This document shows, piece after piece, positions 1-64,000 of a stretch of DNA of 64,000 bases. The position numbers and the translations under genes are program-made. The DNA comes from Tenacibaculum sp. 190524A02b (lineage in GTDB: Bacteria > Bacteroidota > Bacteroidia > Flavobacteriales > Flavobacteriaceae), in NCBI RefSeq assembly GCF_964036645.1, contig NZ_OZ038525.1:4964001-5028000 (forward strand). The letters are read 5' to 3'. The notes below the pieces were generated by a model, which was not told where the DNA came from, made no database searches, and saw only the letters and a program-made list of their open reading frames with translations. Every line of letters starts with the position of its first letter. Within the stretch, counting starts at the first letter, position 1.

Positions 1-856
1 TTTGAGTAATAGCTAACTTTTTTTCAAATTGAGCAACTGACCAGATTTTATGTTGATTGTTAAGTGAATCTTTCCATTTTTCAAATTCTTTTCTATATTT
101 AAGTGCTTTAGCAAAATTTTTTCTATTTTCTTCTACTACAGCCATATTTAGAGAAGCTTTTCGCTTTATTTTATAGTCTGTAACTTTTTTAGAAAGTTGG
201 TAAGCTTTTTCAAAATAAGGAATAGCTATGTTGTCTTTATATTGTTCATAATACACATTTGCTAAATCCATATAAGAACCTATTAAACGTAAAGTGTCTT
301 TAGCTTGTTCTTGAAGTAAAATTGCTTTTGATAAATATTTTTCAGATTCCTTGAAGTTTGATAAATGGAAATAACTAATGCCTAAATCATGTATTACAGA
401 ACTCTTGTTGTAATCAGTGACAGAATCAGGTAAGTTATTTAATTTTTCAAAGAAGAAAATGGCTTTTTGGTATTTACGTTCTTCTAAAGCAATACCACCA
501 AGGTTTCTAGTGATTTTATAATAAAAGGGAAATGAAGGAGGTATCTTATTATATTCCTTTAAGGTTTCTTTGTAAAGTTTTTTTTTCATAAAGCTATAAC
601 CACGCATATAATGAGTATAGTTAGTAGCATCTTTATGAATGTTTTTAATTAAAAACTTAGCAGAATAAATAAGTACTGAATCCCATTCTTTTTTTAAAAA
701 AGAATGGGTTGTTTTTGTAAAGTCTTTATCTGTTATTTTTAGCTGATTTACTTTCTTAGAAAAGGAGAAAAAATATTTATCTTCTTTTTTTTGTGAAAAA
801 ACTAATGTATAACAGCATAAGAACGTTAAAAGTAAAAACGTTTTATAACTAGTCAT
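1..856 (-). CDS. TPR-repeat sensor protein, N-terminal part (cut by window edge)
   Basis: An open frame runs from an ATG at 856 through the left window edge (285 codons seen). It opens with a signal peptide (MTSYKTFLLLTFLCCYTLVFSQ) broken here only by the edge of the hydrophobic core, followed by several tetratricopeptide repeats, visible as alternating helices with A/G/Y at TPR positions (for example GGIALEERKYQKAIFFFEKL and DLANVYYEQYKDNIAIPYFE). The last visible segment (SVAQFEKKLAITQ) resembles the linker that precedes the membrane helix in Bacteroidetes TPR-type histidine kinases or LuxR-type regulators, so a sensor role is inferred. The downstream effector domain is outside the window. 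It lies 17 bases after the next gene and is probably co-transcribed with it. Confidence 0.7.
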   Translation of the reverse strand, partial: MTSYKTFLLLTFLCCYTLVFSQKKEDKYFFSFSKKVNQLKITDKDFTKTTHSFLKKEWDSVLIYSAKFLIKNIHKDATNYTHYMRGYSFMKKKLYKETLKEYNKIPPSFPFYYKITRNLGGIALEERKYQKAIFFFEKLNNLPDSVTDYNKSSVIHDLGISYFHLSNFKESEKYLSKAILLQEQAKDTLRLIGSYMDLANVYYEQYKDNIAIPYFEKAYQLSKKVTDYKIKRKASLNMAVVEENRKNFAKALKYRKEFEKWKDSLNNQHKIWSVAQFEKKLAITQ

Positions 857-873
857 TAAAATAGTATCTATGT

Positions 874-1419
874 TTAATCAGTAGTTTGAACGCTAGTTTC
901 TGTACCTCTAGACGTTTCAGGATCAATATTCCATATAAAAGTTTCTACGACTTTAATATCCTTTAAACTAACAGGCTTGGGTTTACCCTTAGGGAAATTG
1001 TTAGTACTATTGGTTTCAAAATTTACAGTATAGGCTCTGTATTTATTGGAGCTTTTTGTTAAAGAATTTAGTTGAGCTTCATCACAATAAATAAAAAACT
1101 GTAGTTTACATTCACCTAAGCTACTAATACAAAAAAGCTGATTTACTTTAATGTTATTTAAATCGTCTTCAGAATCAACAAAAAACAGAACATTTACTTT
1201 GATTACCCCATTTTCATCATCTATTGGCTCATATACTGCTTCTACTAGAGAAGGTAAAGGTTGCGTAAAGTTACTATGGTAGTTAATATTTCCAGAAGGA
1301 AAAACATTTATATATTCTCTACCATCATTAATTAATAGTTCACCAGGAGGGAAGATAATTTCTTTCTCAGAAATGTTAGTGATGCAAGTTGTTTTTGTTT
1401 GAATTTCAGTGTGTTTCAT
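874..1419 (-). CDS. hypothetical protein, 181 aa
   Basis: I do not recognise this family. The protein has no signal peptide or membrane segment, is acidic, and looks mostly beta-stranded (alternating segments such as IKVNVLFFVDSED and KLQFFIYCDEAQ), ending in a threonine-rich tail. The start ATG is followed by MKHTEIQTKTTCITN and there is no good alternative. It stands 17 bases upstream of the TPR sensor gene on the same strand, so the two probably form an operon; it could be a cytoplasmic partner, but that is inference from position only. Confidence 0.6.
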   Translation of the reverse strand: MKHTEIQTKTTCITNISEKEIIFPPGELLINDGREYINVFPSGNINYHSNFTQPLPSLVEAVYEPIDDENGVIKVNVLFFVDSEDDLNNIKVNQLFCISSLGECKLQFFIYCDEAQLNSLTKSSNKYRAYTVNFETNSTNNFPKGKPKPVSLKDIKVVETFIWNIDPETSRGTETSVQTTD

Positions 1420-1840
1420 CTTTAGTTTAGTTAGTTAATCTTATTAAGATACATTAATTTTTTGACGTATAAAATAGTTGTATAGGGCAATTCAAAACTA
1501 TTTTAATGTAAAGAAGTGTAAAAAAATGTAAAAAAATGATTTTTTTTGGTAGGGTATATTAAAAGTTAATTGTTTTAACTGTGCGAATAGTATTTTTTTT
1601 GCTGTTTCCAAAATTAAAAATCTTATTAAAAAAGTGTTGTAAGATTACGATTAATTAGGTTTTTGATTAAAAAAAATGAAATATTATTTGTATAAGTGTT
1701 TTAAAAATACAATATTTGTAAATGTTTATTAGTCAATATTAAAGAATAACGCCTATAGAATATAATTACTTTTTATAAAAATAAATTTTACCCCTTAACC
1801 TAGAAGAGAGCTTATAGTTTTCTTCGTAAAAAGTAGTTAT
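1420..1840. other. 421-bp AT-rich divergent intergenic region
   Basis: This stretch separates a leftward operon from the rightward sigma-factor gene and must hold both promoters. It is very AT-rich with many homopolymer A and T runs. I see no ORF, no convincing hairpin and no clean TAnnTTTG box, so no promoter is called. Confidence 0.6.
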
Positions 1841-2425
1841 ATGAATACAAACGTTACCACTGATAGCGAATTAGTAAAGAATTACATTAACGGAAATGAG
1901 CTGGCTATAGAAATTTTAATCAAACGCCACCAACAAAGATTGTATAGCTTTATTTATAGCAAGATACAAAATAAAGATGCTACCGAAGATATTTTTCAAG
2001 ACACATTTATTAAAGTAATAAGAACTTTAAAGAAAGGTTCTTATAATGAAGAAGGTAAATTTTTACCTTGGGTTATGCGTATTGCACACAACTTAATTAT
2101 TGATTATTTTAGAAAAGGTAATAGAATGCCTAAATTCAATAATTCAGATGAGTTTGATATTTTTTCAGTAATAAGTGACGGTTCTTTAAATGTTGAAAAT
2201 AAGATGATTAAAGAGCAAATCTTAGAAGATGTGAAAATATTAATAGACGAATTACCTGAAGAACAAAGAGAAGTGTTAGTAATGCGTATATATAATGATA
2301 TGAGTTTTAACGAAATATCAGAAAATACAGGAGTAAGTATTAATACTGCTTTAGGAAGAATGCGCTATGCTTTAATCAATTTAAGAAAGATTGTAGAAAA
2401 AAATAATATTATTTTAGTTAATTAG
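1841..2425 (+). CDS. ECF-type sigma-70 family RNA polymerase sigma factor
   Basis: The 194-residue protein has the two domains of an extracytoplasmic-function sigma factor. Region 2 spans about residues 20-95, with the polymerase-binding and -10-recognition helix around DATEDIFQDTFIKVIRTL and the WVMRIAHNLIIDYFRK segment. Region 4 spans about 125-185, with the helix-turn-helix in MSFNEISENTGVSINTALGR. The length fits the family. No anti-sigma factor gene is adjacent; instead a 47-residue gene follows 58 bases later and a terminator closes the unit. Such sigma/micro-gene pairs are seen in flavobacteria, from memory, so this may be a housekeeping-type ECF with cytoplasmic control. Confidence 0.9.
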   Translation: MNTNVTTDSELVKNYINGNELAIEILIKRHQQRLYSFIYSKIQNKDATEDIFQDTFIKVIRTLKKGSYNEEGKFLPWVMRIAHNLIIDYFRKGNRMPKFNNSDEFDIFSVISDGSLNVENKMIKEQILEDVKILIDELPEEQREVLVMRIYNDMSFNEISENTGVSINTALGRMRYALINLRKIVEKNNIILVN

Positions 2426-2483
2426 TATAATAAACCGAGAAAAGTTGCGTTTAATACTTGGAAACAAGCATAAAAAATATTAT

Positions 2484-2627
2484 ATGACGCACATTTACTC
2501 AGACAAGTCTTATGACTCTAAAATGAATCCTAAAAAAGAAACAATTCAGTTTTTAATTGACTTCTCAAAATCATTAAATATAGTTAGAACTAAATCAAAC
2601 TATCTCATTGAATTGAATTTGAATTAA
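2484..2627 (+). CDS. small conserved protein downstream of sigma factor, 47 aa
   Basis: The start chosen is the ATG at 2484 (MTHIYSDKSYDSKMNPKKET); an upstream in-frame start at 2445 would add 13 residues with no similarity to the rest. The C-terminal half (ETIQFLIDFSKSLNIVRTK, then a LIELNLN end) looks like one amphipathic helix and a short tail. I recall similar tiny proteins after ECF sigma genes in Flavobacteriaceae, but I cannot name the family. It is followed directly by an intrinsic terminator, so it belongs to the sigma-factor transcript. Confidence 0.6.
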   Translation: MTHIYSDKSYDSKMNPKKETIQFLIDFSKSLNIVRTKSNYLIELNLN

Positions 2628-2633
2628 GAGTGG

Positions 2634-2669
2634 AAAAAGTCTCAAATATAGTATTTGAGACTTTTTTTA
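2634..2669 (+). terminator. intrinsic terminator of the sigma-factor unit
   Basis: A perfect 15-bp stem (AAAAAGTCTCAAATA paired with its reverse complement at 2652-2666) with a 3-base loop (TAG), running into T residues. It closes the sigma factor and small-gene transcript. Confidence 0.85.
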
Positions 2670-2731
2670 ATTTTAGTACCTTCCGTATTAAAAATAACAA
2701 ACTAGTATACTAACCAAAATTAAATATAGTT

Positions 2732-2899
2732 ATGTTAACAAACATTTTAAAAAACAAAGAAATTCAAGTTTTGAAAAAGCAAGAATTAAAAGAAATTAAT
2801 GGGAATGGAGGTGTAGATTGGTGGACTTTTTGCAGATATCCTAGTAATAGCATGCATCCTTGTTGTGGTACTAATCCTTCAGCGTTAATGTGTGGTTAA
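2732..2899 (+). CDS. double-glycine-type leader peptide with Cys-rich core, 55 aa
   Basis: A 55-codon gene with its own terminator right after the stop. The N-terminal half is a charged helix (KNKEIQVLKKQELKEING) ending in N-G-N-G-G, which matches the double-glycine leaders of secreted bacteriocin-like or RiPP precursors in Bacteroidetes. The core after the GG is Trp- and Cys-containing (VDWW, then cysteines at 34, 44, 45 and 54). A second gene at 62730 shares the leader pattern LKKxELKxIxGNG and also has four core cysteines. No C39-peptidase ABC exporter or modification enzyme is nearby, so processing must be by machinery outside the window. Bacteriocin, signalling peptide or structural peptide are all possible. 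Confidence 0.7.
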   Translation: MLTNILKNKEIQVLKKQELKEINGNGGVDWWTFCRYPSNSMHPCCGTNPSALMCG

Positions 2900-2930
2900 A
2901 GGTAGTTAGCAAAAGTATTGTAAAAACATT

Positions 2931-2964
2931 AAAAAGCGAGATTATATTTGATAATCTCGCTTTT
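2931..2964 (+). terminator. intrinsic terminator after the Cys-rich peptide gene
   Basis: A perfect 14-bp stem (AAAAGCGAGATTAT and its reverse complement at 2951-2964) around a 5-base ATTTG loop, with A residues before and T residues within the 3' arm. It can stop transcription from both sides, since the metalloprotease gene converges from the right. Confidence 0.85.
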
Positions 2965-3006
2965 CTCTGCCCCGTAAAGTCAATCTGTACTTATCTAAGG
3001 TTATTT

Positions 3007-3882
3007 TTAATAAAGGTATTCCAAGGCTATTTTGTCAAAACGACTCAACTCTCCTTGTACACTAGAAGGGAAGCAAGAATTCATAATTGAAGAAGGGTCA
3101 TTACTAGCCCCAGCTGTTCCAGGAATATAAACTGCTCCAATAGAACCTGGTGATTCACCACTTTGTCCACAAGATTGTCTAGTATCCCAGTCCGTATGAC
3201 GTAATCCAAGTGTATGGCCAATTTCATGGGTCATAAGGCCTTCTATAATTTGCGCATCTCCAGATCTGTTTGCTCCAGTATTTATGCGTACTCTAAGTCC
3301 AGGTAAACCATTACTCGAAGGAAATTCTGCTCTACCTCTTACGCTGTCTTCAGGTAACTCTCTGCCAGCATCATAATATACTACAATATCGTCTCCATCA
3401 AAGTTAGTTGTAAAAACTAAATTCATTTGGATAGACATGTTTAAAGCATTGAAATTGTTAACAGCATAACGTAAACCAGTTCTTGCAGTATTACTTAAAG
3501 CAAATTGTCCGCCGGTATAACCAACAACAGTGATGGTTCTAGGTGTACTAACTAGGTTAAAAGTTCTGTATTGCTTTTTAGAATTTGCATTACTTTTTCC
3601 TAGAGATTGTGTTCCTAAGCGCATTAACTCATCATGAGAAATAACAACGTCACCCTCAACTTCATAGGCATGCTCAATATTTCCTTCAAGAGTTTCATAG
3701 GTGACTTTTTTAATGTAATTGGTATTTAAGTTAACTTCTTTTAGTTTGTTCATTACCTCTTGTGGAATTTCTTGATTCTGGGGCTCAGGTAAGTTAACTA
3801 CTTCGGGGTTGTTATTACATGATTGTGTAAAAATTCCGAATACGACAATAAGACCAATAAATTTAAATTGATTGATTTTCAT
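3007..3882 (-). CDS. M57-like HEIGH-type zinc metalloprotease, lipoprotein
   Basis: The 291-residue protein carries a lipoprotein signal (hydrophobic stretch ending in FTQSC, lipidated Cys22). The catalytic site is the extended zinc motif HEIGHTLGLRH at 219-229 (ligands His219, His223, His229, base Glu220), and SIMNS around 265-269 supplies a Met-turn, as in metzincins. This fits the dual-action HEIGH metallopeptidases (family M57) common in Bacteroidetes. It is predicted to sit in the outer membrane or periplasm and degrade proteins. The gene stands alone, convergent with the Cys-rich peptide gene; a role in processing that peptide is possible but unsupported. Confidence 0.85.
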   Translation of the reverse strand: MKINQFKFIGLIVVFGIFTQSCNNNPEVVNLPEPQNQEIPQEVMNKLKEVNLNTNYIKKVTYETLEGNIEHAYEVEGDVVISHDELMRLGTQSLGKSNANSKKQYRTFNLVSTPRTITVVGYTGGQFALSNTARTGLRYAVNNFNALNMSIQMNLVFTTNFDGDDIVVYYDAGRELPEDSVRGRAEFPSSNGLPGLRVRINTGANRSGDAQIIEGLMTHEIGHTLGLRHTDWDTRQSCGQSGESPGSIGAVYIPGTAGASNDPSSIMNSCFPSSVQGELSRFDKIALEYLY

Positions 3883-4010
3883 AAGTAGAAGGGTTTAAAA
3901 ATTGTTAATAATTTGTTATGCCAATTTAAATAAAAAAAGTAAACCCTTCTAGTTTAGTAGGCTAATTGCTAATTATTTTTTTAGTAATGCGCAACTTTTG
4001 GTTTTTATTT

Positions 4011-4646
4011 TTAATCTAAAACAGATTTTCTACCTATAGTTTTTGTAATTATGTCATTTTCAATATTCCATCCACGTGCGGGAGAATATTCTCTACCATA
4101 ATAAATAATTTGTAAGTGTAGTTTGTTCCATAATTCTTTAGGGAATAAACGTTTTGCATCTTTTTCTGTTTGAGCTACATTTTTACCTGTAGTTAAATTC
4201 CAGCGGTACATCAAACGGTGAATATGTGTGTCTACAGGAAAAGCAGGAATATTAAAAGCTTGTGCCATTACTACACTAGCCGTTTTATGACCAACAGCAG
4301 GTAATTCTTCAAGAGCATCAAAATCGGCAGGTACTTCACCATTATGTTTTTCAATTAATATTTGAGATAATCCGTGTATCCCTTTAGACTTCATGGGAGA
4401 TAACCCAACGGGTTTAATAATTTCCCTAATTTCTTCTACAGTTAATTTAACCATGTCATACGGATTGTCTGCTTTTTCAAATAATAATGGTGTAATGGTG
4501 TTTACTCTTGCATCTGTGCTTTGAGCAGAAAGAAGCACAGCTATTAATAAAGTATAAGGATCTTTATGATCTAAAGGAATTGGTGTTTCAGGATATAGTT
4601 TTTCTAATGTATCTATTACAAACTGTACTTTTTCGGCTTTAGTCAT
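4011..4646 (-). CDS. nth: endonuclease III-like DNA glycosylase/AP lyase without Fe-S cluster
   Basis: The protein (211 residues) matches endonuclease III over its whole length: LLSAQSTDARVNTITPLLF near residues 38-56, the helix-hairpin-helix LEELPAVGHKTASVV with catalytic Lys121, and VDTHIHRLMYRW with catalytic Asp139. It would excise oxidised pyrimidines and cut at abasic sites. The C-terminus, where E. coli Nth carries four cysteines for a 4Fe-4S cluster, reads YYGREYSPARGWN instead, and the whole protein has no cysteine. I believe this loss is shared by other flavobacterial homologues. The gene is divergent from bcp. Confidence 0.92.
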   Translation of the reverse strand: MTKAEKVQFVIDTLEKLYPETPIPLDHKDPYTLLIAVLLSAQSTDARVNTITPLLFEKADNPYDMVKLTVEEIREIIKPVGLSPMKSKGIHGLSQILIEKHNGEVPADFDALEELPAVGHKTASVVMAQAFNIPAFPVDTHIHRLMYRWNLTTGKNVAQTEKDAKRLFPKELWNKLHLQIIYYGREYSPARGWNIENDIITKTIGRKSVLD

Positions 4647-4694
4647 GGTATAGGTATCAAGTATTTTGGAATGCTAATTTACAAACTTCCTTAA

Positions 4695-4731
4695 TTGTAC
4701 TTTATATATTAGGTAGTAATTTGTAAATTTG
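4695..4731 (+). promoter_or_regulatory. putative promoter of bcp
   Basis: TTG at 4695-4697 and two overlapping -7-type boxes, TAATTTG (4717-4723) and TAAATTTG (4724-4731), fit the Bacteroidetes TTG/TAnnTTTG promoter. Transcription would begin near 4736, before the ATG at 4759. The -33 spacing fits only the first box. Confidence 0.4.
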
Positions 4732-4758
4732 ATTAAACAAACTATTCAAATAAAAAAT

Positions 4759-5208
4759 ATGACAACATTAAAAAAAGGAGATAAAGCGCCAGATTTTAAC
4801 TGTAAAGATGAAAACGGAACAGAAAGAAAATTATCAGATTATGTAGGTAAAAAATTAGTATTGTTTTTTTATCCTAAGGCAAGTACGCCTGGTTGTACAG
4901 CAGAAGCTTGTAATTTAAGAGATAATTATCAAGAGTTTTTGGCTAAAGGGTATGCTATTTTAGGAGTAAGTGCAGATAGTGCAAAACGTCAACAAAATTG
5001 GATAAATAAACATGAATTGCCTTTCCCTCTTTTAGCGGATGAAGAAAAAGAAGTGATTAATGCCTATGGTGTTTGGGGACCTAAGAAATTTATGGGACGT
5101 GAATACGACGGAATTCATAGAACTACTTTTATAATAGATGCTGAAGGGATTATTGAAGAAGTAATTTTAAAGGTAAAAACGAAAGAACACGCAGCTCAAA
5201 TACTATAG
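4759..5208 (+). CDS. bcp: thioredoxin-dependent peroxiredoxin (BCP type)
   Basis: The 149-residue protein is a Prx of the BCP/PrxQ subfamily: GDKAPDF near the start, then the active site STPGCTAEACNLRDNY with peroxidatic Cys46 and resolving Cys51 four residues apart, as in E. coli BCP. It reduces peroxides using thioredoxin in the cytoplasm. The ATG at 4759 is preferred to an in-frame TTG at 4729, because the TTG lies inside the likely promoter box and would add ten residues absent from the family. The gene ends one base before the convergent response-regulator gene, leaving no spacer. Confidence 0.92.
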   Translation: MTTLKKGDKAPDFNCKDENGTERKLSDYVGKKLVLFFYPKASTPGCTAEACNLRDNYQEFLAKGYAILGVSADSAKRQQNWINKHELPFPLLADEEKEVINAYGVWGPKKFMGREYDGIHRTTFIIDAEGIIEEVILKVKTKEHAAQIL

Positions 5209-5829
5209 CTAAGGTAAAATTAAACCATTTTTAATGCCATATTTTATAAGTTCTGTGGTATTATTTGTGTCAGTAATTTCAAACAACTCACGTTTGTGAG
5301 ATTTTAAAGCACTTTCTGAAATGTGAAGAATTTTAGAAAGTGCTTTTTCATTTTTATCAGAATGTTTATACAAAGCTCTTAAAATTTCAATCTTTCGTTT
5401 TGTATAGGTAGTGTTGTTAATACTTATTTTCGCTTTAGTATTGTTCGTTTTAATACTACCGTTTTTAAGTGTATTTATAATAGTGTTTTTAAAACTACTT
5501 AAATCAGAGTCTTTTCCTACAAAAGCATCTATACCTTTTTCTAAAGCTTCTTGTTTGGTTAAATTGTTATTTAATGTAGTAAGTAAAATAATTTTAAAAT
5601 TATTTTCTACAGGTCTAATTTCGTTTATAAATTCAAGTGAACTTATACCATTGAAATTAACGTCAAGAATTAATATATCAAAAATACAATGATTGGTATA
5701 GTTTATTAAATCGTTTAAATGGTTAAAAGTTGCTTTCACCAAAAAATCATTATGTTGTTGAATACTATCTTTTAAGGCGTCACAAAAAAAACGATTGTCG
5801 TCAGCGATAACAATATTAATTTTCTTCAT
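5209..5829 (-). CDS. LuxR/NarL-family response regulator
   Basis: Receiver domain at residues 1-120 with the acidic pair Asp10-Asp11, phosphoacceptor Asp56 in DILILDVNFNG, and the conserved Lys in VGKDSDLS. A C-terminal winged/LuxR-like helix-turn-helix follows (KALSKILHISESALKSHKRE), about residues 145-200. The start codon lies 14 bases inside the end of the upstream sensor-kinase gene, so the two are translationally coupled. It is expected to be the DNA-binding partner of that kinase. Confidence 0.88.
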   Translation of the reverse strand: MKKINIVIADDNRFFCDALKDSIQQHNDFLVKATFNHLNDLINYTNHCIFDILILDVNFNGISSLEFINEIRPVENNFKIILLTTLNNNLTKQEALEKGIDAFVGKDSDLSSFKNTIINTLKNGSIKTNNTKAKISINNTTYTKRKIEILRALYKHSDKNEKALSKILHISESALKSHKRELFEITDTNNTTELIKYGIKNGLILP

Positions 5830-7633
5830 TCTCAGGAACTTTAATAGTAACTAAGGTACCTAAATTTTTATTGGATTGTATGCTAAATTTACCTTTCATT
5901 TTAGTTACTCTTTCTTGAATAGATTGTAAGCCGAATGATTTATAATGTTTAGACGTATTGAAACCTAACCCATTATCATTAACTTCTAATAGAATAGTAT
6001 TGGAGGTGGTTTTAGACATCACAATTTTAATTTTATTTGCATTTGAATGTTTAATAGCATTGGTAACTAATTCAGAAATTATTCTATATAAATGAATACA
6101 TTTTTCTTTAGATAACTGAGTGTTTTCTAAAGAGATATTATAGGAAATAATATTATTCGTTATATTATTTATTTTATAAATAAATTCGGTTAAGGTCTCA
6201 ATAAAGTTATTAGCGTTAATTTTAGGAGCGTATAAATTATTTAAAAGGTATCTATAGTCATTATCAAAAGCATTTAAAATTTCTTCAATTTTTTTAGGAG
6301 TATCTTTATCTTTATTTAGTAATCTAAGTTTTAAAGCTTCTAAGTATCCACCAAAGCTATCATGAACATTTTTTAGTAATTTATTTCTTTCTTGTTCTTG
6401 TATTTCTATTGTTTTATTTTGAAGACTATATTTTAACTCATCACTTATCTTTTTTAATTGTGTGTATTTTTTTTGAGATTGTATAACTGCATTAAAAATA
6501 AAGCGAGTAAAACATAAAATTTCAATAACTAAAGCAATGTAAAAAATATTAGCAGTACCATAAATCCACCAATTACTATCCGTATTTAAAGGATTAATAC
6601 TTTGAGAAATGATAATACTTACAATAGGTGCAGCAAAAGCAAAAACAAGGTAATTAGGGATTCTCTTTTTTCGAGCTAAATAAATATGATTGACAAACCA
6701 AATAAATATAATAATCTTTAATAAAACCCATACATACAAGTATAAACTTACCATTCCTCCTCCAAGATATTTATATAAATAAAGTAGCATTAATGGGATA
6801 GTAAGTATAGTACCCCATTTAAAAATGTTTTTAGAAATAGTTTCATCCTTTGAAAAAGTATAAAACCTTAAATAGAAGAATCCCATGCAAAATACAGCAA
6901 AAGTTTGAGTAAAACTTCTAATGTTTTTGGTTATAAAAGGATAGTCAGACCATATGAATTGAATACCTAGACCTTTACCAGCTAAAAATTCAATAACCAT
7001 ACAAAAAATATAAACAGCGTAAAAGAGAACACTGTATTCCTTTTTTAAAATAGAAAAGAATAGGAGTATACAAATCATAGATATTAAAAAAGCGATGAAT
7101 AATCCAAATTGGATATATTCAGTTTGAGTTCGTTTGAGGAACTCATTTTTAGTTTCCAAATGCAGTTCTAGTCGTGTTCTACTACCTCCGTTTTTTAATT
7201 TAAGAATTACTTCGCTACTGTTTAATGAGTCAGAAGGGATTTCCCAAGTAGGGTGTCTGTAAAATAGATATTTGTAAGGAAACTTTTTATAATAGGAAGT
7301 TCTGTGTAATGGTATAATAGAATCGTTTTTACATAAATACAATTTTCCGTATGCTAAATAGGGGAAAGAAAAAGTTAAATATTGTTCTCCATTTGCTTTT
7401 TTTACAGGTATGTATAACCACCAATTCTTCTTCCCTAGTTTTCTATAAAGTTTTTTAAGTTTTGTTTTGGTGAAGTTAGAGTCTTTGAATTTATGATAGA
7501 CCTCTTCAATGCCCCATTTTTCTTTAGAAGAGATTACACAAATTTGATTATAAATAGTATTGGTTTTGTCTTCTTGAGCAAAAGAAAAGAGAAAACTAAA
7601 AAGTAAGGTGGTAGTTAATAGTTTGGTTTTCAT
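5816..7633 (-). CDS. 7TM-DISM-type sensor histidine kinase (NarL-partner class)
   Basis: The protein (605 residues) starts with a signal peptide (LLFSFLFSFAQ), then an extracellular domain at about 25-165 of the DISM type, seven hydrophobic helices at about 172-385, a coiled coil, and a HisKA_3 dimerisation domain with phosphorylated His424 in LLKNVHDSFGGYLEALKLR. The ATPase domain shows SELVTNAIKHSN (N box) and DNGLGFN (G1). The ligand is unknown; DISM domains are thought to bind carbohydrates or other small molecules. It overlaps its response regulator gene by 14 bases. Confidence 0.88.
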   Translation of the reverse strand: MKTKLLTTTLLFSFLFSFAQEDKTNTIYNQICVISSKEKWGIEEVYHKFKDSNFTKTKLKKLYRKLGKKNWWLYIPVKKANGEQYLTFSFPYLAYGKLYLCKNDSIIPLHRTSYYKKFPYKYLFYRHPTWEIPSDSLNSSEVILKLKNGGSRTRLELHLETKNEFLKRTQTEYIQFGLFIAFLISMICILLFFSILKKEYSVLFYAVYIFCMVIEFLAGKGLGIQFIWSDYPFITKNIRSFTQTFAVFCMGFFYLRFYTFSKDETISKNIFKWGTILTIPLMLLYLYKYLGGGMVSLYLYVWVLLKIIIFIWFVNHIYLARKKRIPNYLVFAFAAPIVSIIISQSINPLNTDSNWWIYGTANIFYIALVIEILCFTRFIFNAVIQSQKKYTQLKKISDELKYSLQNKTIEIQEQERNKLLKNVHDSFGGYLEALKLRLLNKDKDTPKKIEEILNAFDNDYRYLLNNLYAPKINANNFIETLTEFIYKINNITNNIISYNISLENTQLSKEKCIHLYRIISELVTNAIKHSNANKIKIVMSKTTSNTILLEVNDNGLGFNTSKHYKSFGLQSIQERVTKMKGKFSIQSNKNLGTLVTIKVPENEEN

Positions 7634-7720
7634 AAGCTTTTAAAAATACCATACTAAAGTATGATATTTTTATTGGAATCCTAAGGTAGTTTTGAAAAAG
7701 AGATAAAAAACCATAGGATT

Positions 7721-8014
7721 ATGAAAACAAACAAAATTTTAATTTGGAGTTTATACTTTATTTTTTCACTAAGTATAAGTAGTTGTGAAGAATTATTTGG
7801 AGAAGATGAAGAAATAGCAGAACAGTCTTCAGGGGCTAATTGTTCTTTGTCTAACTATAATGGACCAGATATGAGTACTCAGTTTGAAGTACAATGTAAA
7901 GCAGCATATACATATAAGTGTGCAGGAAATACCAATGCTTTAAAAAAGCAATGTGCTTATTATAAGCAACTACAACAAAGCTATAATTTACCAGATTGCC
8001 CTTATTGTAACTAA
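7721..8014 (+). CDS. small Cys-rich lipoprotein, 97 aa
   Basis: A lipoprotein signal (IWSLYFIFSLSISSC, lipidated Cys22) is followed by an acidic linker (EELFGEDEEIAEQ) and a compact region with six further cysteines, ending in CPYC. The cysteines are probably disulfide-bonded outside the cytoplasm. I do not recognise the family. The gene is six bases upstream of the amidohydrolase gene, so the two are probably co-transcribed. Confidence 0.65.
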   Translation: MKTNKILIWSLYFIFSLSISSCEELFGEDEEIAEQSSGANCSLSNYNGPDMSTQFEVQCKAAYTYKCAGNTNALKKQCAYYKQLQQSYNLPDCPYCN

Positions 8015-8020
8015 AATAGA

Positions 8021-9457
8021 ATGATGATGATACTACCAGAAAAAATAATAGATATGCATGTACATATTTTTAACTTAAAATACATACCTATTTTTGGAGC
8101 CATAAAAGCGTATGCTCCTTTTATAAAAGATGCACATGCAAAAACAGCTGAAATTGTTTTATTAATAGCCACAGGAAAGAGTAGATTTAAAGAGTTAGAA
8201 GCGTTTAAAAACATGTCTTTTGAAGATACTCGTAAAACAATAGATATTAAAATGCTAGAAGAAGAGAATGATGTTTTAGCAGAAAACATTGTTGATTTAC
8301 TTGATGATCATGAAATTGAAAGGTTGATGGATGAAGAATATTTTTATGAAGCTGTATATGATATAGAAAATGATCAATTAGATAAAGAGATTTTTACTGA
8401 GATAGGAGGAATGAAGTCAGCCAAGCAAGCAAAAGCACTGAAACTGTTTTCAATTAAAAGAAAACTGAGAAAATTGATAAAGAAGGTAATATCAGGTTTT
8501 CATTTTCTTAAGTGGTTTTTATTTATGACTCGTTCAGAAAAAAAAGTTTATGAAAAAATGAAAAAAAGCTACCCAAGTGTGAACACTTTTGTTTTTCATA
8601 TGCTAGATGGTTATCATTATTTTAAAGATAGTAGCAGTGCTTTTGGTAACCCTGCCTATTATAGAATTGAAGAACAAATAAAGAGGATGAAAAAGATGTT
8701 GGATTTGCATACAGATTTAATAGGTTTTTTGCCTTATAATCCCAAAAGGCCAGAGAGTTTAAGGTTGATTAAAAAGTATATGAATCATGAAAGGTTTATC
8801 GGAGTAAAGTTTTACCCTTCTTTTGGTTATAAACCTATCAATGATCCAGATGAAGAAGTAAATAGAAATAATAAAGAACTTTTTCGATTTTGTATTGAAT
8901 ATGACATACCTATTTTAACGCATTGTACCAATGAAGGATTTCAAGCTCAACCAGGTATATCGGGTGAAAATTGTAACCCTAAATATTGGGAAGAACTTCT
9001 AAGTATACAAGAGTTTAAGAACCTGAGAATTTGTATGGGACATGCTGGAGGAGTTGATGGTTGGTTTGATGATTTTGATCCAGACGAAGGAGAAGTATTT
9101 ACTGGTTCAGAAGATGAGGCAGGAAATATAGAATATCCTTATGCAAAAAAAATGTATGAACTGTGTGTTAAGTTCCCCAACGTATATTGCGAGGTAGGTT
9201 TTTTATCTCATGTTAAAAATGATGGAAAAATGGAAAACTATGTAAAAAGACTTCAGTATTTATTTGAAAATGATAATGAAACCTATAAGTTTTCTGATAA
9301 AGTAATGTACGGGAGTGATTGGCATATACTATACAATCATGGTATTCAATATGACTATGATAAGGAGTATATAGGCATTTTTAATAAGCCTGTTCTAAAA
9401 GAGTATATTGAGAATTTTTTTTATAAAAATGCAGCAAAATTTTTAACCATGTTTTAG
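8021..9457 (+). CDS. amidohydrolase-family metal-dependent hydrolase
   Basis: A 478-residue protein with the TIM-barrel amidohydrolase (Amidohydro_2-like) signature: the N-terminal HxH metal motif in DMHVHIF (His13, His15), IPILTHCTN (barrel-strand histidine), CMGHAGG (histidine) and YGSDWH (catalytic aspartate) near the end. The barrel is interrupted by a long charged helical insert at about 80-190 (several KK-rich stretches) that is unusual for the family. The substrate is unknown. No signal peptide. It sits between a small lipoprotein and a HExxH protein, all on one strand with short spacers. Confidence 0.8.
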   Translation: MMMILPEKIIDMHVHIFNLKYIPIFGAIKAYAPFIKDAHAKTAEIVLLIATGKSRFKELEAFKNMSFEDTRKTIDIKMLEEENDVLAENIVDLLDDHEIERLMDEEYFYEAVYDIENDQLDKEIFTEIGGMKSAKQAKALKLFSIKRKLRKLIKKVISGFHFLKWFLFMTRSEKKVYEKMKKSYPSVNTFVFHMLDGYHYFKDSSSAFGNPAYYRIEEQIKRMKKMLDLHTDLIGFLPYNPKRPESLRLIKKYMNHERFIGVKFYPSFGYKPINDPDEEVNRNNKELFRFCIEYDIPILTHCTNEGFQAQPGISGENCNPKYWEELLSIQEFKNLRICMGHAGGVDGWFDDFDPDEGEVFTGSEDEAGNIEYPYAKKMYELCVKFPNVYCEVGFLSHVKNDGKMENYVKRLQYLFENDNETYKFSDKVMYGSDWHILYNHGIQYDYDKEYIGIFNKPVLKEYIENFFYKNAAKFLTMF

Positions 9458-9471
9458 TAAAAATTAATGAT

Positions 9472-9915
9472 ATGAGAATAGTATATAGAAAGCGAAATAA
9501 AAGATTACGATTAGCGGTTGAAAAAACAAATGAAATTTTAGAAGCTTCAACTTTTTATGAAGCAGTAATTAATTGCAAAACATTTGATAATAGTAAACTT
9601 TCTCCAAAGGAAGTAGGAGGGCTGATTAAAGATTACAGAGATAAAGTGTATATAAGAACGTATTGGAATCCGTTTGGACGCGCCAATGCAAAAACAGGAA
9701 ATGGAACTAAAATATCTGTAAATACAGCTAAGTTAAGGCGGTCTAAAAAAAGTATTGTAAACACATTAGTTCATGAGTATGTACATTGTGTAGATTTTGG
9801 AACTAAAAGTAAAGAAGAATTATTGCGATTTACACATTATGACAATAGGAATGATGGAGATGAAAATAATACAGCTCCATGGAAAATAGGAAAAATAGCT
9901 AGTTTGTTAGTATAG
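9472..9915 (+). CDS. putative zinc metallopeptidase-like protein, 147 aa
   Basis: The only clear motif is VHEYVHCVD (HExxH at about residues 101-105), preceded by a helix NTLVHEY, the typical gluzincin or SprT-like arrangement. The N-terminus is basic (MRIVYRKRNKRLRLAVEK) and there is no signal peptide. The gene follows the amidohydrolase by 14 bases and may be part of its operon. The family is not recognised; a non-catalytic zinc site is possible. Confidence 0.6.
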   Translation: MRIVYRKRNKRLRLAVEKTNEILEASTFYEAVINCKTFDNSKLSPKEVGGLIKDYRDKVYIRTYWNPFGRANAKTGNGTKISVNTAKLRRSKKSIVNTLVHEYVHCVDFGTKSKEELLRFTHYDNRNDGDENNTAPWKIGKIASLLV

Positions 9916-10013
9916 TATTTTACTAGTTAATCAAAAAATATCATTACAAAAGGTTAATTTATACATACTGTAAAGAGTCAAGAATTACTACCTTGGGGGG
10001 AGAAAATTTAATT

Positions 10014-11255
10014 ATGAGTAGTTCATCAAGAAGAAAATTCTTACAAAAAGTATCATTAGGGGTAATGGGAGCAAGTATAGGAACTAGAGCTTTTGCAGCG
10101 AGTCCGTTACCTCTTTTTCAAAATAAAAAACAATTATTAAAAGCAGATAGTAAGTCTATTCGTAAAGAGTTTTTACTAGAAGAAGGTTTAAGTTATTTTA
10201 ATACTGGAAGCTTAGGGCCATCTACCCAACAAGTAGTAGAAACAGTTTATAAAAATATGTGTTTATTAGAAGCCAATCCGGTTAGCAATAATTGGGGACC
10301 TATAGGAAGACAAGCCAATGCTGTAAGAACCAAAATAGCTAATTATATCAATGCTCAGGAAGACGAGATAATTCTTACGCGAAACACTACTGAGGGAATG
10401 AATATGTTAGTTAAAGGATTACAATTAAAAGCAGGAGATGAAGTAATTATTTCAACAGATGAACATTATGGAGGAAGAGTAGGATGGGAGTATTTAGAAA
10501 AACACCAAGGTATTAAAGTTAAAAAAATAGCTTTTCCTAGAAAAAATTTAACAACAGATGAAGTTTTAGAAATTATAAAAAAACAAATTACTTCTAAAAC
10601 AAAGGTTTGTAGCTTTATGGATGTTTCTACAGTAACGGGAATGCGAATGCCTTTTAAAGAACTATCAGAAATAACCAAACCTAAAGGAATTTTTTTAATT
10701 AGTGATGGCGCACAATCAATAGGAATGTTACAAGTTGATGTAAAAGTTATGGGAGTTGATGCTTTTGCAGCTAGCGGCCATAAATGGATGTTAGGACCTA
10801 AAGAAACAGGCTTTTTGTACATAGCTAAAAACCAACAAAAAAACATTAACACCTTAGAGTTGGCTTCAGGTTATAAACTGTATAATCATAATACAGGAAC
10901 AAGAAATGTAGCTAATTTTATAGGATTAGGAAAAGCCATAGATGAACAAGCAAAATGGGGAGGAATCCAAGCTATAGAGAAGCATAATACAAAATTAGCC
11001 TCGTATTTATTAAAAGCACTACAAGAAAATAAACAAGCTTCTATACTTACTTCTAATTCAAAAGAATTACAATCAGGGATTGTAGCAATAACACCTAAAA
11101 GAAAAACATCAAAAGAAATCTATACTACGTTAAAAGAGAAAAATATGGTAGTAAAAAACTTGGGGAAAATAAATGTATTACGATTCTCTACTCATATTTT
11201 TAATACGCAAAAAGAGGTAGATGTATTAATCAGAAATTTAACAGAACTTCTTTAA
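10014..11255 (+). CDS. Tat-exported class V aminotransferase-fold PLP enzyme
   Basis: The chosen ATG at 10014 gives a twin-arginine signal (SSRRKFLQKVSLGVMGASIG) directly at the N-terminus; a TTG 21 bases upstream is less likely. The mature part is an aminotransferase class V fold: YFNTGSLGPST at the N-terminus, LTRNTTEGMNML (PLP phosphate binding), SDGAQSIG (PLP-ring aspartate) and ASGHKWMLGPKETGFL (Schiff-base lysine). Isopenicillin N epimerase-like and cysteine desulfurase-like enzymes share this layout. The substrate is not known; export through Tat suggests a folded periplasmic enzyme with bound PLP. Confidence 0.85.
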   Translation: MSSSSRRKFLQKVSLGVMGASIGTRAFAASPLPLFQNKKQLLKADSKSIRKEFLLEEGLSYFNTGSLGPSTQQVVETVYKNMCLLEANPVSNNWGPIGRQANAVRTKIANYINAQEDEIILTRNTTEGMNMLVKGLQLKAGDEVIISTDEHYGGRVGWEYLEKHQGIKVKKIAFPRKNLTTDEVLEIIKKQITSKTKVCSFMDVSTVTGMRMPFKELSEITKPKGIFLISDGAQSIGMLQVDVKVMGVDAFAASGHKWMLGPKETGFLYIAKNQQKNINTLELASGYKLYNHNTGTRNVANFIGLGKAIDEQAKWGGIQAIEKHNTKLASYLLKALQENKQASILTSNSKELQSGIVAITPKRKTSKEIYTTLKEKNMVVKNLGKINVLRFSTHIFNTQKEVDVLIRNLTELL

Positions 11256-11340
11256 AACTCTTTTTAGTTTAAAGAAATTATGATAAGAAAGTGTAAATGT
11301 TAATTTAGAATTGAATTAATCTATAAATATTTTTACAAAA

Positions 11341-12192
11341 ATGAAATTAGTGCCAATTTGGGAAGAGAAGGTAATGTTTGAAGTTGAAAAACAAGAACGT
11401 TTTAGATATAAAGAGAGGGCATCAAAAGAATTCAGTAGAAAATATGTTGTAGAGTTAACTAGAGATAATGATAGAAGGTTTGAAATATATTATCCTAAAT
11501 CTATTTTGAACCCAATAAAACTCCTTGATGAATTGAACAGCTTTGACTTTAGTGAAATAGATGTTTTAACAAAAACGTTGTTTTATGAAGTTGATGAGAA
11601 CTATACTTTTGATAAAGTTTTAAATAAAAAAGAAGTTATAGAGTCATTAAATAATGATTTTAATTTGTTACAGAAGTATGTAGATGAAGAAGAAAAAGAA
11701 GAATTAAGTAGTATACAAGGTATTATTTGTGAGTCTGAAAGTAAATTCCAAAAGTATGTTTTGGAAGATGTTATAGCAATTCATTTTAATTATGGAATGA
11801 CAATTGAACCTGGGTATTACTTTGGTTTTCATAAAGAGTCAGTAGGAAAAAAAGTTATAAAGAAAATTTTTCCTAAATCAAGATTCGTATTAACAGATAA
11901 GCATTGGATGAGGCATAGCGAATATGGTAATTTTATTCAAATTGAATATTTAAAAGGGATGGAAAATATTACTTCTGGATACAAACCCAATTGGAATGAA
12001 ATTGAGGAAGCATTTGGAGAAGGAGAATTTGAAGTGAAAAACCACCCTAATTTAACATTAGTCTACGAAGTTTATAAGTACAACAAAGAAAATAGGTTGC
12101 TAGAAGTTTATGACAAAGAGCATGTGATTGACAGTCCAGTAATGCGAAAAAAAATCACGCATAAAATTAAAAGGGCAAAAAATGTAAATTAA
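11341..12192 (+). CDS. hypothetical protein, 283 aa
   Basis: Not recognised. It is soluble, highly charged, with no signal peptide or membrane helix. There is a helical acidic segment near 100-135 (LLQKYVDEEEKEELSSIQG) and mixed strand segments. It begins 85 bases after the PLP enzyme gene and is read in the same direction, but no operon link is clear. Confidence 0.55.
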   Translation: MKLVPIWEEKVMFEVEKQERFRYKERASKEFSRKYVVELTRDNDRRFEIYYPKSILNPIKLLDELNSFDFSEIDVLTKTLFYEVDENYTFDKVLNKKEVIESLNNDFNLLQKYVDEEEKEELSSIQGIICESESKFQKYVLEDVIAIHFNYGMTIEPGYYFGFHKESVGKKVIKKIFPKSRFVLTDKHWMRHSEYGNFIQIEYLKGMENITSGYKPNWNEIEEAFGEGEFEVKNHPNLTLVYEVYKYNKENRLLEVYDKEHVIDSPVMRKKITHKIKRAKNVN

Positions 12193-12336
12193 GTTTTTTC
12201 GTTTCTTAAAACAGCTTAACTTTTTTATGGGAATAAAAGATAGAATACAAGCCCAGTTTTCTTGGAAAAAGGAAGCTTTATGAGTAAATTTATACCATAA
12301 AGAAAACTACATAAATCACAGTGTAATCCTTATAGG

Positions 12337-12915
12337 ATGAAGGAACAAATTTTAATAGACCATATACGAACTTACATAACACTTTCAGAAGAAGAAGCAT
12401 CTGAAATTGCTACTTTTTTTGAATATCATTTTTATACTAAAAAAGAAACGTTACTTTTTTCTGAAAAACGTTGTGATACCGTGTTTTTTGTGATGAAAGG
12501 ATGTTTACATCTCTATTTTTTTGATAACTTAGGGAATAAAAAAACTACACAATTTGCTATAGAAGAGTGGTGGTTAACAGACTTTTTAGCGTTTCAAAAT
12601 CAACATCCGTCAAATTTTAATATTGAAGCGGTAGAAAAGTCTGAAATCTTATCCATTAGCTTTTCAAAATACCATGAGTTGTTAAATAAATTTCCAAAAA
12701 TGGAACGGTATTTTAGAACCATTTATGAAACTGCTTATGGTGCGGCTTTAATGCGTTTTAAGTATAACAATACCTACTCAAAGGAAGAAATATTTTTTCG
12801 ATTTAAAGAAAAGTTCCCAGAATTTGTACAACGCGTGCCTCAATATGTTTTAGCTAGTTTTTTAGGTTTAACACCCGAATATTTAAGTGAAATTAAGAAG
12901 AAACAGTTTTCTTAA
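12337..12915 (+). CDS. Crp/Fnr-family transcriptional regulator
   Basis: The 192-residue protein has a cyclic-nucleotide-binding-like beta barrel (about residues 25-115, including DTVFFVMKGCLHLYFFD and the WWLTDF segment common in Bacteroidetes members) and a C-terminal helix-turn-helix (VPQYVLASFLGLTPEYLSEI). It ends shortly after the recognition helix, as in the short flavobacterial subgroup that is often a stress or quinone sensor. It lies 71 bases upstream of the NADH dehydrogenase gene and may regulate it. Confidence 0.88.
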   Translation: MKEQILIDHIRTYITLSEEEASEIATFFEYHFYTKKETLLFSEKRCDTVFFVMKGCLHLYFFDNLGNKKTTQFAIEEWWLTDFLAFQNQHPSNFNIEAVEKSEILSISFSKYHELLNKFPKMERYFRTIYETAYGAALMRFKYNNTYSKEEIFFRFKEKFPEFVQRVPQYVLASFLGLTPEYLSEIKKKQFS

Positions 12916-12947
12916 ACCAGCTTAATTTTTTTCATAAAAGCTTCCGC

Positions 12948-12955
12948 TAACTTTG
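12948..12955 (+). promoter_or_regulatory. putative -7 promoter box of the NADH dehydrogenase gene
   Basis: TAACTTTG matches the Bacteroidetes -7 consensus TAnnTTTG, 31 bases before the ATG at 12987. No clear TTG -33 element is present, consistent with an activator-dependent promoter, for example under the upstream Crp-type regulator. Confidence 0.4.
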
Positions 12956-12986
12956 TTTTTATAATTAACAAAAGCAAAGCACAACT

Positions 12987-14261
12987 ATGAAAAATACTAA
13001 AAATATTGTGGTTGTAGGTGGGGGATTTGCAGGTTTGGAATTGGTGAAAAACTTATCTAAATTAACCAATTATCAAATTGTTTTAGTAGATAGTAACAAT
13101 TACAATTTTTTTCCACCTTTAATCTATCAAGTATCTACAGGTTTTATGGAGCCTTCCGCTATCAGTTATCCATTCCGAAAAATTTTACGTAAGTATAAAA
13201 ATGTTAGATTTCGTTTAGGAACACTTCAAAAAGTATTACCAGAAGAAAATAAAATTCAATTAAATAATGGTGAGTTGTCTTATGATATTTTAGTCATGGC
13301 TACGGGCACAGAAACTAATTTTTTTGGAAATAAAAACATCCAAAAACATAGTTTGCCTATGAAAACTATTAGTGATGCATTATCACTTAGAAATGTAATT
13401 CTCACTCGATTTGACCGAGCAACAAGAATTGAAGATGAAGCTGAAAGAATAAAACACTTAACTTTTGTAATTGCAGGGGCTGGACCAACAGGAGTAGAAT
13501 TATCAGGGATATTAGCTGAAATTAAAAGTTCCATTATAAGTAAAGATTATCCAGAACTAAAAACCAAAGATTTAGGTGAAATACATTTAATTGATGGCCA
13601 AGATGCTGTACTTGCCGCTATGTCAGAACAAGCAAGTCAATATACCAGTAAAAAATTAGTTGAGTTAGGAGTTTCATTAACCATGAATACGTTTGTAAAT
13701 GATTTTAATGGAGAAACCGTGTTGTTATCTAATGGTACAGAAATTCAGTCTAAAAACCTCATATGGGCAGCAGGTGTATCTGCAAAAGTGTTTGAAGGAT
13801 TTCATGAAAACTGTTTTGGATCAGGAAAAAGATTAAGAACCAATCGTTTTAACCAAGTAATATCTTATAATAATATTTATGCCTTAGGAGATTGTGCTAT
13901 CATAGAAGGAGATGAAAGTTATCCTAAAGGTCATCCTCAGTTAGCTCAAGCTGCATTGCAGCAAGCTAAAAACTTAGCTGAAAATTTACATAGAAAGGAT
14001 AATAAATGGAGCCCTTTTAAATATATAGATAAAGGAGCTTTAGCTATTATTGGTAGAAATAAGGCCGTGCTAGACTTTCCAAAACAAAAGTTTACGATGC
14101 AAGGATTTACCAGTTGGCTTATTTGGATTTTTGTACACATTATGGGCTTGGTAAACTTTAAAAATAAAGTACGAACCCTCTACAATTGGTTAGGATATTA
14201 TATCTACAAGGATCAATATTTTAGAATGATTATAAAACCTTCAGAAAGAGAACACCAATAA
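12987..14261 (+). CDS. ndh: type II NADH:quinone oxidoreductase
   Basis: The protein (424 residues) has two Rossmann folds: FAD-binding IVVVGGGFAGLELVKNL at the start and NAD-binding FVIAGAGPTGVELSGILAE at about 155-175, plus the late flavin motif NIYALGDCAII. The C-terminus has a hydrophobic helix (WLIWIFVHIMGLVNF) followed by a basic, aromatic tail that anchors NDH-2 enzymes to the membrane. It transfers electrons from NADH to the quinone pool without proton pumping. It is preceded by a Crp-type regulator and followed by a DJ-1-like lipoprotein gene 22 bases later. Confidence 0.88.
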   Translation: MKNTKNIVVVGGGFAGLELVKNLSKLTNYQIVLVDSNNYNFFPPLIYQVSTGFMEPSAISYPFRKILRKYKNVRFRLGTLQKVLPEENKIQLNNGELSYDILVMATGTETNFFGNKNIQKHSLPMKTISDALSLRNVILTRFDRATRIEDEAERIKHLTFVIAGAGPTGVELSGILAEIKSSIISKDYPELKTKDLGEIHLIDGQDAVLAAMSEQASQYTSKKLVELGVSLTMNTFVNDFNGETVLLSNGTEIQSKNLIWAAGVSAKVFEGFHENCFGSGKRLRTNRFNQVISYNNIYALGDCAIIEGDESYPKGHPQLAQAALQQAKNLAENLHRKDNKWSPFKYIDKGALAIIGRNKAVLDFPKQKFTMQGFTSWLIWIFVHIMGLVNFKNKVRTLYNWLGYYIYKDQYFRMIIKPSEREHQ

Positions 14262-14283
14262 ATACTAACAACAATACTAAATT

Positions 14284-15039
14284 ATGAAACAACAACACTT
14301 TTTAGCAACCTTTATTTTTACATTGATGCTTATAGGTTGTAATTCTCAACCATCAAAAAACAATCAAAAAGTAGTAATTAAAGAGCAACACGTAGTAGAA
14401 GTAGATACCTTAACAAAGCATTTAAAACCATTTAAACCAGAACTGCCTACTATTGGATTGCTTATGTTTAATGGAGTTTTACAAGGTGAAGTAGTAGCTA
14501 CTTCAGATGTATTTGGAAAACCCTCGCATAAAGGAGAGCAATTATTCAATGTAATCACCATAGCGCAAACAGAAAAACCAATCACTACAGAAGAAGGTTT
14601 ACACTTGGTGCCCGATTATACTTTTGAAAACTGCCCTAAGCTAACCGCTTTATTTGTACCAAGTGGTTATGATATGTATGCGCAGGTACGTAATAAAGCC
14701 ATGGTTAATTTTATAAAAGAAAAAAACAAAGAAACCCAATACATGGTAAGCAATTGTGGAGGAGCACAGTTAATTGGGAAATCAGGTATTGCAGATGGAC
14801 ACAAAATTGTAACTTGGATAGGTGGCGGAAAACAATTACAAAAAGATTATCCTAATTTAAAAGTCCAGAATGATAGTTTGGTAACTTTTGTTGAAGATGG
14901 TAAGTTTAGTTCTTCCAACGGAAATTTAACCAGTTATATTACGGCATTAAATTTAGTAGAAAAAATGACAAGCACTGCACACCGAAAGTTTGTGGAAACC
15001 TATTTGTATATTGATAGACTTAGAGCTTGGAAAAAGTAA
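14284..15039 (+). CDS. DJ-1/PfpI-family lipoprotein
   Basis: A lipoprotein signal (FTLMLIGC, lipidated cysteine about residue 19) precedes a glutaminase-type class I amidotransferase-like fold of the DJ-1/PfpI superfamily: TIGLLMFNGV, FVPSGYDMY, and the nucleophile-elbow-like MVSNCGGAQLIGKSGIADG, then SSNGNLTSYI, as in AraC-type N-terminal DJ-1 domains. It probably acts in the periplasm or outer membrane; the substrate is unknown. It follows ndh by 22 bases and closes the unit at a terminator, suggesting a joint redox-stress role. Confidence 0.78.
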   Translation: MKQQHFLATFIFTLMLIGCNSQPSKNNQKVVIKEQHVVEVDTLTKHLKPFKPELPTIGLLMFNGVLQGEVVATSDVFGKPSHKGEQLFNVITIAQTEKPITTEEGLHLVPDYTFENCPKLTALFVPSGYDMYAQVRNKAMVNFIKEKNKETQYMVSNCGGAQLIGKSGIADGHKIVTWIGGGKQLQKDYPNLKVQNDSLVTFVEDGKFSSSNGNLTSYITALNLVEKMTSTAHRKFVETYLYIDRLRAWKK

Positions 15040-15103
15040 TAAAAATATTTTGAGATTCATGGTTAGTTTAGCTAATCAATTTTAATTATAGAAATTGAAT
15101 TGT

Positions 15104-15139
15104 AAAAACAGTTTCATTAACCTAATGAAACTGTTTTTT
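15104..15139 (+). terminator. intrinsic terminator after the DJ-1-like gene
   Basis: A 16-bp stem (AAAAACAGTTTCATTA and its reverse complement) with a 3-base loop ACC, followed by T residues. It is usable on both strands, between the rightward ndh operon and the leftward gene at 15163. Confidence 0.85.
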
Positions 15140-15162
15140 GTTAAAAGAATGATATTCTCTGA

Positions 15163-15615
15163 TTAATTTAAATCAGCATTATTATTAAGAGGAGGAATGT
15201 TTGTAAATGCCCAATGTTGATTGTTTAATAATTGAACGTTGGCGCCATTTGAAGTTATACTATCATTATTATTGCTAGAAACAGGATTAAAGTCAGCAAA
15301 ATATATATCAAGATTGTTACAAATGAAATTAGATCCCATGCCTGCGGCTCCTTCTCCCCAGGTATATCCAACACTGATTATGCCTATAGGTTGAAAAAAA
15401 TTATTAAGAATAGGGTTTAAAGCTTGGTCTATTCTATCTTGGGTATAGGGACCTGCAAAATTAACTGTAAAATGCGCACATCTTTTAATTAAGTTTCCCC
15501 CACCTGCGTCATAGATTACAATTAAACCCACACATGGATCGCAACCACGGGTTCTAATTTCATTATTCTGATTTACTTCTAATATTTCACCTACGTTTAC
15601 TGTAATTGGAGGCAT
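15163..15615 (-). CDS. hypothetical protein with CheD/CNF1-like Cys-His pattern
   Basis: The 150-residue protein lacks a signal peptide. Residues 22-52 read RTRGCDPCVGLIVIYDAGGG then KRCAHFTVN, which resembles the CheD and CNF1-type deamidase core, where a cysteine after a Gly turn is followed by a strand and a histidine about 15-20 residues later (here Cys25 or Cys28 and His48). The C-terminal third is Asn-rich and looks disordered (NPVSSNNNDSITSNGAN, PPLNNNADLN). Function as a deamidase is speculative. It is a single gene, transcribed toward the ndh operon. Confidence 0.55.
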   Translation of the reverse strand: MPPITVNVGEILEVNQNNEIRTRGCDPCVGLIVIYDAGGGNLIKRCAHFTVNFAGPYTQDRIDQALNPILNNFFQPIGIISVGYTWGEGAAGMGSNFICNNLDIYFADFNPVSSNNNDSITSNGANVQLLNNQHWAFTNIPPLNNNADLN

Positions 15616-16094
15616 ATTTTTTTATTTAATTACTCTACTCTATTTAATAAAGGCTTTTCGAGTTACGCCCTAATAATTATAGGGTAAATGTAAATGTGTT
15701 TTTTAGTTTTTTTTTGTACAGAAAAAGCACGTGTTTATCAATTTTAGCAATAACATGGAAAAAATAATAAGCAATCTATCTGTTAATGGTTTACTCAAAC
15801 CTTTCAAATACCTCATAGAGTCAATACTTTAAAATACAGTTTTACTTAACTAACCGTTTAACTATCTAAAATTACCGTTCCTCATATTTTTATAAAATAG
15901 ACAATACTGTACAGCTATTTTTGGATGCGATATAATAAAATAATAGTAAGTATATGAATAGTATTTATAGTAACTAAATATTAAAATTTAATTGATACTA
16001 GTTTTTAAACTTATTGAAAATAAAGAATCAATTGTTTTTTAAGTACAGGTACTATAGGAGAATACTTTACTATTATTAATAAATGTAAAATAAA
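15616..16094. other. 479-bp divergent intergenic region
   Basis: AT-rich spacer between the leftward CheD-like gene and the rightward T9SS gene. The only short frame seen is a 25-codon one at 15754, with no feature to support it. No strong hairpin or repeat was seen. Confidence 0.5.
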
Positions 16095-17588
16095 ATGAAA
16101 AAAATTACACTACTTTTTTTGCTAGTACCCTTAGTTAATTTTGCACAATGGACGCAGTTAGGAAACACTGTTGCAGGAGAGTTTGCTTCTGATAGAGCAG
16201 GTAATGTAAGTCTTAGCAGTGATGGAACTGTTATGGCCATTGGAGCTAGATACAATAATGGTAATGGTACTAAATCAGGACATGTAAGAGTTTTTGGTTA
16301 TGAAGCAAACCAATGGATTCAAATAGGTGAAGATATTAATGGTGAAGCTATAGATGATCTTTCCGGACAAGCACTTAGTTTAAGTGGTGACGGAACTACC
16401 GTTTCTATTGGAGCTCTTTTTAATGATGGAAATGGTAGAAATTCAGGACATGTAAGAATTTTTAAGAATGTAAATGGAACTTGGAATCAGATAGGAACTG
16501 ATATTGACGGAGAAGCATTGGCTAATAACTCAGGAGGTGCAGTAAGCATTAATCATAATGGTACTATTGTAGCCATAGGGGCACGTTATAATGATGCCAA
16601 TGGAATACAAGATACGGGGCATGTCAGAGTGTATCAATATGAAGCAGGGATTTGGGAACAACTTGGGAATGATATTGATGGTGCAGCGAACCATAACTTT
16701 TTTGGTACTAGTGTAGCTATAAGTGCAGATGGTTATACTGTAGCAATTGGAGCGCCGTACAATAATAATAAAAATGGAGAAGATGCAGGTCACGTACAGA
16801 TATATCAATATACTTCTGGAAGTTGGAATCAAATTGGAGACGATATAAATGGAGAAGCGGAAGATGATAATTCTGGAGAGGTTATTAGTTTAAGTGATGA
16901 TGGATCTACAATTGCTATTGGCGCTCGAAGTAATGATGGAAATGGATCAAATTCAGGGCATGTTCGTGTTTATAAAAATATTTCAGGTTCTTGGACACAA
17001 TTAGGGAGTGATATTGATGGACCATCGAGTAATAAGTTTTTTCCAAGTTCTTTAAGTTTAAATGCCGATGGAACTACTTTAGCAATTGGAGCCTCATTTG
17101 TTCATAGTAGTGTGGTAAATTCAGGTTCTACACATGTCATGAATTATAAAGCCAATAATTGGTCATTAGTTGAAACAGTAATTAGTGGGGCAAATGAAAA
17201 TGATTATTCAGGATTTTCTGTAAGTATTAGTAATGATGGGAATACTGTAGCAATAGGATCAGAATTAAATAGTGATAACGGTTTAGAATCAGGTTATGTG
17301 CGTGTACTTACAAATTCACAAGTTTTAAGTAATTCAACTCTAAAAGTTCAGGATTTCAGAGCATTTCCAAATCCTACTCAAAATAATGTTCAAATAAATC
17401 TAGGAAATAACTATACAAATGTACTACTAACCATTACAAACGCTATTGGTCAAACCATCTCTCAAAAAAACTATACAAATACCAATATATTAACAGTTCC
17501 TATTTATGGAAGTAATGGGGTTTATTATCTAGAAATTAATACTTCTACAGGTAAAAATGAAGTGTTAAAAATAGTAAAACAAGATTAG
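16095..17588 (+). CDS. T9SS-exported seven-repeat beta-propeller-like surface protein
   Basis: A signal peptide (MKKITLLFLLVPLVNFAQ) leads into seven repeats of about 57 residues. Each repeat has an SLSxDGTTVAIGAxxNDGNG-type strand, a SGHVRVY strand and a SWxQIGxDIxGEA strand. Seven units fit a seven-bladed propeller of the FG-GAP/kelch-like kind. The last 75 residues are a type IX secretion sorting domain (FRAFPNPTQNNVQINL, GVYYLEI, final KIVKQ), so the protein is exported and attached to the cell surface. The ligand is unknown. The calcium-loop-like DxDG and NDGNG patterns suggest metal binding. Confidence 0.85.
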   Translation: MKKITLLFLLVPLVNFAQWTQLGNTVAGEFASDRAGNVSLSSDGTVMAIGARYNNGNGTKSGHVRVFGYEANQWIQIGEDINGEAIDDLSGQALSLSGDGTTVSIGALFNDGNGRNSGHVRIFKNVNGTWNQIGTDIDGEALANNSGGAVSINHNGTIVAIGARYNDANGIQDTGHVRVYQYEAGIWEQLGNDIDGAANHNFFGTSVAISADGYTVAIGAPYNNNKNGEDAGHVQIYQYTSGSWNQIGDDINGEAEDDNSGEVISLSDDGSTIAIGARSNDGNGSNSGHVRVYKNISGSWTQLGSDIDGPSSNKFFPSSLSLNADGTTLAIGASFVHSSVVNSGSTHVMNYKANNWSLVETVISGANENDYSGFSVSISNDGNTVAIGSELNSDNGLESGYVRVLTNSQVLSNSTLKVQDFRAFPNPTQNNVQINLGNNYTNVLLTITNAIGQTISQKNYTNTNILTVPIYGSNGVYYLEINTSTGKNEVLKIVKQD

Positions 17589-17635
17589 ATTAATTGAGTA
17601 AATTTACATTAGAAATGGTAAAATACTCATCATAG

Positions 17636-18715
17636 ATGAAGATTAGTACAAATAAAAGATATATTACATTTCTTTTTATAAGTTGGCAAATATTATTTTT
17701 TATATACACTTCTGGCCCAAACTTACTTTTAATAAAAAAAGAAGTAGGGTTAGAAGTGGATATCAGTATAAACTTAGATTCTGATCTTTGGTTAAAAGGG
17801 TTTATATGCGGTGTTTTGGCTTTTCTGTTAAGTTTTGGCACTTCTTTTATTATTGAAAATAAAGTCAATTTAAATAACCCTTTTAAAAAATACATTTTTA
17901 AAGCGCTAATAATATTTCTTATAGTTCAATTACTTTATACCTTATTAATATGGTTTCTAATGGAAAGCTCACTATTAAATATTGAAAGTAAAGATTATAC
18001 AATGCTTTCATTAGAAAAAATATACAATAGTCTCTATTTTTTTATCTTTAATAGCATTAGCCTTTTTATTTTTTTGATGATTAAAGCCCAAAACCGTTTA
18101 AAGAATGCAGAACTTAAACAACTTAGTTTAGAAGCTAATTTAAAAGAATCTCAGCTAGATACACTTAAAGGACAGCTTAATCCTCATTTTATGTTTAATA
18201 ATTTAAATAATATTCGTGGTTTAATGTTAGAAAACGTGCCAAGATCTAGAGAAATGATTACTAGACTTTCTGAAATGCTTCGTTATTCCCTTACTAAAAA
18301 TAAACTACATGCCATTTCATTAGAAGAGGAATTAGAAATGGTAGATAATTATGTGGCTATTTCTAAAATCCAAATGGAAGAACGCTTACAATTTGAAAAA
18401 GAAATTTTGATAAACCTTGAAGGGATTCAAATTCCACCAATGATTATACAAATGTTAATAGAAAATGCAATAAAACATGGTATTGCTCAGCTTAAAAAGG
18501 GAGGAAGAATTAAACTAACCATCTTACAAAAACATAAAATGCTGTATATAAAAGTTAGTAATACAGGACAATTGCAAATGGATAGTGATTCTACTAGATT
18601 AGGGGTAGAAAATATAAAACAACGTTTAGCTTTATTATATAAAGGAAAAGCTAGTTTTATTTTAAAAGAAGAAAATAATCAGGTATTAGCAACCATTAAA
18701 ATACCATTACTATGA
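17636..18715 (+). CDS. LytS/YehU-family sensor histidine kinase
   Basis: The protein (359 residues) begins with four hydrophobic helices (about 10-30, 53-72, 88-108, 130-150), a coiled coil, and the His_kinase domain with phosphorylated His184 in GQLNPHFMFNNLNNIRGLM. The ATPase domain has MLIENAIKHGIAQL (N box). It lacks an extracellular sensor domain, so it likely senses through its membrane helices. Its stop codon overlaps the ATG of the LytTR regulator (ATGA), so both are translated together. Confidence 0.9.
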   Translation: MKISTNKRYITFLFISWQILFFIYTSGPNLLLIKKEVGLEVDISINLDSDLWLKGFICGVLAFLLSFGTSFIIENKVNLNNPFKKYIFKALIIFLIVQLLYTLLIWFLMESSLLNIESKDYTMLSLEKIYNSLYFFIFNSISLFIFLMIKAQNRLKNAELKQLSLEANLKESQLDTLKGQLNPHFMFNNLNNIRGLMLENVPRSREMITRLSEMLRYSLTKNKLHAISLEEELEMVDNYVAISKIQMEERLQFEKEILINLEGIQIPPMIIQMLIENAIKHGIAQLKKGGRIKLTILQKHKMLYIKVSNTGQLQMDSDSTRLGVENIKQRLALLYKGKASFILKEENNQVLATIKIPLL

Positions 18716-19437
18716 TTATAAATGCAGTAATAGTAGAAGATTCACGTTTAGCACGAAATGAGTTAAAAGAGTTGATAAAAGATTTTTCAAATATTAATTT
18801 AATAGGAGAAGCCCAAGATGCAGATGAAGGCATTCTTTTAATTAAAAATACGAAGCCAGACTTATTGTTTTTAGATATTAACATGCCTGAAAAAGATGGG
18901 TTTCAAATGTTAGAAGAATTAGATGAGGTGCCCATGGTTATTTTTACCACAGCTTATAATGAATATGCTGTAAAATCATTTGAGTATAATGCCTTGGATT
19001 ATTTAATGAAGCCTATTAATAAAAAACGATTTAAAAGTGCTGTAGATAAGGTTTCTAAAAAAATAGCTTCACGTACTATTTCAGAACTACAAACTCAAAA
19101 ACTTTCAGAAAACAGTCAAATATTTATTAAAGAAGGAGAAGATTGTTGGTTAGTTAAACTTTATGAAATAACGCTTTTTGAAATTGTAGGAAATTATACA
19201 CGTGTTTATTTTCAGAATAACAAACCATTACTATATAAATCTTTAAATCAAATAGAAGAAAAATTACCCAATACTTATTTTTTTAGAGCCAACAGGCAGC
19301 AAATTATTAATACAAATCATATTGTAAATATAACACCTTGGTTTAATGGAAAGCTTAAATTAGAAATGAAGCAAGGAATTAATGTAGAAATATCAAGAAG
19401 GCAATCACAAAACTTTAAGAAGTTGTTAAGTATTTAA
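18712..19437 (+). CDS. LytTR-family response regulator
   Basis: Receiver domain at 1-120 with acidic residues Glu9-Asp10, phosphoacceptor Asp55 in LLFLDINMPEKDGF, and KPINKKRF. The LytTR DNA-binding domain occupies about 140-240 (IFIKEGEDCWLVKLYEI, VGNYTRVYF, FFRANRQQIINTNHI). It should bind direct repeats near the promoters of its targets. It is translationally coupled to the upstream LytS-type kinase. Confidence 0.92.
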   Translation: MIINAVIVEDSRLARNELKELIKDFSNINLIGEAQDADEGILLIKNTKPDLLFLDINMPEKDGFQMLEELDEVPMVIFTTAYNEYAVKSFEYNALDYLMKPINKKRFKSAVDKVSKKIASRTISELQTQKLSENSQIFIKEGEDCWLVKLYEITLFEIVGNYTRVYFQNNKPLLYKSLNQIEEKLPNTYFFRANRQQIINTNHIVNITPWFNGKLKLEMKQGINVEISRRQSQNFKKLLSI

Positions 19438-19768
19438 TTGTATAACAGTAATAAAAAAGTTGATGATTATGCACACAATATTTTTATTTAGCTTAAACTT
19501 TTTTAATAAGTAGCTTATCTATATTAGCTAATAAATTACAAAACGCAGTGCTGTTAAATTTTATGTATTTAGGTCAACCAAAAGGCGTGCGTAAGAAAAG
19601 ATAACGGTTAAAGTATAAAACTAGAAATAACTTATAACTTCAAGTTTTTATTTTTAATAGAGGTTATACTACTATTCTTATTGCTTTTAAAACATAAAGA
19701 GAAAGCAATAAAAATAAGGTAACCGTTTTAAATTGTTCCCTTATTTATGCTTATTAATATTCTGGAGT
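19438..19768. other. 331-bp intergenic region holding one copy of a 25-bp repeat
   Basis: Convergent spacer between the LytTR regulator and a leftward two-gene unit. It contains the left copy of the 25-bp direct repeat (19566-19590). Nothing else recognisable. Confidence 0.6.
19566..19590. repeat. 25-bp direct repeat, left copy
   Basis: Matches 21677-21701 at 24 of 25 positions, including the core AGGTCAAC and AAAAGGCGTGC. The two copies are 2111 bp apart in the same orientation and bracket the two leftward genes at 19769-21625. Confidence 0.7.
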
Positions 19769-20338
19769 TTAGTAATCAATAGCTTTAAAGGTTAATTCGC
19801 TTGTACTTTGCTTGTATTTATTGAGTATTTCTATAGAAATAGTTTCTGATTTCCACATAATAAACAAAGGATTTTCTTCTAAGCTTCCTTTTCTTGTTGT
19901 TACTATATTTTTACTTAACTCTTGTTTAAATAAAGTATCGTTAATAGAGGTTTTAGCTATTCTTTTTTCTTGTTCAATTACTTGAATTGAGTTAGGTGCA
20001 CCATAAGCAGCTTGTAAACTTTTGTAAAATTGATTGTTTACTAGTTGATTAAAGTGAATTGTTAATGAAATTACTTTTTTCTTGTTGTTAAGAATCAAAG
20101 AAATTGCCTTATAAGACTGTTGATAATAGTATTTATCTTCTTCTAAAAAAGCAAAGTATAATTGTTTGTTACTAGTGTGTATATTACTAAAACTTAAAGT
20201 TAGTATTTTATTTACCTCAGACACTTCTTTTCCTAAACAAGTTTCAAATTCTTTATGATTTATATTCATTGTAATCTGGTTAAAAAGTAATAAATATGAT
20301 ATAAATACTTGCATTCTATTATCTAATAGTTTAAACAA
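19769..20338 (-). CDS. hypothetical protein, up to 189 aa
   Basis: Not recognised. The first 23 codons may not be translated: an internal Met at residue 24 (MNINHKEFETCLGKE) gives a soluble protein of 166 residues, while a start at residue 9 would give a hydrophobic leader (MQVFISYLLLFNQIT) resembling a signal peptide. The remainder is mixed alpha/beta with a YGAPNSIQVIEQ segment. It follows the lipoprotein gene by six bases and is surely in the same transcript. Confidence 0.55.
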   Translation of the reverse strand: MFKLLDNRMQVFISYLLLFNQITMNINHKEFETCLGKEVSEVNKILTLSFSNIHTSNKQLYFAFLEEDKYYYQQSYKAISLILNNKKKVISLTIHFNQLVNNQFYKSLQAAYGAPNSIQVIEQEKRIAKTSINDTLFKQELSKNIVTTRKGSLEENPLFIMWKSETISIEILNKYKQSTSELTFKAIDY

Positions 20339-20344
20339 ATATAA

Positions 20345-21625
20345 TTAATTACAATCTGTTTTTGCTCCAATCAAGCTTGTTAAATAGGGAGCAGGACTTC
20401 TAATGCTAAAAGGTGCGTCAGGAGTCATTCTTCCACCATAAACAGCTAAAGCGGTTTGTATACTCTGTTTAAAAAAATCACCTACTTGCTCTTTAGAAGC
20501 TCTTGGGTTTATTCCATAATAAACATCTGTAGCTCTAATAGCTGCAGTTATAGCTTTGGCTGTATTATTAGCAGCTTGTCCATTGGTTATTCCAGTAGGC
20601 ATTGTAAAGTAAACTATAGGGAAGTTTGAGGTTACTTCATAGGCTTTAATTCTTCCATCGCTCGTTACTTCTAAACTATAAAAAGTATGTTTAAAGTCTT
20701 TTACTCCACAAGCTCGTTGTAAAGAACCCGGAGGCTGGGCATATTCAAAACTTCTACAATCCGCTCCTAAAAGTGGGTTGTCTTCTTCGGATGGGACTTC
20801 AGGATTATCATTAAGTGTACTTACCGTGGGAATATATAGTGGAGGTGTACAAGTACCATCAGGATAACATCTTTCTTCTTGTGATGAATATACGTATACA
20901 GGTCCTGGGTTTGCACCAAAAGCTGAACTACTCACGCTCCCTCCACCACCACTTCCTTGTGAGGTTGTACTAGTATGAAAAGTAGCTTTTATTGGTTGCC
21001 CTTGATTTGGGCAAATCATGGTTGTTATAGTACCTCCAGGATTTGCAGTACTTACTTGTACCCAGTTGCCATTGTTATAATATCCGCATTCACAAGTTGG
21101 AGGTGATTCAATAGTAATAAAGGTGCAGTTATTATTCCTATTGTATGTTTTATTTTTAGTTTTAACATTTTTCTCTTTTTCGTCTGCTATTTTTTGAAGG
21201 CTTATTTTATTTCCGGATGTAGATGTTTTTAGTATATATTTAGTTAGTCCTTTATTGTTTTTTTCAATAATTAAATAATAAAGGTATTTTTTATCTATAT
21301 AGCTTAATGGTTCTATGGGGATTGAATAAGTAAGCTGATCTTTTATTTTACTTGTTAATACATAGTTTTGTAATAATTTAAATTTTATTTCTTCATTAGA
21401 GCTTTTAAAGTAGTTATAATTTGTTGCATCAAGTATTTTTAAATTACTCTCTTTAATTATTGAGGTATCTAAAAAATCATTATAGCTTACAACAGCTACA
21501 GACTTTTTAATTTTTAAAGTTTCTACTTTTTCTGTAGTACTACAATTTTTAAGTGTAAATGAAATTATAATTAAGAATATTAAAGTTTTTATAGAGTTAA
21601 AGTTTTTTATTCTTTTTTTCTTCAT
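20345..21625 (-). CDS. large lipoprotein of unknown function, 426 aa
   Basis: The N-terminus is a lipoprotein signal (LIFLIIISFTLKNC, lipidated cysteine about residue 28). Residues 30-155 are a mixed domain; a Cys-rich patch follows (TCECGYYNNGNWVQ), then a Gly/Ser linker (SQGSGGGGSVSSSA) and a C-terminal domain of about 130 residues with a further cysteine pair (DCRSFEY, RACGV) and a final cysteine. No family is recognised. It forms a two-gene unit with the gene six bases downstream; the pair is bracketed by a 25-bp direct repeat. Confidence 0.6.
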   Translation of the reverse strand: MKKKRIKNFNSIKTLIFLIIISFTLKNCSTTEKVETLKIKKSVAVVSYNDFLDTSIIKESNLKILDATNYNYFKSSNEEIKFKLLQNYVLTSKIKDQLTYSIPIEPLSYIDKKYLYYLIIEKNNKGLTKYILKTSTSGNKISLQKIADEKEKNVKTKNKTYNRNNNCTFITIESPPTCECGYYNNGNWVQVSTANPGGTITTMICPNQGQPIKATFHTSTTSQGSGGGGSVSSSAFGANPGPVYVYSSQEERCYPDGTCTPPLYIPTVSTLNDNPEVPSEEDNPLLGADCRSFEYAQPPGSLQRACGVKDFKHTFYSLEVTSDGRIKAYEVTSNFPIVYFTMPTGITNGQAANNTAKAITAAIRATDVYYGINPRASKEQVGDFFKQSIQTALAVYGGRMTPDAPFSIRSPAPYLTSLIGAKTDCN

Positions 21626-21676
21626 GATTTCTAAAGATTTTAGGAGTATGGTAAGTTGTTTTTGTATAATTAATTA

Positions 21677-21701
21677 TATTTAGGTCAACTAAAAGGCGTG
21701 C
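21677..21701. repeat. 25-bp direct repeat, right copy
   Basis: Right-hand copy of the repeat at 19566, with one mismatch (T for C after GGTCAAC). It lies in the promoter region of the large lipoprotein gene, about 50 bases upstream of its start. Confidence 0.7.
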
Positions 21702-21815
21702 AACCGATATTGTGTACTAAACCAAACACTAAGCACACCTAATAGTTGACCATTTCAAGGAAAGAACAGTTAATTACAATTATAAGTACCCTTCTAAACT
21801 TATAAAAGCACTAAC

Positions 21816-21995
21816 CTAATTAGGAAATACAAACAAGGGTACTGAGCCTTGTTTTTGTATTTCACGGGCGTCACTCAACGTATCAATGATTTCCTTCTGC
21901 AAAACTACATTTTGTACATCATCACTATACACACTGGCATAGGCTTCTACAATAGCTAACAATCTGTAATGATTGTGAAGTATGTTTGTTTTCAT
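21816..21995 (-). CDS. small hypothetical protein, 59 aa
   Basis: A 59-codon frame starting with ATG at 21995 (MKTNILHNHYRLLAIVEAYA) and ending FPN. It reads as a coherent helical protein (VQNVVLQKEIIDTLSDAREI) with normal codon use, and no signal peptide. It is divergent from the HTH regulator at 22237 with a 240-bp shared promoter region, an arrangement typical of a regulator and its target. No family is recognised. Confidence 0.55.
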   Translation of the reverse strand: MKTNILHNHYRLLAIVEAYASVYSDDVQNVVLQKEIIDTLSDAREIQKQGSVPLFVFPN

Positions 21996-22236
21996 AAAGT
22001 ATGGGGATTGGTTGCTGATGGTTTGGGTAGTTGATAAACATTTTTAGTTATTAATAAGGTTACTTTCTTTATTCTTTTATTGTATACATGCCTGTACGTC
22101 TTATATACGCAAGTTGTACCTCTTAAAAGGTTATATTTACATATATTTGTTAGCAACGTTTGACATTTCAAATATACAACAAAAAAAGTGTAAAACAACT
22201 TTTTTAGTGTATGTTTTAAAAAAAATATTCTTTACG

Positions 22237-22662
22237 ATGGATATTAGGATTAAAAAATCTATTGAGGTTATACATTTTATAGTAGAAGATTTGGCACTGG
22301 GTAATGTAAAAAAATTATCAGAAGAATTAGGTTTTGATAGACCTGAAAGGCTTTATAAAATAGTAAGAGGAAAATCGGCTATTAGTAGAAATTTAGCATC
22401 TATTATTCATGAAAAATATCCACAATATTCAATAGAGTGGTTGTTAACAGGCGTAAAGGCTAAGGAGGAAACAACACTGTATTTTGAAAAAGAAGGAGTA
22501 AAAGTTACCATAGATGAATTGGCTGCTTTTGTAGTAGCTAATGAAGAAGCTTTTATGAAACAAAAAGTATTTGCTAATATGGTAGGGATTAAAGTAGCTA
22601 AAAAAGTGGCACAAATTACTGCCTCTAAAGAAGATTTATTAGCATATTTAAAAAGTGAATAA
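22237..22662 (+). CDS. helix-turn-helix regulator (cI/Cro-like), 141 aa
   Basis: The ATG at 22237 (MDIRIKKSIEVIHFIVEDL) is chosen; an in-frame start at 22114 would add 41 unrelated residues. The N-terminal 65 residues form a phage-repressor-like HTH (NVKKLSEELGFDRPERLYKIVRGKSAI) followed by IHEKYPQYSIEWLLTG, the usual end of this Bacteroidetes HTH family. The C-terminal part is helical. It is divergent from the 59-residue gene and probably controls the shared promoter region. Confidence 0.8.
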   Translation: MDIRIKKSIEVIHFIVEDLALGNVKKLSEELGFDRPERLYKIVRGKSAISRNLASIIHEKYPQYSIEWLLTGVKAKEETTLYFEKEGVKVTIDELAAFVVANEEAFMKQKVFANMVGIKVAKKVAQITASKEDLLAYLKSE

Positions 22663-22700
22663 TACACTTTTTAAATTGTATAAGTTGTTTTTTAATAAGT

Positions 22701-22868
22701 CTATAAAAAATACTTGTTTAAGTTTTGAATAGAAATGGCTTTGTATTTGGCTATTTCATCTTCCTGTTTTTTTATAATAACCTCTAATTGTTCCTCTTTA
22801 TCTTTAATAGGAATTTGAGCCGTTTGCTGTAGCTGTTCTATAACTTTCTTTTTCTTTTTACTTTCCAT
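22701..22868 (-). CDS. small coiled-coil protein, 55 aa
   Basis: The ATG at 22868 overlaps the end of the upstream membrane-protein gene by 11 bases, implying translational coupling. The product is a highly charged helix (MESKKKKKVIEQLQQTAQ, then KEEQLEVIIKKQEDEIAKYK), with heptad spacing suited to a coiled coil. It could bind the cytoplasmic tail of the membrane protein. Function unknown. Confidence 0.55.
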   Translation of the reverse strand: MESKKKKKVIEQLQQTAQIPIKDKEEQLEVIIKKQEDEIAKYKAISIQNLNKYFL

Positions 22869-23670
22869 TTTTTGATACTTTATCTAATAATTCCCATTTT
22901 TCATGCTCCTTATCTTCTTTGGTGTTTTTTAATACATGTGATACCAAATCACGAATGTTTTCCAATAGTTTTTCTTCAATAACAAAAGTTCTTCTTAAAA
23001 AGTGATATATAAAGTAAGATAGCGGTACTAAAACAGCAAGTATGTATAAGGTATAAATAGAAAGAGAAAAATCATTAGAGGTTTTAAATATAGCATGGTA
23101 TAACCAAAATAAAGAAACTAAAATAAACCCCATTGAGGCATGTGGTTCATACCATTTTAATAAACCAGCTCTTTTTAAACGGGCATCTTTAATAGCTAAA
23201 AAGCTGGCACATATAAAAAGAGAAAGTAATACACCAAATAACCATAACCAATAGTTAAGACTTCCTCTACCATTAAAAGCAAATTCGTGAGTATATAGTT
23301 TTCGTTTTTTACTAATTTCTCTAAAGGCGGTAATACGTGCTTTTTCGTTGGTTGCTTTGATGGAAAAGTAAGCTTCTTTTGTAATCAAGTTGTTTTTAAA
23401 TAAACTATCATGCACATATTCCTTATGGTTCCAAAATTGTTTAAGAGTAGCTCTTTCCTTATTGAGTTTATATATTTTAGGGTTTTTACTAGTAGGAGTA
23501 AAAAATTTATGAGGAAAAGATGCTGTTATTCCAATAACTAAAAAAATAACAGCTACTATACTCCTTGAATATTTTTTAGCCTTCTCCGTCGTCGTCTGGG
23601 TCGGAATCTTTAATTGTTCCATCATCTCCTGGTTCAATGAATTGGACTCTTTGTTGTTCTCTACTTTCAA
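22858..23670 (-). CDS. integral membrane protein, up to 270 aa
   Basis: Four hydrophobic helices are visible: VAVIFLVIGITASF, LWLFGVLLSLFICASFLA, GFILVSLFWLYHAIF and LYILAVLVPLSYFIY, with a long soluble loop between the first two and a charged C-terminal tail. The given start overlaps the upstream lipoprotein gene by 95 bases; internal Met codons at 23625 and 23622 (MEQLKIPTQTTTEK) shorten the overlap to about 50 and are perhaps the true start. No family recognised. Middle gene of a three-gene micro-operon. Confidence 0.6.
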   Translation of the reverse strand: MKVENNKESNSLNQEMMEQLKIPTQTTTEKAKKYSRSIVAVIFLVIGITASFPHKFFTPTSKNPKIYKLNKERATLKQFWNHKEYVHDSLFKNNLITKEAYFSIKATNEKARITAFREISKKRKLYTHEFAFNGRGSLNYWLWLFGVLLSLFICASFLAIKDARLKRAGLLKWYEPHASMGFILVSLFWLYHAIFKTSNDFSLSIYTLYILAVLVPLSYFIYHFLRRTFVIEEKLLENIRDLVSHVLKNTKEDKEHEKWELLDKVSKNGK

Positions 23671-23752
23671 CTTCTTCTAATGTATTATCTGTACAACTAG
23701 CCAGTACTAACATACCTATTATAGCGCTTATAATTAATGTTACTTTTTTCAT
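23576..23752 (-). CDS. small acidic lipoprotein, 58 aa
   Basis: ATG at 23752 gives a textbook lipoprotein signal (LIISAIIGMLVLASC, lipidated cysteine at residue 20) and a short acidic tail (DSDPDDDGEG at the end). The gene overlaps the next gene in a different frame by 50-95 bases, depending on that gene's start. Mature protein is under 40 residues, so it may be a membrane-tethered peptide accompanying the membrane protein. Confidence 0.65.
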   Translation of the reverse strand: MKKVTLIISAIIGMLVLASCTDNTLEEVESREQQRVQFIEPGDDGTIKDSDPDDDGEG

Positions 23753-24530
23753 GTTTACATTGGTTTTTTTTATTAATAACTAATGTAAATATACTATGAA
23801 ATAACAGAGGGTGTAAGTGTTTTTGTGTTGGTTATTAGTTAGTTGTTGTGTTTTTGTAAGCTTCAAACATAAAGGGTTTTTGTGTGAATTGCAATACTCA
23901 GTTTCCCTGAAATGTATCTAAGGGTTTTCCCTTAATATTAGTTGTTTTTTGCCTTTGGCTGTTAGCTTTGAGCCATTGGCTTTTGGCTAACTGTATGTGA
24001 AAAGATTGCTTCGATGCCTTGTAGTGACGTTGAGTTGTGTCATTCCGAACGTAGTTTACGAAGTGAAGGAATCTTTTTATCAATTTTCTGTAATGTAGTT
24101 ATTAGTTTTTAATTAGTAGTAACTTAAAACTTATCATTTAAAATAAAAAGATCACTTCTTTTCACTGCGTTACAATCGTGATGACATTGTTTAAAATTTT
24201 ACTGTCATTCCGAGTGTCGACTGTAAGGAGATGTATCGAGAACAATTCCGAATATGAAAATTCCTCGATAAAAAAGAGTTTCAATTGTATTACAAATAAT
24301 TTCAAGGGTAGTACATTTTAGTGTTAAAAAGGAGCATTACCAGTTACATATAAGTCAACTCATAAATAAACTACCCTTGTGCAAGGCATTTTTGCTATTA
24401 AAAAGACTGAATGTTAAAAAAATATTAAACAAAGGTTAAAACTAGTTGAGGTTGTTGTACTTATTGAATTCTGTTTTATATTAGCGTACCTCTTAAAAGA
24501 AAAATTGTTAATCATTAATTATTTTATATC
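23753..24530. other. 778-bp non-coding region with repeat elements
   Basis: No gene is supported. It contains a TAAGGGTTTTCCCTTA hairpin (23918-23934), a GCCTTTGGCT/GGCTTTTGGCT-rich stretch near 23950-24000, and an imperfect inverted element at 24001-24076 typical of dispersed flavobacterial intergenic repeats. A further fragment with GTCATTCCGAG lies near 24204. The remainder is AT-rich. Confidence 0.6.
24001..24076. repeat. dispersed intergenic repeat (REP-like inverted element)
   Basis: The ends AAAGATTGCTTC and GAAGGAATCTTT are imperfect inverted repeats, and the inside carries GTCATTCCGAACGTAG, a phrase that recurs in the intergenic repeats of many Bacteroidetes genomes (from general knowledge). 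A partial relative, GTCATTCCGAGTGTCGA, is near 24204. Confidence 0.5.
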
Positions 24531-24947
24531 ATGGAATTAGACGTAAGTTTATTGACCACCGTTGCAGAATGTGAAACTGCTATTGAAATTACTCAAGCCG
24601 AAAAAACGCTATTGGAAAGAAGATTGCGAAATCTAGGAGAATCTTTAGAGGGAAAATCTTCCAAAACAGTAGAAGTAAAAGAAGGAATTGTAAGTGTACA
24701 AGCCATTATAACTGGGTACCAAGCAGCCTTAGAGGTAATTAGCGACGCTAAAGAAAAACGAAATTTGGAGTTAAAAATTGAACGTGAAGAAACCAAATTA
24801 AAATCGTTACAAAACAGAGATGCTAATTATAGTGCGGTAGATGTAATTGAAAGCCAGTTAAACCACCAGCAATTAGATTCACAAATACCTGTTTTAGAAG
24901 CAGCTATTTCACAATTAGAAGCGCGTAAAGCAGTCTTAACTGCTTAG
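24531..24947 (+). CDS. coiled-coil protein, 138 aa
   Basis: Almost entirely helical with heptad patterns (ECETAIEITQAEKTLLERRL, KRNLELKIEREETKLKSL) and no cysteine, signal peptide or membrane helix. It is followed by a 97-bp repeat array and then another coiled-coil gene. Upstream, GTACCTCTTAAAAG (24486-24499) also occurs at 22116-22129, before the HTH gene, so both may share a regulatory element. The family is not recognised. Confidence 0.65.
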   Translation: MELDVSLLTTVAECETAIEITQAEKTLLERRLRNLGESLEGKSSKTVEVKEGIVSVQAIITGYQAALEVISDAKEKRNLELKIEREETKLKSLQNRDANYSAVDVIESQLNHQQLDSQIPVLEAAISQLEARKAVLTA

Positions 24948-24993
24948 TGTATTGTAGCCTAACGTATTATGTTGGGCTTTTTTGGAGGCCATT

Positions 24994-25224
24994 TGTACAA
25001 GAAAATTTTTCAGAAAAAAAAGTTTGTACAGGTCTGTACAAGAAAAAAAATGCAAAAAAAAAGTTTGTACAGCAAATGCTTGTACACCGTTGTACAAGAA
25101 AATTTTTCAGAAAAAAAAGTTTGTACAAGTCTGTACAAGAAAAAAAATGACAAAAAAAAGTTTGTACAGCAAATGTTTGTACACCGTTGTACAAGAAAAT
25201 TTTTTAGAGAAAAAAGTTTGTACA
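24994..25224. repeat. 97-bp tandem repeat array with 12 TGTACA palindromes
   Basis: A 97-bp unit is present about 2.4 times. TGTACA starts at 24994, 25025, 25035, 25066, 25081, 25091, 25122, 25132, 25163, 25178, 25188 and 25219, giving the spacing series 31-10-31-15-10 that repeats exactly. Between the palindromes lie A-rich tracts (GAAAATTTTTCAGAAAA and similar). All six frames are largely open only because the unit lacks stops; I do not consider them genes. The 10 and 31 spacings are near one and three helical turns, as for operator arrays. Confidence 0.9.
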
Positions 25225-25265
25225 AGATTTTTCTAGGAAGATTACTAAAATAAAATTGCAAAAAA

Positions 25266-25796
25266 ATGCTAAACAGTATTAAACTACATTATAATATAAC
25301 CACTACTATTTTGGCTAAATATTTACGCAGCTCTTATAGTTTTGTTAACTCGTTAGTTGTTGGGCGTAGGCAAATGAGTTTGCCACATTACCAAGCTTTG
25401 ATTCCTTTGCACAATGCCTTAGCATTAAAACTACCAGTAACCGAGCTTTCTGGGGCTATTAATTTTATAGAAGTAGAGGAGAAGAAGTGTATTGAACACT
25501 TAGAAAAATACGCTAAAAAAATAACCGAAAGTATAGAGAAGCGTAAAGAAACCTTGCAGGCCTTAGAGCTTACCCGATTAAACTGGTTACGAGGTATCCA
25601 TGCTTGTAATGAGTTGTTAAAAACAAACTTAACACAAGAGCAACAACATTGGATAGGTTTGCGTAAATCGCACTTAGAAATTCGATTAAAAGAGCGATCG
25701 TTAGTTAAGGTATTGCAAATTCAGAGTGAAGTAAATGGGCTAGAAGCACAGTATACCTTTTTATTGGAGGAAATTAAACGTTTAAAAGCCAAGTAA
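25266..25796 (+). CDS. coiled-coil protein with HTH-like N-terminus, 176 aa
   Basis: Residues 5-50 (ITTTILAKYLRSSYSFVNSL and VVGRRQMSLPHYQALIPLH) have the helix pattern of a Cro/cI-type DNA-binding domain, followed by about 120 residues of coiled coil (KCIEHLEKYAKKITESIEKR, and a final LEEIKRLKAK). A dimeric DNA-binding protein is a fair guess. It begins 41 bases after the TGTACA repeat array, which would be a natural operator. Unknown family. Confidence 0.6.
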   Translation: MLNSIKLHYNITTTILAKYLRSSYSFVNSLVVGRRQMSLPHYQALIPLHNALALKLPVTELSGAINFIEVEEKKCIEHLEKYAKKITESIEKRKETLQALELTRLNWLRGIHACNELLKTNLTQEQQHWIGLRKSHLEIRLKERSLVKVLQIQSEVNGLEAQYTFLLEEIKRLKAK

Positions 25797-26184
25797 TATA
25801 GTTTAGTAATGTTTTTATAGTAAAAAATAAGAGGTGCTCAGTTATGTTAGATTGAGTACTTGCAGGAACCTAAAATTGAAAACTTTATACGCTATGGGAA
25901 TATTGGAAAAAAGTTTAGATTTAAATTGTTCCGAATTTGTAACAGTTCCTTTTTTTATTATTAATTTTAACAGAAATGAAATCAAAATAAAAACAGCAGA
26001 CAAAAGGTTCTGAATTTCATTACACAAATTATTTTTCTTAATGATCACTACACGAATAATTTATGTAACCACACAACGCTAAATTTAGACCTTATACGTT
26101 TTGTGCAAGCAAAAAAAATACTCGTCCAATTTTCGGTTGCTGACTAAATTTTATCATAGTTACTTTGCATCAAAACATAAAAAG
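25797..26184. other. 388-bp intergenic region
   Basis: Contains a promoter for the PEP mutase-like gene at its right end. Short frames on both strands (such as a 39-codon frame starting near 25891 on the plus strand) lack any support. No repeats seen. Confidence 0.5.
26137..26167 (+). promoter_or_regulatory. putative promoter of the PEP mutase-like/ada operon
   Basis: TTG at 26137-26139 and TTACTTTG at 26160-26167, 20 bases apart, close to the Bacteroidetes TTG and TAnnTTTG consensus. The predicted start is about 10 bases before the ATG at 26185, leaving a short leader. Confidence 0.45.
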
Positions 26185-26940
26185 ATGGAGTTTAGAAATT
26201 TACACAGCCAAGATAAACCTTTATTAATTGGAAATGTTTGGGATGTACCAAGTGCAAAAACAGCCGAAAAGTTAAACTTTCAAGCAATTGGAACTTCGAG
26301 TTCCGCAATTGCATCAATTTTAGGGTATAAAGATGGTGAAGAAATGGAATTTTCTGAATTGGAATATTTCGTAAAGAAGATTGCTATAAACACAAACTTA
26401 CCTTTGTCAGTTGATTTAGAATCGGGATATAGTCGCAAACCAAAAGAAATTGTTAATCATATTAAAAGATTAGCAAAATTAGGAGTTGTTGGAATTAATA
26501 TCGAAGATAGTGTTGTTAACGAAAAACGGATTTTATTAAACGCTAAAGACTTCGCAAAGACACTTAAAGAAATAAAGAGGGAATTAAAAAAGGAAAATAT
26601 TGATGTTTTTATAAATGTGAGAACAGATACATTTATTTTACTTCAAGATAATGTAATTGAAGAAACAAAAAAAAGAATTCAACTTTATCAAAATGCTGGA
26701 GCAAATGGAATTTTCGTTCCTTGTATTGAGAAAGAAAATGACATTAAAGCAATAGTCGAATCAACAGATTTACCAATTAATGTAATGTGTATGCCTAACC
26801 TTCCAAATTTTGAGACATTAGCAAAATTAGGTGTAAAACGAATAAGTATGGGGAATTTCCTTTTTGACAAGATGTATGATAAATTTGAAGAAAGTTTACA
26901 AACTGTTATAAATCAAAGTTCATTTAAGTCAATATTTTAA
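26185..26940 (+). CDS. isocitrate lyase/PEP mutase superfamily enzyme
   Basis: The ATG at 26185 (MEFRNLHSQDKPLLIGNVWD) fits the family start; an in-frame TTG at 26101 overlaps the promoter. The TIM-barrel core is seen in GNVWDVPSAKTAEKL, IGTSSSAIASILGYKDGE, VDLESGYS (metal binding), INIEDSV and FVPCIEKENDI. Such proteins cleave or rearrange small 2-hydroxy or phosphonate acids; the lyase cysteine motif is absent, so the exact reaction is unknown. It shares an operon with ada (1 base apart). Confidence 0.85.
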   Translation: MEFRNLHSQDKPLLIGNVWDVPSAKTAEKLNFQAIGTSSSAIASILGYKDGEEMEFSELEYFVKKIAINTNLPLSVDLESGYSRKPKEIVNHIKRLAKLGVVGINIEDSVVNEKRILLNAKDFAKTLKEIKRELKKENIDVFINVRTDTFILLQDNVIEETKKRIQLYQNAGANGIFVPCIEKENDIKAIVESTDLPINVMCMPNLPNFETLAKLGVKRISMGNFLFDKMYDKFEESLQTVINQSSFKSIF

Positions 26941-26941
26941 A

Positions 26942-28000
26942 ATGCTGATTACAGACAATAACAAAATCGAAACTTATTATCAAGCTCTGTTAGATAGAAA
27001 ACAGAGCTTTGTAGGTATTTTCTTTGTAGGTGTAAAAACCACTTCCGTTTTTTGTATTGCAACTTGCCGAGCAAGAAAACCAAAATTGAAAAATGTAGAG
27101 TTTTATACTTCATTTAAGGAGGCTTTGGATAATGGATATAGACCTTGTAAAATTTGTAAACCAACGGAAAATGCAAATCAAGCACCTGAACAAGTCGAGA
27201 AAGCTATTATATTGGTAAAAGAAAATCCTAAAGACAAAATAACCGACTTTCAATTAAGAAAAAAAGGAATTAGTCCAGAGGTTGTGCGTAGATGGTTTAA
27301 AAATAATTATGGTATGACTTTTCAAGCATATCAAAGAATGTATAGAATAAACAATGCCTTTCAAGAACTGAAAAAAGGAAAGAATGCTACAGATACTGCT
27401 TTTGACACAAGTTACGAATCGTTAAGTGGTTTTGGGTACACTTTTAAAAAACTTGTAGGTAAATCACCAAAACAAATTAAAGATAAAAACATAATACTTA
27501 TTAACAGACTTACAACACCTTTAGGTCCAATGTTTGTTTGTGCAACAGATAATGGAATCTGTTTATTGGAATTTGTTGACAGAAGAATGCTCGAAACAGA
27601 ATTTAAAGATTTACAAAAATTATTGAAGGCTAATATTATTTTGGGCGAGAACGAACACATCAAACAAGTTAAGAAAGAGATTAAAGAATATTTTGAGGGG
27701 GTAAGAAAAAAATTTGACGTAAAACTTGAAACACCTGGAACTGATTTTCAAAATTCAGTTTGGAATTGTTTACAACAAATAGAATACGGAACAACAATAA
27801 CTTATCAAAAACAAGCAGAAAAAATCAACAAACCAAAAGCAATTAGAGCAGTTGCGTCCGCAAATGGTAACAATAGAACTTCTATTATTATACCTTGTCA
27901 TAGAGTAATTGGGAAAGATGGAAAAATGACTGGATATGGTGGAGGAATTGAGCGAAAGAAATGGCTAATTGAACACGAACGGAAGAATGCCTGTAAATAA
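26942..28000 (+). CDS. ada: Ada: methylated-DNA repair protein and AraC-type regulator
   Basis: Full-length three-part Ada (352 residues). The N-terminal zinc domain has Cys38, Cys42, Cys69 and Cys72 at exactly the E. coli positions (FCIATCRARKP, YRPCKICKP). An AraC HTH follows at about 85-165 (SPEVVRRWFKNNYGMTFQAY). The C-terminal methyltransferase has the acceptor Cys319 in IIPCHRVIG. It repairs O6-methylguanine and, when methylated at Cys38, activates the adaptive response. The upstream gene ends one base before the ATG, so both are co-expressed; the gene is likely autoregulated. Confidence 0.92.
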   Translation: MLITDNNKIETYYQALLDRKQSFVGIFFVGVKTTSVFCIATCRARKPKLKNVEFYTSFKEALDNGYRPCKICKPTENANQAPEQVEKAIILVKENPKDKITDFQLRKKGISPEVVRRWFKNNYGMTFQAYQRMYRINNAFQELKKGKNATDTAFDTSYESLSGFGYTFKKLVGKSPKQIKDKNIILINRLTTPLGPMFVCATDNGICLLEFVDRRMLETEFKDLQKLLKANIILGENEHIKQVKKEIKEYFEGVRKKFDVKLETPGTDFQNSVWNCLQQIEYGTTITYQKQAEKINKPKAIRAVASANGNNRTSIIIPCHRVIGKDGKMTGYGGGIERKKWLIEHERKNACK

Positions 28001-28009
28001 AACATAATA

Positions 28010-28390
28010 TTACCAAAAGATTTTGTAAGAATAACTACTGAAAAAATATGCTATCAAAATAAAGTCTGTTGTATATCCAAAATGATCACTAAAAGAGCTA
28101 GTATGCTGTAAATGTAAAAGTGGTCTTATAAAGAATACTAAAATAATACTCCCTATTAGAGCTGACCCTATATTAATAATTTAGAAAAGCTATAGAAAAT
28201 AAAAATAGTACATAATCAATTGATAAAACTACCAGAAAACCTTCTTTTTTCTGATAAATAAACTTGTGCTCAAAAACAAAATAAACTAGTAGAACCAAAC
28301 AACAAACAGTATAAAAACTCCTTATTTTTTATAATGGCTATATAAATCAGAATAACACAGAAAAATTGATCTTCTATTAGTAAAATAATT
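28010..28390 (-). pseudogene. decayed membrane-protein gene (two frameshifts)
   Basis: Reading leftward, three consecutive segments in different frames make one plausible hydrophobic protein: VILIYIAIIKNKEFLYCLLF (about 28375-28290), then EHKFIYQKKEGFLVVLSIDY continuing to IAFLN (about 28270-28190), then ALIGSIILVFFIRPLLHLQH onward to a stop at 28010-28012 (final residues SYKIFW). The three parts together form about 120 residues with at least three membrane helices. No intact start is visible. The gene is probably a relic that lies between ada and the defence cassette. Boundaries are approximate. Confidence 0.45.
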
Positions 28391-28497
28391 TAAATTTGGT
28401 AAACAGAAAAAAAGGGGGTAATCCTCATAATAAACCATAGGTAAAATGATACCGCATAGTTCAACTACGGGTTAAATCAAAATGCGCCTGCGGCTTA

Positions 28498-28520
28498 TAT
28501 GATTTAATCCTATAATGTTG
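28498..28520. repeat. 23-bp direct repeat, left edge of the defence cassette
   Basis: Matches 31711-31733 at 22 of 23 positions (TATGATTTAATC, then C or T, then TATAATGTTG). It ends in the sequence that leads into the TTGTATGCA half of an inverted repeat. The two copies bracket the ATPase and HNH genes, 3213 bp apart. Confidence 0.7.
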
Positions 28521-28526
28521 TATGCA
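28518..28526. repeat. TTGTATGCA, left arm of a flanking inverted repeat
   Basis: Its perfect reverse complement TGCATACAA is at 31344-31352, five bases after the HNH gene stop. With the following bases the match extends to 11 of 12. The arms frame the two-gene unit tightly. Confidence 0.6.
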
Positions 28527-28551
28527 ATTAAAAAACAGAAGAATTCAATAA

Positions 28552-30504
28552 GTGAAATTGACAAAAAAAATAAGGTTAAATATCCTGAGAATGCTTCTAT
28601 CAGAACAGGATTTATTTGGTGAATCTCAAGATGATATTAATATAATTGAGTTTTTGGATGAGATGCTTGACTTAAAATCTCTTCCCTCTGAAGATAGTAG
28701 GTATAACAATGCTTATGATGACGCCTTTCAGCATTTAGTTAATAATTACGATTGGGAGTACGAATATGTTCTTACAGAGAGATTCAATATTGTCGATGAA
28801 CTTGATGTTTTTCTTTCCTTTTTGAATAAGATTATTCATCCAAATATTAGAAATAATGATGATGACATTACGAGGTATTATTTATTAATCAACCCATATT
28901 TAGAAAAGGAAAATTTAACCTATTCCCTTGAATCATATACTGAAGAAGGCTTACCAGTTTATGTTGTTAAGGAAATAGACATAAAGAATGTAGTACCTTC
29001 TACAATAATTGAAAATAAAATTCCATTTTTCATTGATAATAATCCTGATGGATTTTATGATTATAAAGACACCCACAGAACTCCAGATTTATTCCCTTGT
29101 TTTGTTTTATCAAATAATAGTGGATGGAATGATTATGGTAATAGGTCAACGTACTATTTATATTTTTACCCAAACAGAGATGAATGCTTAAAAATAGGTT
29201 CTGTAAAAATTATTCATCAAGAAATAGATAACACTCCTGATATTTTAAATGAGAGCTTTACTGTATTAAATGAAAACTTTAGTTCTCTCGGTACAGAGTA
29301 TAGCTACTATGAAAATTTAAAATCAATATTTGATAAGACTTATGACAGTATTTTTTGGGCATTAAAGGATATTGCAATATTTCCCGACATTTTAGAGGAA
29401 TTTGAAAATCACTATTATTTTAGAAATTCTTTAATAAGGTATGATGAGCAAGAGCAGTTATTACGTGAAGTAAAGTATCGTCTTTATGATTACAACCTTA
29501 AAAACCTCTATAGTTTCCAGTATTCGTTCAAACCTAAATTTGCCGATGAACCAATAGATGTACATTTTGATTTTGATGCAAATAGAGCTATCCCAAGTAG
29601 AATTTTCGCATTAATTGGTAAAAATGGAACAGGAAAAACTCAATTAATTACTTCACTGCCAATTGATATTTCGAAGAAGAACAATGATGTTTTTACTCCA
29701 AAAACACCATTATTTAGTAAGGTAGTAGCGGTTTCATATAGCGCATTCGACTCATTTGATATTCCTAAAAAAACTGCGGATTTTAATTATGTCTATTGTG
29801 GTCTAAAGGATTCCAAAGGGGAACTTTACAGTGAAAAAGGTCTAAAATTAAGATTTCATAGCTCTTGGAAAAAAATAGCTACTAATAGAAGATTTGATAA
29901 ATGGCTTAATTTACTTCCTTTCTTTTTAGACCAAGAACTTATTAATGAATTTATAGTTGAAACAGAAGTTTCTTGGGAGTACACAGTTGATATAAAAGGC
30001 TTTAATAGCGTTAGTAAAAAACTTAGTTCCGGTCAAAGTATTCTCTTGTATATAATTACAGAGATTGTTGCAAATATTCGTTATGCTTCATTAGTTATTT
30101 ATGATGAGCCAGAAACACATCTGCATCCCAATGCTATATCTCAATTAATAAATGCTATATATAACCTTACTAATGAATTTCAATCTTATTGTATCTTAGC
30201 GACTCACTCACCACTTATAGTTAGGGAACTCCTTTCAAGCAATGTTTATATTATGGATAGAGAAGAATCCGTTTTAAGTGTTAGAAAGCCGATTTCAGAA
30301 ACATTTGGTGAAAACCTGACAGTAATTACTGAAGATATTTTTGGCAACAATAGTATTCCTAATCAATACAAAAAGATATTAACTCGTTTAGTTAAATCAG
30401 GTAAATCGTATGATGAAATAGTATCGTTAATCTCATCTGAAAATATTCCATTGAGCCTTAATACGAGAATCTATTTAAAAAGTATAATTGATGAGAAATC
30501 TTAA
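28552..30504 (+). CDS. Septu PtuA-like ABC-type ATPase with AbiJ-NTD3-like N-terminus
   Basis: The protein (650 residues, GTG start; the next Met is inside the domain) has two parts. Residues 1-140 resemble the AbiJ N-terminal domain 3 found in many defence and conflict genes: IEFLDEMLDLKSLPSEDSRY, QHLVNNYDWEYEYVL, ERF, and NKIIHPNIRNN in the expected order. Residues 330-580 form an SMC/ABC-like ATPase of the AAA_15 kind: Walker A GKNGTGKT (356-363), signature LSSGQ (491-495), Walker B LVIYDEPE (514-521) and switch His552. The following gene, an HNH nuclease, overlaps it by 17 bases, the pairing seen in Septu (PtuA-PtuB). Anti-phage function is inferred. Confidence 0.82.
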   Translation: MKLTKKIRLNILRMLLSEQDLFGESQDDINIIEFLDEMLDLKSLPSEDSRYNNAYDDAFQHLVNNYDWEYEYVLTERFNIVDELDVFLSFLNKIIHPNIRNNDDDITRYYLLINPYLEKENLTYSLESYTEEGLPVYVVKEIDIKNVVPSTIIENKIPFFIDNNPDGFYDYKDTHRTPDLFPCFVLSNNSGWNDYGNRSTYYLYFYPNRDECLKIGSVKIIHQEIDNTPDILNESFTVLNENFSSLGTEYSYYENLKSIFDKTYDSIFWALKDIAIFPDILEEFENHYYFRNSLIRYDEQEQLLREVKYRLYDYNLKNLYSFQYSFKPKFADEPIDVHFDFDANRAIPSRIFALIGKNGTGKTQLITSLPIDISKKNNDVFTPKTPLFSKVVAVSYSAFDSFDIPKKTADFNYVYCGLKDSKGELYSEKGLKLRFHSSWKKIATNRRFDKWLNLLPFFLDQELINEFIVETEVSWEYTVDIKGFNSVSKKLSSGQSILLYIITEIVANIRYASLVIYDEPETHLHPNAISQLINAIYNLTNEFQSYCILATHSPLIVRELLSSNVYIMDREESVLSVRKPISETFGENLTVITEDIFGNNSIPNQYKKILTRLVKSGKSYDEIVSLISSENIPLSLNTRIYLKSIIDEKS

Positions 30505-31339
30505 TGTATACAATGATAGCACATCAGATTTCTTAGATGAGGTTATAGCATCAAAAAGAAATTCTTCGAAAGACCCTGATTATAAACAAAGAGTAAATCT
30601 ACTTTCTCCTAATATAAAAGTGCTTTATAATAATTACGATACGGCTCATAATACAAATAATCACGTAAGTTTAATTCCAAATGGGTATGTAAATCAAGAA
30701 AAAGAGGATCTATTAAAACTATATACTTCAGGCAATTCACGTTTAGTAAAATTAAAAAATAGCATTACGACTGTTTTAGATAATAGAGCTATGAACACTT
30801 GTCAATATTGTACTATTGCACCAGTTGGCTCCTTAGACCATATTGTTCCTAAAGGTGAGTTTCCCGAATTTTCAGTTAACCCAAAGAATTTATTACCTGC
30901 GTGTACCACTTGTAACAGCCATAAAAATGAAAATTGGAAAGAGAATAATAAAACTATTTTCCTAAATCTTTATACGGACATTTTACCAAATGACCAGTAT
31001 TTATTTGTCGATTTGGTTATCACTGCAAATAACATACAACCAACTTTTGAATTACGGAATATTAATAATATAAATCCTGATTTTTTTGATTTATTAGAGA
31101 ATCACTATTCACGTTTACACTTACCTCAAAGATTTAAAAAAGAGAGCCATAAAATTATATCAGAGTTGACAAACTTAATATCTGCAAGTAGTCGTCTTCT
31201 TGATGAAAACCAAATCAAACAACTCGTCTTAACCAAAATTAATGATGATAAATCTGTATTTGGTAGTAATTACTATAAATCAATTTTAGAAGAAACTTTA
31301 ATAAATAATCAAACCTATTTAAATAGTGTATTAATATAA
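30488..31339 (+). CDS. HNH endonuclease, PtuB-like
   Basis: The protein (283 residues) has a zinc-ribbon HNH core: Cys105 and Cys108 in NTCQYC, the catalytic DHIVPKGE (Asp117, His118), asparagine-containing NPKNLLPACTTCN with Cys139 and Cys142, and His145. The rest is helical without known motif. The start is 17 bases inside the ATPase gene, suggesting a tight stoichiometric complex, as for PtuA and PtuB in Septu. It is predicted to cleave nucleic acid during phage infection. The gene is directly followed by the right arm of the flanking inverted repeat. Confidence 0.82.
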   Translation: MMRNLNVYNDSTSDFLDEVIASKRNSSKDPDYKQRVNLLSPNIKVLYNNYDTAHNTNNHVSLIPNGYVNQEKEDLLKLYTSGNSRLVKLKNSITTVLDNRAMNTCQYCTIAPVGSLDHIVPKGEFPEFSVNPKNLLPACTTCNSHKNENWKENNKTIFLNLYTDILPNDQYLFVDLVITANNIQPTFELRNINNINPDFFDLLENHYSRLHLPQRFKKESHKIISELTNLISASSRLLDENQIKQLVLTKINDDKSVFGSNYYKSILEETLINNQTYLNSVLI

Positions 31340-31765
31340 AAACTGCATACAATAACTAAGCGTATGGCGTGCTGATAGGTTAACGCTATATATATGTCTT
31401 GTTGACTGATCCAGAATATGGTAAGGGGTAAAACGACTTTTTTAGCTATTTTATTTTCAGTTATTTAGTGGCAATTTTTTAGATTTATTTATGAGTTTTT
31501 ATATTTTGATTTTAAATCATTTAAAAACAAACACTACAAATTCAAGTCACTTTTGTGCCTGTTTTAAAAGTCCATATTTATTCTTTTTATTTTTCCCCAG
31601 CTCTCCCACGAATCTTTTCATGTGGTGATTATGAGTAAGAAACAATATAAAGAGAAATAGGTATTTTAGATGATATTATTATTTTTAGAAAATTAATATG
31701 CATAAGGTTTTATGATTTAATCTTATAATGTTGATATTCATATAGAAGTAACATCCGAAATTTAA
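31340..31765. other. 426-bp spacer with cassette boundary repeats
   Basis: Contains TGCATACAA (31344-31352) just after the HNH gene and the right copy of the 23-bp direct repeat at its far end. A 24-codon frame on the minus strand (31621 to 31547, MKRFVGELGKNKKNKYG) has no support. The rest is AT-rich. Confidence 0.55.
31711..31733. repeat. 23-bp direct repeat, right edge of the defence cassette
   Basis: Right copy of the repeat at 28498, with one mismatch. It lies 33 bases before the AraC gene's start, so it may also form part of that gene's promoter region. Confidence 0.7.
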
Positions 31766-32512
31766 TTGAATAATACTAAAACATATTGTCCAAATTATCC
31801 GCTTAACCAATTTATAAATGCAATATGGGTAAGTCAATCAGATAATTATGAAATTCAAACAATTCATTACGCACCTTTGTTCACGGAATTGATTTTCAAT
31901 TATGGTGACTCATTTTCTGTAAATGGGCAAAATGTTGAGGAATTTAATTTTCAGAATAACCATCAAATATTATCGGGGCTAAAAACAAAACCATTTCATA
32001 CACAAGTTTCGGGCAAGCATCTTAACGTTGGACTCATCTTAAAACCGTTTTGTTATGGATTAATAGCAAAGCAAATTAACAGTTCAATAATTGGAAATTT
32101 ATCTGAAATCCTGTTTGAACAGTTTTTTATAAAAACAAAACCAGATTTAAAAAAAATTGAAGTAGAGTTGTTTAAATTATTTCAAAACTCACACTTAGAA
32201 AATGATTTGATAAAATTTGAGACCTATCTAAATAAAAAAATAGTTGAACCAAAGAGAATAAAGGATTTTAATAAGTTAATTTCGATTTCTCAAAAGAGTT
32301 TTATTCAAAAATTCAAGAATACTTTTCATATAGCACCAAACGAATACGTGAGATTAAAACAAGTCAATCACGCAATAATTAAACTTAAAACCAATAAATA
32401 TAAAAACCTCACAAGTTTAGGTCTTGACTGTGGTTTTTATGACCAATCACATTTTATAAGAACATTTAAAAAATATAGTGGATTAACACCAAAACAATTT
32501 ATGAAAGGGTAA
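31766..32512 (+). CDS. AraC-family transcriptional regulator
   Basis: The start is TTG at 31766 (NNTKTYCPNYPLNQFINAIW fits the usual family opening and no ATG is available). An N-terminal ligand domain of about 150 residues (DUF6597-like) precedes the AraC HTH at about 160-248 (ISIAPNEYVRLKQVNHAIIK-like helix, then FYDQSHFIRTFKKYSGLTPKQF). It is followed 66 bases later by the dihydrofolate reductase-like gene, which is probably its target. Confidence 0.82.
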   Translation: MNNTKTYCPNYPLNQFINAIWVSQSDNYEIQTIHYAPLFTELIFNYGDSFSVNGQNVEEFNFQNNHQILSGLKTKPFHTQVSGKHLNVGLILKPFCYGLIAKQINSSIIGNLSEILFEQFFIKTKPDLKKIEVELFKLFQNSHLENDLIKFETYLNKKIVEPKRIKDFNKLISISQKSFIQKFKNTFHIAPNEYVRLKQVNHAIIKLKTNKYKNLTSLGLDCGFYDQSHFIRTFKKYSGLTPKQFMKG

Positions 32513-32544
32513 ATTCTGTACAATTTCAAAGCATAGGAATCATT

Positions 32545-32552
32545 TAATTTTG
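32545..32552 (+). promoter_or_regulatory. putative -7 box of the DHFR-like gene
   Basis: TAATTTTG matches TAnnTTTG and sits 27 bases before the ATG at 32579. No strong -33 element is seen. Confidence 0.35.
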
Positions 32553-32578
32553 CATTTAACTTTAAACAAAGTACAGAT

Positions 32579-33118
32579 ATGGATAAAAAAAATAAAGTGT
32601 TTATAGCAACAAGTTTGGATGGTTATATTGCTGACAAAAAAGGCAGAATTGATTGGTTACAATCTATTCCAAATCCAAACAACAATGATATGGGATATGT
32701 AAAATTCTCTAAAGGAATTGACGCACTTGTTATGGGACGAACGACTTTTGAAACCGTAATTAGTTTTGATGTTCCTTGGCCTTACACGAAACCTGTTTTT
32801 GTATTGAGTAATAAACTTAAAGAAATACCTGAATCTCATAAAGAAAAGGCTTTTTTAGTTAACGGAACTCTAACAGAAATTTTAGAGCAAATTCACGGAA
32901 GAGGATATGAGAGGTTATATATTGATGGAGGAACAACAATTAGAAATTTCTTAAAGGAAGACTTGATTGATGAAATGGTTCTTACGACTATTCCGATTTT
33001 ATTAGGTGGTGGTTCTTCATTGTTTACTGAATTACCAAACGAGCAGAAGTATGAGTTGATTGAAACAAAAACCTATTTAAACCAAATAGTGCAAAATTGT
33101 TATAAGCGGAAAAGATAA
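32579..33118 (+). CDS. dihydrofolate reductase-family protein (RibD C-terminal type)
   Basis: The 179-residue protein has the DHFR-like RibD_C pattern: KVFIATSLDGYIADKKGRID at the start, ALVMGRTTFET, PVFVLSN, LYIDGGTTIRNFL and TTIPILLGGGSSLF near the end. It probably binds NADPH; whether it reduces folate or another substrate is unknown, as these proteins often lack classical DHFR activity. It follows an AraC regulator and precedes a terminator. Confidence 0.85.
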   Translation: MDKKNKVFIATSLDGYIADKKGRIDWLQSIPNPNNNDMGYVKFSKGIDALVMGRTTFETVISFDVPWPYTKPVFVLSNKLKEIPESHKEKAFLVNGTLTEILEQIHGRGYERLYIDGGTTIRNFLKEDLIDEMVLTTIPILLGGGSSLFTELPNEQKYELIETKTYLNQIVQNCYKRKR

Positions 33119-33180
33119 AATACGAAAGGTAAACAAAGGTAACCATTGTATAGGATCACGGTTTTGTAAAAAGTAATGTT

Positions 33181-33212
33181 AAATAAACCTTTTTAAGAAG
33201 GGTTTATTTTTT
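33181..33212 (+). terminator. intrinsic terminator after the DHFR-like gene
   Basis: AAATAAACCTT pairs with AAGGGTTTATTT (one bulged base) around a short loop TTTAAG, followed by T residues. Confidence 0.7.
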
Positions 33213-33376
33213 ACAAACACAAATATTGAATTAAGGAGCTAAAAAATGAGGTAAACTCTACTTTGCTGTAGCTTTTTCATTTTATTAAAGTATATTGTAA
33301 TCGGAAAAGTAGTTGCATAAAAAATTGCTAGTGCTTATATACAAAACTATTGACATTTGAACTACAACTAAGATAA

Positions 33377-34189
33377 ATGAATGAATTATTTGAAACGTTT
33401 AAGCCACAAAATTCGATTGTTAAAAAATTCGTTGATTATTATTATTTAGACATAAAACCAGATAATGTAACTAGTGAGTTTCAATGTTTTCCTCATTTTA
33501 ATAATACCATCTCACTTTATAAGTCTCATATTCGCTTAAAAGATAGAGAAATGGTATTTGATAAAAATGCAAAACCGTATCAGATTTTTACACCTTTACG
33601 TGAAAATATTTTAACTGTAAAACAATTAGGAAAACTACATAGAGTAGTAGTTGTGTTCCATCCTTTAGGGGTTCAACAGTTTTATAGAGGGTTAGATTTT
33701 TCAAATTATATAACAGACGTTAAGTTTTTTTCTGAAAAAGAACTTGAACAACTTTTTTCAACGGAAAAAACAGAAGTTCTCATTAATTTACTTGATAAAT
33801 TCTTAGAAAAGAGATTAATTAAATTTGATAGCCCGGTAGTAGAAAAATCACTTCAATACATTTTCAACCACTATGAAAATTTTTCAGTATCGGAAATTTC
33901 AAAAGAACTTGGAGTTAGTAGACAGCATTTAACTAGAGTTTTTAAATCTCATTTAGGAGTTTCTTTAAAAAAATTTCATGAGATTTTTGTTTTTAGGAAA
34001 ACTATAAATAAAAAACTTTCTGAAAAATCAAACCAAAATTTTGCAGAAATAGCTTACGAGTTTAACTTTAGTGATCAGTCTCACTTAATTAAAACTTATA
34101 AAAACCTTACTAAATATACCCCTAAATCTTTTTTTGATAAAGGAACACTTTTAGATAAGAAATACACCTTTTGGCATCTTAAACCCTAA
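33377..34189 (+). CDS. AraC-family transcriptional regulator
   Basis: Typical two-domain arrangement in 270 residues: an AraC N-terminal ligand domain (HRVVVVFHPLGVQQFY in the middle) and an AraC HTH at about 165-255 (EISKELGVSRQHLTRVFKSH and FNFSDQSHLIKTYKNLTKYT). It lies 64 bases upstream of an erythromycin-esterase-like gene and may regulate it. Confidence 0.85.
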   Translation: MNELFETFKPQNSIVKKFVDYYYLDIKPDNVTSEFQCFPHFNNTISLYKSHIRLKDREMVFDKNAKPYQIFTPLRENILTVKQLGKLHRVVVVFHPLGVQQFYRGLDFSNYITDVKFFSEKELEQLFSTEKTEVLINLLDKFLEKRLIKFDSPVVEKSLQYIFNHYENFSVSEISKELGVSRQHLTRVFKSHLGVSLKKFHEIFVFRKTINKKLSEKSNQNFAEIAYEFNFSDQSHLIKTYKNLTKYTPKSFFDKGTLLDKKYTFWHLKP

Positions 34190-34226
34190 TGTTCCTTTTT
34201 TACAATTTTTTTAATGAATACTCTTT

Positions 34227-34234
34227 TACTTTTG
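34227..34234 (+). promoter_or_regulatory. putative -7 box of the esterase-like gene
   Basis: TACTTTTG fits TAnnTTTG, 20 bases before the ATG at 34254. No clean TTG -33 element is seen. Confidence 0.35.
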
Positions 34235-34253
34235 CGTTATTAAAATATAAAAC

Positions 34254-35504
34254 ATGTCATTGAAAATAAAGATAGGAATTACGTTTTTAGTACTAATCTT
34301 AACTCAAGGAGTATTTGCGCAAAACAAAATTGAGTACTTATCTAAAAACCGAGTTGATTTAAGAAGCGAAAAACCAAACGTAACAGAAACTAACTTTAAT
34401 ATTATTGGATTTGGAGCATTGCATGGTAGTTCTAAACCTTATGAAGCTGAAATAATTTTAGTAAAATCACTACTTGAAAAAGATATGCTAGACTATTACA
34501 TAATTGAAGCAAATTTTAGTCAAGCATTTTTCGTGCAAAAATATTTAGAAACAGGAGATGAAAAATTGTTAAATAAGTTGACTTATGCTTTTCAAACAAT
34601 GGTTTCTCAAGAAGGAACTATTCAAACTTATAACCATTGGAAAAACATTCGTGAAATACTAAAAAAACATCCTGAGAAATCAATTAAAGTAATTGGTTGT
34701 GATGTGGTTAATGAATATGAGTTTCCCATAAAACATATTCTATTGCTATCAAAAGATGATGGTAATTGGACTCAAAGACAAGTTTTGGAGAAAGCTATTA
34801 ATCAAGAAGGTTTAAACTTTACTATTTGGAATGAAGAACTAAATGAAAAAGTAAAATCTTTTGTTAAAGATTACCTTTCAAACAAAGAGAAGTATTCTAC
34901 ACAAATTGATGATATATGGACTTTTAACCACATAATTCAAACAATTAATTACAATTTTCAAGAGAGAAGAGAAAGAGAAAAAATAATATTTGACAATTAT
35001 TTAGTCTTGAAATCAAAATTTAATTTGGAAAACAAAAAACAATTTGCAAAATATGGATATGGACATCTACAAAAGCACAGAGAAGGAAATTATCCGTCAT
35101 TTTTCACAAGACTAATTGAAAATAATATCTACTCTAGAGAAAATATAATTACTATTATTGGGTATTTGACTAAGAGTAAAGTTCTTTGGGATAAAAAACA
35201 TGACAAAGAACAGAATTATAAAGGCTACACCACAAAAGCAGGCTTTGGAATTTCAGACTATTGGAAAGAGTATTTTAAAGGGATAAAGAACTTGAAAAAA
35301 ACAAGATTGTCTGATTTGACTATTTTTAAACTAAACCAAGAAAATTCACCTTATTTGAACGGTACAGATTTAGTTGAAATAAAAATGTTTTTAAAAGACT
35401 ATAACACGACCAAATTAAGAGGAAAAAATACATTGCAATTTATTGATTATGCAATATTGATTAGCAATTCAAAAGAACAAGTACCGATTGAAGAGATGAA
35501 ATAA
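34254..35504 (+). CDS. erythromycin esterase-family-like secreted protein
   Basis: A signal peptide (KIGITFLVLILTQGVFAQ) precedes a region like the erythromycin esterase/EreA superfamily: FNIIGFGALHGSSKPYEAE, DYYIIEANFSQAFFVQKYL, and IRE-KHPEKSIKVIGCDV. Active-site His and Glu candidates are in the first two motifs. Many relatives are not macrolide esterases, so the substrate is unknown. The AraC regulator just upstream is its probable control gene. Confidence 0.7.
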   Translation: MSLKIKIGITFLVLILTQGVFAQNKIEYLSKNRVDLRSEKPNVTETNFNIIGFGALHGSSKPYEAEIILVKSLLEKDMLDYYIIEANFSQAFFVQKYLETGDEKLLNKLTYAFQTMVSQEGTIQTYNHWKNIREILKKHPEKSIKVIGCDVVNEYEFPIKHILLLSKDDGNWTQRQVLEKAINQEGLNFTIWNEELNEKVKSFVKDYLSNKEKYSTQIDDIWTFNHIIQTINYNFQERREREKIIFDNYLVLKSKFNLENKKQFAKYGYGHLQKHREGNYPSFFTRLIENNIYSRENIITIIGYLTKSKVLWDKKHDKEQNYKGYTTKAGFGISDYWKEYFKGIKNLKKTRLSDLTIFKLNQENSPYLNGTDLVEIKMFLKDYNTTKLRGKNTLQFIDYAILISNSKEQVPIEEMK

Positions 35505-35782
35505 AAATACCATATAATAGTAAGGGGTATAAAAAAAAGTGATTTAATTACTTGTTTGAAAAATTAGTACTCGAATCCTTGTGGAGACTGTAAATTTGTT
35601 GTGTATGATGTTGTCTTCTTTAAAATTTATCTGAGCTATAATATTTCCAAACAAAGCAATTTGTATTATAATAATTTATTAGAGATTTCTATTAAAAGCT
35701 AAAACGAATAATTTTTAGTTATTTTTGGTAAAAAGCAAGTTAATTATTAGGTATAATAAATTACATAAAAAGAAATTAATCT

Positions 35783-36409
35783 ATGAAGAAAAGAAGTTTG
35801 CTAAGAATACTAATTATAGCTATTACGCTGCTAAATTTTAATAGTAAAGACAATAGCCAAGGAGATTTCATTAAACCTATTTTTAATACTAAGTTAAAAG
35901 ATAAAACAAAGGAAGCCCTTGAGTACTGTAAAAAAAATGGATTGAATACTGAGTTTTGCTTTTTGGTAGATATGAGTATTCACTCAGGGAAAAATAGATT
36001 TTTTATTTACAGTTTTAAAAACCAGTCAATTATCAATCAAGGTCTATGTTCTCACGGATGTTGTGATAATCCATGGGGTGTAGATGCTACCAAAACCAAT
36101 CCCACATTTAGTAATGTAGAAAATAGCCATTGTTCTTCTATTGGAAAATATAAAATAGGAAAAAGAGGGTATAGCAATTGGGGAATACATGTAAATTATA
36201 AACTTCACGGATTAGAAAAAACGAACAGCAAGGCTTATTCAAGGTTTATAGTATTGCATTCTTGGAAAATGATTCCAGAAAACGAGCTATATCCGAAAGG
36301 AGCACCAGAAGGTTGGGGCTGTCCGGCTGTTTCAAATAAATTAATGAAACAAATAGATGGCTTGTTAAAAAAGAAAAGAAAACCTACTTTGTTGTGGATA
36401 TACAAATAG
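35783..36409 (+). CDS. murein L,D-transpeptidase catalytic domain family protein (YkuD_2-like)
   Basis: A short hydrophobic N-terminus (LRILIIAITLLNFNS) suggests export. The catalytic region shows IVLHSW (His159) and GWGCPAVSN (Cys180), with GKYKIGKRGYSNWGIHVNYK upstream, in the order of L,D-transpeptidase-like domains. Extra cysteines (CSHGCC at 89-94, CSS) may form disulfides or bind metal. It probably acts on peptidoglycan in the periplasm. The next gene is 13 bases away, so they may be co-transcribed. Confidence 0.78.
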   Translation: MKKRSLLRILIIAITLLNFNSKDNSQGDFIKPIFNTKLKDKTKEALEYCKKNGLNTEFCFLVDMSIHSGKNRFFIYSFKNQSIINQGLCSHGCCDNPWGVDATKTNPTFSNVENSHCSSIGKYKIGKRGYSNWGIHVNYKLHGLEKTNSKAYSRFIVLHSWKMIPENELYPKGAPEGWGCPAVSNKLMKQIDGLLKKKRKPTLLWIYK

Positions 36410-36422
36410 AATAGTAAGGAAA

Positions 36423-37109
36423 ATGAGTGTAATACAAAATATAATCGATTCTTTTCAAAACAGAGATTATTTTGAGGAACATTATGAGTGGATAAATGAG
36501 CATATTGAAAAATACTTTCCAGATTCAGAAGTAAAAGTTTTTCACGAATTAATGGCTTTAGATTTTAAGATACATGTACATTTGATTAAAACAAAGTCAT
36601 ATAAATTTGATGTTTTGATAACTTCGGGTATGAGCTCTTTAGAAATGGAAATTCCAGAAGAAGTTGAAAATTCAAATGATCTTAAGTTTGCAGAGATAAT
36701 GATGCTAATTCCTAAAGAAATTGAATTTGAAAAGGTTTACACAGGAGAAAATAAAAATGACTACATCATATCAATGTTAAAACAAGCGGCTAAGTTTCCA
36801 CATCAAGAGGATAGTTGGATAGGAATAGGGCATTCCATTGTTTATGATGCTAATTTTTTACCATATGGAGATGATACAGCGTTTGTGGGCGGTATAATTT
36901 TACCATCAGTAACATTTGATGAAAGTTTTACAAAAATTAAAAAGAAGGGAAGGATTATAAATATTTATAGTTTTTTTCCTTTATATAAAAATGAAATAGA
37001 ATTCAAAATTAATAATGGTTATAGTGCTTTATTAGATAAAATAATAGAAGAGAATTCGAAAGAAATTTTAAATCCTAAAAGAGAAAACTTAATAAAAAAG
37101 AATCTTTAA
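36423..37109 (+). CDS. Suppressor-of-fused (SUFU) domain protein
   Basis: The sequence order DSEVKVFHELMALDFKIHVH, LITSGMSSLEMEIPEEVE, FAEIMMLIPKEIEFEK and WIGIGHSIVYDANFLPY is that of the SUFU family, including its DFK-HVH-L and -S-GMS-LEM motifs. Bacterial SUFU proteins are often immunity proteins of polymorphic toxins. No toxin is next to it, so it could be an orphan. It sits between the L,D-transpeptidase-like gene and a small basic gene. Confidence 0.8.
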   Translation: MSVIQNIIDSFQNRDYFEEHYEWINEHIEKYFPDSEVKVFHELMALDFKIHVHLIKTKSYKFDVLITSGMSSLEMEIPEEVENSNDLKFAEIMMLIPKEIEFEKVYTGENKNDYIISMLKQAAKFPHQEDSWIGIGHSIVYDANFLPYGDDTAFVGGIILPSVTFDESFTKIKKKGRIINIYSFFPLYKNEIEFKINNGYSALLDKIIEENSKEILNPKRENLIKKNL

Positions 37110-37115
37110 AAACAC

Positions 37116-37601
37116 GTGGCATTGAAAAAGAAAAAAGAAGCCATAAGGAATCAAATATTAAAAAAGGTAAAGTACTATAGAAATAGTAGAGGAATCGTAT
37201 TTCTTGACAATCCCAATAAGCAACTTAAAGAAGATATAGTTATAGAAAATAACGAATTAGAGGTTCTTTTGATTAAACTTAAAAGATCAAGAAGAATTCT
37301 TGTAACAACGAAACATATCTATTTTATTGATAAAAAAGAAATCACTAAAATTTTAGGGAAAAACATTGAAAGGTTTGATTATATGGAACTTATTAATGGA
37401 GAAAAAATAATTGAAGGGAAATCTAAAATTAAAAAAAGGTTACTTCGATTTAAAATGAATTTCAGAATAGGGAATTATAGGGTTATTCAACGTGATGGTT
37501 CTTTTACTGAAGTAACAATTTGGAAAACACAATTAGCCGATTGTTTAGATGATTGTATTAAAGCATTAAAATTTGTAGTAAACAAATACGAAGCTATATA
37601 A
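37116..37601 (+). CDS. hypothetical basic protein, 161 aa
   Basis: GTG start six bases after the SUFU gene stop. Highly basic (KKKKEAIRN, KIKKRLLRFK), with a beta-rich region (ILVTTKHIYFIDKKEITKI) that recalls a PH-like fold, but no confident family. It is probably in the same transcript as the SUFU gene. Confidence 0.6.
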   Translation: MALKKKKEAIRNQILKKVKYYRNSRGIVFLDNPNKQLKEDIVIENNELEVLLIKLKRSRRILVTTKHIYFIDKKEITKILGKNIERFDYMELINGEKIIEGKSKIKKRLLRFKMNFRIGNYRVIQRDGSFTEVTIWKTQLADCLDDCIKALKFVVNKYEAI

Positions 37602-38069
37602 AGTATGGTACTAATTTAGTACATAAACTATACAGCTAACCTTATAATAATCTTAGCATTTTTCTTATTCTTTTCGGGTGACTTTATCAAATTTACACAA
37701 CTAATTATATTATTGAAAAAACTTGATTTTATCCCTCTTTAAAACAAATTTAATTTCTTAAAAATTTCTGTCCAGTTTATGTAGGTTTAGGTACTTCATA
37801 GTTCTTATAGAACAAGTGTATTGGAATGTCTTATTGTTTTTTATTTTAAATAGGTTTTACTTATTTGCAAGTAAGTGTTTCGTATTGAAAATAGTAATAC
37901 AACCTACTTTTTTAATCTAAGTTTGTAATAGTAGAATAGTAAAATAATTTAATAAAGAAGGGTTGAGTTGTTTTATTAGAATCTAGTTGCATGTTAAAAT
38001 TCTAGTTTCTAGTTAGAGTGTAAATTAGAATGAAATATGTGATGGTTTAATAATAAAAAGTATACTAAT
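37602..38069. other. 468-bp intergenic region
   Basis: AT-rich spacer before the arylamine N-acetyltransferase gene. No ORF, repeat or confident promoter seen. Confidence 0.5.
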
Positions 38070-38885
38070 ATGAGTAAGTTTATTTTTAACAAAGAGAAAT
38101 ATTTAGAAAGAATAAAATTTCAAGATACGGTAACTGTAAGTTACGAATCTTTAAAAGCTATTCATCGTGCGCAACATTTAACAATTCCGTTTGAAAATTT
38201 TGATATTTGTTTAGGACGTAGCATTAATTTAGAGCCAATGGATATTGTAAATAAATTAATTGATAGAAAAAGGGGAGGTTATTGTTTTGAATTAAATGGA
38301 CTTTTGCTAATGGCACTTAACTCTTTTGGGTTTGATGCACGTCCATTACTAAGTAGAGTACATGTAACAGGAAAGCCAACAGGAAGAGGACATCAAATGA
38401 CATTGGTAACTATTGAAGAAAAAAAGTGGATTGTAGATTTAGGCTTTGGTTCTAATTCACCACTATTGCCTATTCCTTTAGTTTTTAATAAAGTTATATC
38501 TTATGAAAACAATTCGTATAGATTAATAGATAGTAAACTATATGGTTATATGCTTCAGAAAAAAGAAATAGAGGAGTGGAAAGACTTATATAGTTTTGAT
38601 TTAAGTTTTATATATGATGGAGATATTGAATACGGAAATCATTTTAGCTCAACAAGTAAAAATTCTTTTTTTACAAATAAAAGAGTTGCTGCCATTCCAG
38701 TAAAAAATGGAATTATAACCTTATTAGATACCAAATTAAAACGAATGATAAACGGTAAAGAAGAGATGTTTGAAATAGAAGAAGGAAATGCATATTTAGA
38801 GATGTTAAATAAAGAGTTTGGAATTGAAATAGATGCAAAATATGATGATTTAAAACCGTTAAATTTAGAGCTTTTAAATAGTTAA
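38070..38885 (+). CDS. nat: arylamine N-acetyltransferase
   Basis: All three catalytic residues are placed as in the NAT family: Cys72 in RGGYCFELN, His108 in GRGHQMTL, and Asp123 in WIVDLGFGSN. The start HRAQHLTIPFENFDI matches the conserved segment near residue 35. It transfers acetyl groups from acetyl-CoA to arylamines or hydrazines in the cytoplasm. A bidirectional terminator separates it from the convergent gene. Confidence 0.9.
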   Translation: MSKFIFNKEKYLERIKFQDTVTVSYESLKAIHRAQHLTIPFENFDICLGRSINLEPMDIVNKLIDRKRGGYCFELNGLLLMALNSFGFDARPLLSRVHVTGKPTGRGHQMTLVTIEEKKWIVDLGFGSNSPLLPIPLVFNKVISYENNSYRLIDSKLYGYMLQKKEIEEWKDLYSFDLSFIYDGDIEYGNHFSSTSKNSFFTNKRVAAIPVKNGIITLLDTKLKRMINGKEEMFEIEEGNAYLEMLNKEFGIEIDAKYDDLKPLNLELLNS

Positions 38886-39022
38886 ATATCTAGAAAAAAA
38901 GTTATGTTTTAAGAAAGGTTAAATACTATTCGCTCGGAGCGTGTATTAAAAGAGAAAGCAGATTTGTAATCTGTAAAAGCTAAGTTATTATTACGGGTTA
39001 ACCTCGATATATAACAGAAAAT

Positions 39023-39053
39023 AAAAACCCAAGAGCAACACTCTTGGGTTTTT
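39023..39053 (+). terminator. bidirectional intrinsic terminator
   Basis: AAAAACCCAAGAG and its reverse complement (39041-39053) with a CAACA loop; A runs on one side and T runs on the other serve both nat and the leftward hydroxylase gene. Confidence 0.85.
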
Positions 39054-39070
39054 AGATATATCATTTACAA

Positions 39071-40009
39071 TTACGCTACTTTCTTATTCGCTGTTTTTTT
39101 AACACTTGTTTCTCGTAGCTCTTTTTGTAATTCCTTACTTGTTTTTGAACTACCATCATGACTCCAGCCTGGAGGCATAAAAACATACTTTATTCTGGTA
39201 GCTATTGGTAAATCTTTTTTACGAACAAAGAAGTCTTTAAAAATTTCTTTCCATTCATGGAAAATTACATTAATAGGGCCTCTGTCTTCTAAATCTTTTG
39301 TTAAACCAAACTTTAATTTCTCATACTCCATTTCATCTTCCTCTGCTTGAAACGTACCAAAAATTCGATCCCAAATAATTAATACCATTCCCATGTTTTT
39401 ATCTAAATACTTAGTGTTAGAAGCATGGTGAACTCTATGATGTGAAGGCGTTACAAAAATATAACCCCATAAACCTAATTTACTTTTAATAAAATTAGTA
39501 TGACAAAGTGTTCCGTAGTTTTGATTCATAGCATAAGCAAACATAATATGTAAGGGTTCAATACCTGCAAAAGCTAAGGGTAAGAAAAACATATAACGGA
39601 ATAATGGTTGTAAAACAGGCGATCTAAATCCTGTAGTAATATTGTAAAATTCTGAGTTATGATGTGTAACGTGTACCGCCCAGAAAAAACGTGAGTGATG
39701 ATCTACATAATGGTGGATATAATACAAGAAATCTTGTCCTATAAAAGCGACCAACCAATATACTAAAGAACTATCCCAAGTAATAAAGCGGTATTGGTAA
39801 CACAAGCCCATTACTAAGAAAGAAAATCCTTTCATTAGTAAATCTAGACTAAAGTTTACCAAGGCAAAATATACATTGGTAGAAGTATCCTTAAATTCGT
39901 AGTTTTTAGCCTTTGCTCTGTAGCTAAAATACATTTCAATTAAAATAACTAACAGAAAAAAAGGCGCACTCCAAAAATAAAGGGTGTCTTGATTTAATAT
40001 GTCAAACAT
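39071..40009 (-). CDS. sterol desaturase/fatty acid hydroxylase-family membrane protein
   Basis: The protein (312 residues) has four or five membrane helices and the histidine boxes of the di-iron membrane hydroxylases: HHYVDHHSRFF, HVTHHNS and HRVHHASN. The order and spacing agree with the family. It may hydroxylate a lipid or carotenoid-type substrate. The N-terminal helix starts after MFDILNQDTLYFWSAPFF. It heads a leftward row of four genes with short spacers. Confidence 0.88.
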   Translation of the reverse strand: MFDILNQDTLYFWSAPFFLLVILIEMYFSYRAKAKNYEFKDTSTNVYFALVNFSLDLLMKGFSFLVMGLCYQYRFITWDSSLVYWLVAFIGQDFLYYIHHYVDHHSRFFWAVHVTHHNSEFYNITTGFRSPVLQPLFRYMFFLPLAFAGIEPLHIMFAYAMNQNYGTLCHTNFIKSKLGLWGYIFVTPSHHRVHHASNTKYLDKNMGMVLIIWDRIFGTFQAEEDEMEYEKLKFGLTKDLEDRGPINVIFHEWKEIFKDFFVRKKDLPIATRIKYVFMPPGWSHDGSSKTSKELQKELRETSVKKTANKKVA

Positions 40010-40061
40010 AGTATAAACTTTAAAATTTAAGCATGTTTACATGCTTGTAAACCACTATTCA

Positions 40062-40700
40062 TTATAATCTCTCTTCTATCCAACTTTTAAAACTATAAAA
40101 GTTTTGAGGTGCTACACCATGCCCCACAGGGTATTCTGAATAGGCGTGTGATAAATTATTAGCCGATAAAAAATGAGGCGCTTTCCTTGCCCAATCTACC
40201 GGTAATACCTGATCTACCGTACCGTGTGAAATGTAATAATCTGTAGCAATTTCGTTGCTTACCGCATTCGGTAACAACTCATCATTAATATAACCACTTA
40301 AAGCTACTACATACTGTACTTTATTAGGGTGATTTAAACTTAAGGCATAACTTAAAATGGCCCCTTGGCTAAAGCCTAATAAAAATGTTTTTTCAGGATG
40401 TGTGTTATAAGTAGTTTTAATTTCATCAATAAAATTAGCAATTTGTTCTACAGCAGCTTTTGCCTGTGGAATATCAGAAAACTTACCATTATTGGCATCT
40501 AAATTAATAGCGTACCAAGCATAACCACCAAAGCCCATATCATGCGGTGCTCTAGCACTAACAATTAGTAAATTATCAGGTAACTCTTCTGCAAAAGAAA
40601 ATAAATCCTGTTCATTACTTCCATAGCCATGAAGTAATATTAATAAAGGTGGATTTTCACTCGCCGTTTTAGGCTGTCTAACAATATGATGTAAGCTCAT
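40062..40700 (-). CDS. phospholipase/carboxylesterase-type alpha/beta hydrolase
   Basis: The 212-residue alpha/beta hydrolase shows the oxyanion HGYGSNEQD region, nucleophile elbow LLGFSQGAILSYAL (catalytic Ser), the Asp of HGTVDQVLPVDWA and the His of YPVGHGVAPQN, in the order of the PLPC/EstB family. It is soluble without a signal peptide. It lies 8 bases downstream of the small membrane-protein gene. Confidence 0.88.
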   Translation of the reverse strand: MSLHHIVRQPKTASENPPLLILLHGYGSNEQDLFSFAEELPDNLLIVSARAPHDMGFGGYAWYAINLDANNGKFSDIPQAKAAVEQIANFIDEIKTTYNTHPEKTFLLGFSQGAILSYALSLNHPNKVQYVVALSGYINDELLPNAVSNEIATDYYISHGTVDQVLPVDWARKAPHFLSANNLSHAYSEYPVGHGVAPQNFYSFKSWIEERL

Positions 40701-40708
40701 TAAATTTC

Positions 40709-41038
40709 TTATATAGATTTAAACCATTCTTGAAAATGTTCGCCAAAGATAGGTACTAATTTCTTTTCTCCTTTTAGAACATTAATAAAACTAATAATCC
40801 AAAAGAATACTAAACCAGCGCTAATAATCCATCCAACAAAACCACCAATATATTTATACACTACCCATCCATTGATAAGTGATAAAAGATGAATACCAAT
40901 CATTTGTCTTAAATAAAAACGTGTGAAAGGATTTTTTTTATTGTTGTCTAAAATAAAAGCGACTAAGGTTCCTATAATCCAAAAATGACTAATAATGGCA
41001 TTGGTTTTACCTTCTTCAACTACGCTAAGATTGCTCAT
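40709..41038 (-). CDS. small membrane protein (DUF4870-like)
   Basis: The 109-residue protein has three hydrophobic segments (FWIIGTLVAFILDN, GIHLLSLINGWVVYKYIG, GWIISAGLVFFWIISF) and the NKKNPFTRFYLRQM motif typical of DUF4870-like tetraspanning proteins. Function unknown. The start is 1 base from the end of the dihydroorotase-like gene. Confidence 0.7.
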   Translation of the reverse strand: MSNLSVVEEGKTNAIISHFWIIGTLVAFILDNNKKNPFTRFYLRQMIGIHLLSLINGWVVYKYIGGFVGWIISAGLVFFWIISFINVLKGEKKLVPIFGEHFQEWFKSI

Positions 41039-41039
41039 G

Positions 41040-42299
41040 TTATTTGTTTACTACTAACTGATTGTTGTTAAAAATACCATAGCATGTTCCTTGTAATTTT
41101 TTATCTAAAAAAACACTGTTTTTTGAAGTAGAAAGAATGTTTTTTTCTGTAAAAACAGTTTCCCCTTCAGGATTAAATAAAGATAAACAGGCTTTTTCAT
41201 TTTCTTGAATGCTATGTACTGGAATACCAAAACGTTTTTTAGGGTTTACCGATAAACATTTTGTAATAGTCTCAACATCTAAAATAGAGTTTAAGGCGCC
41301 AAAAGCACTTTCTAAACCAATGGTTCCATCTTTTGCAGTAGAAAATTCTACTTTTTTGTGCTCTATATCAATAGGGTTATGATCCGTAGTAATAATGTCA
41401 ATAGTACCTTCTTTAACACCTTTAATCAAAGCTTTTGTGTCTTTTTTAGTGCGTAAAGGTGGGTTTACTTTTTTATTACCATCAAAACCATGTAATTCGT
41501 CATCCGTTAAAAATAAGTGATGTACAGATACACTACAGGTTACATCTAATCCTTTCTTTTTAGCTTCTTTAATAAGCTTTACAGATTTTTCAGTAGAAAT
41601 AGTAGGAATGTGTAATTTACCACCTGTGTATTCTAATAAGAATAAATCACGAGAAATTTGAAGCTCTTCAGCCAAAGCAGGAATTCCTTTTAAACCTAAA
41701 GTAGTACTATTTATACCTTCATTAGCAACACCTTCACCAGCAATTAGTTTGTTGTTAGGAAAGCTTAACACCAAGCCATCAAAGTTTTGCGCATACAACA
41801 AGGCTATTTTTGCCAAATTGTCATTAGCTAAGGGTTTGTTATAATCACCAAAAGCAATGGCTCCTGATTGTTGCATATCATACAACTCAGCCATTTCTAT
41901 ACCTTTACTTTGTTGCGTTAAAGCGCCAATAGGGTATAAGTTAGTGGCATGTCCGTGTGATTTATGAATTAAATATTCAACAGCAGCTTTGTTTTCCGTA
42001 ATAGGTTGCGTATTCGGATTCACAGCTACTTCTGTAAAACCACTTTTAGAAGCTACTTGCAAACCATGGTTAATAGTTTCTCTTTCTTCATATCCAGGCT
42101 CACCAAGGCACACACTGGTATCAAACCAACCCGTAGAAACATGTAAATTATCTAGCTGAATAACTTGGTAGTTTTCTTGAGTAGGAATTTCATTTTCAAT
42201 AGAAGTAATACGGCCTTCCGCAATTAAAATATCTTTTACTTGGTTGTGATAAGGACTTGAAGCGTCTATAATAGTTGCCGACTTTAACAGCGTTGTCAT
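41040..42299 (-). CDS. dihydroorotase homologue lacking the HxH metal motif
   Basis: The sequence follows class I dihydroorotase over its length (VKDILIAEGRITSIE, WFDTSVCLGEPGYEERET, LTDDELHGFDGNKKVNPPLRT, IITTDHNPIDIEHK, IGLESAFG). In active enzymes residues 60-69 read DxHVHLREPG; here His62, His64 and Arg66 are replaced by Ser, Cys and Gly, so the metal site is broken. It is possibly a non-catalytic partner, as in some flavobacterial homologues recalled from memory. It overlaps the BatA-type gene by 4 bases. Confidence 0.78.
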   Translation of the reverse strand: MTTLLKSATIIDASSPYHNQVKDILIAEGRITSIENEIPTQENYQVIQLDNLHVSTGWFDTSVCLGEPGYEERETINHGLQVASKSGFTEVAVNPNTQPITENKAAVEYLIHKSHGHATNLYPIGALTQQSKGIEMAELYDMQQSGAIAFGDYNKPLANDNLAKIALLYAQNFDGLVLSFPNNKLIAGEGVANEGINSTTLGLKGIPALAEELQISRDLFLLEYTGGKLHIPTISTEKSVKLIKEAKKKGLDVTCSVSVHHLFLTDDELHGFDGNKKVNPPLRTKKDTKALIKGVKEGTIDIITTDHNPIDIEHKKVEFSTAKDGTIGLESAFGALNSILDVETITKCLSVNPKKRFGIPVHSIQENEKACLSLFNPEGETVFTEKNILSTSKNSVFLDKKLQGTCYGIFNNNQLVVNK

Positions 42300-44242
42300 G
42301 GTTTGAAGAATTTTAAAATCAAAATTTCAAGGAGCAAAGATACAATGGAAAGGGCTAAAAACCATTTCCAAAGCCATTGAACTTCATTTTTTTTACGTAT
42401 TTCTTGCAAAGTTTCCTTTACCGAGGTGGATATCGTATTACTTTTTGAGTTGTTTATTTCATCTTGTATTGCTGTATATTCAAGGGAACTTTCTTCTTTA
42501 GGGTAATTAAAAGCAAGACTTTTAAGCGTGTCTTTCTCTTGCATTACAAAATGAAAGCCAGCTTTTAAAGGTTGTTCAGTTGTAGTAATGCTAACTTTAC
42601 TTTGAAAAACACGTTGTAAAGGAATAAAAGCATTTTCCTTATTTTTAATAGACAACACCGTTTCTTTACCTAATCGTTTATGAACATCAATTGTATTTTG
42701 TTTCCCTATAGTATAATACAACTTAGATAGCTGTAGACTTTGCTTTCCAATATTATAAAAAATAGGAACTATGATTGGAGAATTAATAAAATTACTATTT
42801 TCTTTATTTAAAGAAGAAGCTACCCAAAATACGGCAGCATTTTCAAGTTGCACTTGAGAAATAAACGGTTTCTTATTTTCAAAATTTAAAATAGAAGAGG
42901 CTCTTTTTAAAGAACTATTATAATAAGAAGCTACATATGGATACTGAAAATTACGAACTTGTTTTTCAAAAACATGTTTAAAAATGGGGTGGTTAAATTG
43001 AATGTTCGTAACTTTTAAACTATCGTTGTGTTGTTTTACAATTTGCCCAGCCTGTAATTGTTTTAATAAATTATTGTAGGTATTAATGCTACTTTTTTGA
43101 TGAGGAATTATAACTAAATTCCCTCCTTTTTTAGTAAAATCAACCAAACTAGCAATTAAGGTATTTGGAATACTTTCTACTTCATTTAAAACAATGAGTT
43201 GTTGGTTTGGAATAGCATTATAGTTTATATTATCAACAGAATATTGTAAGAAATTAAATTCATCTTTGGTATAAACTTTTGATAAGAAAGAAGGCTGCTT
43301 ACCAATACTTAGCACGTTAATTTTTTCACCTGAATTTAGCGTAAAATAAAAAGTATTGTCAAAAGAAAAAGCATCGTTGTAATTCAAAAGTACTTTTCCT
43401 AAAAAAGTAGGCGTTTTTTGAATAGAGAAGGTTACTTTTTTACTTACATTTTCATCAATAGAAAAAGTCTGCTTGTTAATTAATTTTTGATGATTATATA
43501 TAGCAATAGGAATGTCCTTTTTAGCAATTCCTTGGTTTTTTACAGTAATGTTAACTGTAAAATTAGTCGAACCATTTTCATCAACAGTTACGCTATCAAT
43601 AGACAAGTTTTCTTTTAATTGTGGTGTTAACTGAACAAATGAAGTTGGTGTCTCTAAGTTTTTAAATGATGAAGCAGTTGCATTTTGAAAATCAGAAATA
43701 ACAATATTTTTATTAGGAGTATCATACAAACTATTTTCTGAACTTAGTTTGAGTACCACTTCTTTCATTTCTTTTTGTTGGGGAGTATTCTCTATTTTTA
43801 AAAGGATTTCTTTTAATTCTGAAGCTGTTTTATTTCTGTAAAATTGAGCATTGGTTTGTAAAGTATAGCTGGCTTTTTCAGAAAGGTTGTCAATAATTTC
43901 TTGAGAAGCAACCTGTAATAAATCGCCTTTTTTACCTTGCGTGTTTGTACTTAGCGAGTTGTCTAAAAAAATATGATATCGAGATTGTTCATTAGCACTT
44001 CTATTGCTAAAATAAGGTTGGGCAAAAGCCAAAATCAAAAACGTAAGTAAAAGTAAACGAGTAGCTAACACAAGCCACTTTTTAATTTTGGAACTTTTAC
44101 GGGTTTGCATGGCTAATTTTTGTAAAAAAGCAACATTAGTAAACGGAACTTTAACAAATTTTTGTAATTGGAACAAATGCACAATAATTGGAATTACCAA
44201 CAGTGCTAAAAAGTATAGAATTTCAGGATGTTTAAACTGCAT
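42296..44242 (-). CDS. BatA-domain membrane protein (VWA-like)
   Basis: The protein (648 residues) begins with the BatA N-terminal motif (MQFKHPEILYFLALLVIPII, HLFQLQKFVKVPFTNVAFLQ), a second helix (LLLLTFLILAFAQPYF), then a VWA-like soluble domain, and ends in one more helix (WKWFLALSIVSLLLEILIL). BatA-type proteins are part of the Bacteroidetes aerotolerance (Bat) set or are linked to membrane complexes; the precise role here is unknown. It overlaps the dihydroorotase-like gene by 4 bases. Confidence 0.82.
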   Translation of the reverse strand: MQFKHPEILYFLALLVIPIIVHLFQLQKFVKVPFTNVAFLQKLAMQTRKSSKIKKWLVLATRLLLLTFLILAFAQPYFSNRSANEQSRYHIFLDNSLSTNTQGKKGDLLQVASQEIIDNLSEKASYTLQTNAQFYRNKTASELKEILLKIENTPQQKEMKEVVLKLSSENSLYDTPNKNIVISDFQNATASSFKNLETPTSFVQLTPQLKENLSIDSVTVDENGSTNFTVNITVKNQGIAKKDIPIAIYNHQKLINKQTFSIDENVSKKVTFSIQKTPTFLGKVLLNYNDAFSFDNTFYFTLNSGEKINVLSIGKQPSFLSKVYTKDEFNFLQYSVDNINYNAIPNQQLIVLNEVESIPNTLIASLVDFTKKGGNLVIIPHQKSSINTYNNLLKQLQAGQIVKQHNDSLKVTNIQFNHPIFKHVFEKQVRNFQYPYVASYYNSSLKRASSILNFENKKPFISQVQLENAAVFWVASSLNKENSNFINSPIIVPIFYNIGKQSLQLSKLYYTIGKQNTIDVHKRLGKETVLSIKNKENAFIPLQRVFQSKVSITTTEQPLKAGFHFVMQEKDTLKSLAFNYPKEESSLEYTAIQDEINNSKSNTISTSVKETLQEIRKKNEVQWLWKWFLALSIVSLLLEILILKFFKP

Positions 44243-44483
44243 ATTTTCTTAAAAACCAACTGTAAAAATAAGTAAAAACATCTTTTAAAAAACAAACTAG
44301 TTAAAAATCTGTTAGAATGTGTATCCGTCATCGACTAAAACGTAAATTTTAGTATTTTTGAACTATGACTACAACAGAAAGTGAATGTTTCCAAACTAAG
44401 GAAACTAATTTAAATACTTTGCAACAATTTGCCTGCTTATCAATACACTCAAAAATAGTAACTACTTTAAATAGCAGGAATAC

Positions 44484-46079
44484 ATGGAAATAAAACAAAT
44501 ACCTTTTAAAAAAACAGGTTTTTTTTCTAAAACCATGTTAGATTATTTAGATCAAAAAGAAACAATACAACCTTTTTACTATAATTTTCCAAATATTGAA
44601 GGTTTTAAAAATCAGCTACAAACAAAGAAGTTAGATTTTAAACAAGAAACTAGAGATAGCTTAGTGTTGTCTTTGAAAAAACAATACGAAGGATTACCTA
44701 CAAGTGAGAAAACGGAAGAAAATATTGAGCTATTACAGCAAAATAATACGTTTACTATTACTACAGGACACCAATTAAACTTGTTTACTGGCCCTTTATA
44801 TTTTTTGTATAAAATTATAGCTACCATAAACCTTTGCGAAGAGTTAAGAGAGAAATTTCCAGAAGAGCATTTTGTGCCTATTTATTGGATGGCTACAGAA
44901 GATCATGATTTTGAGGAAATCAATTACTTTAATTTCAAAGGAAAAAAAGTACAGTGGAATAGCACACAAACTGGTGGTGTTGGGCGTTTTTCAACCGAAG
45001 GATTGGAAGAAGTTTTAGCAGTGTTTTCTGAACATTTAGGAAGTTCTAAAAATGCGGAATATTTAAAAGGTTTATTTAAAAAAGCCTATGTTGAACATAC
45101 CCATTTAGCCTCTGCCACAAGATATATTGCGAATGAATTGTTTGGTGTTTACGGATTGGTGGTTGTTGATGGAGATGATAGCGAATTAAAAAAGGTATTT
45201 ACACCTTATGTAGTTAAAGAATTAACAGAACAGGTTTCTTTTAAAGAAGTAACAAAAACCGTTGAAGACTTAAGAAAAAATTATAAGATTCAGGTAAACC
45301 CAAGAGAAATTAATCTTTTTTACTTACACGATGGAATCCGAGAGCGAATTTTGTTCGAAGATGATGTGTACAAAGTAAATAATACGGATATTACTTGGAA
45401 TTGGGAAGCTTTGGAAAAGCATACTCATGAATTTCCAGAACGATTTTCACCCAATGTAATCATGCGTCCTTTATATCAAGAAGTAATTCTTCCTAATTTG
45501 TGTTACATTGGAGGAGGAGGAGAGTTGGCGTATTGGTTACAATTAAAAGCTTATTTTGAAGCTGTAGCTGTTCCGTTTCCTATTTTATTATTAAGGAATT
45601 CAGTACAAGTATTTTCAGAAAAACAAGTTAAAAAGTTAGCAAAACTGAAGGTTACTACAGAAGAAGTTTTTATTAAACAAAACACATTACTAAAACAAAA
45701 AGTATTAGAAAATGCAGAAGAACAAGTTGACTTTAGTCAACAAAAAGCATTTTTAGAAAATCAGTTTGAAACCTTGAGAAAGGTTGCTGAAAAAACAGAT
45801 GTTTCTTTTGTAGGAGCGGTAAATGCTCAGGAAAAAAAGCAATTAAAAGGGCTAAAAAACTTAGAGAAACGTTGGGTACGTGCAGAAAAAAGAAGACAGC
45901 ATGATTTAGTTACACGCATAACAGAATTACAAAATGAGATATTACCTAATCAGAGTTTAGAAGAACGTCAACGTAATTTCTCTGAGTATTATTTAGAATA
46001 TAGCAACGGTTTTATTAAGCATTTAAAAGATAATTTACACCCATTAGAGTTAACGTTTACATTGCTGATTTTGGAGTAA
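44484..46079 (+). CDS. bshC: bacillithiol biosynthesis cysteine-adding enzyme BshC
   Basis: The 531-residue protein matches BshC: TTGHQLNLFTGPLYFLYKII, VPIYWMATEDHDFEEINYF, then LPNLCYIGGGGELAYWLQLK. BshC adds cysteine to GlcN-malate in the last step of bacillithiol synthesis. Residues 390-480 form a long coiled coil (KQKVLENAEEQVDFSQQ). Spacing to the next gene is 8 bases, and that gene encodes a lipoprotein without obvious link. Confidence 0.92.
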   Translation: MEIKQIPFKKTGFFSKTMLDYLDQKETIQPFYYNFPNIEGFKNQLQTKKLDFKQETRDSLVLSLKKQYEGLPTSEKTEENIELLQQNNTFTITTGHQLNLFTGPLYFLYKIIATINLCEELREKFPEEHFVPIYWMATEDHDFEEINYFNFKGKKVQWNSTQTGGVGRFSTEGLEEVLAVFSEHLGSSKNAEYLKGLFKKAYVEHTHLASATRYIANELFGVYGLVVVDGDDSELKKVFTPYVVKELTEQVSFKEVTKTVEDLRKNYKIQVNPREINLFYLHDGIRERILFEDDVYKVNNTDITWNWEALEKHTHEFPERFSPNVIMRPLYQEVILPNLCYIGGGGELAYWLQLKAYFEAVAVPFPILLLRNSVQVFSEKQVKKLAKLKVTTEEVFIKQNTLLKQKVLENAEEQVDFSQQKAFLENQFETLRKVAEKTDVSFVGAVNAQEKKQLKGLKNLEKRWVRAEKRRQHDLVTRITELQNEILPNQSLEERQRNFSEYYLEYSNGFIKHLKDNLHPLELTFTLLILE

Positions 46080-46087
46080 GATTTTTT

Positions 46088-46753
46088 ATGAAAAAGATTA
46101 AAAAGAGAGTTATAATACTATTTTTGATTCCTTTCTTTTTAGGAGCTTGTAAAAGTAGAAAACAAAAACAAATAGATACTTGGAGAAGTAGGCTTGAGGA
46201 ATTTAGAAGGAAGGACGAAGTAGCTAATGTAAATATACCTTGTTCCCAAATTCAGGAATTTGTGATTAATATTGAAAAATATAATTGGGTTTCAGATGAG
46301 GAAAGGTTAAAAAAAGTAGCTATCTATGCTGAACTGGACAGACATAATGTAGAGTATCTTAAAAACAGACCTTTTTACCCAATAAAATTAGAGAAAAGTT
46401 CAATATATAGAGCGTATAAATCTGAAATTAATAGTGAATACCCTATCAATTTTGACATTGAAATATTTAAAAGAGTAGAAAGCATTTGGGGATATTATTA
46501 CCGAGAGAAAAATAAAAGTGATTTAATTTCTGATGGTGTAATTGAACAATGGGAATTTGCTAATAAAGGTGCAGCTAAGAAAGCGTTAGAACAAATAAAA
46601 GAAGTAGGAAGTTTAGTTTATTTCAATACGACTCCATTTTTTTGTCAAATTGAAAATAAGTTATTTATTTTTCAAACTAGAGCAATGGCTTTTAGTTATG
46701 ATCAAGAGATAATTTATAAGAAGTTTATGAATGAGTATATAAAATCAAATTAA
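46088..46753 (+). CDS. lipoprotein of unknown function, 221 aa
   Basis: A lipoprotein signal (RVIILFLIPFFLGAC, lipidated cysteine about 20) and then a charged mixed-fold domain (GYYYREKNKSDLISDGVIEQ, FANKGAAKKALEQIKEVG). No recognised family. The next gene starts 4 bases later, so they are probably one transcript with bshC. Confidence 0.6.
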   Translation: MKKIKKRVIILFLIPFFLGACKSRKQKQIDTWRSRLEEFRRKDEVANVNIPCSQIQEFVINIEKYNWVSDEERLKKVAIYAELDRHNVEYLKNRPFYPIKLEKSSIYRAYKSEINSEYPINFDIEIFKRVESIWGYYYREKNKSDLISDGVIEQWEFANKGAAKKALEQIKEVGSLVYFNTTPFFCQIENKLFIFQTRAMAFSYDQEIIYKKFMNEYIKSN

Positions 46754-46757
46754 AAAA

Positions 46758-47528
46758 ATGAAAAGAAAAATAGTCATTGTATTTATGTTGTTTGTAGCGG
46801 TGTTAGCTCAAGCAAAACCCAAAACAATTCATGTGTTTGTTGCATTATGTGACAATGAATTTCAAGGAATAGTTCCAGTACCTAAACAATTAGGAAACGG
46901 AAAAGATCCTAAAAGTAATTTGTATTGGGGTGCAGGTTTTGGAGTTAAAACATTTTTCAAATCTAGAACCAAAGATTGGAGATTGATACAACAGTTAAAA
47001 TCATCCAACCCTAAAATTTTAGATAGGTTACTTTTTAAACATAATACACAAGATATTTATTTATTAGCAGATGCTTATGATGGCGAGTATATAAAAATGT
47101 GTACAGAAGATTTTTTAAAAGCATCTAACACACAAAATCCAGTAGTAGTTACTCATAATAAATTAATACTAAATTTTGGAGGAGCTTCTGATTTGGTAAC
47201 TTATATAGGACATGATGGTTTAATGGAGTTTAATGTAAATATTAACTATAAACCTACAGTAACTAAAAAAGTAGATGCAATTGTTTTAGCATGCTATAGT
47301 CAAGCCTATTTTTCAACTGAAATAGAAAAAGCAAAAGCGAATCCTATTTTATGGACAACACATTTAATGGCACCAGAAGCATATACCTTAAAAGCTGCTA
47401 TTGATGGATGGATAAAAGGTGAAACAGGAAAACAAATTGATGAACGAGCCGCTCAGGTTTATCATAAATATCAAAAATGTGGATTGAAAGGAGCAAGGAA
47501 CTTGTTTACTACTGGGTTTAAGAAATAG
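46758..47528 (+). CDS. secreted protein with caspase-like His-Cys dyad
   Basis: Signal peptide MKRKIVIVFMLFVAVLAQAK; mature start PKTIHVFVALCDNEF. The C-terminal part has YIGHDG (His152) and DAIVLACYSQAY (Cys179) with the spacing and sequence style of CHAT/caspase-type peptidase or pseudopeptidase folds (H-G, then ACxS). The family is not recognised by name. Function inferred only. It lies 4 bases downstream of the lipoprotein gene. Confidence 0.6.
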   Translation: MKRKIVIVFMLFVAVLAQAKPKTIHVFVALCDNEFQGIVPVPKQLGNGKDPKSNLYWGAGFGVKTFFKSRTKDWRLIQQLKSSNPKILDRLLFKHNTQDIYLLADAYDGEYIKMCTEDFLKASNTQNPVVVTHNKLILNFGGASDLVTYIGHDGLMEFNVNINYKPTVTKKVDAIVLACYSQAYFSTEIEKAKANPILWTTHLMAPEAYTLKAAIDGWIKGETGKQIDERAAQVYHKYQKCGLKGARNLFTTGFKK

Positions 47529-47640
47529 GTAAGTTTGAGCAGAAGTAAAGCCTTAGAGCAAAAATAAAAGAACATTAATTGTTTTAGAATTTTGTTTCTT
47601 TGCGTCGTAGCAAAAAAGCTACTCTACTTAATCATTTTGT

Positions 47641-48492
47641 ATGAAATCACTACATCCTAATAACATTCATAACAAAGGGTATGACTTTACTTTGTTAAAA
47701 GAAAAATATCCAGCAATAACTAAGTTTGTAGTTGAGAAATACGAAAAAGAAACCATTGAATTTTCCAATCCAGAAGCTGTAAAAATCTTTAATAAAGCAT
47801 TGTTAAGTGCGCATTATGGAATTGCTCATTGGGAATTTCCAGATGAAAATTTATGCCCGCCAATACCAGGAAGAGTAGACTACATTCATCATTTAGCAGG
47901 TTTAATTGGAAATGAAAAACAAGCACATGTTTTAGATGTAGGAACAGGGGCTACTTGTATTTATCCATTATTAGGAAAAGCTGTTTATAACTGGAATTTT
48001 ACCGCTACAGATATTGATGCAGATTCATTAGCAGTTGCTCAAAAAATTATAGATAAAAACGGACTAACGCAAAGTATTAAGCTAAGGTTTCAAAAGGACG
48101 AAAATCATATACTAAAAGGTATTCTCAAAGAAAAGGATGCGTTTACAGCAACGATGTGCAATCCGCCTTTTTATAAATCTTTAGAAGAAGCAAGAGGTGC
48201 GAATAGAAGAAAATCAAGAAATTTAGGAAACAATACTGTTAGAAATTTCGCAGGTAATGAAAATGAATTGTGGTATGTAGGAGGCGAAAAAGCGTTTCTG
48301 CATACATATTTATATGAGAGTTCTTTGCACCCTGAAGCTAGTATATGGTTTACCAGTTTGGTATCTAAAAAAGAAAATGTAGAAAGTTTACAAAAATCTG
48401 CTAAAAAACTAGGAGTAAAAACATTCAAAGTAATTCCAATGCACCAAGGAAATAAGTTAACCAGAATTGTGTGCTGGAGTTTTAAAAAATAA
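47641..48492 (+). CDS. rlmF: 23S rRNA (adenine-1618-N6)-methyltransferase
   Basis: The 283-residue protein follows RlmF closely: LHPNNIHNKGYDFTLLKEKY at the N-terminus, IPGRVDYIHHLAGLI, SAM-binding DVGTGATCIYPLLG and catalytic CNPPFYKS. It methylates A1618 of 23S rRNA using S-adenosylmethionine. It stands alone and is closed by a strong terminator. Confidence 0.93.
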   Translation: MKSLHPNNIHNKGYDFTLLKEKYPAITKFVVEKYEKETIEFSNPEAVKIFNKALLSAHYGIAHWEFPDENLCPPIPGRVDYIHHLAGLIGNEKQAHVLDVGTGATCIYPLLGKAVYNWNFTATDIDADSLAVAQKIIDKNGLTQSIKLRFQKDENHILKGILKEKDAFTATMCNPPFYKSLEEARGANRRKSRNLGNNTVRNFAGNENELWYVGGEKAFLHTYLYESSLHPEASIWFTSLVSKKENVESLQKSAKKLGVKTFKVIPMHQGNKLTRIVCWSFKK

Positions 48493-48526
48493 ACAACCTT
48501 AAAACTTTAGTTTAAGGTTGTTTATT
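48488..48526 (+). terminator. bidirectional intrinsic terminator after rlmF
   Basis: A 16-bp stem (AATAAACAACCTTAAA and its reverse complement at 48511-48526) around a loop of seven bases; the stem overlaps the rlmF stop. It also serves the convergent nitroreductase gene, which ends at 48559. Confidence 0.85.
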
Positions 48527-48558
48527 AGGTACGGTTTAGTATAAACTATAGAAATTAA

Positions 48559-49158
48559 CTATATGGTTACAATAACTTCTTCTTGTGCTCTTCTAGATTT
48601 AGCTTTTTTAGAAGGCTGATTAAAATCATCTTGGTCTCTATAACCAATAGCTACAGCCATTAAAGTAGTATAATCCTTCTGTTTTAAAATGGCATCATAC
48701 TTTTCTGGTTCTACACCTTCCATGGGAGTAGCATCAATATCCATTTCTGCACAAGCACTTAAAAAAACACCTAATGCTAAATACGTTTGCTTTTCAAACC
48801 AAGTCATAATTTGACTTTTAGGAAGTGGTTTAATAAACTGATTGTAATAACCTACAGCAGCTTCGGGTAAACCTTTATTGATTTGATTTTCAAATAACTC
48901 TAAATTGTTAATAGCACTAAAAATAACAAGTGTATCGCAGTTTTGAATACGTTCGTTATTAAAAAAAGAAGCCAAACCAAGTTTGTTTTTTGTTTCAGTA
49001 TCAGAAACAAAAGTAAATTGCCATGGTTGACTGTTTATAGAAGAAGGACTTAAACGTAGCACTTCTTTTAAATCGTCAATTTGAGTTTTAGTTAACTTTT
49101 TAGAGGTGTCATAAACCTTTGTTGTATATCTGTTTTGCATTTTTTCAAGAAAACTCAT
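48559..49158 (-). CDS. NAD(P)H-dependent nitroreductase-family oxidoreductase
   Basis: The 199-residue protein is a typical NfsB-like flavoenzyme: FMN-binding NRYTTKVYD, LRLSPSSINSQPWQFTFVSD, AALGVFLSACAEMDIDATPMEGVE-like central region with AVGYYNQF, and MAVAIGYRDQD near the C-terminus. It should reduce nitro compounds or quinones using FMN. It is divergent from an HxlR regulator that likely controls it. Confidence 0.9.
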   Translation of the reverse strand: MSFLEKMQNRYTTKVYDTSKKLTKTQIDDLKEVLRLSPSSINSQPWQFTFVSDTETKNKLGLASFFNNERIQNCDTLVIFSAINNLELFENQINKGLPEAAVGYYNQFIKPLPKSQIMTWFEKQTYLALGVFLSACAEMDIDATPMEGVEPEKYDAILKQKDYTTLMAVAIGYRDQDDFNQPSKKAKSRRAQEEVIVTI

Positions 49159-49258
49159 AATATTGTATTTTAAACTATAAAAATTATAGTAACAAAACTA
49201 AATATAGTTTTTAAGTTTTACAATAACGGTCAAAAAGGATAGTAGTAATTTTAACAAT

Positions 49259-49612
49259 ATGTTTACAGTAAAAGGCAAAGAATATCCCTGTTGTACAAGT
49301 GTAACTATGGGGATGATAGGCGGAAAATGGAAAACCGTAATATTATTTTATTTAATGGATGGTACATTACGGTATAATGAACTAAGAAAAAAAATGAAAG
49401 GAGTTACAGAAAGAACGTTAAGCTTGCAGTTACAACAATTACAAGAAGACGGTATTGTTATACGAAAAGTATATGCAAGTAAACCACCATTAAAAGTAGA
49501 ATATTCTTTAAGTGAATTTGGTAAAACCTTAATTCCATTATTAAGGTCTATTGCCGAGTGGGGAGATTATGTAGTGCATAATTATTCTGATAATCAAATA
49601 AAACAATCTTAA
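49259..49612 (+). CDS. HxlR-family transcriptional regulator
   Basis: The 117-residue protein has a winged-helix core: MGMIGGKWKTVILFYLMDGT, YNELRKKMKGVTERTLSLQL, and KPPLKVEYSLSEFGKTLIP. The redox-sensing Cys position of many HxlR-family members is present (YPCCTS). The divergent nitroreductase gene 100 bases away is its probable target. Confidence 0.9.
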   Translation: MFTVKGKEYPCCTSVTMGMIGGKWKTVILFYLMDGTLRYNELRKKMKGVTERTLSLQLQQLQEDGIVIRKVYASKPPLKVEYSLSEFGKTLIPLLRSIAEWGDYVVHNYSDNQIKQS

Positions 49613-49666
49613 AAGTGCAACACTTTATTCCTAATAATGTAATGTTTGATGTTTGTGATTTTTCGG

Positions 49667-50074
49667 TTAAATAGTTTTACTTAAACTGGTTAGAACTTCC
49701 ATAGCTTTTTCAGTATCTTTCTTATCAATGAATATATGATCGTGATAATAGCCAGCAACCACATTACAACTAATATTATTATTACCAAGTGCTGTGGCAA
49801 AAGCAGCTGTTAAACCAACTGCTTCTAAGGAAGAGTGTACAGTAAGTGTGATCCATGAAGCAATATACTCATAAGTTAAACCTAATTGATCTGCTTTCTC
49901 TTTTAATAAAATAACGGTATGTCCCTCTTGTTCTCTCATCTCACAAATAGCAAGCTCTCTAGGTATAGAGTTAATATCACTAACAGAAGTAAAAACATAA
50001 TTTCCTTCATTTAATATAGGTTTCATGTTTTTTAGAAGTTCCTGAAGGTTTTTTACACCAGTGTTTTTTATCAT
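49667..50074 (-). CDS. ACT-domain protein (ACT_3/ACT_7 type)
   Basis: The 135-residue protein is a tandem ACT-like protein: NYVFTSVSDINSIPRELAIC, WITLTVHSSLEAVGLTAAFA, and a second ferredoxin-like half with GNNNISCNVVAGYYHDHIF. Such proteins bind amino acids and are found alone as small ligand sensors. It is followed, after 40 bases, by a leftward membrane-protein gene. Confidence 0.8.
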   Translation of the reverse strand: MIKNTGVKNLQELLKNMKPILNEGNYVFTSVSDINSIPRELAICEMREQEGHTVILLKEKADQLGLTYEYIASWITLTVHSSLEAVGLTAAFATALGNNNISCNVVAGYYHDHIFIDKKDTEKAMEVLTSLSKTI

Positions 50075-50114
50075 TAAGTTAAAATTTAAAAGTAGTAATA
50101 TACTAAATAAAGAG

Positions 50115-50513
50115 CTATATAATGCTTCTATTGGCTAAACGAATTTCTATAGTAACTAAAGTAAGAATGATAACAATTTCTGTAATCATATAAATCCAGC
50201 CCAATACTGTAATTTGATGATAATGTATAAAAGCAAAAGTCAATGAAACTATACTGTAAAGTATATTGAATAATGCAATAACTTTTATAAAAATAGTTGG
50301 ATTTTTGTTTATTAGAAAGTAACAAGCTATGTCATAAACAATAAATAGCAAAGGAATACAAGCAAGTATGTATAAAGTATTGATAGGTATACCGAATAAA
50401 TATTGGTACTTTGGCAGTAGTACACCTAAAAGAAATGCTGATAGTAAGGCACCAACAGCATCAACTAAAAATATATTCTTCGCAGACAATTGCTTACCCA
50501 ATTCGAGTGCCAT
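50115..50513 (-). CDS. small integral membrane protein, 132 aa
   Basis: Four hydrophobic segments (DAVGALLSAFLLGVLLP, LYILACIPLLFIVYDIACYF, ALFNILYSIVSLTFAFI, WIYMITEIVIILTLVTI). No family is recognised. Its start lies 20 bases inside the csaA coding end, so translation may be coupled. Confidence 0.65.
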   Translation of the reverse strand: MALELGKQLSAKNIFLVDAVGALLSAFLLGVLLPKYQYLFGIPINTLYILACIPLLFIVYDIACYFLINKNPTIFIKVIALFNILYSIVSLTFAFIHYHQITVLGWIYMITEIVIILTLVTIEIRLANRSII

Positions 50514-50844
50514 TTTTAACTTTTCTTTCTGGGTTTAATAAAGTAACTTCCTTGTTATCACCAACGCCACCAAGTACCAAGCACTCACTCATAATATTGG
50601 CTATTTGCTTTTTAGGAAAATTCACAACGGCTACTACTTGTTTGCCTATTAATTCTTCAGGTGTATATAATTTGGTAATTTGAGCAGAGGTTTTCTTTAT
50701 ACCATATTCACCAAAATCAACTTGCATTTTATAAGCAGGATTTCTTACCTCCTCAAATATTTCAGCTGTAATAATAGTACCAATACGCATTTCAACTTTA
50801 GTAAAATCATTCCAAGTAATTAAATCGTTTTCTATTTCTGTCAT
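50494..50844 (-). CDS. csaA: CsaA-like tRNA-binding domain protein
   Basis: The 116-residue protein is a stand-alone OB-fold tRNA-binding domain: VEMRIGTIITAEIFEEVRNP at the N-terminus, QITKLYTPEELIGKQVVAVV, and the C-terminal ECLVLGGVGD followed by LLNPERKVKNGTRIG. CsaA acts as a chaperone-like factor in secretion or binds tRNA. It overlaps the start of a membrane protein gene by 20 bases. Confidence 0.88.
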   Translation of the reverse strand: MTEIENDLITWNDFTKVEMRIGTIITAEIFEEVRNPAYKMQVDFGEYGIKKTSAQITKLYTPEELIGKQVVAVVNFPKKQIANIMSECLVLGGVGDNKEVTLLNPERKVKNGTRIG

Positions 50845-51151
50845 TGCTTAAAATTTAGGATTAAATATACAGGAATAATTAGTATTAGTTAACATGATGT
50901 ATATTTTTAACTTAAAGTAATTAATTATCTGTTTTTCTCCGACTCTAGGAACTACCTTTGTTGAGTTAACAGAGGTGTCAACGACTTTCGCGGACGATTT
51001 TGTTGTGTTTTCATGATGAATATAGAGTGAGAATTCTTTAATTTTTCAGTTAAAGAGGAAAAGAAGAAATGGTTATACCGAAATTATTTATAAAGTTTTG
51101 TGACGTCCTGAATACTCGTTACAATAATTAATATATTAAAGGTAGTAATTT

Positions 51152-51976
51152 TTAAATTGCTACCTTTAGTTTTTTGTAGCTTTTTCTTTTGACTTTTTTT
51201 TGTTGGTGCATTTGATTAGGAGTTAACATTGAATTTGATAAATGAGGTCTTATTTGATTGTAAATATTGATTGCATTTTTAATTAACTTCTTTTTAATTT
51301 GTATAGAAACGTCGTATTTATCAATTGCAAATTCTTGTTTAAGAATCCCATTGATTCTTTCAGCTATAGCATTTTCATAAGGATCATATTTTTCAGTCAT
51401 GCTAGGTTTGATATTATTGATACTTAACATTTTTTGATATTCATTAGAGCAATATTGTAACCCTCTATCTGAATGATGAATAATAGGTTCTTTATTATAA
51501 TTTCTATTAGAGATTGCCATATCTAGGGCTCTTAAAGAACCTGCTACATTTAAACTATTAGAGACATCATACCCCATTATTTTTTTAGAGTAAGCATCAG
51601 TAATTAGCGCTAAATAACATGGGTTTTCTCTCTTTCCAATGTAAGTAATATCACTCACCCATACTTGTTCAGGTCTTACAAATTCTATATTTTTAAGTTG
51701 ATTTACATGTTTTCTAAATCTATGATGAGAATTTGTAGTTATATGATATTTTTTTCTTGGTAGAATTAATAAATTATTAGCTTTTAATATTTTAAACAAC
51801 TTATCACGACCAACACCAATTGCTTTTAATTCAGATTTTAAAAGATAAAATAATTTCCTTGTACCTATTCTCGGCATTGATATACGGATAGTATTTACTA
51901 AATCAATAACCTTTTTACTAAGCTTTTGTTTCTCTTTATATGAATGAATAGCTCTATAATATACCTGCCTATTCAC
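51152..51976 (-). CDS. IS3-family transposase, OrfB (DDE integrase core)
   Basis: The 274-residue protein has the rve catalytic domain: Asp109 in VWVSDITYI, Asp170 in HHSDRGLQY, and Glu206 in AIAERINGIL, a DD(35)E triad. The GTG start shown is probably not used on its own: the frame is open upstream to the end of OrfA (KESITATCDLLGVNRQVYYR), so the active product is likely an OrfAB fusion made by -1 frameshifting near the AAAG run in the OrfA tail (about 52005-52015). Confidence 0.92.
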   Translation of the reverse strand: MNRQVYYRAIHSYKEKQKLSKKVIDLVNTIRISMPRIGTRKLFYLLKSELKAIGVGRDKLFKILKANNLLILPRKKYHITTNSHHRFRKHVNQLKNIEFVRPEQVWVSDITYIGKRENPCYLALITDAYSKKIMGYDVSNSLNVAGSLRALDMAISNRNYNKEPIIHHSDRGLQYCSNEYQKMLSINNIKPSMTEKYDPYENAIAERINGILKQEFAIDKYDVSIQIKKKLIKNAINIYNQIRPHLSNSMLTPNQMHQQKKVKRKSYKKLKVAI

Positions 51977-51999
51977 CCCGAGTAAATCACAGGTAGCTG

Positions 52000-52431
52000 T
52001 TATGCTTTCTTTGGCTTCTTGACTATATTTTTTGATAACTCGGGTACGTGCTTTTTTCTGATTGGAATATTAAATTCTTCTTCAGCAATATCAATCATCA
52101 TATCAAAAATGATGACTTTTTTATCAGCAAGCTCTGCTAAATATTCAGCACGTGCTTTTTGCTTTTCTAAAAGCTTGACTTGTTGCTCTAATTCTAAAAT
52201 ACGCTGTTCAGGTGTTTTTGACATGGTTTGATTTATACTAAAATCGTAATCAAATTTACCATATTTTTTTAACCAAGTACGAATCGTAGATCTTGCTTGA
52301 ATACCATATTTATCAATCGCTTGAGTTCTGGTTAATAATCCTTGCTCAATCTCTTGAACAACTTGTAGTTTAAAGGACAAACTATAATCCTTTTGGGTTC
52401 GCTTTACATAATCTGATTTCCTAGAATCCAT
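52000..52431 (-). CDS. IS3-family transposase, OrfA (HTH and leucine zipper)
   Basis: The 143-residue protein has an N-terminal helix-turn-helix (LSFKLQVVQEIEQGLLTRTQ, GIQARSTIRTWLKKYG) and a leucine-zipper region (RILELEQQVKLLEKQKARAE). Its tail is lysine-rich (KKPKKA). It binds the terminal repeats and supplies the first part of the OrfAB fusion. The gene is the first in the leftward element. Confidence 0.92.
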   Translation of the reverse strand: MDSRKSDYVKRTQKDYSLSFKLQVVQEIEQGLLTRTQAIDKYGIQARSTIRTWLKKYGKFDYDFSINQTMSKTPEQRILELEQQVKLLEKQKARAEYLAELADKKVIIFDMMIDIAEEEFNIPIRKKHVPELSKNIVKKPKKA

Positions 52432-52481
52432 AAAATAACTTTTAGTTGTAACGCTATTTTAGGACGGGACATTTCAAGAAA

Positions 52482-52555
52482 TAAAAAACCCACTCAAAAA
52501 ATTGAGCGGGAAAATTGCTATGAAAAAGAAAAGAATCTAGGACGTCTCCTAGACC
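52482..52555 (-). ncRNA. candidate small RNA, copy 1 (about 75 nt)
   Basis: On the minus strand a -7 box (TAAATTTG, 52561-52568) is followed 8 bases later by a stem CTAGGA-GACG-TCCTAG, an unpaired pyrimidine-rich stretch (TTCTTTTCTTTTTCATAGC), and an intrinsic terminator with a T run. The same order with the same spacing occurs in copy 2, while the intervening bases differ, so the structure is conserved. The 3' end lies about eight bases from the IS right end. A protein-coding alternative (the MKKKRI frame on the plus strand) is rejected. Confidence 0.6.
52483..52510 (-). terminator. intrinsic terminator of small-RNA copy 1
   Basis: Stem CCCACTC/GAGCGGG (one A-C mismatch) with an eight-base loop; on the minus strand the stem is followed by a T run (A run at 52483-52488 on the plus strand). 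Confidence 0.65.
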
Positions 52556-52560
52556 GAGTA

Positions 52561-52568
52561 CAAATTTA
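52561..52568 (-). promoter_or_regulatory. -7 promoter box of small-RNA copy 1
   Basis: TAAATTTG on the minus strand, a perfect TAnnTTTG, exactly eight bases before the first stem. A TTTTAACAT-like stretch lies at the -33 position in both copies. Confidence 0.55.
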
Positions 52569-52635
52569 TACCAGTTAAGGCGTATGTTATGTTAAAAAAA
52601 CTACTTTTTTGTATACCTAAAAACCCTGAACTTAA

Positions 52636-52730
52636 ACTAAGTGAAAACCCTTAGTTTGATTTTTGTTTTATTTTTAAGTGATTAATAATCAGTTTTAAAT
52701 TTTAGGTTTAACTAAGTGGAAACCCTTAGT
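52636..52730. repeat. two hairpin repeats of the CTAAGGGTTTTCCCTTA family
   Basis: 52636-52655 and 52711-52730 are inverted repeats with ACTAAGTGAAAACCCTTAGT-type sequence and differ by one base (G for A). They belong to a family with copies at 23918, 53031 and 53107. Confidence 0.6.
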
Positions 52731-52875
52731 TGGTTTTAGAATGGGTAAAATTAGTATGAATTCATTGTAGTTTTATTAGAAGAGTTTTTAGCATTCAGTA
52801 AATAAAAAACTCTTTTTTTCTACAGAAGAATATTATAAGCATGAGTTGATAGTGATTTTAAGAAACCTTTTAGAA

Positions 52876-52950
52876 TAAAAAAACCCACTCAAAAAATTGA
52901 GTGGGAAAATTGCTATGAAAAAGAAAAGAACCTAGGACGTCTCCTAGATC
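52876..52950 (-). ncRNA. candidate small RNA, copy 2 (about 75 nt)
   Basis: Second copy of the unit at 52482, about 92% identical in the 87 bases compared by eye. A perfect TATATTTG box at 52956-52963 is 8 bases from the CTAGGA stem. The unpaired stretch TTCTTTTCTTTTTCATAGC is identical in both copies; the terminator stem here is a perfect CCCACTC/GAGTGGG. The copies are 394 bp apart and both lie downstream of meaB on the same strand. Function unknown; a trans-acting antisense RNA is a reasonable guess. Confidence 0.6.
52877..52905 (-). terminator. intrinsic terminator of small-RNA copy 2
   Basis: Perfect seven-base GC-rich stem (CCCACTC/GAGTGGG) with an eight-base loop, followed on the minus strand by seven T residues. 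Confidence 0.75.
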
Positions 52951-52955
52951 TGAGG

Positions 52956-52963
52956 CAAATATA
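52956..52963 (-). promoter_or_regulatory. -7 promoter box of small-RNA copy 2
   Basis: TATATTTG on the minus strand matches TAnnTTTG and sits at the same distance from the first stem as in copy 1. Confidence 0.55.
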
Positions 52964-53030
52964 CAATAGTTTTTGAATGTAAAATGTTAAAATTACTTTT
53001 TTATGTATACCTAATAACCCTAGTTTAAAG

Positions 53031-53123
53031 CTAAGGGGTTTTGCTTAGTCTAAATGTGGTGTTTTTTTTAGTTTTTTGATAATGAGTTTTTTGTTGTGTT
53101 TTTTTGTTAAGGGTTTTCCCTAG
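53031..53123. repeat. two further CTAAGGGTTTTCCCTTA-type hairpins
   Basis: 53031-53048 (CTAAGGGGTTTTGCTTAG) and 53107-53123 (TTAAGGGTTTTCCCTAG) are inverted repeats of the same family found at 23918, 52636 and 52711, near the small-RNA units and the end of meaB. Confidence 0.6.
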
Positions 53124-53228
53124 GTTTGTTTTTTTGAGGAATTTACAAGTGTATTTTAATTGATAAGATTTGAGTTAATCTATTTAATTAATAGGATAGT
53201 TTAGCAGCTTGTTTTAAAAAAAACTCTC

Positions 53229-54299
53229 TTATTGGTTTAGCAACCTTTTAGCAGCATTAAAAGGAGTAGTTACGCCGTTTTCAAGTTTTTTAATTTCGGT
53301 TTCTAAAAGTTGAGAGATCTTAGGGGTATTATAAAAGTTAGCTTTTAATTGTTGGTTAATAGTTTCTAACAGCCAGTATTTATTTTGATTATTTCGTTTT
53401 AACGTAAAATAATTTTCTTTTTTAGCATTAGCAATGTACATGTCAATCATGTTAAAAATTTCATCAATGCCTTGATGGTGAAGTGCACTTGCTACTAATA
53501 CCTTAGGAACCCAGCCATTTTCTTTTGGAGGGTACAAATGCAAAGCTCTATTAAATTCAACTTTAGCAATTTTTGCATTTTTAGCATTATCTCCATCTGC
53601 TTTATTAATTACAATTGCATCCGCCATTTCAATAATACCTCGTTTAATACCTTGTAATTCATCTCCAGCACCAGCCAGTTTTAAAAGTAGAAAGAAGTCT
53701 ACCATAGAATGTACAGCTGTTTCTGATTGTCCAACACCAACAGTTTCAATAATAATAGTATCAAATCCAGCAGCTTCACATAAAATAATAGTTTCTCTAG
53801 TTTTTTGTGCAACACCACCTAAAGAAGTACCAGAAGGAGAAGGACGAATAAAAGCATTTTTATCTGTTACTAATTGTTCCATCCTAGTCTTATCACCTAA
53901 AATACTACCTTTATTAATAGAGCTACTTGGGTCTACTGCTAAAACAGCCACTTTTTTTTCTAAAGAAGTTAAGTGTGAGCCAAATGATTCAATAAAAGTA
54001 CTTTTGCCAACACCAGGAACTCCTGTAATACCAATTCTAATAGAATTATTGGCATACGGCAAACAAGCTTCAAGAATTTTATTAGCTTTTTCTTGATGCC
54101 TATTATTAGTACTTTCAACCAGTGTAATAGCTCTACTTAAATAAGTAATATCTCCAGCAATAATTTTTTCAATAAATTCACTAACAGAAGTTTGTTTACG
54201 CCTATTTAACTTAATTTTTTTCGCAGAGGCTTCACTTGTTGTTTCTGGTTTAGAAACGCCGTCTTTTTCTGATAATGCGGATTTGTTTTGCTGTTTCAT
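53229..54299 (-). CDS. meaB: methylmalonyl-CoA mutase-associated GTPase MeaB
   Basis: The protein (356 residues) contains the MeaB/ArgK signature: Walker A GITGVPGVGKSTFIESFG, VLAVDPSSSINKGSILGDKT, RPSPSGTSLGGVAQKTRET and IIETVGVGQSET, with NKADGDNAKNAK as the base-specificity motif. It is a G-protein that protects and loads adenosylcobalamin into methylmalonyl-CoA mutase. The N-terminal 40 residues are Lys/Ser rich and look disordered. The mutase genes are not in the window. Confidence 0.93.
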   Translation of the reverse strand: MKQQNKSALSEKDGVSKPETTSEASAKKIKLNRRKQTSVSEFIEKIIAGDITYLSRAITLVESTNNRHQEKANKILEACLPYANNSIRIGITGVPGVGKSTFIESFGSHLTSLEKKVAVLAVDPSSSINKGSILGDKTRMEQLVTDKNAFIRPSPSGTSLGGVAQKTRETIILCEAAGFDTIIIETVGVGQSETAVHSMVDFFLLLKLAGAGDELQGIKRGIIEMADAIVINKADGDNAKNAKIAKVEFNRALHLYPPKENGWVPKVLVASALHHQGIDEIFNMIDMYIANAKKENYFTLKRNNQNKYWLLETINQQLKANFYNTPKISQLLETEIKKLENGVTTPFNAAKRLLNQ

Positions 54300-54399
54300 T
54301 TTTATAAAAACAAAATATAAAATGTAAATTTAGAAATAAATTTTAGCTAAAAATGCAACGCGCTCTAAAAAGAATCGTATTTAAGGCAAGAAACTGAGC

Positions 54400-54951
54400 A
54401 TGAAATCAACTAAAAAGCTACATATAGCTATAATCAAGGCTTGTAAAAACAATGATGCAAAGGCACAAATGCAATTGTATGATTTGTATTGTGATGCCAT
54501 GTTCAATGTAGCATTACGTTATGTGAAAGATGCACATGATGCTGAAGATGTAATGCAAGATGCATTTATAAAAGCGTTTAAAAAAATTGATTTATATAAA
54601 GAAGAAGTAGCCTTTGGAGCGTGGTTAAAAAGAATAGTTATCAACCAAAGTATTGATTGGCTTAAAAAGAAAAAGCTAGAAGTTGTTTCATTAAATGAAG
54701 AAATTACAGGAGCTATAATAGAAGAAGATAATTGGAAAGTAGCTTCAAATATAACCTATGAAGATATTGTGTGTTGTATTGAAAAATTAAAAGAAAAATA
54801 TAGAGTTGTACTAAGTTTGTATTTATTAGAAGGATACGATCATAAAGAAATTTCAGAAATATTAGGGATTTCAGAAGTAACTTCCCGAACACATTTAATG
54901 AGAGGAAGAAAACAAGTACAAGAGCATTTAAAAACGAAGTATTATGCATAA
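54400..54951 (+). CDS. ECF-type sigma factor
   Basis: The 183-residue protein has region 2 (DAHDAEDVMQDAFIKAFKKI, then WLKRIVINQSIDWLKKKKL) and region 4 (LKEKYRVVLSLYLLEGYDHK, EISEILGISEVTSRTHLMRG). It heads a three-gene operon with overlapping starts, ending with a surface-exposed protein, so it likely regulates that operon in response to an envelope signal transmitted by the next gene product. Confidence 0.9.
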   Translation: MKSTKKLHIAIIKACKNNDAKAQMQLYDLYCDAMFNVALRYVKDAHDAEDVMQDAFIKAFKKIDLYKEEVAFGAWLKRIVINQSIDWLKKKKLEVVSLNEEITGAIIEEDNWKVASNITYEDIVCCIEKLKEKYRVVLSLYLLEGYDHKEISEILGISEVTSRTHLMRGRKQVQEHLKTKYYA

Positions 54952-55534
54952 AGATATGAGAGATATTGTAAAAAATAATCAAGGTGAAAAGGCAACGTTG
55001 TCAAAAAATCATCGTGCTCGTTTTCAAGATAAGTTGCATAAAGAATTTCATAAGGATGAGGTTAAACTAAAAAGTAAATCATACCAATGGTTATATGTAG
55101 CAGCGTCTATTGTAATATTAGTTGGATTAGGAATTACATTTTATCCAAAATCAGGCGGTATTGAGGGGAGTAATCAACCTCCTATTGTAACAACAAATAC
55201 CAAAGAAAATATATCAGAAATTAGTTTAGGAAGTATTTCTCCTGAGTTAAAAACCATCGAAACATATTATACTAATACGATTAATTACCAGTTAAGTCAA
55301 TTAGAACTCACTAAAGAAAATAAAGAAGTATTTGATGTGTACTTGGCACAACTTGGTGAATTAACAAAAGAATATAAATCGTTAACCAAAGAGCTCAATA
55401 CAAAAGGAGTTAACGATGATACTATCAATGCATTGATTGGAAATCTGCAATTGCGTTTACAGCTGTTAAAACGTATGCAAAAACAATTACAAGAATTTAA
55501 AAATCCAAATCAAAATTATGAGCAAACGATTTAA
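54944..55534 (+). CDS. putative anti-sigma factor-like membrane protein, 196 aa
   Basis: The N-terminal 45 residues are cytoplasmic and charged (KATLSKNHRARFQDKLHKEF), followed by one membrane helix (WLYVAASIVILVGLGITFYP) and an extracytoplasmic domain of about 130 residues with a coiled-coil end (LQLRLQLLKRMQKQLQEF). The position directly after an ECF sigma gene, overlapping it by 8 bases, suggests it is the anti-sigma factor, though no zinc motif is visible. Its end overlaps the next gene by 17 bases. Confidence 0.7.
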   Translation: MHKDMRDIVKNNQGEKATLSKNHRARFQDKLHKEFHKDEVKLKSKSYQWLYVAASIVILVGLGITFYPKSGGIEGSNQPPIVTTNTKENISEISLGSISPELKTIETYYTNTINYQLSQLELTKENKEVFDVYLAQLGELTKEYKSLTKELNTKGVNDDTINALIGNLQLRLQLLKRMQKQLQEFKNPNQNYEQTI

Positions 55535-56960
55535 AACAAGTATTTTTTTACTGCTTTTAACTGGAGCTTTATGGGCGCAAAAAGTAGATAAAAAATTTAA
55601 TGAAAGATTTTATACTAATAAAGATGTAGTAATTGATATTAATGCAAATAATGCAGATATAGAAGTAACTACATGGAATAAAAATGAAGTTGCTGTTGAA
55701 GCAATAATTGAAGTAGAAGGCATGAATAAAAAAGAAGCTGAAGAATACTTAAATAACTGGAATTTTGAAGCTTTAGGTAATAAAAATACCGTAAAAATAA
55801 AAGCAACAAGTAACAATTTTTATAATTTTGGTAGAGATAATTTTGTGTATTATAATACGCATCATAAATATCCTGAAAATTGTAATTCAAGTAATAAAAA
55901 TGAATGTGCACATCCTGTTATAGCTGATATTCCAGAAATAAATATTGATGTAGAAGAAATAGTTTCTGGATTAGAGGATATCGAGTTTGATTTTGAAAAG
56001 TATGAAGATGATGGAGATGTTTATTTTTATGATTGGAAAGATGGTGTAAATAGCATCACAATAAAATCAAAAGAAGATTGGGAGAAATTTAAAAAATCTA
56101 AAGAATATAAAAAGTTTAAAGAAAGGACTAAAAGAGCTAAAAGGTCTAAAAAGAGAGATAAAAAAGCAAAAGAACTAAGAAAACGAGCCGAAGAATTAAG
56201 GAAAAAAAATGCAGAAAAAAGAAAAGTAAGAGCAGGGGTAAGAAGAATTAAAGCTGATGAAATGAAAAGAGCTCTGCAAGAAGCTAAAGAAGCATTAAAA
56301 CATGTGCAATTTGGGTATATGTCGTCAGATCATGGTAATTTAATGATCAATGGTAAAAAAGTGAAAATCACCAAAAAAATAACAGTAAAAGTACCAAAAG
56401 GAGCTACCTTTAACTTAAATACTCGTCATTGTAAAGTGAAACTTCCTAAAACAAAAGTAAATGGAAAAGTTAGTTATGGAAACTTTAAAGCAGATGCTAT
56501 TAATGGAGGAAGTTTAAATATTTCTTTTTCACCAGTAAGTATTAATGTTTTAGATAAGAGTATTTTAGTTTTAAATAACGTAACCGATGCAAAATTAGCA
56601 TCGGTTACCAATACAAAAGTAAACGCTAAATCGTCTGGATTGAATATTGCTTATGTAAAAAGTAATGTAGAAGTAGATAATAAGTTTGGAGAATTGGTTA
56701 TAGAGAAAATTCATCCTAATTTCCAAACATTAAAAGTGTCTTTAAACTATGCAAATGCGGTTATTAACCTAGAAGGAGCTAATAAAGAATTGGAGTATAT
56801 TATTGGTGATAAGCATCCATACTATCATCATAAACCAATCACAAAACTTATTGTAAATACGGATGATAAAAAAAGCATTAATGGAAGTTTTAAGATCATA
56901 GCAACTGATAAAACTATTACTATAAAAGGAAAGCATTCACAGTTAAAAACCTATGAATAA
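55518..56960 (+). CDS. DUF4097-like secreted protein with charged-helix insert
   Basis: Signal peptide (SIFLLLLTGALWAQ). Two beta-rich regions of DUF4097 type (VIDINANNADIEVTTWNKNE and later VKLPKTKVNGKVSYGNFKAD, NVLDKSILVLNNVTDAKLAS) flank residues 185-260, a long helical, strongly charged stretch (KELRKRAEELRKKNAEKRK). The beta part resembles auto-adhesin or right-handed beta-helix repeats. It belongs to the sigma/anti-sigma operon by overlap with the upstream gene. Confidence 0.72.
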   Translation: MSKRFKTSIFLLLLTGALWAQKVDKKFNERFYTNKDVVIDINANNADIEVTTWNKNEVAVEAIIEVEGMNKKEAEEYLNNWNFEALGNKNTVKIKATSNNFYNFGRDNFVYYNTHHKYPENCNSSNKNECAHPVIADIPEINIDVEEIVSGLEDIEFDFEKYEDDGDVYFYDWKDGVNSITIKSKEDWEKFKKSKEYKKFKERTKRAKRSKKRDKKAKELRKRAEELRKKNAEKRKVRAGVRRIKADEMKRALQEAKEALKHVQFGYMSSDHGNLMINGKKVKITKKITVKVPKGATFNLNTRHCKVKLPKTKVNGKVSYGNFKADAINGGSLNISFSPVSINVLDKSILVLNNVTDAKLASVTNTKVNAKSSGLNIAYVKSNVEVDNKFGELVIEKIHPNFQTLKVSLNYANAVINLEGANKELEYIIGDKHPYYHHKPITKLIVNTDDKKSINGSFKIIATDKTITIKGKHSQLKTYE

Positions 56961-57067
56961 AAGTTAAGAGATTTACACTAAATTGCTTGAAAAACTTCCT
57001 TTAAATTCCATTTCGCTATTCTTTATAAAGTGCCTATCTTTAGCATCTGTTAATAGTCACTATTACT

Positions 57068-58546
57068 ATGGAATTATACAAAAACAATCAACTTAAAATA
57101 TATAACTCACTATCCAAAAGTAAAGAACTTTTTAAACCAGTAACCGAAGGTAGAGTAGGGATGTACGTTTGTGGTCCAACGGTGTATAGTAATGTTCATT
57201 TAGGTAATGTTAGAACCTTTATGTCTTTTGACATGGTGTTTCGTTACTTACTACATTTAGGATATAAAGTTCGCTATGTTAGAAATATTACGGATGCAGG
57301 CCATTTAGAAAATGATGCAGATGAAGGTGAAGATAGAATAGCAAAGAAAGCTCGTTTGGAAGAAATTGAGCCAATGGAAGTGGTACAACGTTACACAGTA
57401 GACTTTCATACAGTAACAGCAAAATATAATTTCTTGCCACCAAGTATAGAGCCAACAGCAACTGGGCATATTGTAGAGCAGATTGAAATGATAAAACAAA
57501 TCATGGAAAAAGGTTTTGCATATGAAGTAAACGGCTCTGTGTATTTTGATGTTTTAAAGTACAATGAAGATAATAATTACGGTATTTTGTCAGGACGCAC
57601 TATAGAAGATGCCATTCATAATACAAGAGCATTAGATGGTCAATCGGACAAGAAAAATCCTCAAGATTTTGCTTTATGGAAAAAAGCAGATGATCGTCAT
57701 ATTATGCGCTGGCCTTCTCCTTGGAGTGATGGCTTTCCAGGTTGGCATTTAGAGTGTTCTGTAATGAGCTCAAAGTACTTAGGAGAACAAATAGATATTC
57801 ATGGTGGAGGAATGGATTTAAAATTCCCGCATCATGAGTGTGAAATAGCTCAATCACATTCTTGTTCAGGAGTACAGCCAGTAAATTATTGGATGCATGC
57901 CAATATGTTGTTGCTTAATGGACAAAAAATGGCAAAATCTACAGGGAACTATGTGTTGCCAAATGAAATTTTAACTGGAGAAAACGATGTGTTACCAAAA
58001 GCGTTTAATGTTGGTGTTGTTCGTTTCTTTATTATGCAAGCACACTATCGTAGTATTTTAGATTTTTCAGGAGATGCTTTATTGGCTTCGGAAAAAGGCT
58101 ATAATAAATTAATGGAAGCAGTGAAAATTGTAAAATCAATAGCTACAGGTAAAACTACAGATTTTGACGTACAAGCATGGAAACAGAAATGTTACGATGC
58201 GATGAATGACGATTTTAATACACCAATATTAATTGCACATTTATTTGAAGCAGTTAAGTTTATTAATTTATTAAATGATAAAAAAGCGCAAATAACAGAA
58301 GCAGACTTAACGGTGTTAAAAAACACCTTGGATGTTTTTGTGTTTGATATTTTAGGATTGTTGGATGATGCTAAAGAACAAAGCTCAGACAAGATTGAAG
58401 GAGTTGTAGAGTTGTTAATTAAGTTACGTAAAGAAGCAAGAGAAAATAAAGATTGGGCATTATCTGATCAGATTAGAGACGAGCTAATAGCTTTAGGAAT
58501 TCAATTGAAAGACGGTAGAGAAGGTACAACGTTCACTATTAATTAA
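57068..58546 (+). CDS. cysS: cysteinyl-tRNA synthetase
   Basis: The class I synthetase signatures are present: [20 protein letters not shown] (zinc Cys and HIGH-like HLGN), [20 protein letters not shown], and [10 protein letters not shown] (KMSKS-type). The length (492 residues) fits the family, and the C-terminal anticodon-binding domain is visible ([20 protein letters not shown]). It attaches cysteine to tRNA-Cys. It is followed within 2 bases by yidD. Confidence 0.95.
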
Positions 58547-58547
58547 T

Positions 58548-58796
58548 TTGAAAAAAATACTAACATATCCATTCATTTTATTAGTTCGTTTTTATCAAAC
58601 AGCTATTTCTCCATTTACACCAGCTAGTTGTAGATATACACCTACTTGTTCACATTATACAATAGAAGCGCTACAAAAGCATGGGCTTTTTTCTGGTGGA
58701 TGGTTAGCTCTAAAAAGAATTTTTAGCTGTCACCCTTGGGGAGGAAGTGGTTATGATCCAGTACCAGAAAAAGAAACAAAAGCAAATAAAGAATAA
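58548..58796 (+). CDS. yidD: membrane protein insertion efficiency factor YidD
   Basis: TTG start two bases after cysS. The 82-residue protein has an N-terminal helix ([20 protein letters not shown]) and the family's cysteine-rich block [20 protein letters not shown] plus [13 protein letters not shown]. It assists insertion of inner-membrane proteins with YidC. It is followed, 70 bases later, by lgt. Confidence 0.92.
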
Positions 58797-58866
58797 TAGT
58801 AACATAGAAAAACAATAAAGAATAAACTTTGTTTTATTTATGATGACTAAAAACTAAAAATAAAGA

Positions 58867-59724
58867 ATGACTTATTTATCTGTGGTTTGGGATATTGATC
58901 CTGAAATATTTAAAATAGGAGGTTTCGGTGTTAGGTGGTATAGCTTAATGTTTGTAATAGCTTTTATTTTAGGATTACGCCTAATGAAGAAAATTTATAT
59001 TGAAGATAAAATTTCAATTGAAAAATTAGACCCATTATTCATGTACGTTTTTATATCTATGTTAGTAGGAATGCGTTTGGGTGATGTATTCTTCTATAGT
59101 TGGGATTACTATCAAAACCATTTATTAGAAATAGTTTTGCCTATTAAAAAGCAAGAAGGAGCAACCGCTTTATTTGGTATGCTAAAAGGTTGGAAGTTTA
59201 CTGGGTTTACTGGTTTTGCAAGCCATGGAGCAGCCATAGCTATTCCAATTGCACTATTTTTCTATGCAAAAAAACATTTGCAAAAGCCATGGTTGTTTAT
59301 TTTAGATAGGTTAGGTATTATGGTTGCCTTGGCTGGTTTTTTTATTAGAATGGGTAATTTTTTTAATTCAGAAATTTACGGAAAACATACAGGTAGTAGT
59401 TTTGGTGTTATTTTTAAAAGAGCAGGAGAGAGGTTGCCTTCTCATCCTACGCAGTTATATGAAGCATTTAGTTACTTAGCCTTATTTTTTGTGCTTTGGC
59501 ATTTATATTGGAAAACAGATAAGAAACAACAATCAGGATATTTATTTGGAGTGTTTATGGTAGTTTTATGGTCTTTAAGATTCTTTATTGAGTTTGTAAA
59601 GAAAGCTCAAGTTGAAGGAAGAGAAGACTGGGTGTTTAACTCTTTAAATACGGGACAAGTTCTAAGTATTCCGTTAGTTTTAATTGGACTTTGGTTAATG
59701 TTTAGAAAAACAAAAACAGTTTAA
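58867..59724 (+). CDS. lgt: prolipoprotein diacylglyceryl transferase
   Basis: The 285-residue integral membrane protein has about seven helices and the Lgt signature IRMGNFFNSEIYGKHTG, then SHPTQLYEAFSYL. It transfers diacylglycerol from phosphatidylglycerol to the cysteine of prolipoproteins, and many such lipoproteins are present in this window. It ends at a terminator. Confidence 0.93.
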   Translation: MTYLSVVWDIDPEIFKIGGFGVRWYSLMFVIAFILGLRLMKKIYIEDKISIEKLDPLFMYVFISMLVGMRLGDVFFYSWDYYQNHLLEIVLPIKKQEGATALFGMLKGWKFTGFTGFASHGAAIAIPIALFFYAKKHLQKPWLFILDRLGIMVALAGFFIRMGNFFNSEIYGKHTGSSFGVIFKRAGERLPSHPTQLYEAFSYLALFFVLWHLYWKTDKKQQSGYLFGVFMVVLWSLRFFIEFVKKAQVEGREDWVFNSLNTGQVLSIPLVLIGLWLMFRKTKTV

Positions 59725-59730
59725 AATATA

Positions 59731-59762
59731 AAAAAACCGAACATCAGATTGTTCGGTTTTTT
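59731..59762 (+). terminator. bidirectional intrinsic terminator after lgt
   Basis: AAAAAACCGAACA pairs with its reverse complement at 59750-59762 around a TCAGAT loop, with A and T runs. It also serves the convergent serine hydrolase gene that ends at 59771. Confidence 0.85.
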
Positions 59763-59770
59763 ATTATGAT

Positions 59771-60934
59771 TTATAATTGCTCTTCTAATATTTTTAAAAT
59801 ATTAATTTGATTAAAGTTTGGATTTGAAATATTTGAGAGAATTACAATAGTAAGTTGTTTTTCTGGAGCTCTAACAAGTCTACTTCTATAACCAGGTTGT
59901 TCACCTGAATGTGTTTGTATAATACCAAAAACTGGCGATTTGTACAAAAACCAACCCAACCCGTAATTTGTACCCCAAGCTTTAGAAAGTAGACCGTTAT
60001 TTAAAGTAAAAGGAGTCATTGCTTTTTGTAAACTTTTTTTAGAAATAACTGTATTTTGGTATAATGCTTTATCCCATTTTAAAAGATCTTTTGCGGTAGA
60101 TATTACAGAACCATCACCATAAAAACCACCTAACCAATAAACATAATTATTAGAAGGTAATTGGTTAGCTATTAATAGTTGATTAGAAGTTTTATTTAAT
60201 TCATATCCCTTAGCTAATTCTTTATAATTTAATGAACGAGTGTCTGTTACAAATTCAGCATTAGTATTGTACATACCAGAAGGAGTAAATAGTTTTTGTT
60301 TCATAAAGGTTTTAAAATCAACGCCACTAACATTTTCAATTATAATAGCTAACAAGCAATAACCAATGTCACTGTATTCGAATTTAGTACCAGGTTCCCA
60401 TTGTAAAGGATATTTGTTAGATTTTAACATAGAGAGCATAATGGCATTGCCATTAACTTTGGTAGTATCTAAATCTTTCCACATGGTTTTAACAAAATTT
60501 GGTAATCCAGAAGTATGCGACATTAAATGCTTAATTTGGATAGTAGGAAAAGGAAAGTCAGGAATATGTTTAGAAACAAAATCATTTGTAGTCAATAAGT
60601 TCTCTTGTTCTAAAATTAAAATACCAAAACTGGTAAATTGTTTAGATAAGGAGGCTATTTGAAATTTGGTGTTGTAATTAAATGAAGTTTTATTTTTAAT
60701 ATCACTATATCCAAAATGATTTTGGTATAAGATTTTGTCTTTTTGTTTTATAATAACTGTTCCACTAAAATCATTTTTTTTATGTAGACTAAGTAATGTT
60801 TTGTTTATTTTGGTTGTGTCAATGTCTAAATATTGAGCTTTAGTATAGAAAGAAGATGTTAAAAGAATAAAAGTTAGATATTGGATAGTTAAATGTTTAA
60901 GTTTTTTTTGAAAACTATGAATAGGTCGTAGCAT
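59771..60934 (-). CDS. secreted serine hydrolase, beta-lactamase class C-like fold
   Basis: The protein (387 residues) has an N-terminal export signal (TIQYLTFILLTSSFYTKAQ). The catalytic motifs are SLSK (Ser95 to Lys98), YSD in place of the usual Y-x-N (Tyr187), and HSG near the C-terminus, plus HLMSHTSGLPNF and LGWFLYKSP as in class C-like D-aminopeptidases. The substrate is unknown, and true beta-lactamase activity is uncertain. Confidence 0.88.
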   Translation of the reverse strand: MLRPIHSFQKKLKHLTIQYLTFILLTSSFYTKAQYLDIDTTKINKTLLSLHKKNDFSGTVIIKQKDKILYQNHFGYSDIKNKTSFNYNTKFQIASLSKQFTSFGILILEQENLLTTNDFVSKHIPDFPFPTIQIKHLMSHTSGLPNFVKTMWKDLDTTKVNGNAIMLSMLKSNKYPLQWEPGTKFEYSDIGYCLLAIIIENVSGVDFKTFMKQKLFTPSGMYNTNAEFVTDTRSLNYKELAKGYELNKTSNQLLIANQLPSNNYVYWLGGFYGDGSVISTAKDLLKWDKALYQNTVISKKSLQKAMTPFTLNNGLLSKAWGTNYGLGWFLYKSPVFGIIQTHSGEQPGYRSRLVRAPEKQLTIVILSNISNPNFNQINILKILEEQL

Positions 60935-61017
60935 ATCTTTAAAGTTACGTAGGTATATATGTGAATATATAAGAAGAAAACTTTTAAGAAAATATTTTTA
61001 TATGAAAGAACCGTTTT

Positions 61018-61830
61018 TTGATACTAAAAGCATTTTTGTTAATTATTTTGATACAAGTAAATTATAAAATACCAGAAGATTTAGCTCCTTATATTAATTG
61101 TATTATGATAGGAGAAAGTTTTAAAAAAGAGGTAGAAACATCTATTCCTTTGTATGCAGATGGTTATCCTGGGATTATGTTTCAACAAGCAGAAAATGGT
61201 TTTTACTTATTACCAAAAAGAAAAAAGTTATCAGAGTTATTCTTGTATGGTCAAACTATTCAACCAATTTCATTAAATACTACAGGTGTCTATCAATATA
61301 TAGTAATACAGTTGTATCCATTTGCTTCTAAATATTTACTAGATGTAAACCCTAAACTATTAAATGATGATTGCTATGATTTGTTGCAGATAGACTATTT
61401 AGATGTAAACTCTTTTAAGGCACAATTGGTTTTGAATAATGACCAAGATAAAAAGTTACATATAATTTATGAGTTAATTAGAATGCTTATAAGAGTTAAT
61501 AAACAAGCGAGGAATAATAGTATTGAAAGGGCAATAAAATTTATTTTAGAAAAGAATGGAAGAGTAAAAATTAAAGATGTTTTAAATCAAGTATATATGA
61601 CTGAACGTACTTTAGAACGACACTTTAAAACAAGCGTAGGATTAACTCCAAAACAATTTGCTAAAATTATTCAGTTTCAAACTTCACTGAATAAGCTAAC
61701 AAAAGAAAAATACAACTCTCTAATAGCTATAGGAATAGATAGTGGTTTTTCAGATCAATCTCACTTTATAAGGACTTTTAAGAGCTATACGGGAAAAACG
61801 CCTTCTTATTACCTAAAGCATTATATTTAA
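61018..61830 (+). CDS. AraC-family transcriptional regulator
   Basis: The HTH at about 170-270 is clear (VYMTERTLERHFKTSVGLTP, GIDSGFSDQSHFIRTFKSYT). The start is doubtful: TTG at 61018 gives a hydrophobic leader, TTG at 61048 (IQVNYKIPEDLAPYINCI) better fits the family. A separate 21-codon frame with an ATG (61002-61067) overlaps in another frame and could be a leader peptide or a sign of frameshift. It lies 77 bases upstream of the SDR-like gene it probably controls. Confidence 0.8.
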   Translation: MILKAFLLIILIQVNYKIPEDLAPYINCIMIGESFKKEVETSIPLYADGYPGIMFQQAENGFYLLPKRKKLSELFLYGQTIQPISLNTTGVYQYIVIQLYPFASKYLLDVNPKLLNDDCYDLLQIDYLDVNSFKAQLVLNNDQDKKLHIIYELIRMLIRVNKQARNNSIERAIKFILEKNGRVKIKDVLNQVYMTERTLERHFKTSVGLTPKQFAKIIQFQTSLNKLTKEKYNSLIAIGIDSGFSDQSHFIRTFKSYTGKTPSYYLKHYI

Positions 61831-61907
61831 ATACAATTGTCGGTTTTGTTCAATTATTAAAAATTTATGTCTTTTACTTTTGGAGTGTAATTTTAAAGTA
61901 AATAGAA

Positions 61908-62543
61908 ATGAAAAAAATAATCGTTTTTGGAGCCACAGGAAGTGTTGGTAAATTAGTAGTTCAACAGTTATTAGAAAAAGGATATGAAGTAACGGCATTT
62001 TGTAGAAGTAGCGTAAAATTAGCTGCGGTTAGAAATAAAAACTTGAAGATTGTGGTTGGAGATGTTTTAACTATTGAAGATGTAAATAAAGCATTAAAAA
62101 ATCAAGAAGTAGTAATTGTTACCTTAGGTGCTGGAAAAAATAGAAAAAGTAAAGTTCGCTCTCAAGGAACAAAAAATATTCTTGAAGGAATGAAAAATAA
62201 TAACCTTAAAAGAATTATTTGTCAAACAACATTAGGAGCTGGGGCTAGTACACATAACCTTAACTTTTTTTGGAAACGTATAATGTTTGGATGGTTTTTA
62301 AAGCAGGTGTTTTTAGATCATGAATTACAAGAATATTATGTACAGAATAGCGGCCTAGAGTGGACAATTGCACGTCCCAGTGCATTTATTGATAATGAAG
62401 AAATAAAAAGTTACCAACATGGTTTTAGCCCATTGATTAAAACATTAAAATTAAAAATTTCAAGAGCAAATGTAGCTGACTTTTTAATAAAGCAAATAGA
62501 AAACAAAAACTATTTATATAAAACACCAGGAGTGTCTTATTAA
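61908..62543 (+). CDS. NAD(P)-dependent oxidoreductase, SDR-like (NmrA/atypical)
   Basis: The 211-residue protein has the nucleotide-binding Gly motif VFGATGSVGKLVVQQLLEKG at the start, the TLGAG loop at about 72-76, and LEWTIARPSAFI typical of atypical short-chain dehydrogenases of the flavin-reductase-like type. It may reduce an NADPH-linked substrate. The upstream AraC regulator is the presumed controller. Confidence 0.85.
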   Translation: MKKIIVFGATGSVGKLVVQQLLEKGYEVTAFCRSSVKLAAVRNKNLKIVVGDVLTIEDVNKALKNQEVVIVTLGAGKNRKSKVRSQGTKNILEGMKNNNLKRIICQTTLGAGASTHNLNFFWKRIMFGWFLKQVFLDHELQEYYVQNSGLEWTIARPSAFIDNEEIKSYQHGFSPLIKTLKLKISRANVADFLIKQIENKNYLYKTPGVSY

Positions 62544-62583
62544 GAGTTAATAAGTAATACTTTAAAATTGTTAAAGAAAAGTT

Positions 62584-62606
62584 AATCACCCTAATCGGGT
62601 GGTTTT
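62584..62606 (+). terminator. intrinsic terminator after the SDR-like gene
   Basis: AATCACCC pairs with GGGTGGTT (one G-U) around TAATC, followed by T residues. Confidence 0.6.
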
Positions 62607-62729
62607 CCGTGTTTTATTAGTTTTTACATTTACAAAGTTACTTTTTAAGAATGTTGTAAAAAGTAATGAGTGTGGTTTTTTACATTTTAAGACTACAAAA
62701 TATTAATCAAACTAAAACTTAAAAGTAGT

Positions 62730-62894
62730 ATGAAAAAAACAATTTTAAATTTGGGGAAAGTTCTAAAGAAAGAAGAACTAAAAACAATTAAGGGTAATGG
62801 AATAGGTGGTAACAATGATGGTTGCGGTTGGGGTTTTTGTAGAAATTTATTTGGCAGATGTTCAATGCTTGCTTGCCAAGGCCATATGGTGTAA
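62730..62894 (+). CDS. double-glycine-type leader peptide with Cys-rich core, 54 aa
   Basis: Second peptide of the kind at 2732. The leader is MKKTILNLGKVLKKEELKTI followed by KGNGIGG, again LKKxELKxIxGNG, with the double glycine at residues 26-27. The core carries four cysteines (32, 37, 44, 49) with Gly, Trp and Asn (GCGWGFC, CSMLAC). It sits alone between the SDR-like gene and a convergent mutS2 and has a terminator directly after its stop. The two orphan peptides, 60 kb apart, are probably exported by one shared transporter outside the window. Confidence 0.7.
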   Translation: MKKTILNLGKVLKKEELKTIKGNGIGGNNDGCGWGFCRNLFGRCSMLACQGHMV

Positions 62895-62900
62895 AAAAAT

Positions 62901-62928
62901 AAGGTTGGTCTTAAGACTAACCTTTTTA
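62901..62928 (+). terminator. intrinsic terminator overlapping the end of mutS2
   Basis: AAGGTTGGTC and GACTAACCTT pair with one G-U around a short TTAA centre, followed by T residues. It closes the Cys-rich peptide gene and overlaps the mutS2 stop codon on the other strand. Confidence 0.75.
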
Positions 62929-64000
62929 TTTTTTAGCACGTTCTACCAGTTCTATTTTTTCTATAGAGGCTTTTGTGGTAAATAAACCATAATTTATGAA
63001 AACAGATTTCTTTTCAATTTTATCAATGGTTCCCACAGCATTTCCATCAGTTAAGCGAACGCGGTCATTTATTTTAAAAACATAATTAGCTTTTTCTTGT
63101 GCTATTTTTGCAGCTTCTTTTTTCTTTTCTTCTCTAACTTTTACTACTTTTTGTAGCACTTCTTTCTCTACTTGTTTAATAGCCTCTTTTTGTTTCTTAT
63201 CAGCAATTTGTTCCTGTTTTTTCTCTGTTTTACTCTTTTTCTTAGGAGGGTTTTTCTTCGTGAATTTTGTTTTTTCAGCAGCTACCCATTTAAAAAAACT
63301 CGTACTAAGTTCCTTTTTATTATTAGTTTGGAAATACTTATTTAAAAATTCATTTATAGTTCTTCCTAATGATAACATTCTTTGGTTGTTATCATATAAC
63401 TCTTGAAATCCTTCTAATTTTTCTCTTATTTTCTGCTCTTTAATTTCTAAGTTTTCTATATGCTCCTGCTCTTTAGATTTTTGTTTTTCTAAAGAGTCAG
63501 AAGTTTTTTGAAGTCGATTACGCTCTTTTTGAAGTTTAGATATTGTTTTGTCTAAACGTACTTTTTCCGTTTCAACTCTTTTTTTAGCTCTGTTAATTAA
63601 ACTAAAAGGGATTCCATTTTTTTGAGCCACTTCAAAAGTGAATGAACTACCCGCTTGTCCTATAAATAATTTATATAAAGGTTCTAAAGTACGTTCATCA
63701 AACTGCATATTTCCATTGGTAACATTGTCTAATTCATTTGCCAAAACTTTTAAGTTAGCATAGTGGGTAGTTATAATACCAAAAGCCTTTTTATCATAGA
63801 ATTCTTCTAGAAAAATTTCAGCTAAAGCTCCTCCTAATTCAGGATCGGAACCAGTACCAAACTCATCAATTAAAAACAAGGTGTTGTCATTACATTTACG
63901 CAAAAAGTTACGCATATTTTTTAATCGGTAGCTATACGTACTTAATTGATTTTCTATAGATTGGTTATCTCCAATATCTGTTAAAATAGTGCTAAAAAAA
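62926..64000 (-). CDS. mutS2: MutS2-family ATPase, C-terminal part (cut by window edge)
   Basis: The open frame continues through the right window edge. The seen part begins inside the MutS-type ATPase (LTDIGDNQSIENQLSTYSYR, Walker B TLFLIDEFGTGSDPELGGAL, then a GIITTHYANL switch), followed by a long coiled coil (residues about 110-200 of the seen part, LQKERNRLQKTSDSLEKQK) and a KOW-like end (DRVRLTDGNAVGTIDKIEKK). The Smr nuclease domain typical of full MutS2 is absent, the protein ending with ERAKK. It is likely an anti-recombination or ribosome-splitting factor. Confidence 0.9.
   Translation of the reverse strand, partial: FFSTILTDIGDNQSIENQLSTYSYRLKNMRNFLRKCNDNTLFLIDEFGTGSDPELGGALAEIFLEEFYDKKAFGIITTHYANLKVLANELDNVTNGNMQFDERTLEPLYKLFIGQAGSSFTFEVAQKNGIPFSLINRAKKRVETEKVRLDKTISKLQKERNRLQKTSDSLEKQKSKEQEHIENLEIKEQKIREKLEGFQELYDNNQRMLSLGRTINEFLNKYFQTNNKKELSTSFFKWVAAEKTKFTKKNPPKKKSKTEKKQEQIADKKQKEAIKQVEKEVLQKVVKVREEKKKEAAKIAQEKANYVFKINDRVRLTDGNAVGTIDKIEKKSVFINYGLFTTKASIEKIELVERAKK

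Follow-up and report, generated by a model that had tools for sequence, protein, structure and literature searches.

In a 64,000-nucleotide window of the Tenacibaculum sp. 190524A02b genome (contig NZ_OZ038525.1, positions 4,964,001 to 5,028,000), two overlapping genes lie between the copies of a short repeat. This arrangement raises the question of whether the genes form a mobile defence unit, as a first-pass annotation made from the letters alone had suggested, and what kind of mobility the repeats would reflect.

A Septu-like gene pair

The upstream gene (28552–30504, + strand) begins with GTG and encodes a 650-residue, PtuA-like ATPase, and the downstream gene (30488–31339, + strand) begins with TTG, with an ATG 3 nt after it, and encodes a 283-residue, PtuB-like HNH nuclease. 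The two reading frames have 17 bp in common, and together with their Pfam matches they confirm the overlapping PtuA–PtuB-like arrangement that had been read from the sequence. The proposed fusion at the N terminus of the ATPase is likewise borne out by a profile search, in which residues 3–146 (28558–28989, + strand) match AbiJ_NTD3 (PF18860) at 98 bits against a gathering cut-off of 32.5 (E 5.1e-28), besides matches to AAA_21 and AAA_15. The nuclease matches the Pfam HNH family at 24.7 bits (cut-off 21.4). The ATPase motifs GKNGTGKT, LSSGQ, DEPETHLHP and ATHSP, which include those claimed at the outset, show little or no variation across an alignment of 24 members.

In PADLOC-DB 2.0.0, both proteins match the candidate system PDC-M01 over their full length, AbiJ_NTD3 included. 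The ATPase corresponds to PDC-M01A (E 7.6e-154; protein residues 2–644 on profile positions 3–637 of 639) and the nuclease to PDC-M01B (E 3.7e-65; profile positions 1–275 of 281). We saw no difference from PDC-M01 at the protein level, and the pair in the window differs only in its cassette setting. With Septu it shares the gene order, the ABC/AAA_15-type ATPase and the HNH neighbour, but the ATPase carries the AbiJ_NTD3 domain as an extra N terminus. The PtuA1 model matches the ATPase at 236.6 bits over residues 190–628, and the listed PtuB model matches the nuclease only weakly, at 43 bits over residues 68–155 (the library shows no cut-offs for either). The first-pass annotation had left room for the fusion as a separate type. 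A new defence type is ruled out, since the PDC-M01 model in PADLOC-DB 2023 is full length and covers the N-terminal domain; 119 of the 120 homologues listed carry the fusion. Judged by its sequence, the operon belongs to PDC-M01, a Septu-like anti-phage candidate; since this candidate is already known, the pair itself adds little. In a survey of Bacillus cereus, PDC-M01 has the status of an unpublished candidate, and its calls overlap with those of Septu (PMC11811056). In such an operon, the AbiJ_NTD3 ATPase may sense infection and would restrain the HNH nuclease until triggered, whereupon the nuclease would cut DNA.

Proposed cassette edges in Tenacibaculum and Maribacter

The left copy of the 23-bp direct repeat (28498–28520, + strand) is an imperfect palindrome immediately 5' of GTTG. 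It agrees at 22 of 23 positions with the right copy (31711–31733, + strand), and these are the only two matches in the window at up to three mismatches, against 0.02 expected by chance. The arms of an inverted repeat, TTGTATGCA (28518–28526) and TGCATACAA (31344–31352), are placed at the repeat edges. Both repeats of the first-pass annotation are real. Taken alone, the 9-mer inverted repeat is within chance, with 10- and 11-mer pairs nearby in AT-rich DNA; we regard it as credible because of its exact placement at the repeat edges, the recurrence of this arrangement at other cassettes in the same genome and the edge seen in Maribacter arenosus (below). It is specific to its cassette. The proposed gene cassette (28518–31730, + strand) opens with the TT of the left-hand G|TT and closes with the G of the following one, with an R'-like left end TTGTATGCAATT (28518–28529, + strand) and an R''-like right end AACTGCATACAA (31341–31352, + strand). 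Its 3' element (31345–31730, + strand) lies in the attC position, and the next cassette is proposed to start at TTGATATTC (31731). On the other side, the 23-bp repeat is the terminus of a ~200-bp element, whose copy here (28320–28517, + strand) lies where the attC-like site of a preceding cassette would be.

This ~200-bp element has five copies genome-wide, the other four lying at 660, 860, 862 and 4858 kb with 88–92% identity, and every copy ends in ATAATG and, at the same G|TT step, gives way to a gene that differs from copy to copy. The first ~250 bp of the 3' element recur at 180 kb as a 79% copy behind another gene, the left neighbour of which is a model-recognised attC (L072 6187–6325, − strand, 74.5 bits). 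At the TAACTAAG-type sites of this genome, the neighbouring gene unit starts with a cognate 7-mer in five of the six tested (the exception is site 663741), compared with three matches in 30 off-diagonal tests. At 8 nt, cognates are found at four of the six, and the one at 180 kb is a chance match within a gene, the true cassette start there being ATT and not GTT. The 180-kb and 660-kb arrays contain both site types. The idea of cassette-like repeats around a mobile unit holds, with the addition that the repeats are no private bracket of this unit. Repeats around unrelated sequence had been named beforehand, together with a lack of phage protection, as evidence against the idea, and the other copies do, literally, precede other genes; such an arrangement has the look of gene cassettes and therefore supports mobility rather than refuting it.

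An orthologue of the pair in M. arenosus (91%) has its left edge exactly in common with the cassette in the window. The DNA before GTTGTATGCAATT differs, identity sets in precisely there, and on the right it fades at the inverted repeat, at AACTGCAT. Over 114 bp, the site upstream of the orthologue matches one from L197, an array headed by a recombinase, at 88.6% identity; going one gene further upstream, there is an attI-like palindrome. The attC model has no match at the Maribacter locus, and a recombinase search of M. arenosus gave no match at 1e-60. A cassette edge is present at two of the ten pair loci examined.

These edges can be set against a rival account, a stand-alone Septu-like defence unit that an unrelated dispersed repeat, such as a MITE, flanks by chance. 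The ~200-bp element is indeed dispersed in the genome and unlike the attC model, and eight of the ten pair loci lie outside cassettes. Such a unit does not explain, however, why a different gene starts at the same base after each full ~200-bp copy, why the two ends of a cassette are complementary to each other and unlike those of other cassettes, or why the edge in Maribacter falls at the same point next to another site, one similar to an array site, and we consider it unlikely. Instead, we think it likely that an integron-like Bacteroidota system carries the PDC-M01 operon as one of its gene cassettes, a reading drawn from sequence comparison.

The sites that flank this putative cassette have cognate ends, as in an integron, but neither flanking element is matched by the attC model (R1, E 1), and their folds are weak (z −1.4 and −1.2); a similar site at 862 kb in the same genome folds at z −2.4 and −2.2. 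The elements gave no blastn match at E 1e-4 among 97 other locus records, and Rfam no relevant known RNA family at the repeats. These sites and that of Maribacter look divergent or decayed. Because the window elements lack an attC match, their link to the recombinase-headed platforms runs via the cassette edges, the 180-kb and 660-kb arrays and the Maribacter neighbour. The tyrosine recombinase gene of this genome is broken, and because of this and the divergence of the flanking sites, the cassette in the window is probably stranded.

Recombinase-headed arrays in relatives

Most intact relatives of the broken recombinase gene head co-oriented arrays, in the order recombinase gene, palindromic attI-like site and cassettes. 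In 16 of 19 platforms, judged from sequence, the recombinase is followed by this putative attI, a palindrome with GTT no more than 9 nt after it. L203, a locus of the same genus, has a divergent recombinase and was for this reason not counted; it does have two attC model matches. An array cassette begins with the TT of one G|TT step and ends at the next such step, and its opening ~10 nt, read as reverse complement, match the beginning of the cassette's own attC-like site. This correspondence holds for 47 of 50 cognate ends and for 31 of 656 non-cognate ones, counted in four of the 20 arrays, these four being picked for their readable sites, with a regular expression loosened from a stricter first version that found only six cassettes. 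Chains of at least three cassettes are present in 15 of 20 loci, compared with at most 2 in the reversed-sequence control; among 20 further loci that are more distant, only four have them.

The attC-like site is ~137 bp long and has a covarying stem, in which 95.9% of cells are paired (20–42% in slid controls) and changes on both sides number 94, against 30 in shuffles; the number of pair types is the one of five covariation measures that is not above shuffles. At E 0.01, the attC model finds 165 matches, all co-oriented, in 26 of 29 loci outside its building set; L204, one of these loci, shares its genome with L185 and so is only partly independent of the model. As a marker pattern, TAACAATACCTATAGC was rejected, most of the 30 loci viewed being chance coding matches, and the covariance model was used instead. 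GTT pairs in the arrays number 218 at k = 10 against a trinucleotide median of 26, an excess that TTT, AAA and AAT equal or surpass there. The loci of the Tenacibaculum genome have 28 such pairs against a median of 9, under several AT-rich words, and the ends of the cassette in the window are missing from this count because the right end has no AAC.

The same cassette, with GTT edges, is found in two genomes of one genus (98% over 1059 bp) and, in another instance, in two genomes of different genera (91% over 430 bp). Of 16 listed stretches shared between loci, three serve as evidence here; among the rest, those that connect L228, L229 and L232 with one another and the one between L239 and L243 seem to reflect plain similarity of chromosomes or of recombinase genes. 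PADLOC gave no match for 18 of 20 proteins from or beside arrays, and the arrays are a place to seek unknown genes. In the mechanism that we propose, the recombinase would act at G|TT to join a folded single-strand attC with either attI or a second attC, and cassettes would thereby enter, leave and shuffle.

The recombinase and its distribution

In these relatives, the recombinase is a XerA/IntI-like tyrosine recombinase of ~376 residues, encoded by a gene in the orientation of the array. The recombinase is close to XerA (5hxy, 4a8e), from which it differs by heading cassette arrays and by ~100 extra N-terminal residues; a search of a copy of Pfam gave no match to these residues, and the fold comparison barely covers them. 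Its structure model reaches pLDDT 78.7 and pTM 0.55. The closeness to XerA would suit an island put into the chromosome by a standard Xer or dif-type system, with the repeats as degenerate dif-like sites. Sites of the dif type would yield neither ends that vary between cassettes yet match within them nor a ~137-bp site with a covarying stem, and we hold such an island to be very improbable.

Another comparison is with a classical IntI integron, or a CALIN (an attC cluster without integrase) derived from one. The Bacteroidota arrays share with integrons a recombinase with an adjacent attI-like site, co-oriented cassettes with cognate ends, an attC with two box pairs and a covarying stem, the GTT/AAC core and exact-edged cassettes found in more than one genome, and NCBI model names call the enzyme a 'site-specific tyrosine recombinase/integron integrase'. 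By two comparisons, however, it lacks the additional domain specific to IntI: five of five members match the integron integrase model TIGR02249 in two stretches at 184–207 bits, under the cut-off of 265, and 64 residues of IntI4 (2a3v) stand opposite 21 in the recombinase. None of 299 genomes of the family passed TIGR02249, a weak result given the strict limit and a silent positive control. The N-terminal extension, the gene direction and the palindrome as first site also set these arrays apart, and a classical integron or its derivative seems improbable to us. We lean instead towards the view that Bacteroidota own a widespread integron class, with a XerA-like recombinase that lacks the IntI insertion, a palindromic attI and an attC family of its own, which moves whole operons, anti-phage candidates among them. 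If so, cassette capture on folded single strands would work without the IntI-specific domain.

As the recombinase has no IntI-specific insertion, integron surveys would probably miss it. In two studies, integrases are selected or defined by the extra domain of IntI (PMC2426708, PMC9668308), which one of them calls defining (PMC9668308). A further study reports few Bacteroidetes integrons, an earlier study having only In0, and then a complete integron in Salinibacter (PMC9024848), and the phylum or group is included among integron carriers in two publications (PMC2426708, PMC8618304). We found no description of such arrays in Flavobacteriaceae or Bacteroidota in the literature listings covered, with bioRxiv and most subscription journals outside their scope. 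Bacteroidota are abundant in many communities. Should the arrays prove active, a large system of gene exchange will have escaped notice in this phylum, and the need for the extra IntI domain in cassette recombination becomes directly testable.

An integron-like, cassette-collecting system with an unusual recombinase appears widespread in Bacteroidota. Among 395 sampled genomes, attC-like sites occur in 112, of which 46 have no recombinase match, and 28 of the 94 genomes with the recombinase have no attC match; the two occur together in 66 of the 395 genomes, with an odds ratio of 13.

A known defence candidate

The genes of the pair lie where the first-pass annotation had placed them, with the ATPase gene at 28552-30504 and the HNH nuclease gene at 30488-31339, overlapping by 17 bp. 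Its assignment of the ATPase N terminus to AbiJ-NTD3 was borne out by an HMM check (Pfam AbiJ_NTD3, residues 3-146, E 5.1e-28); Pfam also places AAA_21 and AAA_15 C-terminal of this domain and an HNH domain in the second protein. The PDC-M01A and PDC-M01B models of PADLOC-DB (2023) match the ATPase (E 7.6e-154) and the HNH protein (E 3.7e-65), respectively, over their full length and, judged by these matches, the pair is an already known defence candidate, PDC-M01. Among the matches listed (1114 were found in all), 119 of 120 homologues are labelled AbiJ_NTD3; only P0065, a shorter protein, is not. The ATPase occurs at E 1e-100 or better in 4 of 397 Flavobacteriaceae genomes, this one counted, a patchy distribution expected of a defence gene. 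AbiJ_NTD3 would serve as the sensor domain of a PtuA-like ATPase, which in turn would control the HNH nuclease. The finding worth following is the cassette system behind the repeats of the pair, which, as far as our searches of the literature show, has no description in this form in this phylum.

Probable cassette edges around the pair

Both repeats reported around the pair, a 23-bp direct and a 9-bp inverted repeat, are real. The left 23-bp copy is the terminal part of a ~200-bp element with five copies in the 5.04-Mb genome, the other four 88-92% identical to that of the window; the right copy is a short match only. In the alignment all five copies share the end ATAATG|TT, each followed by a different gene. 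The window unit starts with TTGTATGCAATT, the reverse complement, one base excepted, of its end AACTGCATACAA, and two neighbours in the genome show the same complementarity in other letters (TTGCCCACAATT with AACTGTGGGCAA and TTGTAGGTAATT with AACTACCTACAA). The copies before different genes and the complementary ends support the earlier proposal of a mobile unit within cassette-like repeats, and the window repeats are probably cassette boundaries. Six TAACTAAG-type sites were tested for such cognate ends: in five, the gene unit next to the site begins with a cognate 7-mer (a second, chance match is present in two cases), site 663741 has none, and off-diagonal tests gave 3 of 30. At 8 nt, cognates are found for four of the six, and the match at 180 kb is a chance one inside a gene.

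Same-strand neighbour genes at 26101-28000 and 31766-33118 (PEP mutase-like, Ada/MGMT, AraC-type regulator and RibD_C/DHFR-like) may in part be further old cassettes. A candidate cassette start stands at 31731 (TTGATATTC), with no paired end assigned. Elsewhere in the window, ~97-bp tandem repeats with many TTGTACA palindromes (24993-25255) lie upstream of a 176-aa ORF at 25266, and a putative IS3-type transposase pair (ORFs of 143 and 274 aa) occupies 51152-52431 on the minus strand.

The sharpest test of the cassette edges is the comparison with Maribacter arenosus, whose orthologous ATPase is 91% identical. DNA identity starts at GTTGTATGCAATT, preceded by quite different sequence, and fades on the right at AACTGCAT. 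Directly upstream, the Maribacter DNA resembles a site of L197, a recombinase-headed array of another flavobacterium (88.6% identity over 114 bp); our covariance model of aligned array sites (the attC model) gives no match there. Beyond the next gene upstream there is a palindrome (two arms of 11 separated by 2 nt) with GTT after it. Because the L197-like site adjoins the pair and the palindrome with GTT lies one gene beyond, in Maribacter the pair seems to be the second cassette after an attI-like site. Among ten distinct loci of the pair examined, the G|TT edge is present in two, those of the Tenacibaculum genome and of Maribacter, and absent at the other eight.

Recombinase-headed arrays and their sites

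A broken tyrosine recombinase gene at 126.5 kb of the Tenacibaculum genome heads a co-oriented gene array whose first cassette retains cognate ends at a distance of 529 bp. The part of the recombinase gene that is still open has homologues in 123 of 199 genomes of the family (E 1e-40 or better). Of the twenty recombinase loci retrieved, most have, after a ~376-aa recombinase, long series of small genes in the same orientation with repeats of ~140 bp between them (L188 and L190 stop at contig ends; L203 has a divergent recombinase without these repeats); within 18 kb of L185, 20 cassettes could be identified. Stretches of one or two cassettes, 97-99% identical, recur two or three times within single arrays (L196, L199, L189). 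In L188, L190, L228, L231, L234 and several E 1e-40 homologues, a contig end lies ~0.1 to 2 kb away from the recombinase gene, as if the repeated sites broke assemblies, and arrays may be hidden in draft genomes.

Thirty attC-like sites from six loci were aligned. Their stem is built from two boxes, one pairing AAC with GTT and the other a GTGTATA-type sequence with its partner, and 95.9% of the stem cells in the alignment are paired, falling to 20-42% when slid. Changes on both sides number 94 versus 30 in shuffles, and the number of pair types does not exceed shuffles; on this alignment, the stem is maintained by compensatory change. Three L185 sites in circle form fold with z from -6.0 to -9.4. 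The attC model recovers 165 sites (E 0.01) at 26 of 29 loci outside the model set (one of them, L204, from the same genome as L185), always on the recombinase strand. At E 1e-4, with scoring limited to 8 candidates per genome, sites occur in 112 of 395 Bacteroidota genomes and 68 of 170 genera; the recombinase (E 1e-60) occurs in 94 of the 395 and both together in 66 (odds ratio 13).

Across four arrays (L185, L189, L197 and L204), with variable bases left out of the site-end motifs, a match of at least 6 out of 7 bases between a cassette and its own partner is seen in 47 of 50 cases, versus 31 of 656 non-cognate pairs. Chains of three or more such cassettes, up to 13, are found at 15 of the 20 loci, versus at most 2 in reversed sequence; of another 20 loci, which are more distant, 4 have such chains. 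Just 3' of the recombinase gene, 16 of 19 platforms carry a palindrome with arms of 10-14 nt and GTT within 9 nt; the background of palindromes with arms of 9 or more is 0.056 per kb, measured over 36 kb from six of these loci. A GTT no more than 250 nt from the stop codon of the recombinase gene has a cognate 9-mer downstream at 16 of 17 loci. The palindrome also occurs at the broken Tenacibaculum copy, at two further arrays of that genome and in Maribacter.

Cassettes are shared between genomes, one by L226 and L244 of the same genus (98% over 1059 bp), another by L194 and L198 of different genera (91% over 430 bp). In each case the neighbours differ, and both edges coincide with GTT to within three shared bases. 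The 126-kb Tenacibaculum array and L204 have a 438-bp stretch in common (80% identical).

The window's flanking elements

The argument is weakest here, where the tie between window and platform runs through edges and neighbours. The flanking elements have no match to the attC model or among 97 locus records, and their folding is weak (z -1.4 and -1.2). At 180 kb, an attC site recognised by the model (74.5 bits) is followed by a 292-aa gene and next by a copy, 79% identical, of the 3' element in the window, and in the 660-kb array the ~200-bp repeat lies alongside a model-recognised site (64.1 bits). We interpret the flanking elements as sites that have diverged or decayed, in a system that would have lost its recombinase in this genome. 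Runs of ~42-bp tandem repeats, seen by eye, adjoin cassette arrays of the same genome (about 7500-8300 in locus record L071; 950-1249 in L070), and a gene of the 660-kb array (L069, 5821-6333) matches PADLOC CARF_2OG (E 6.9e-15).
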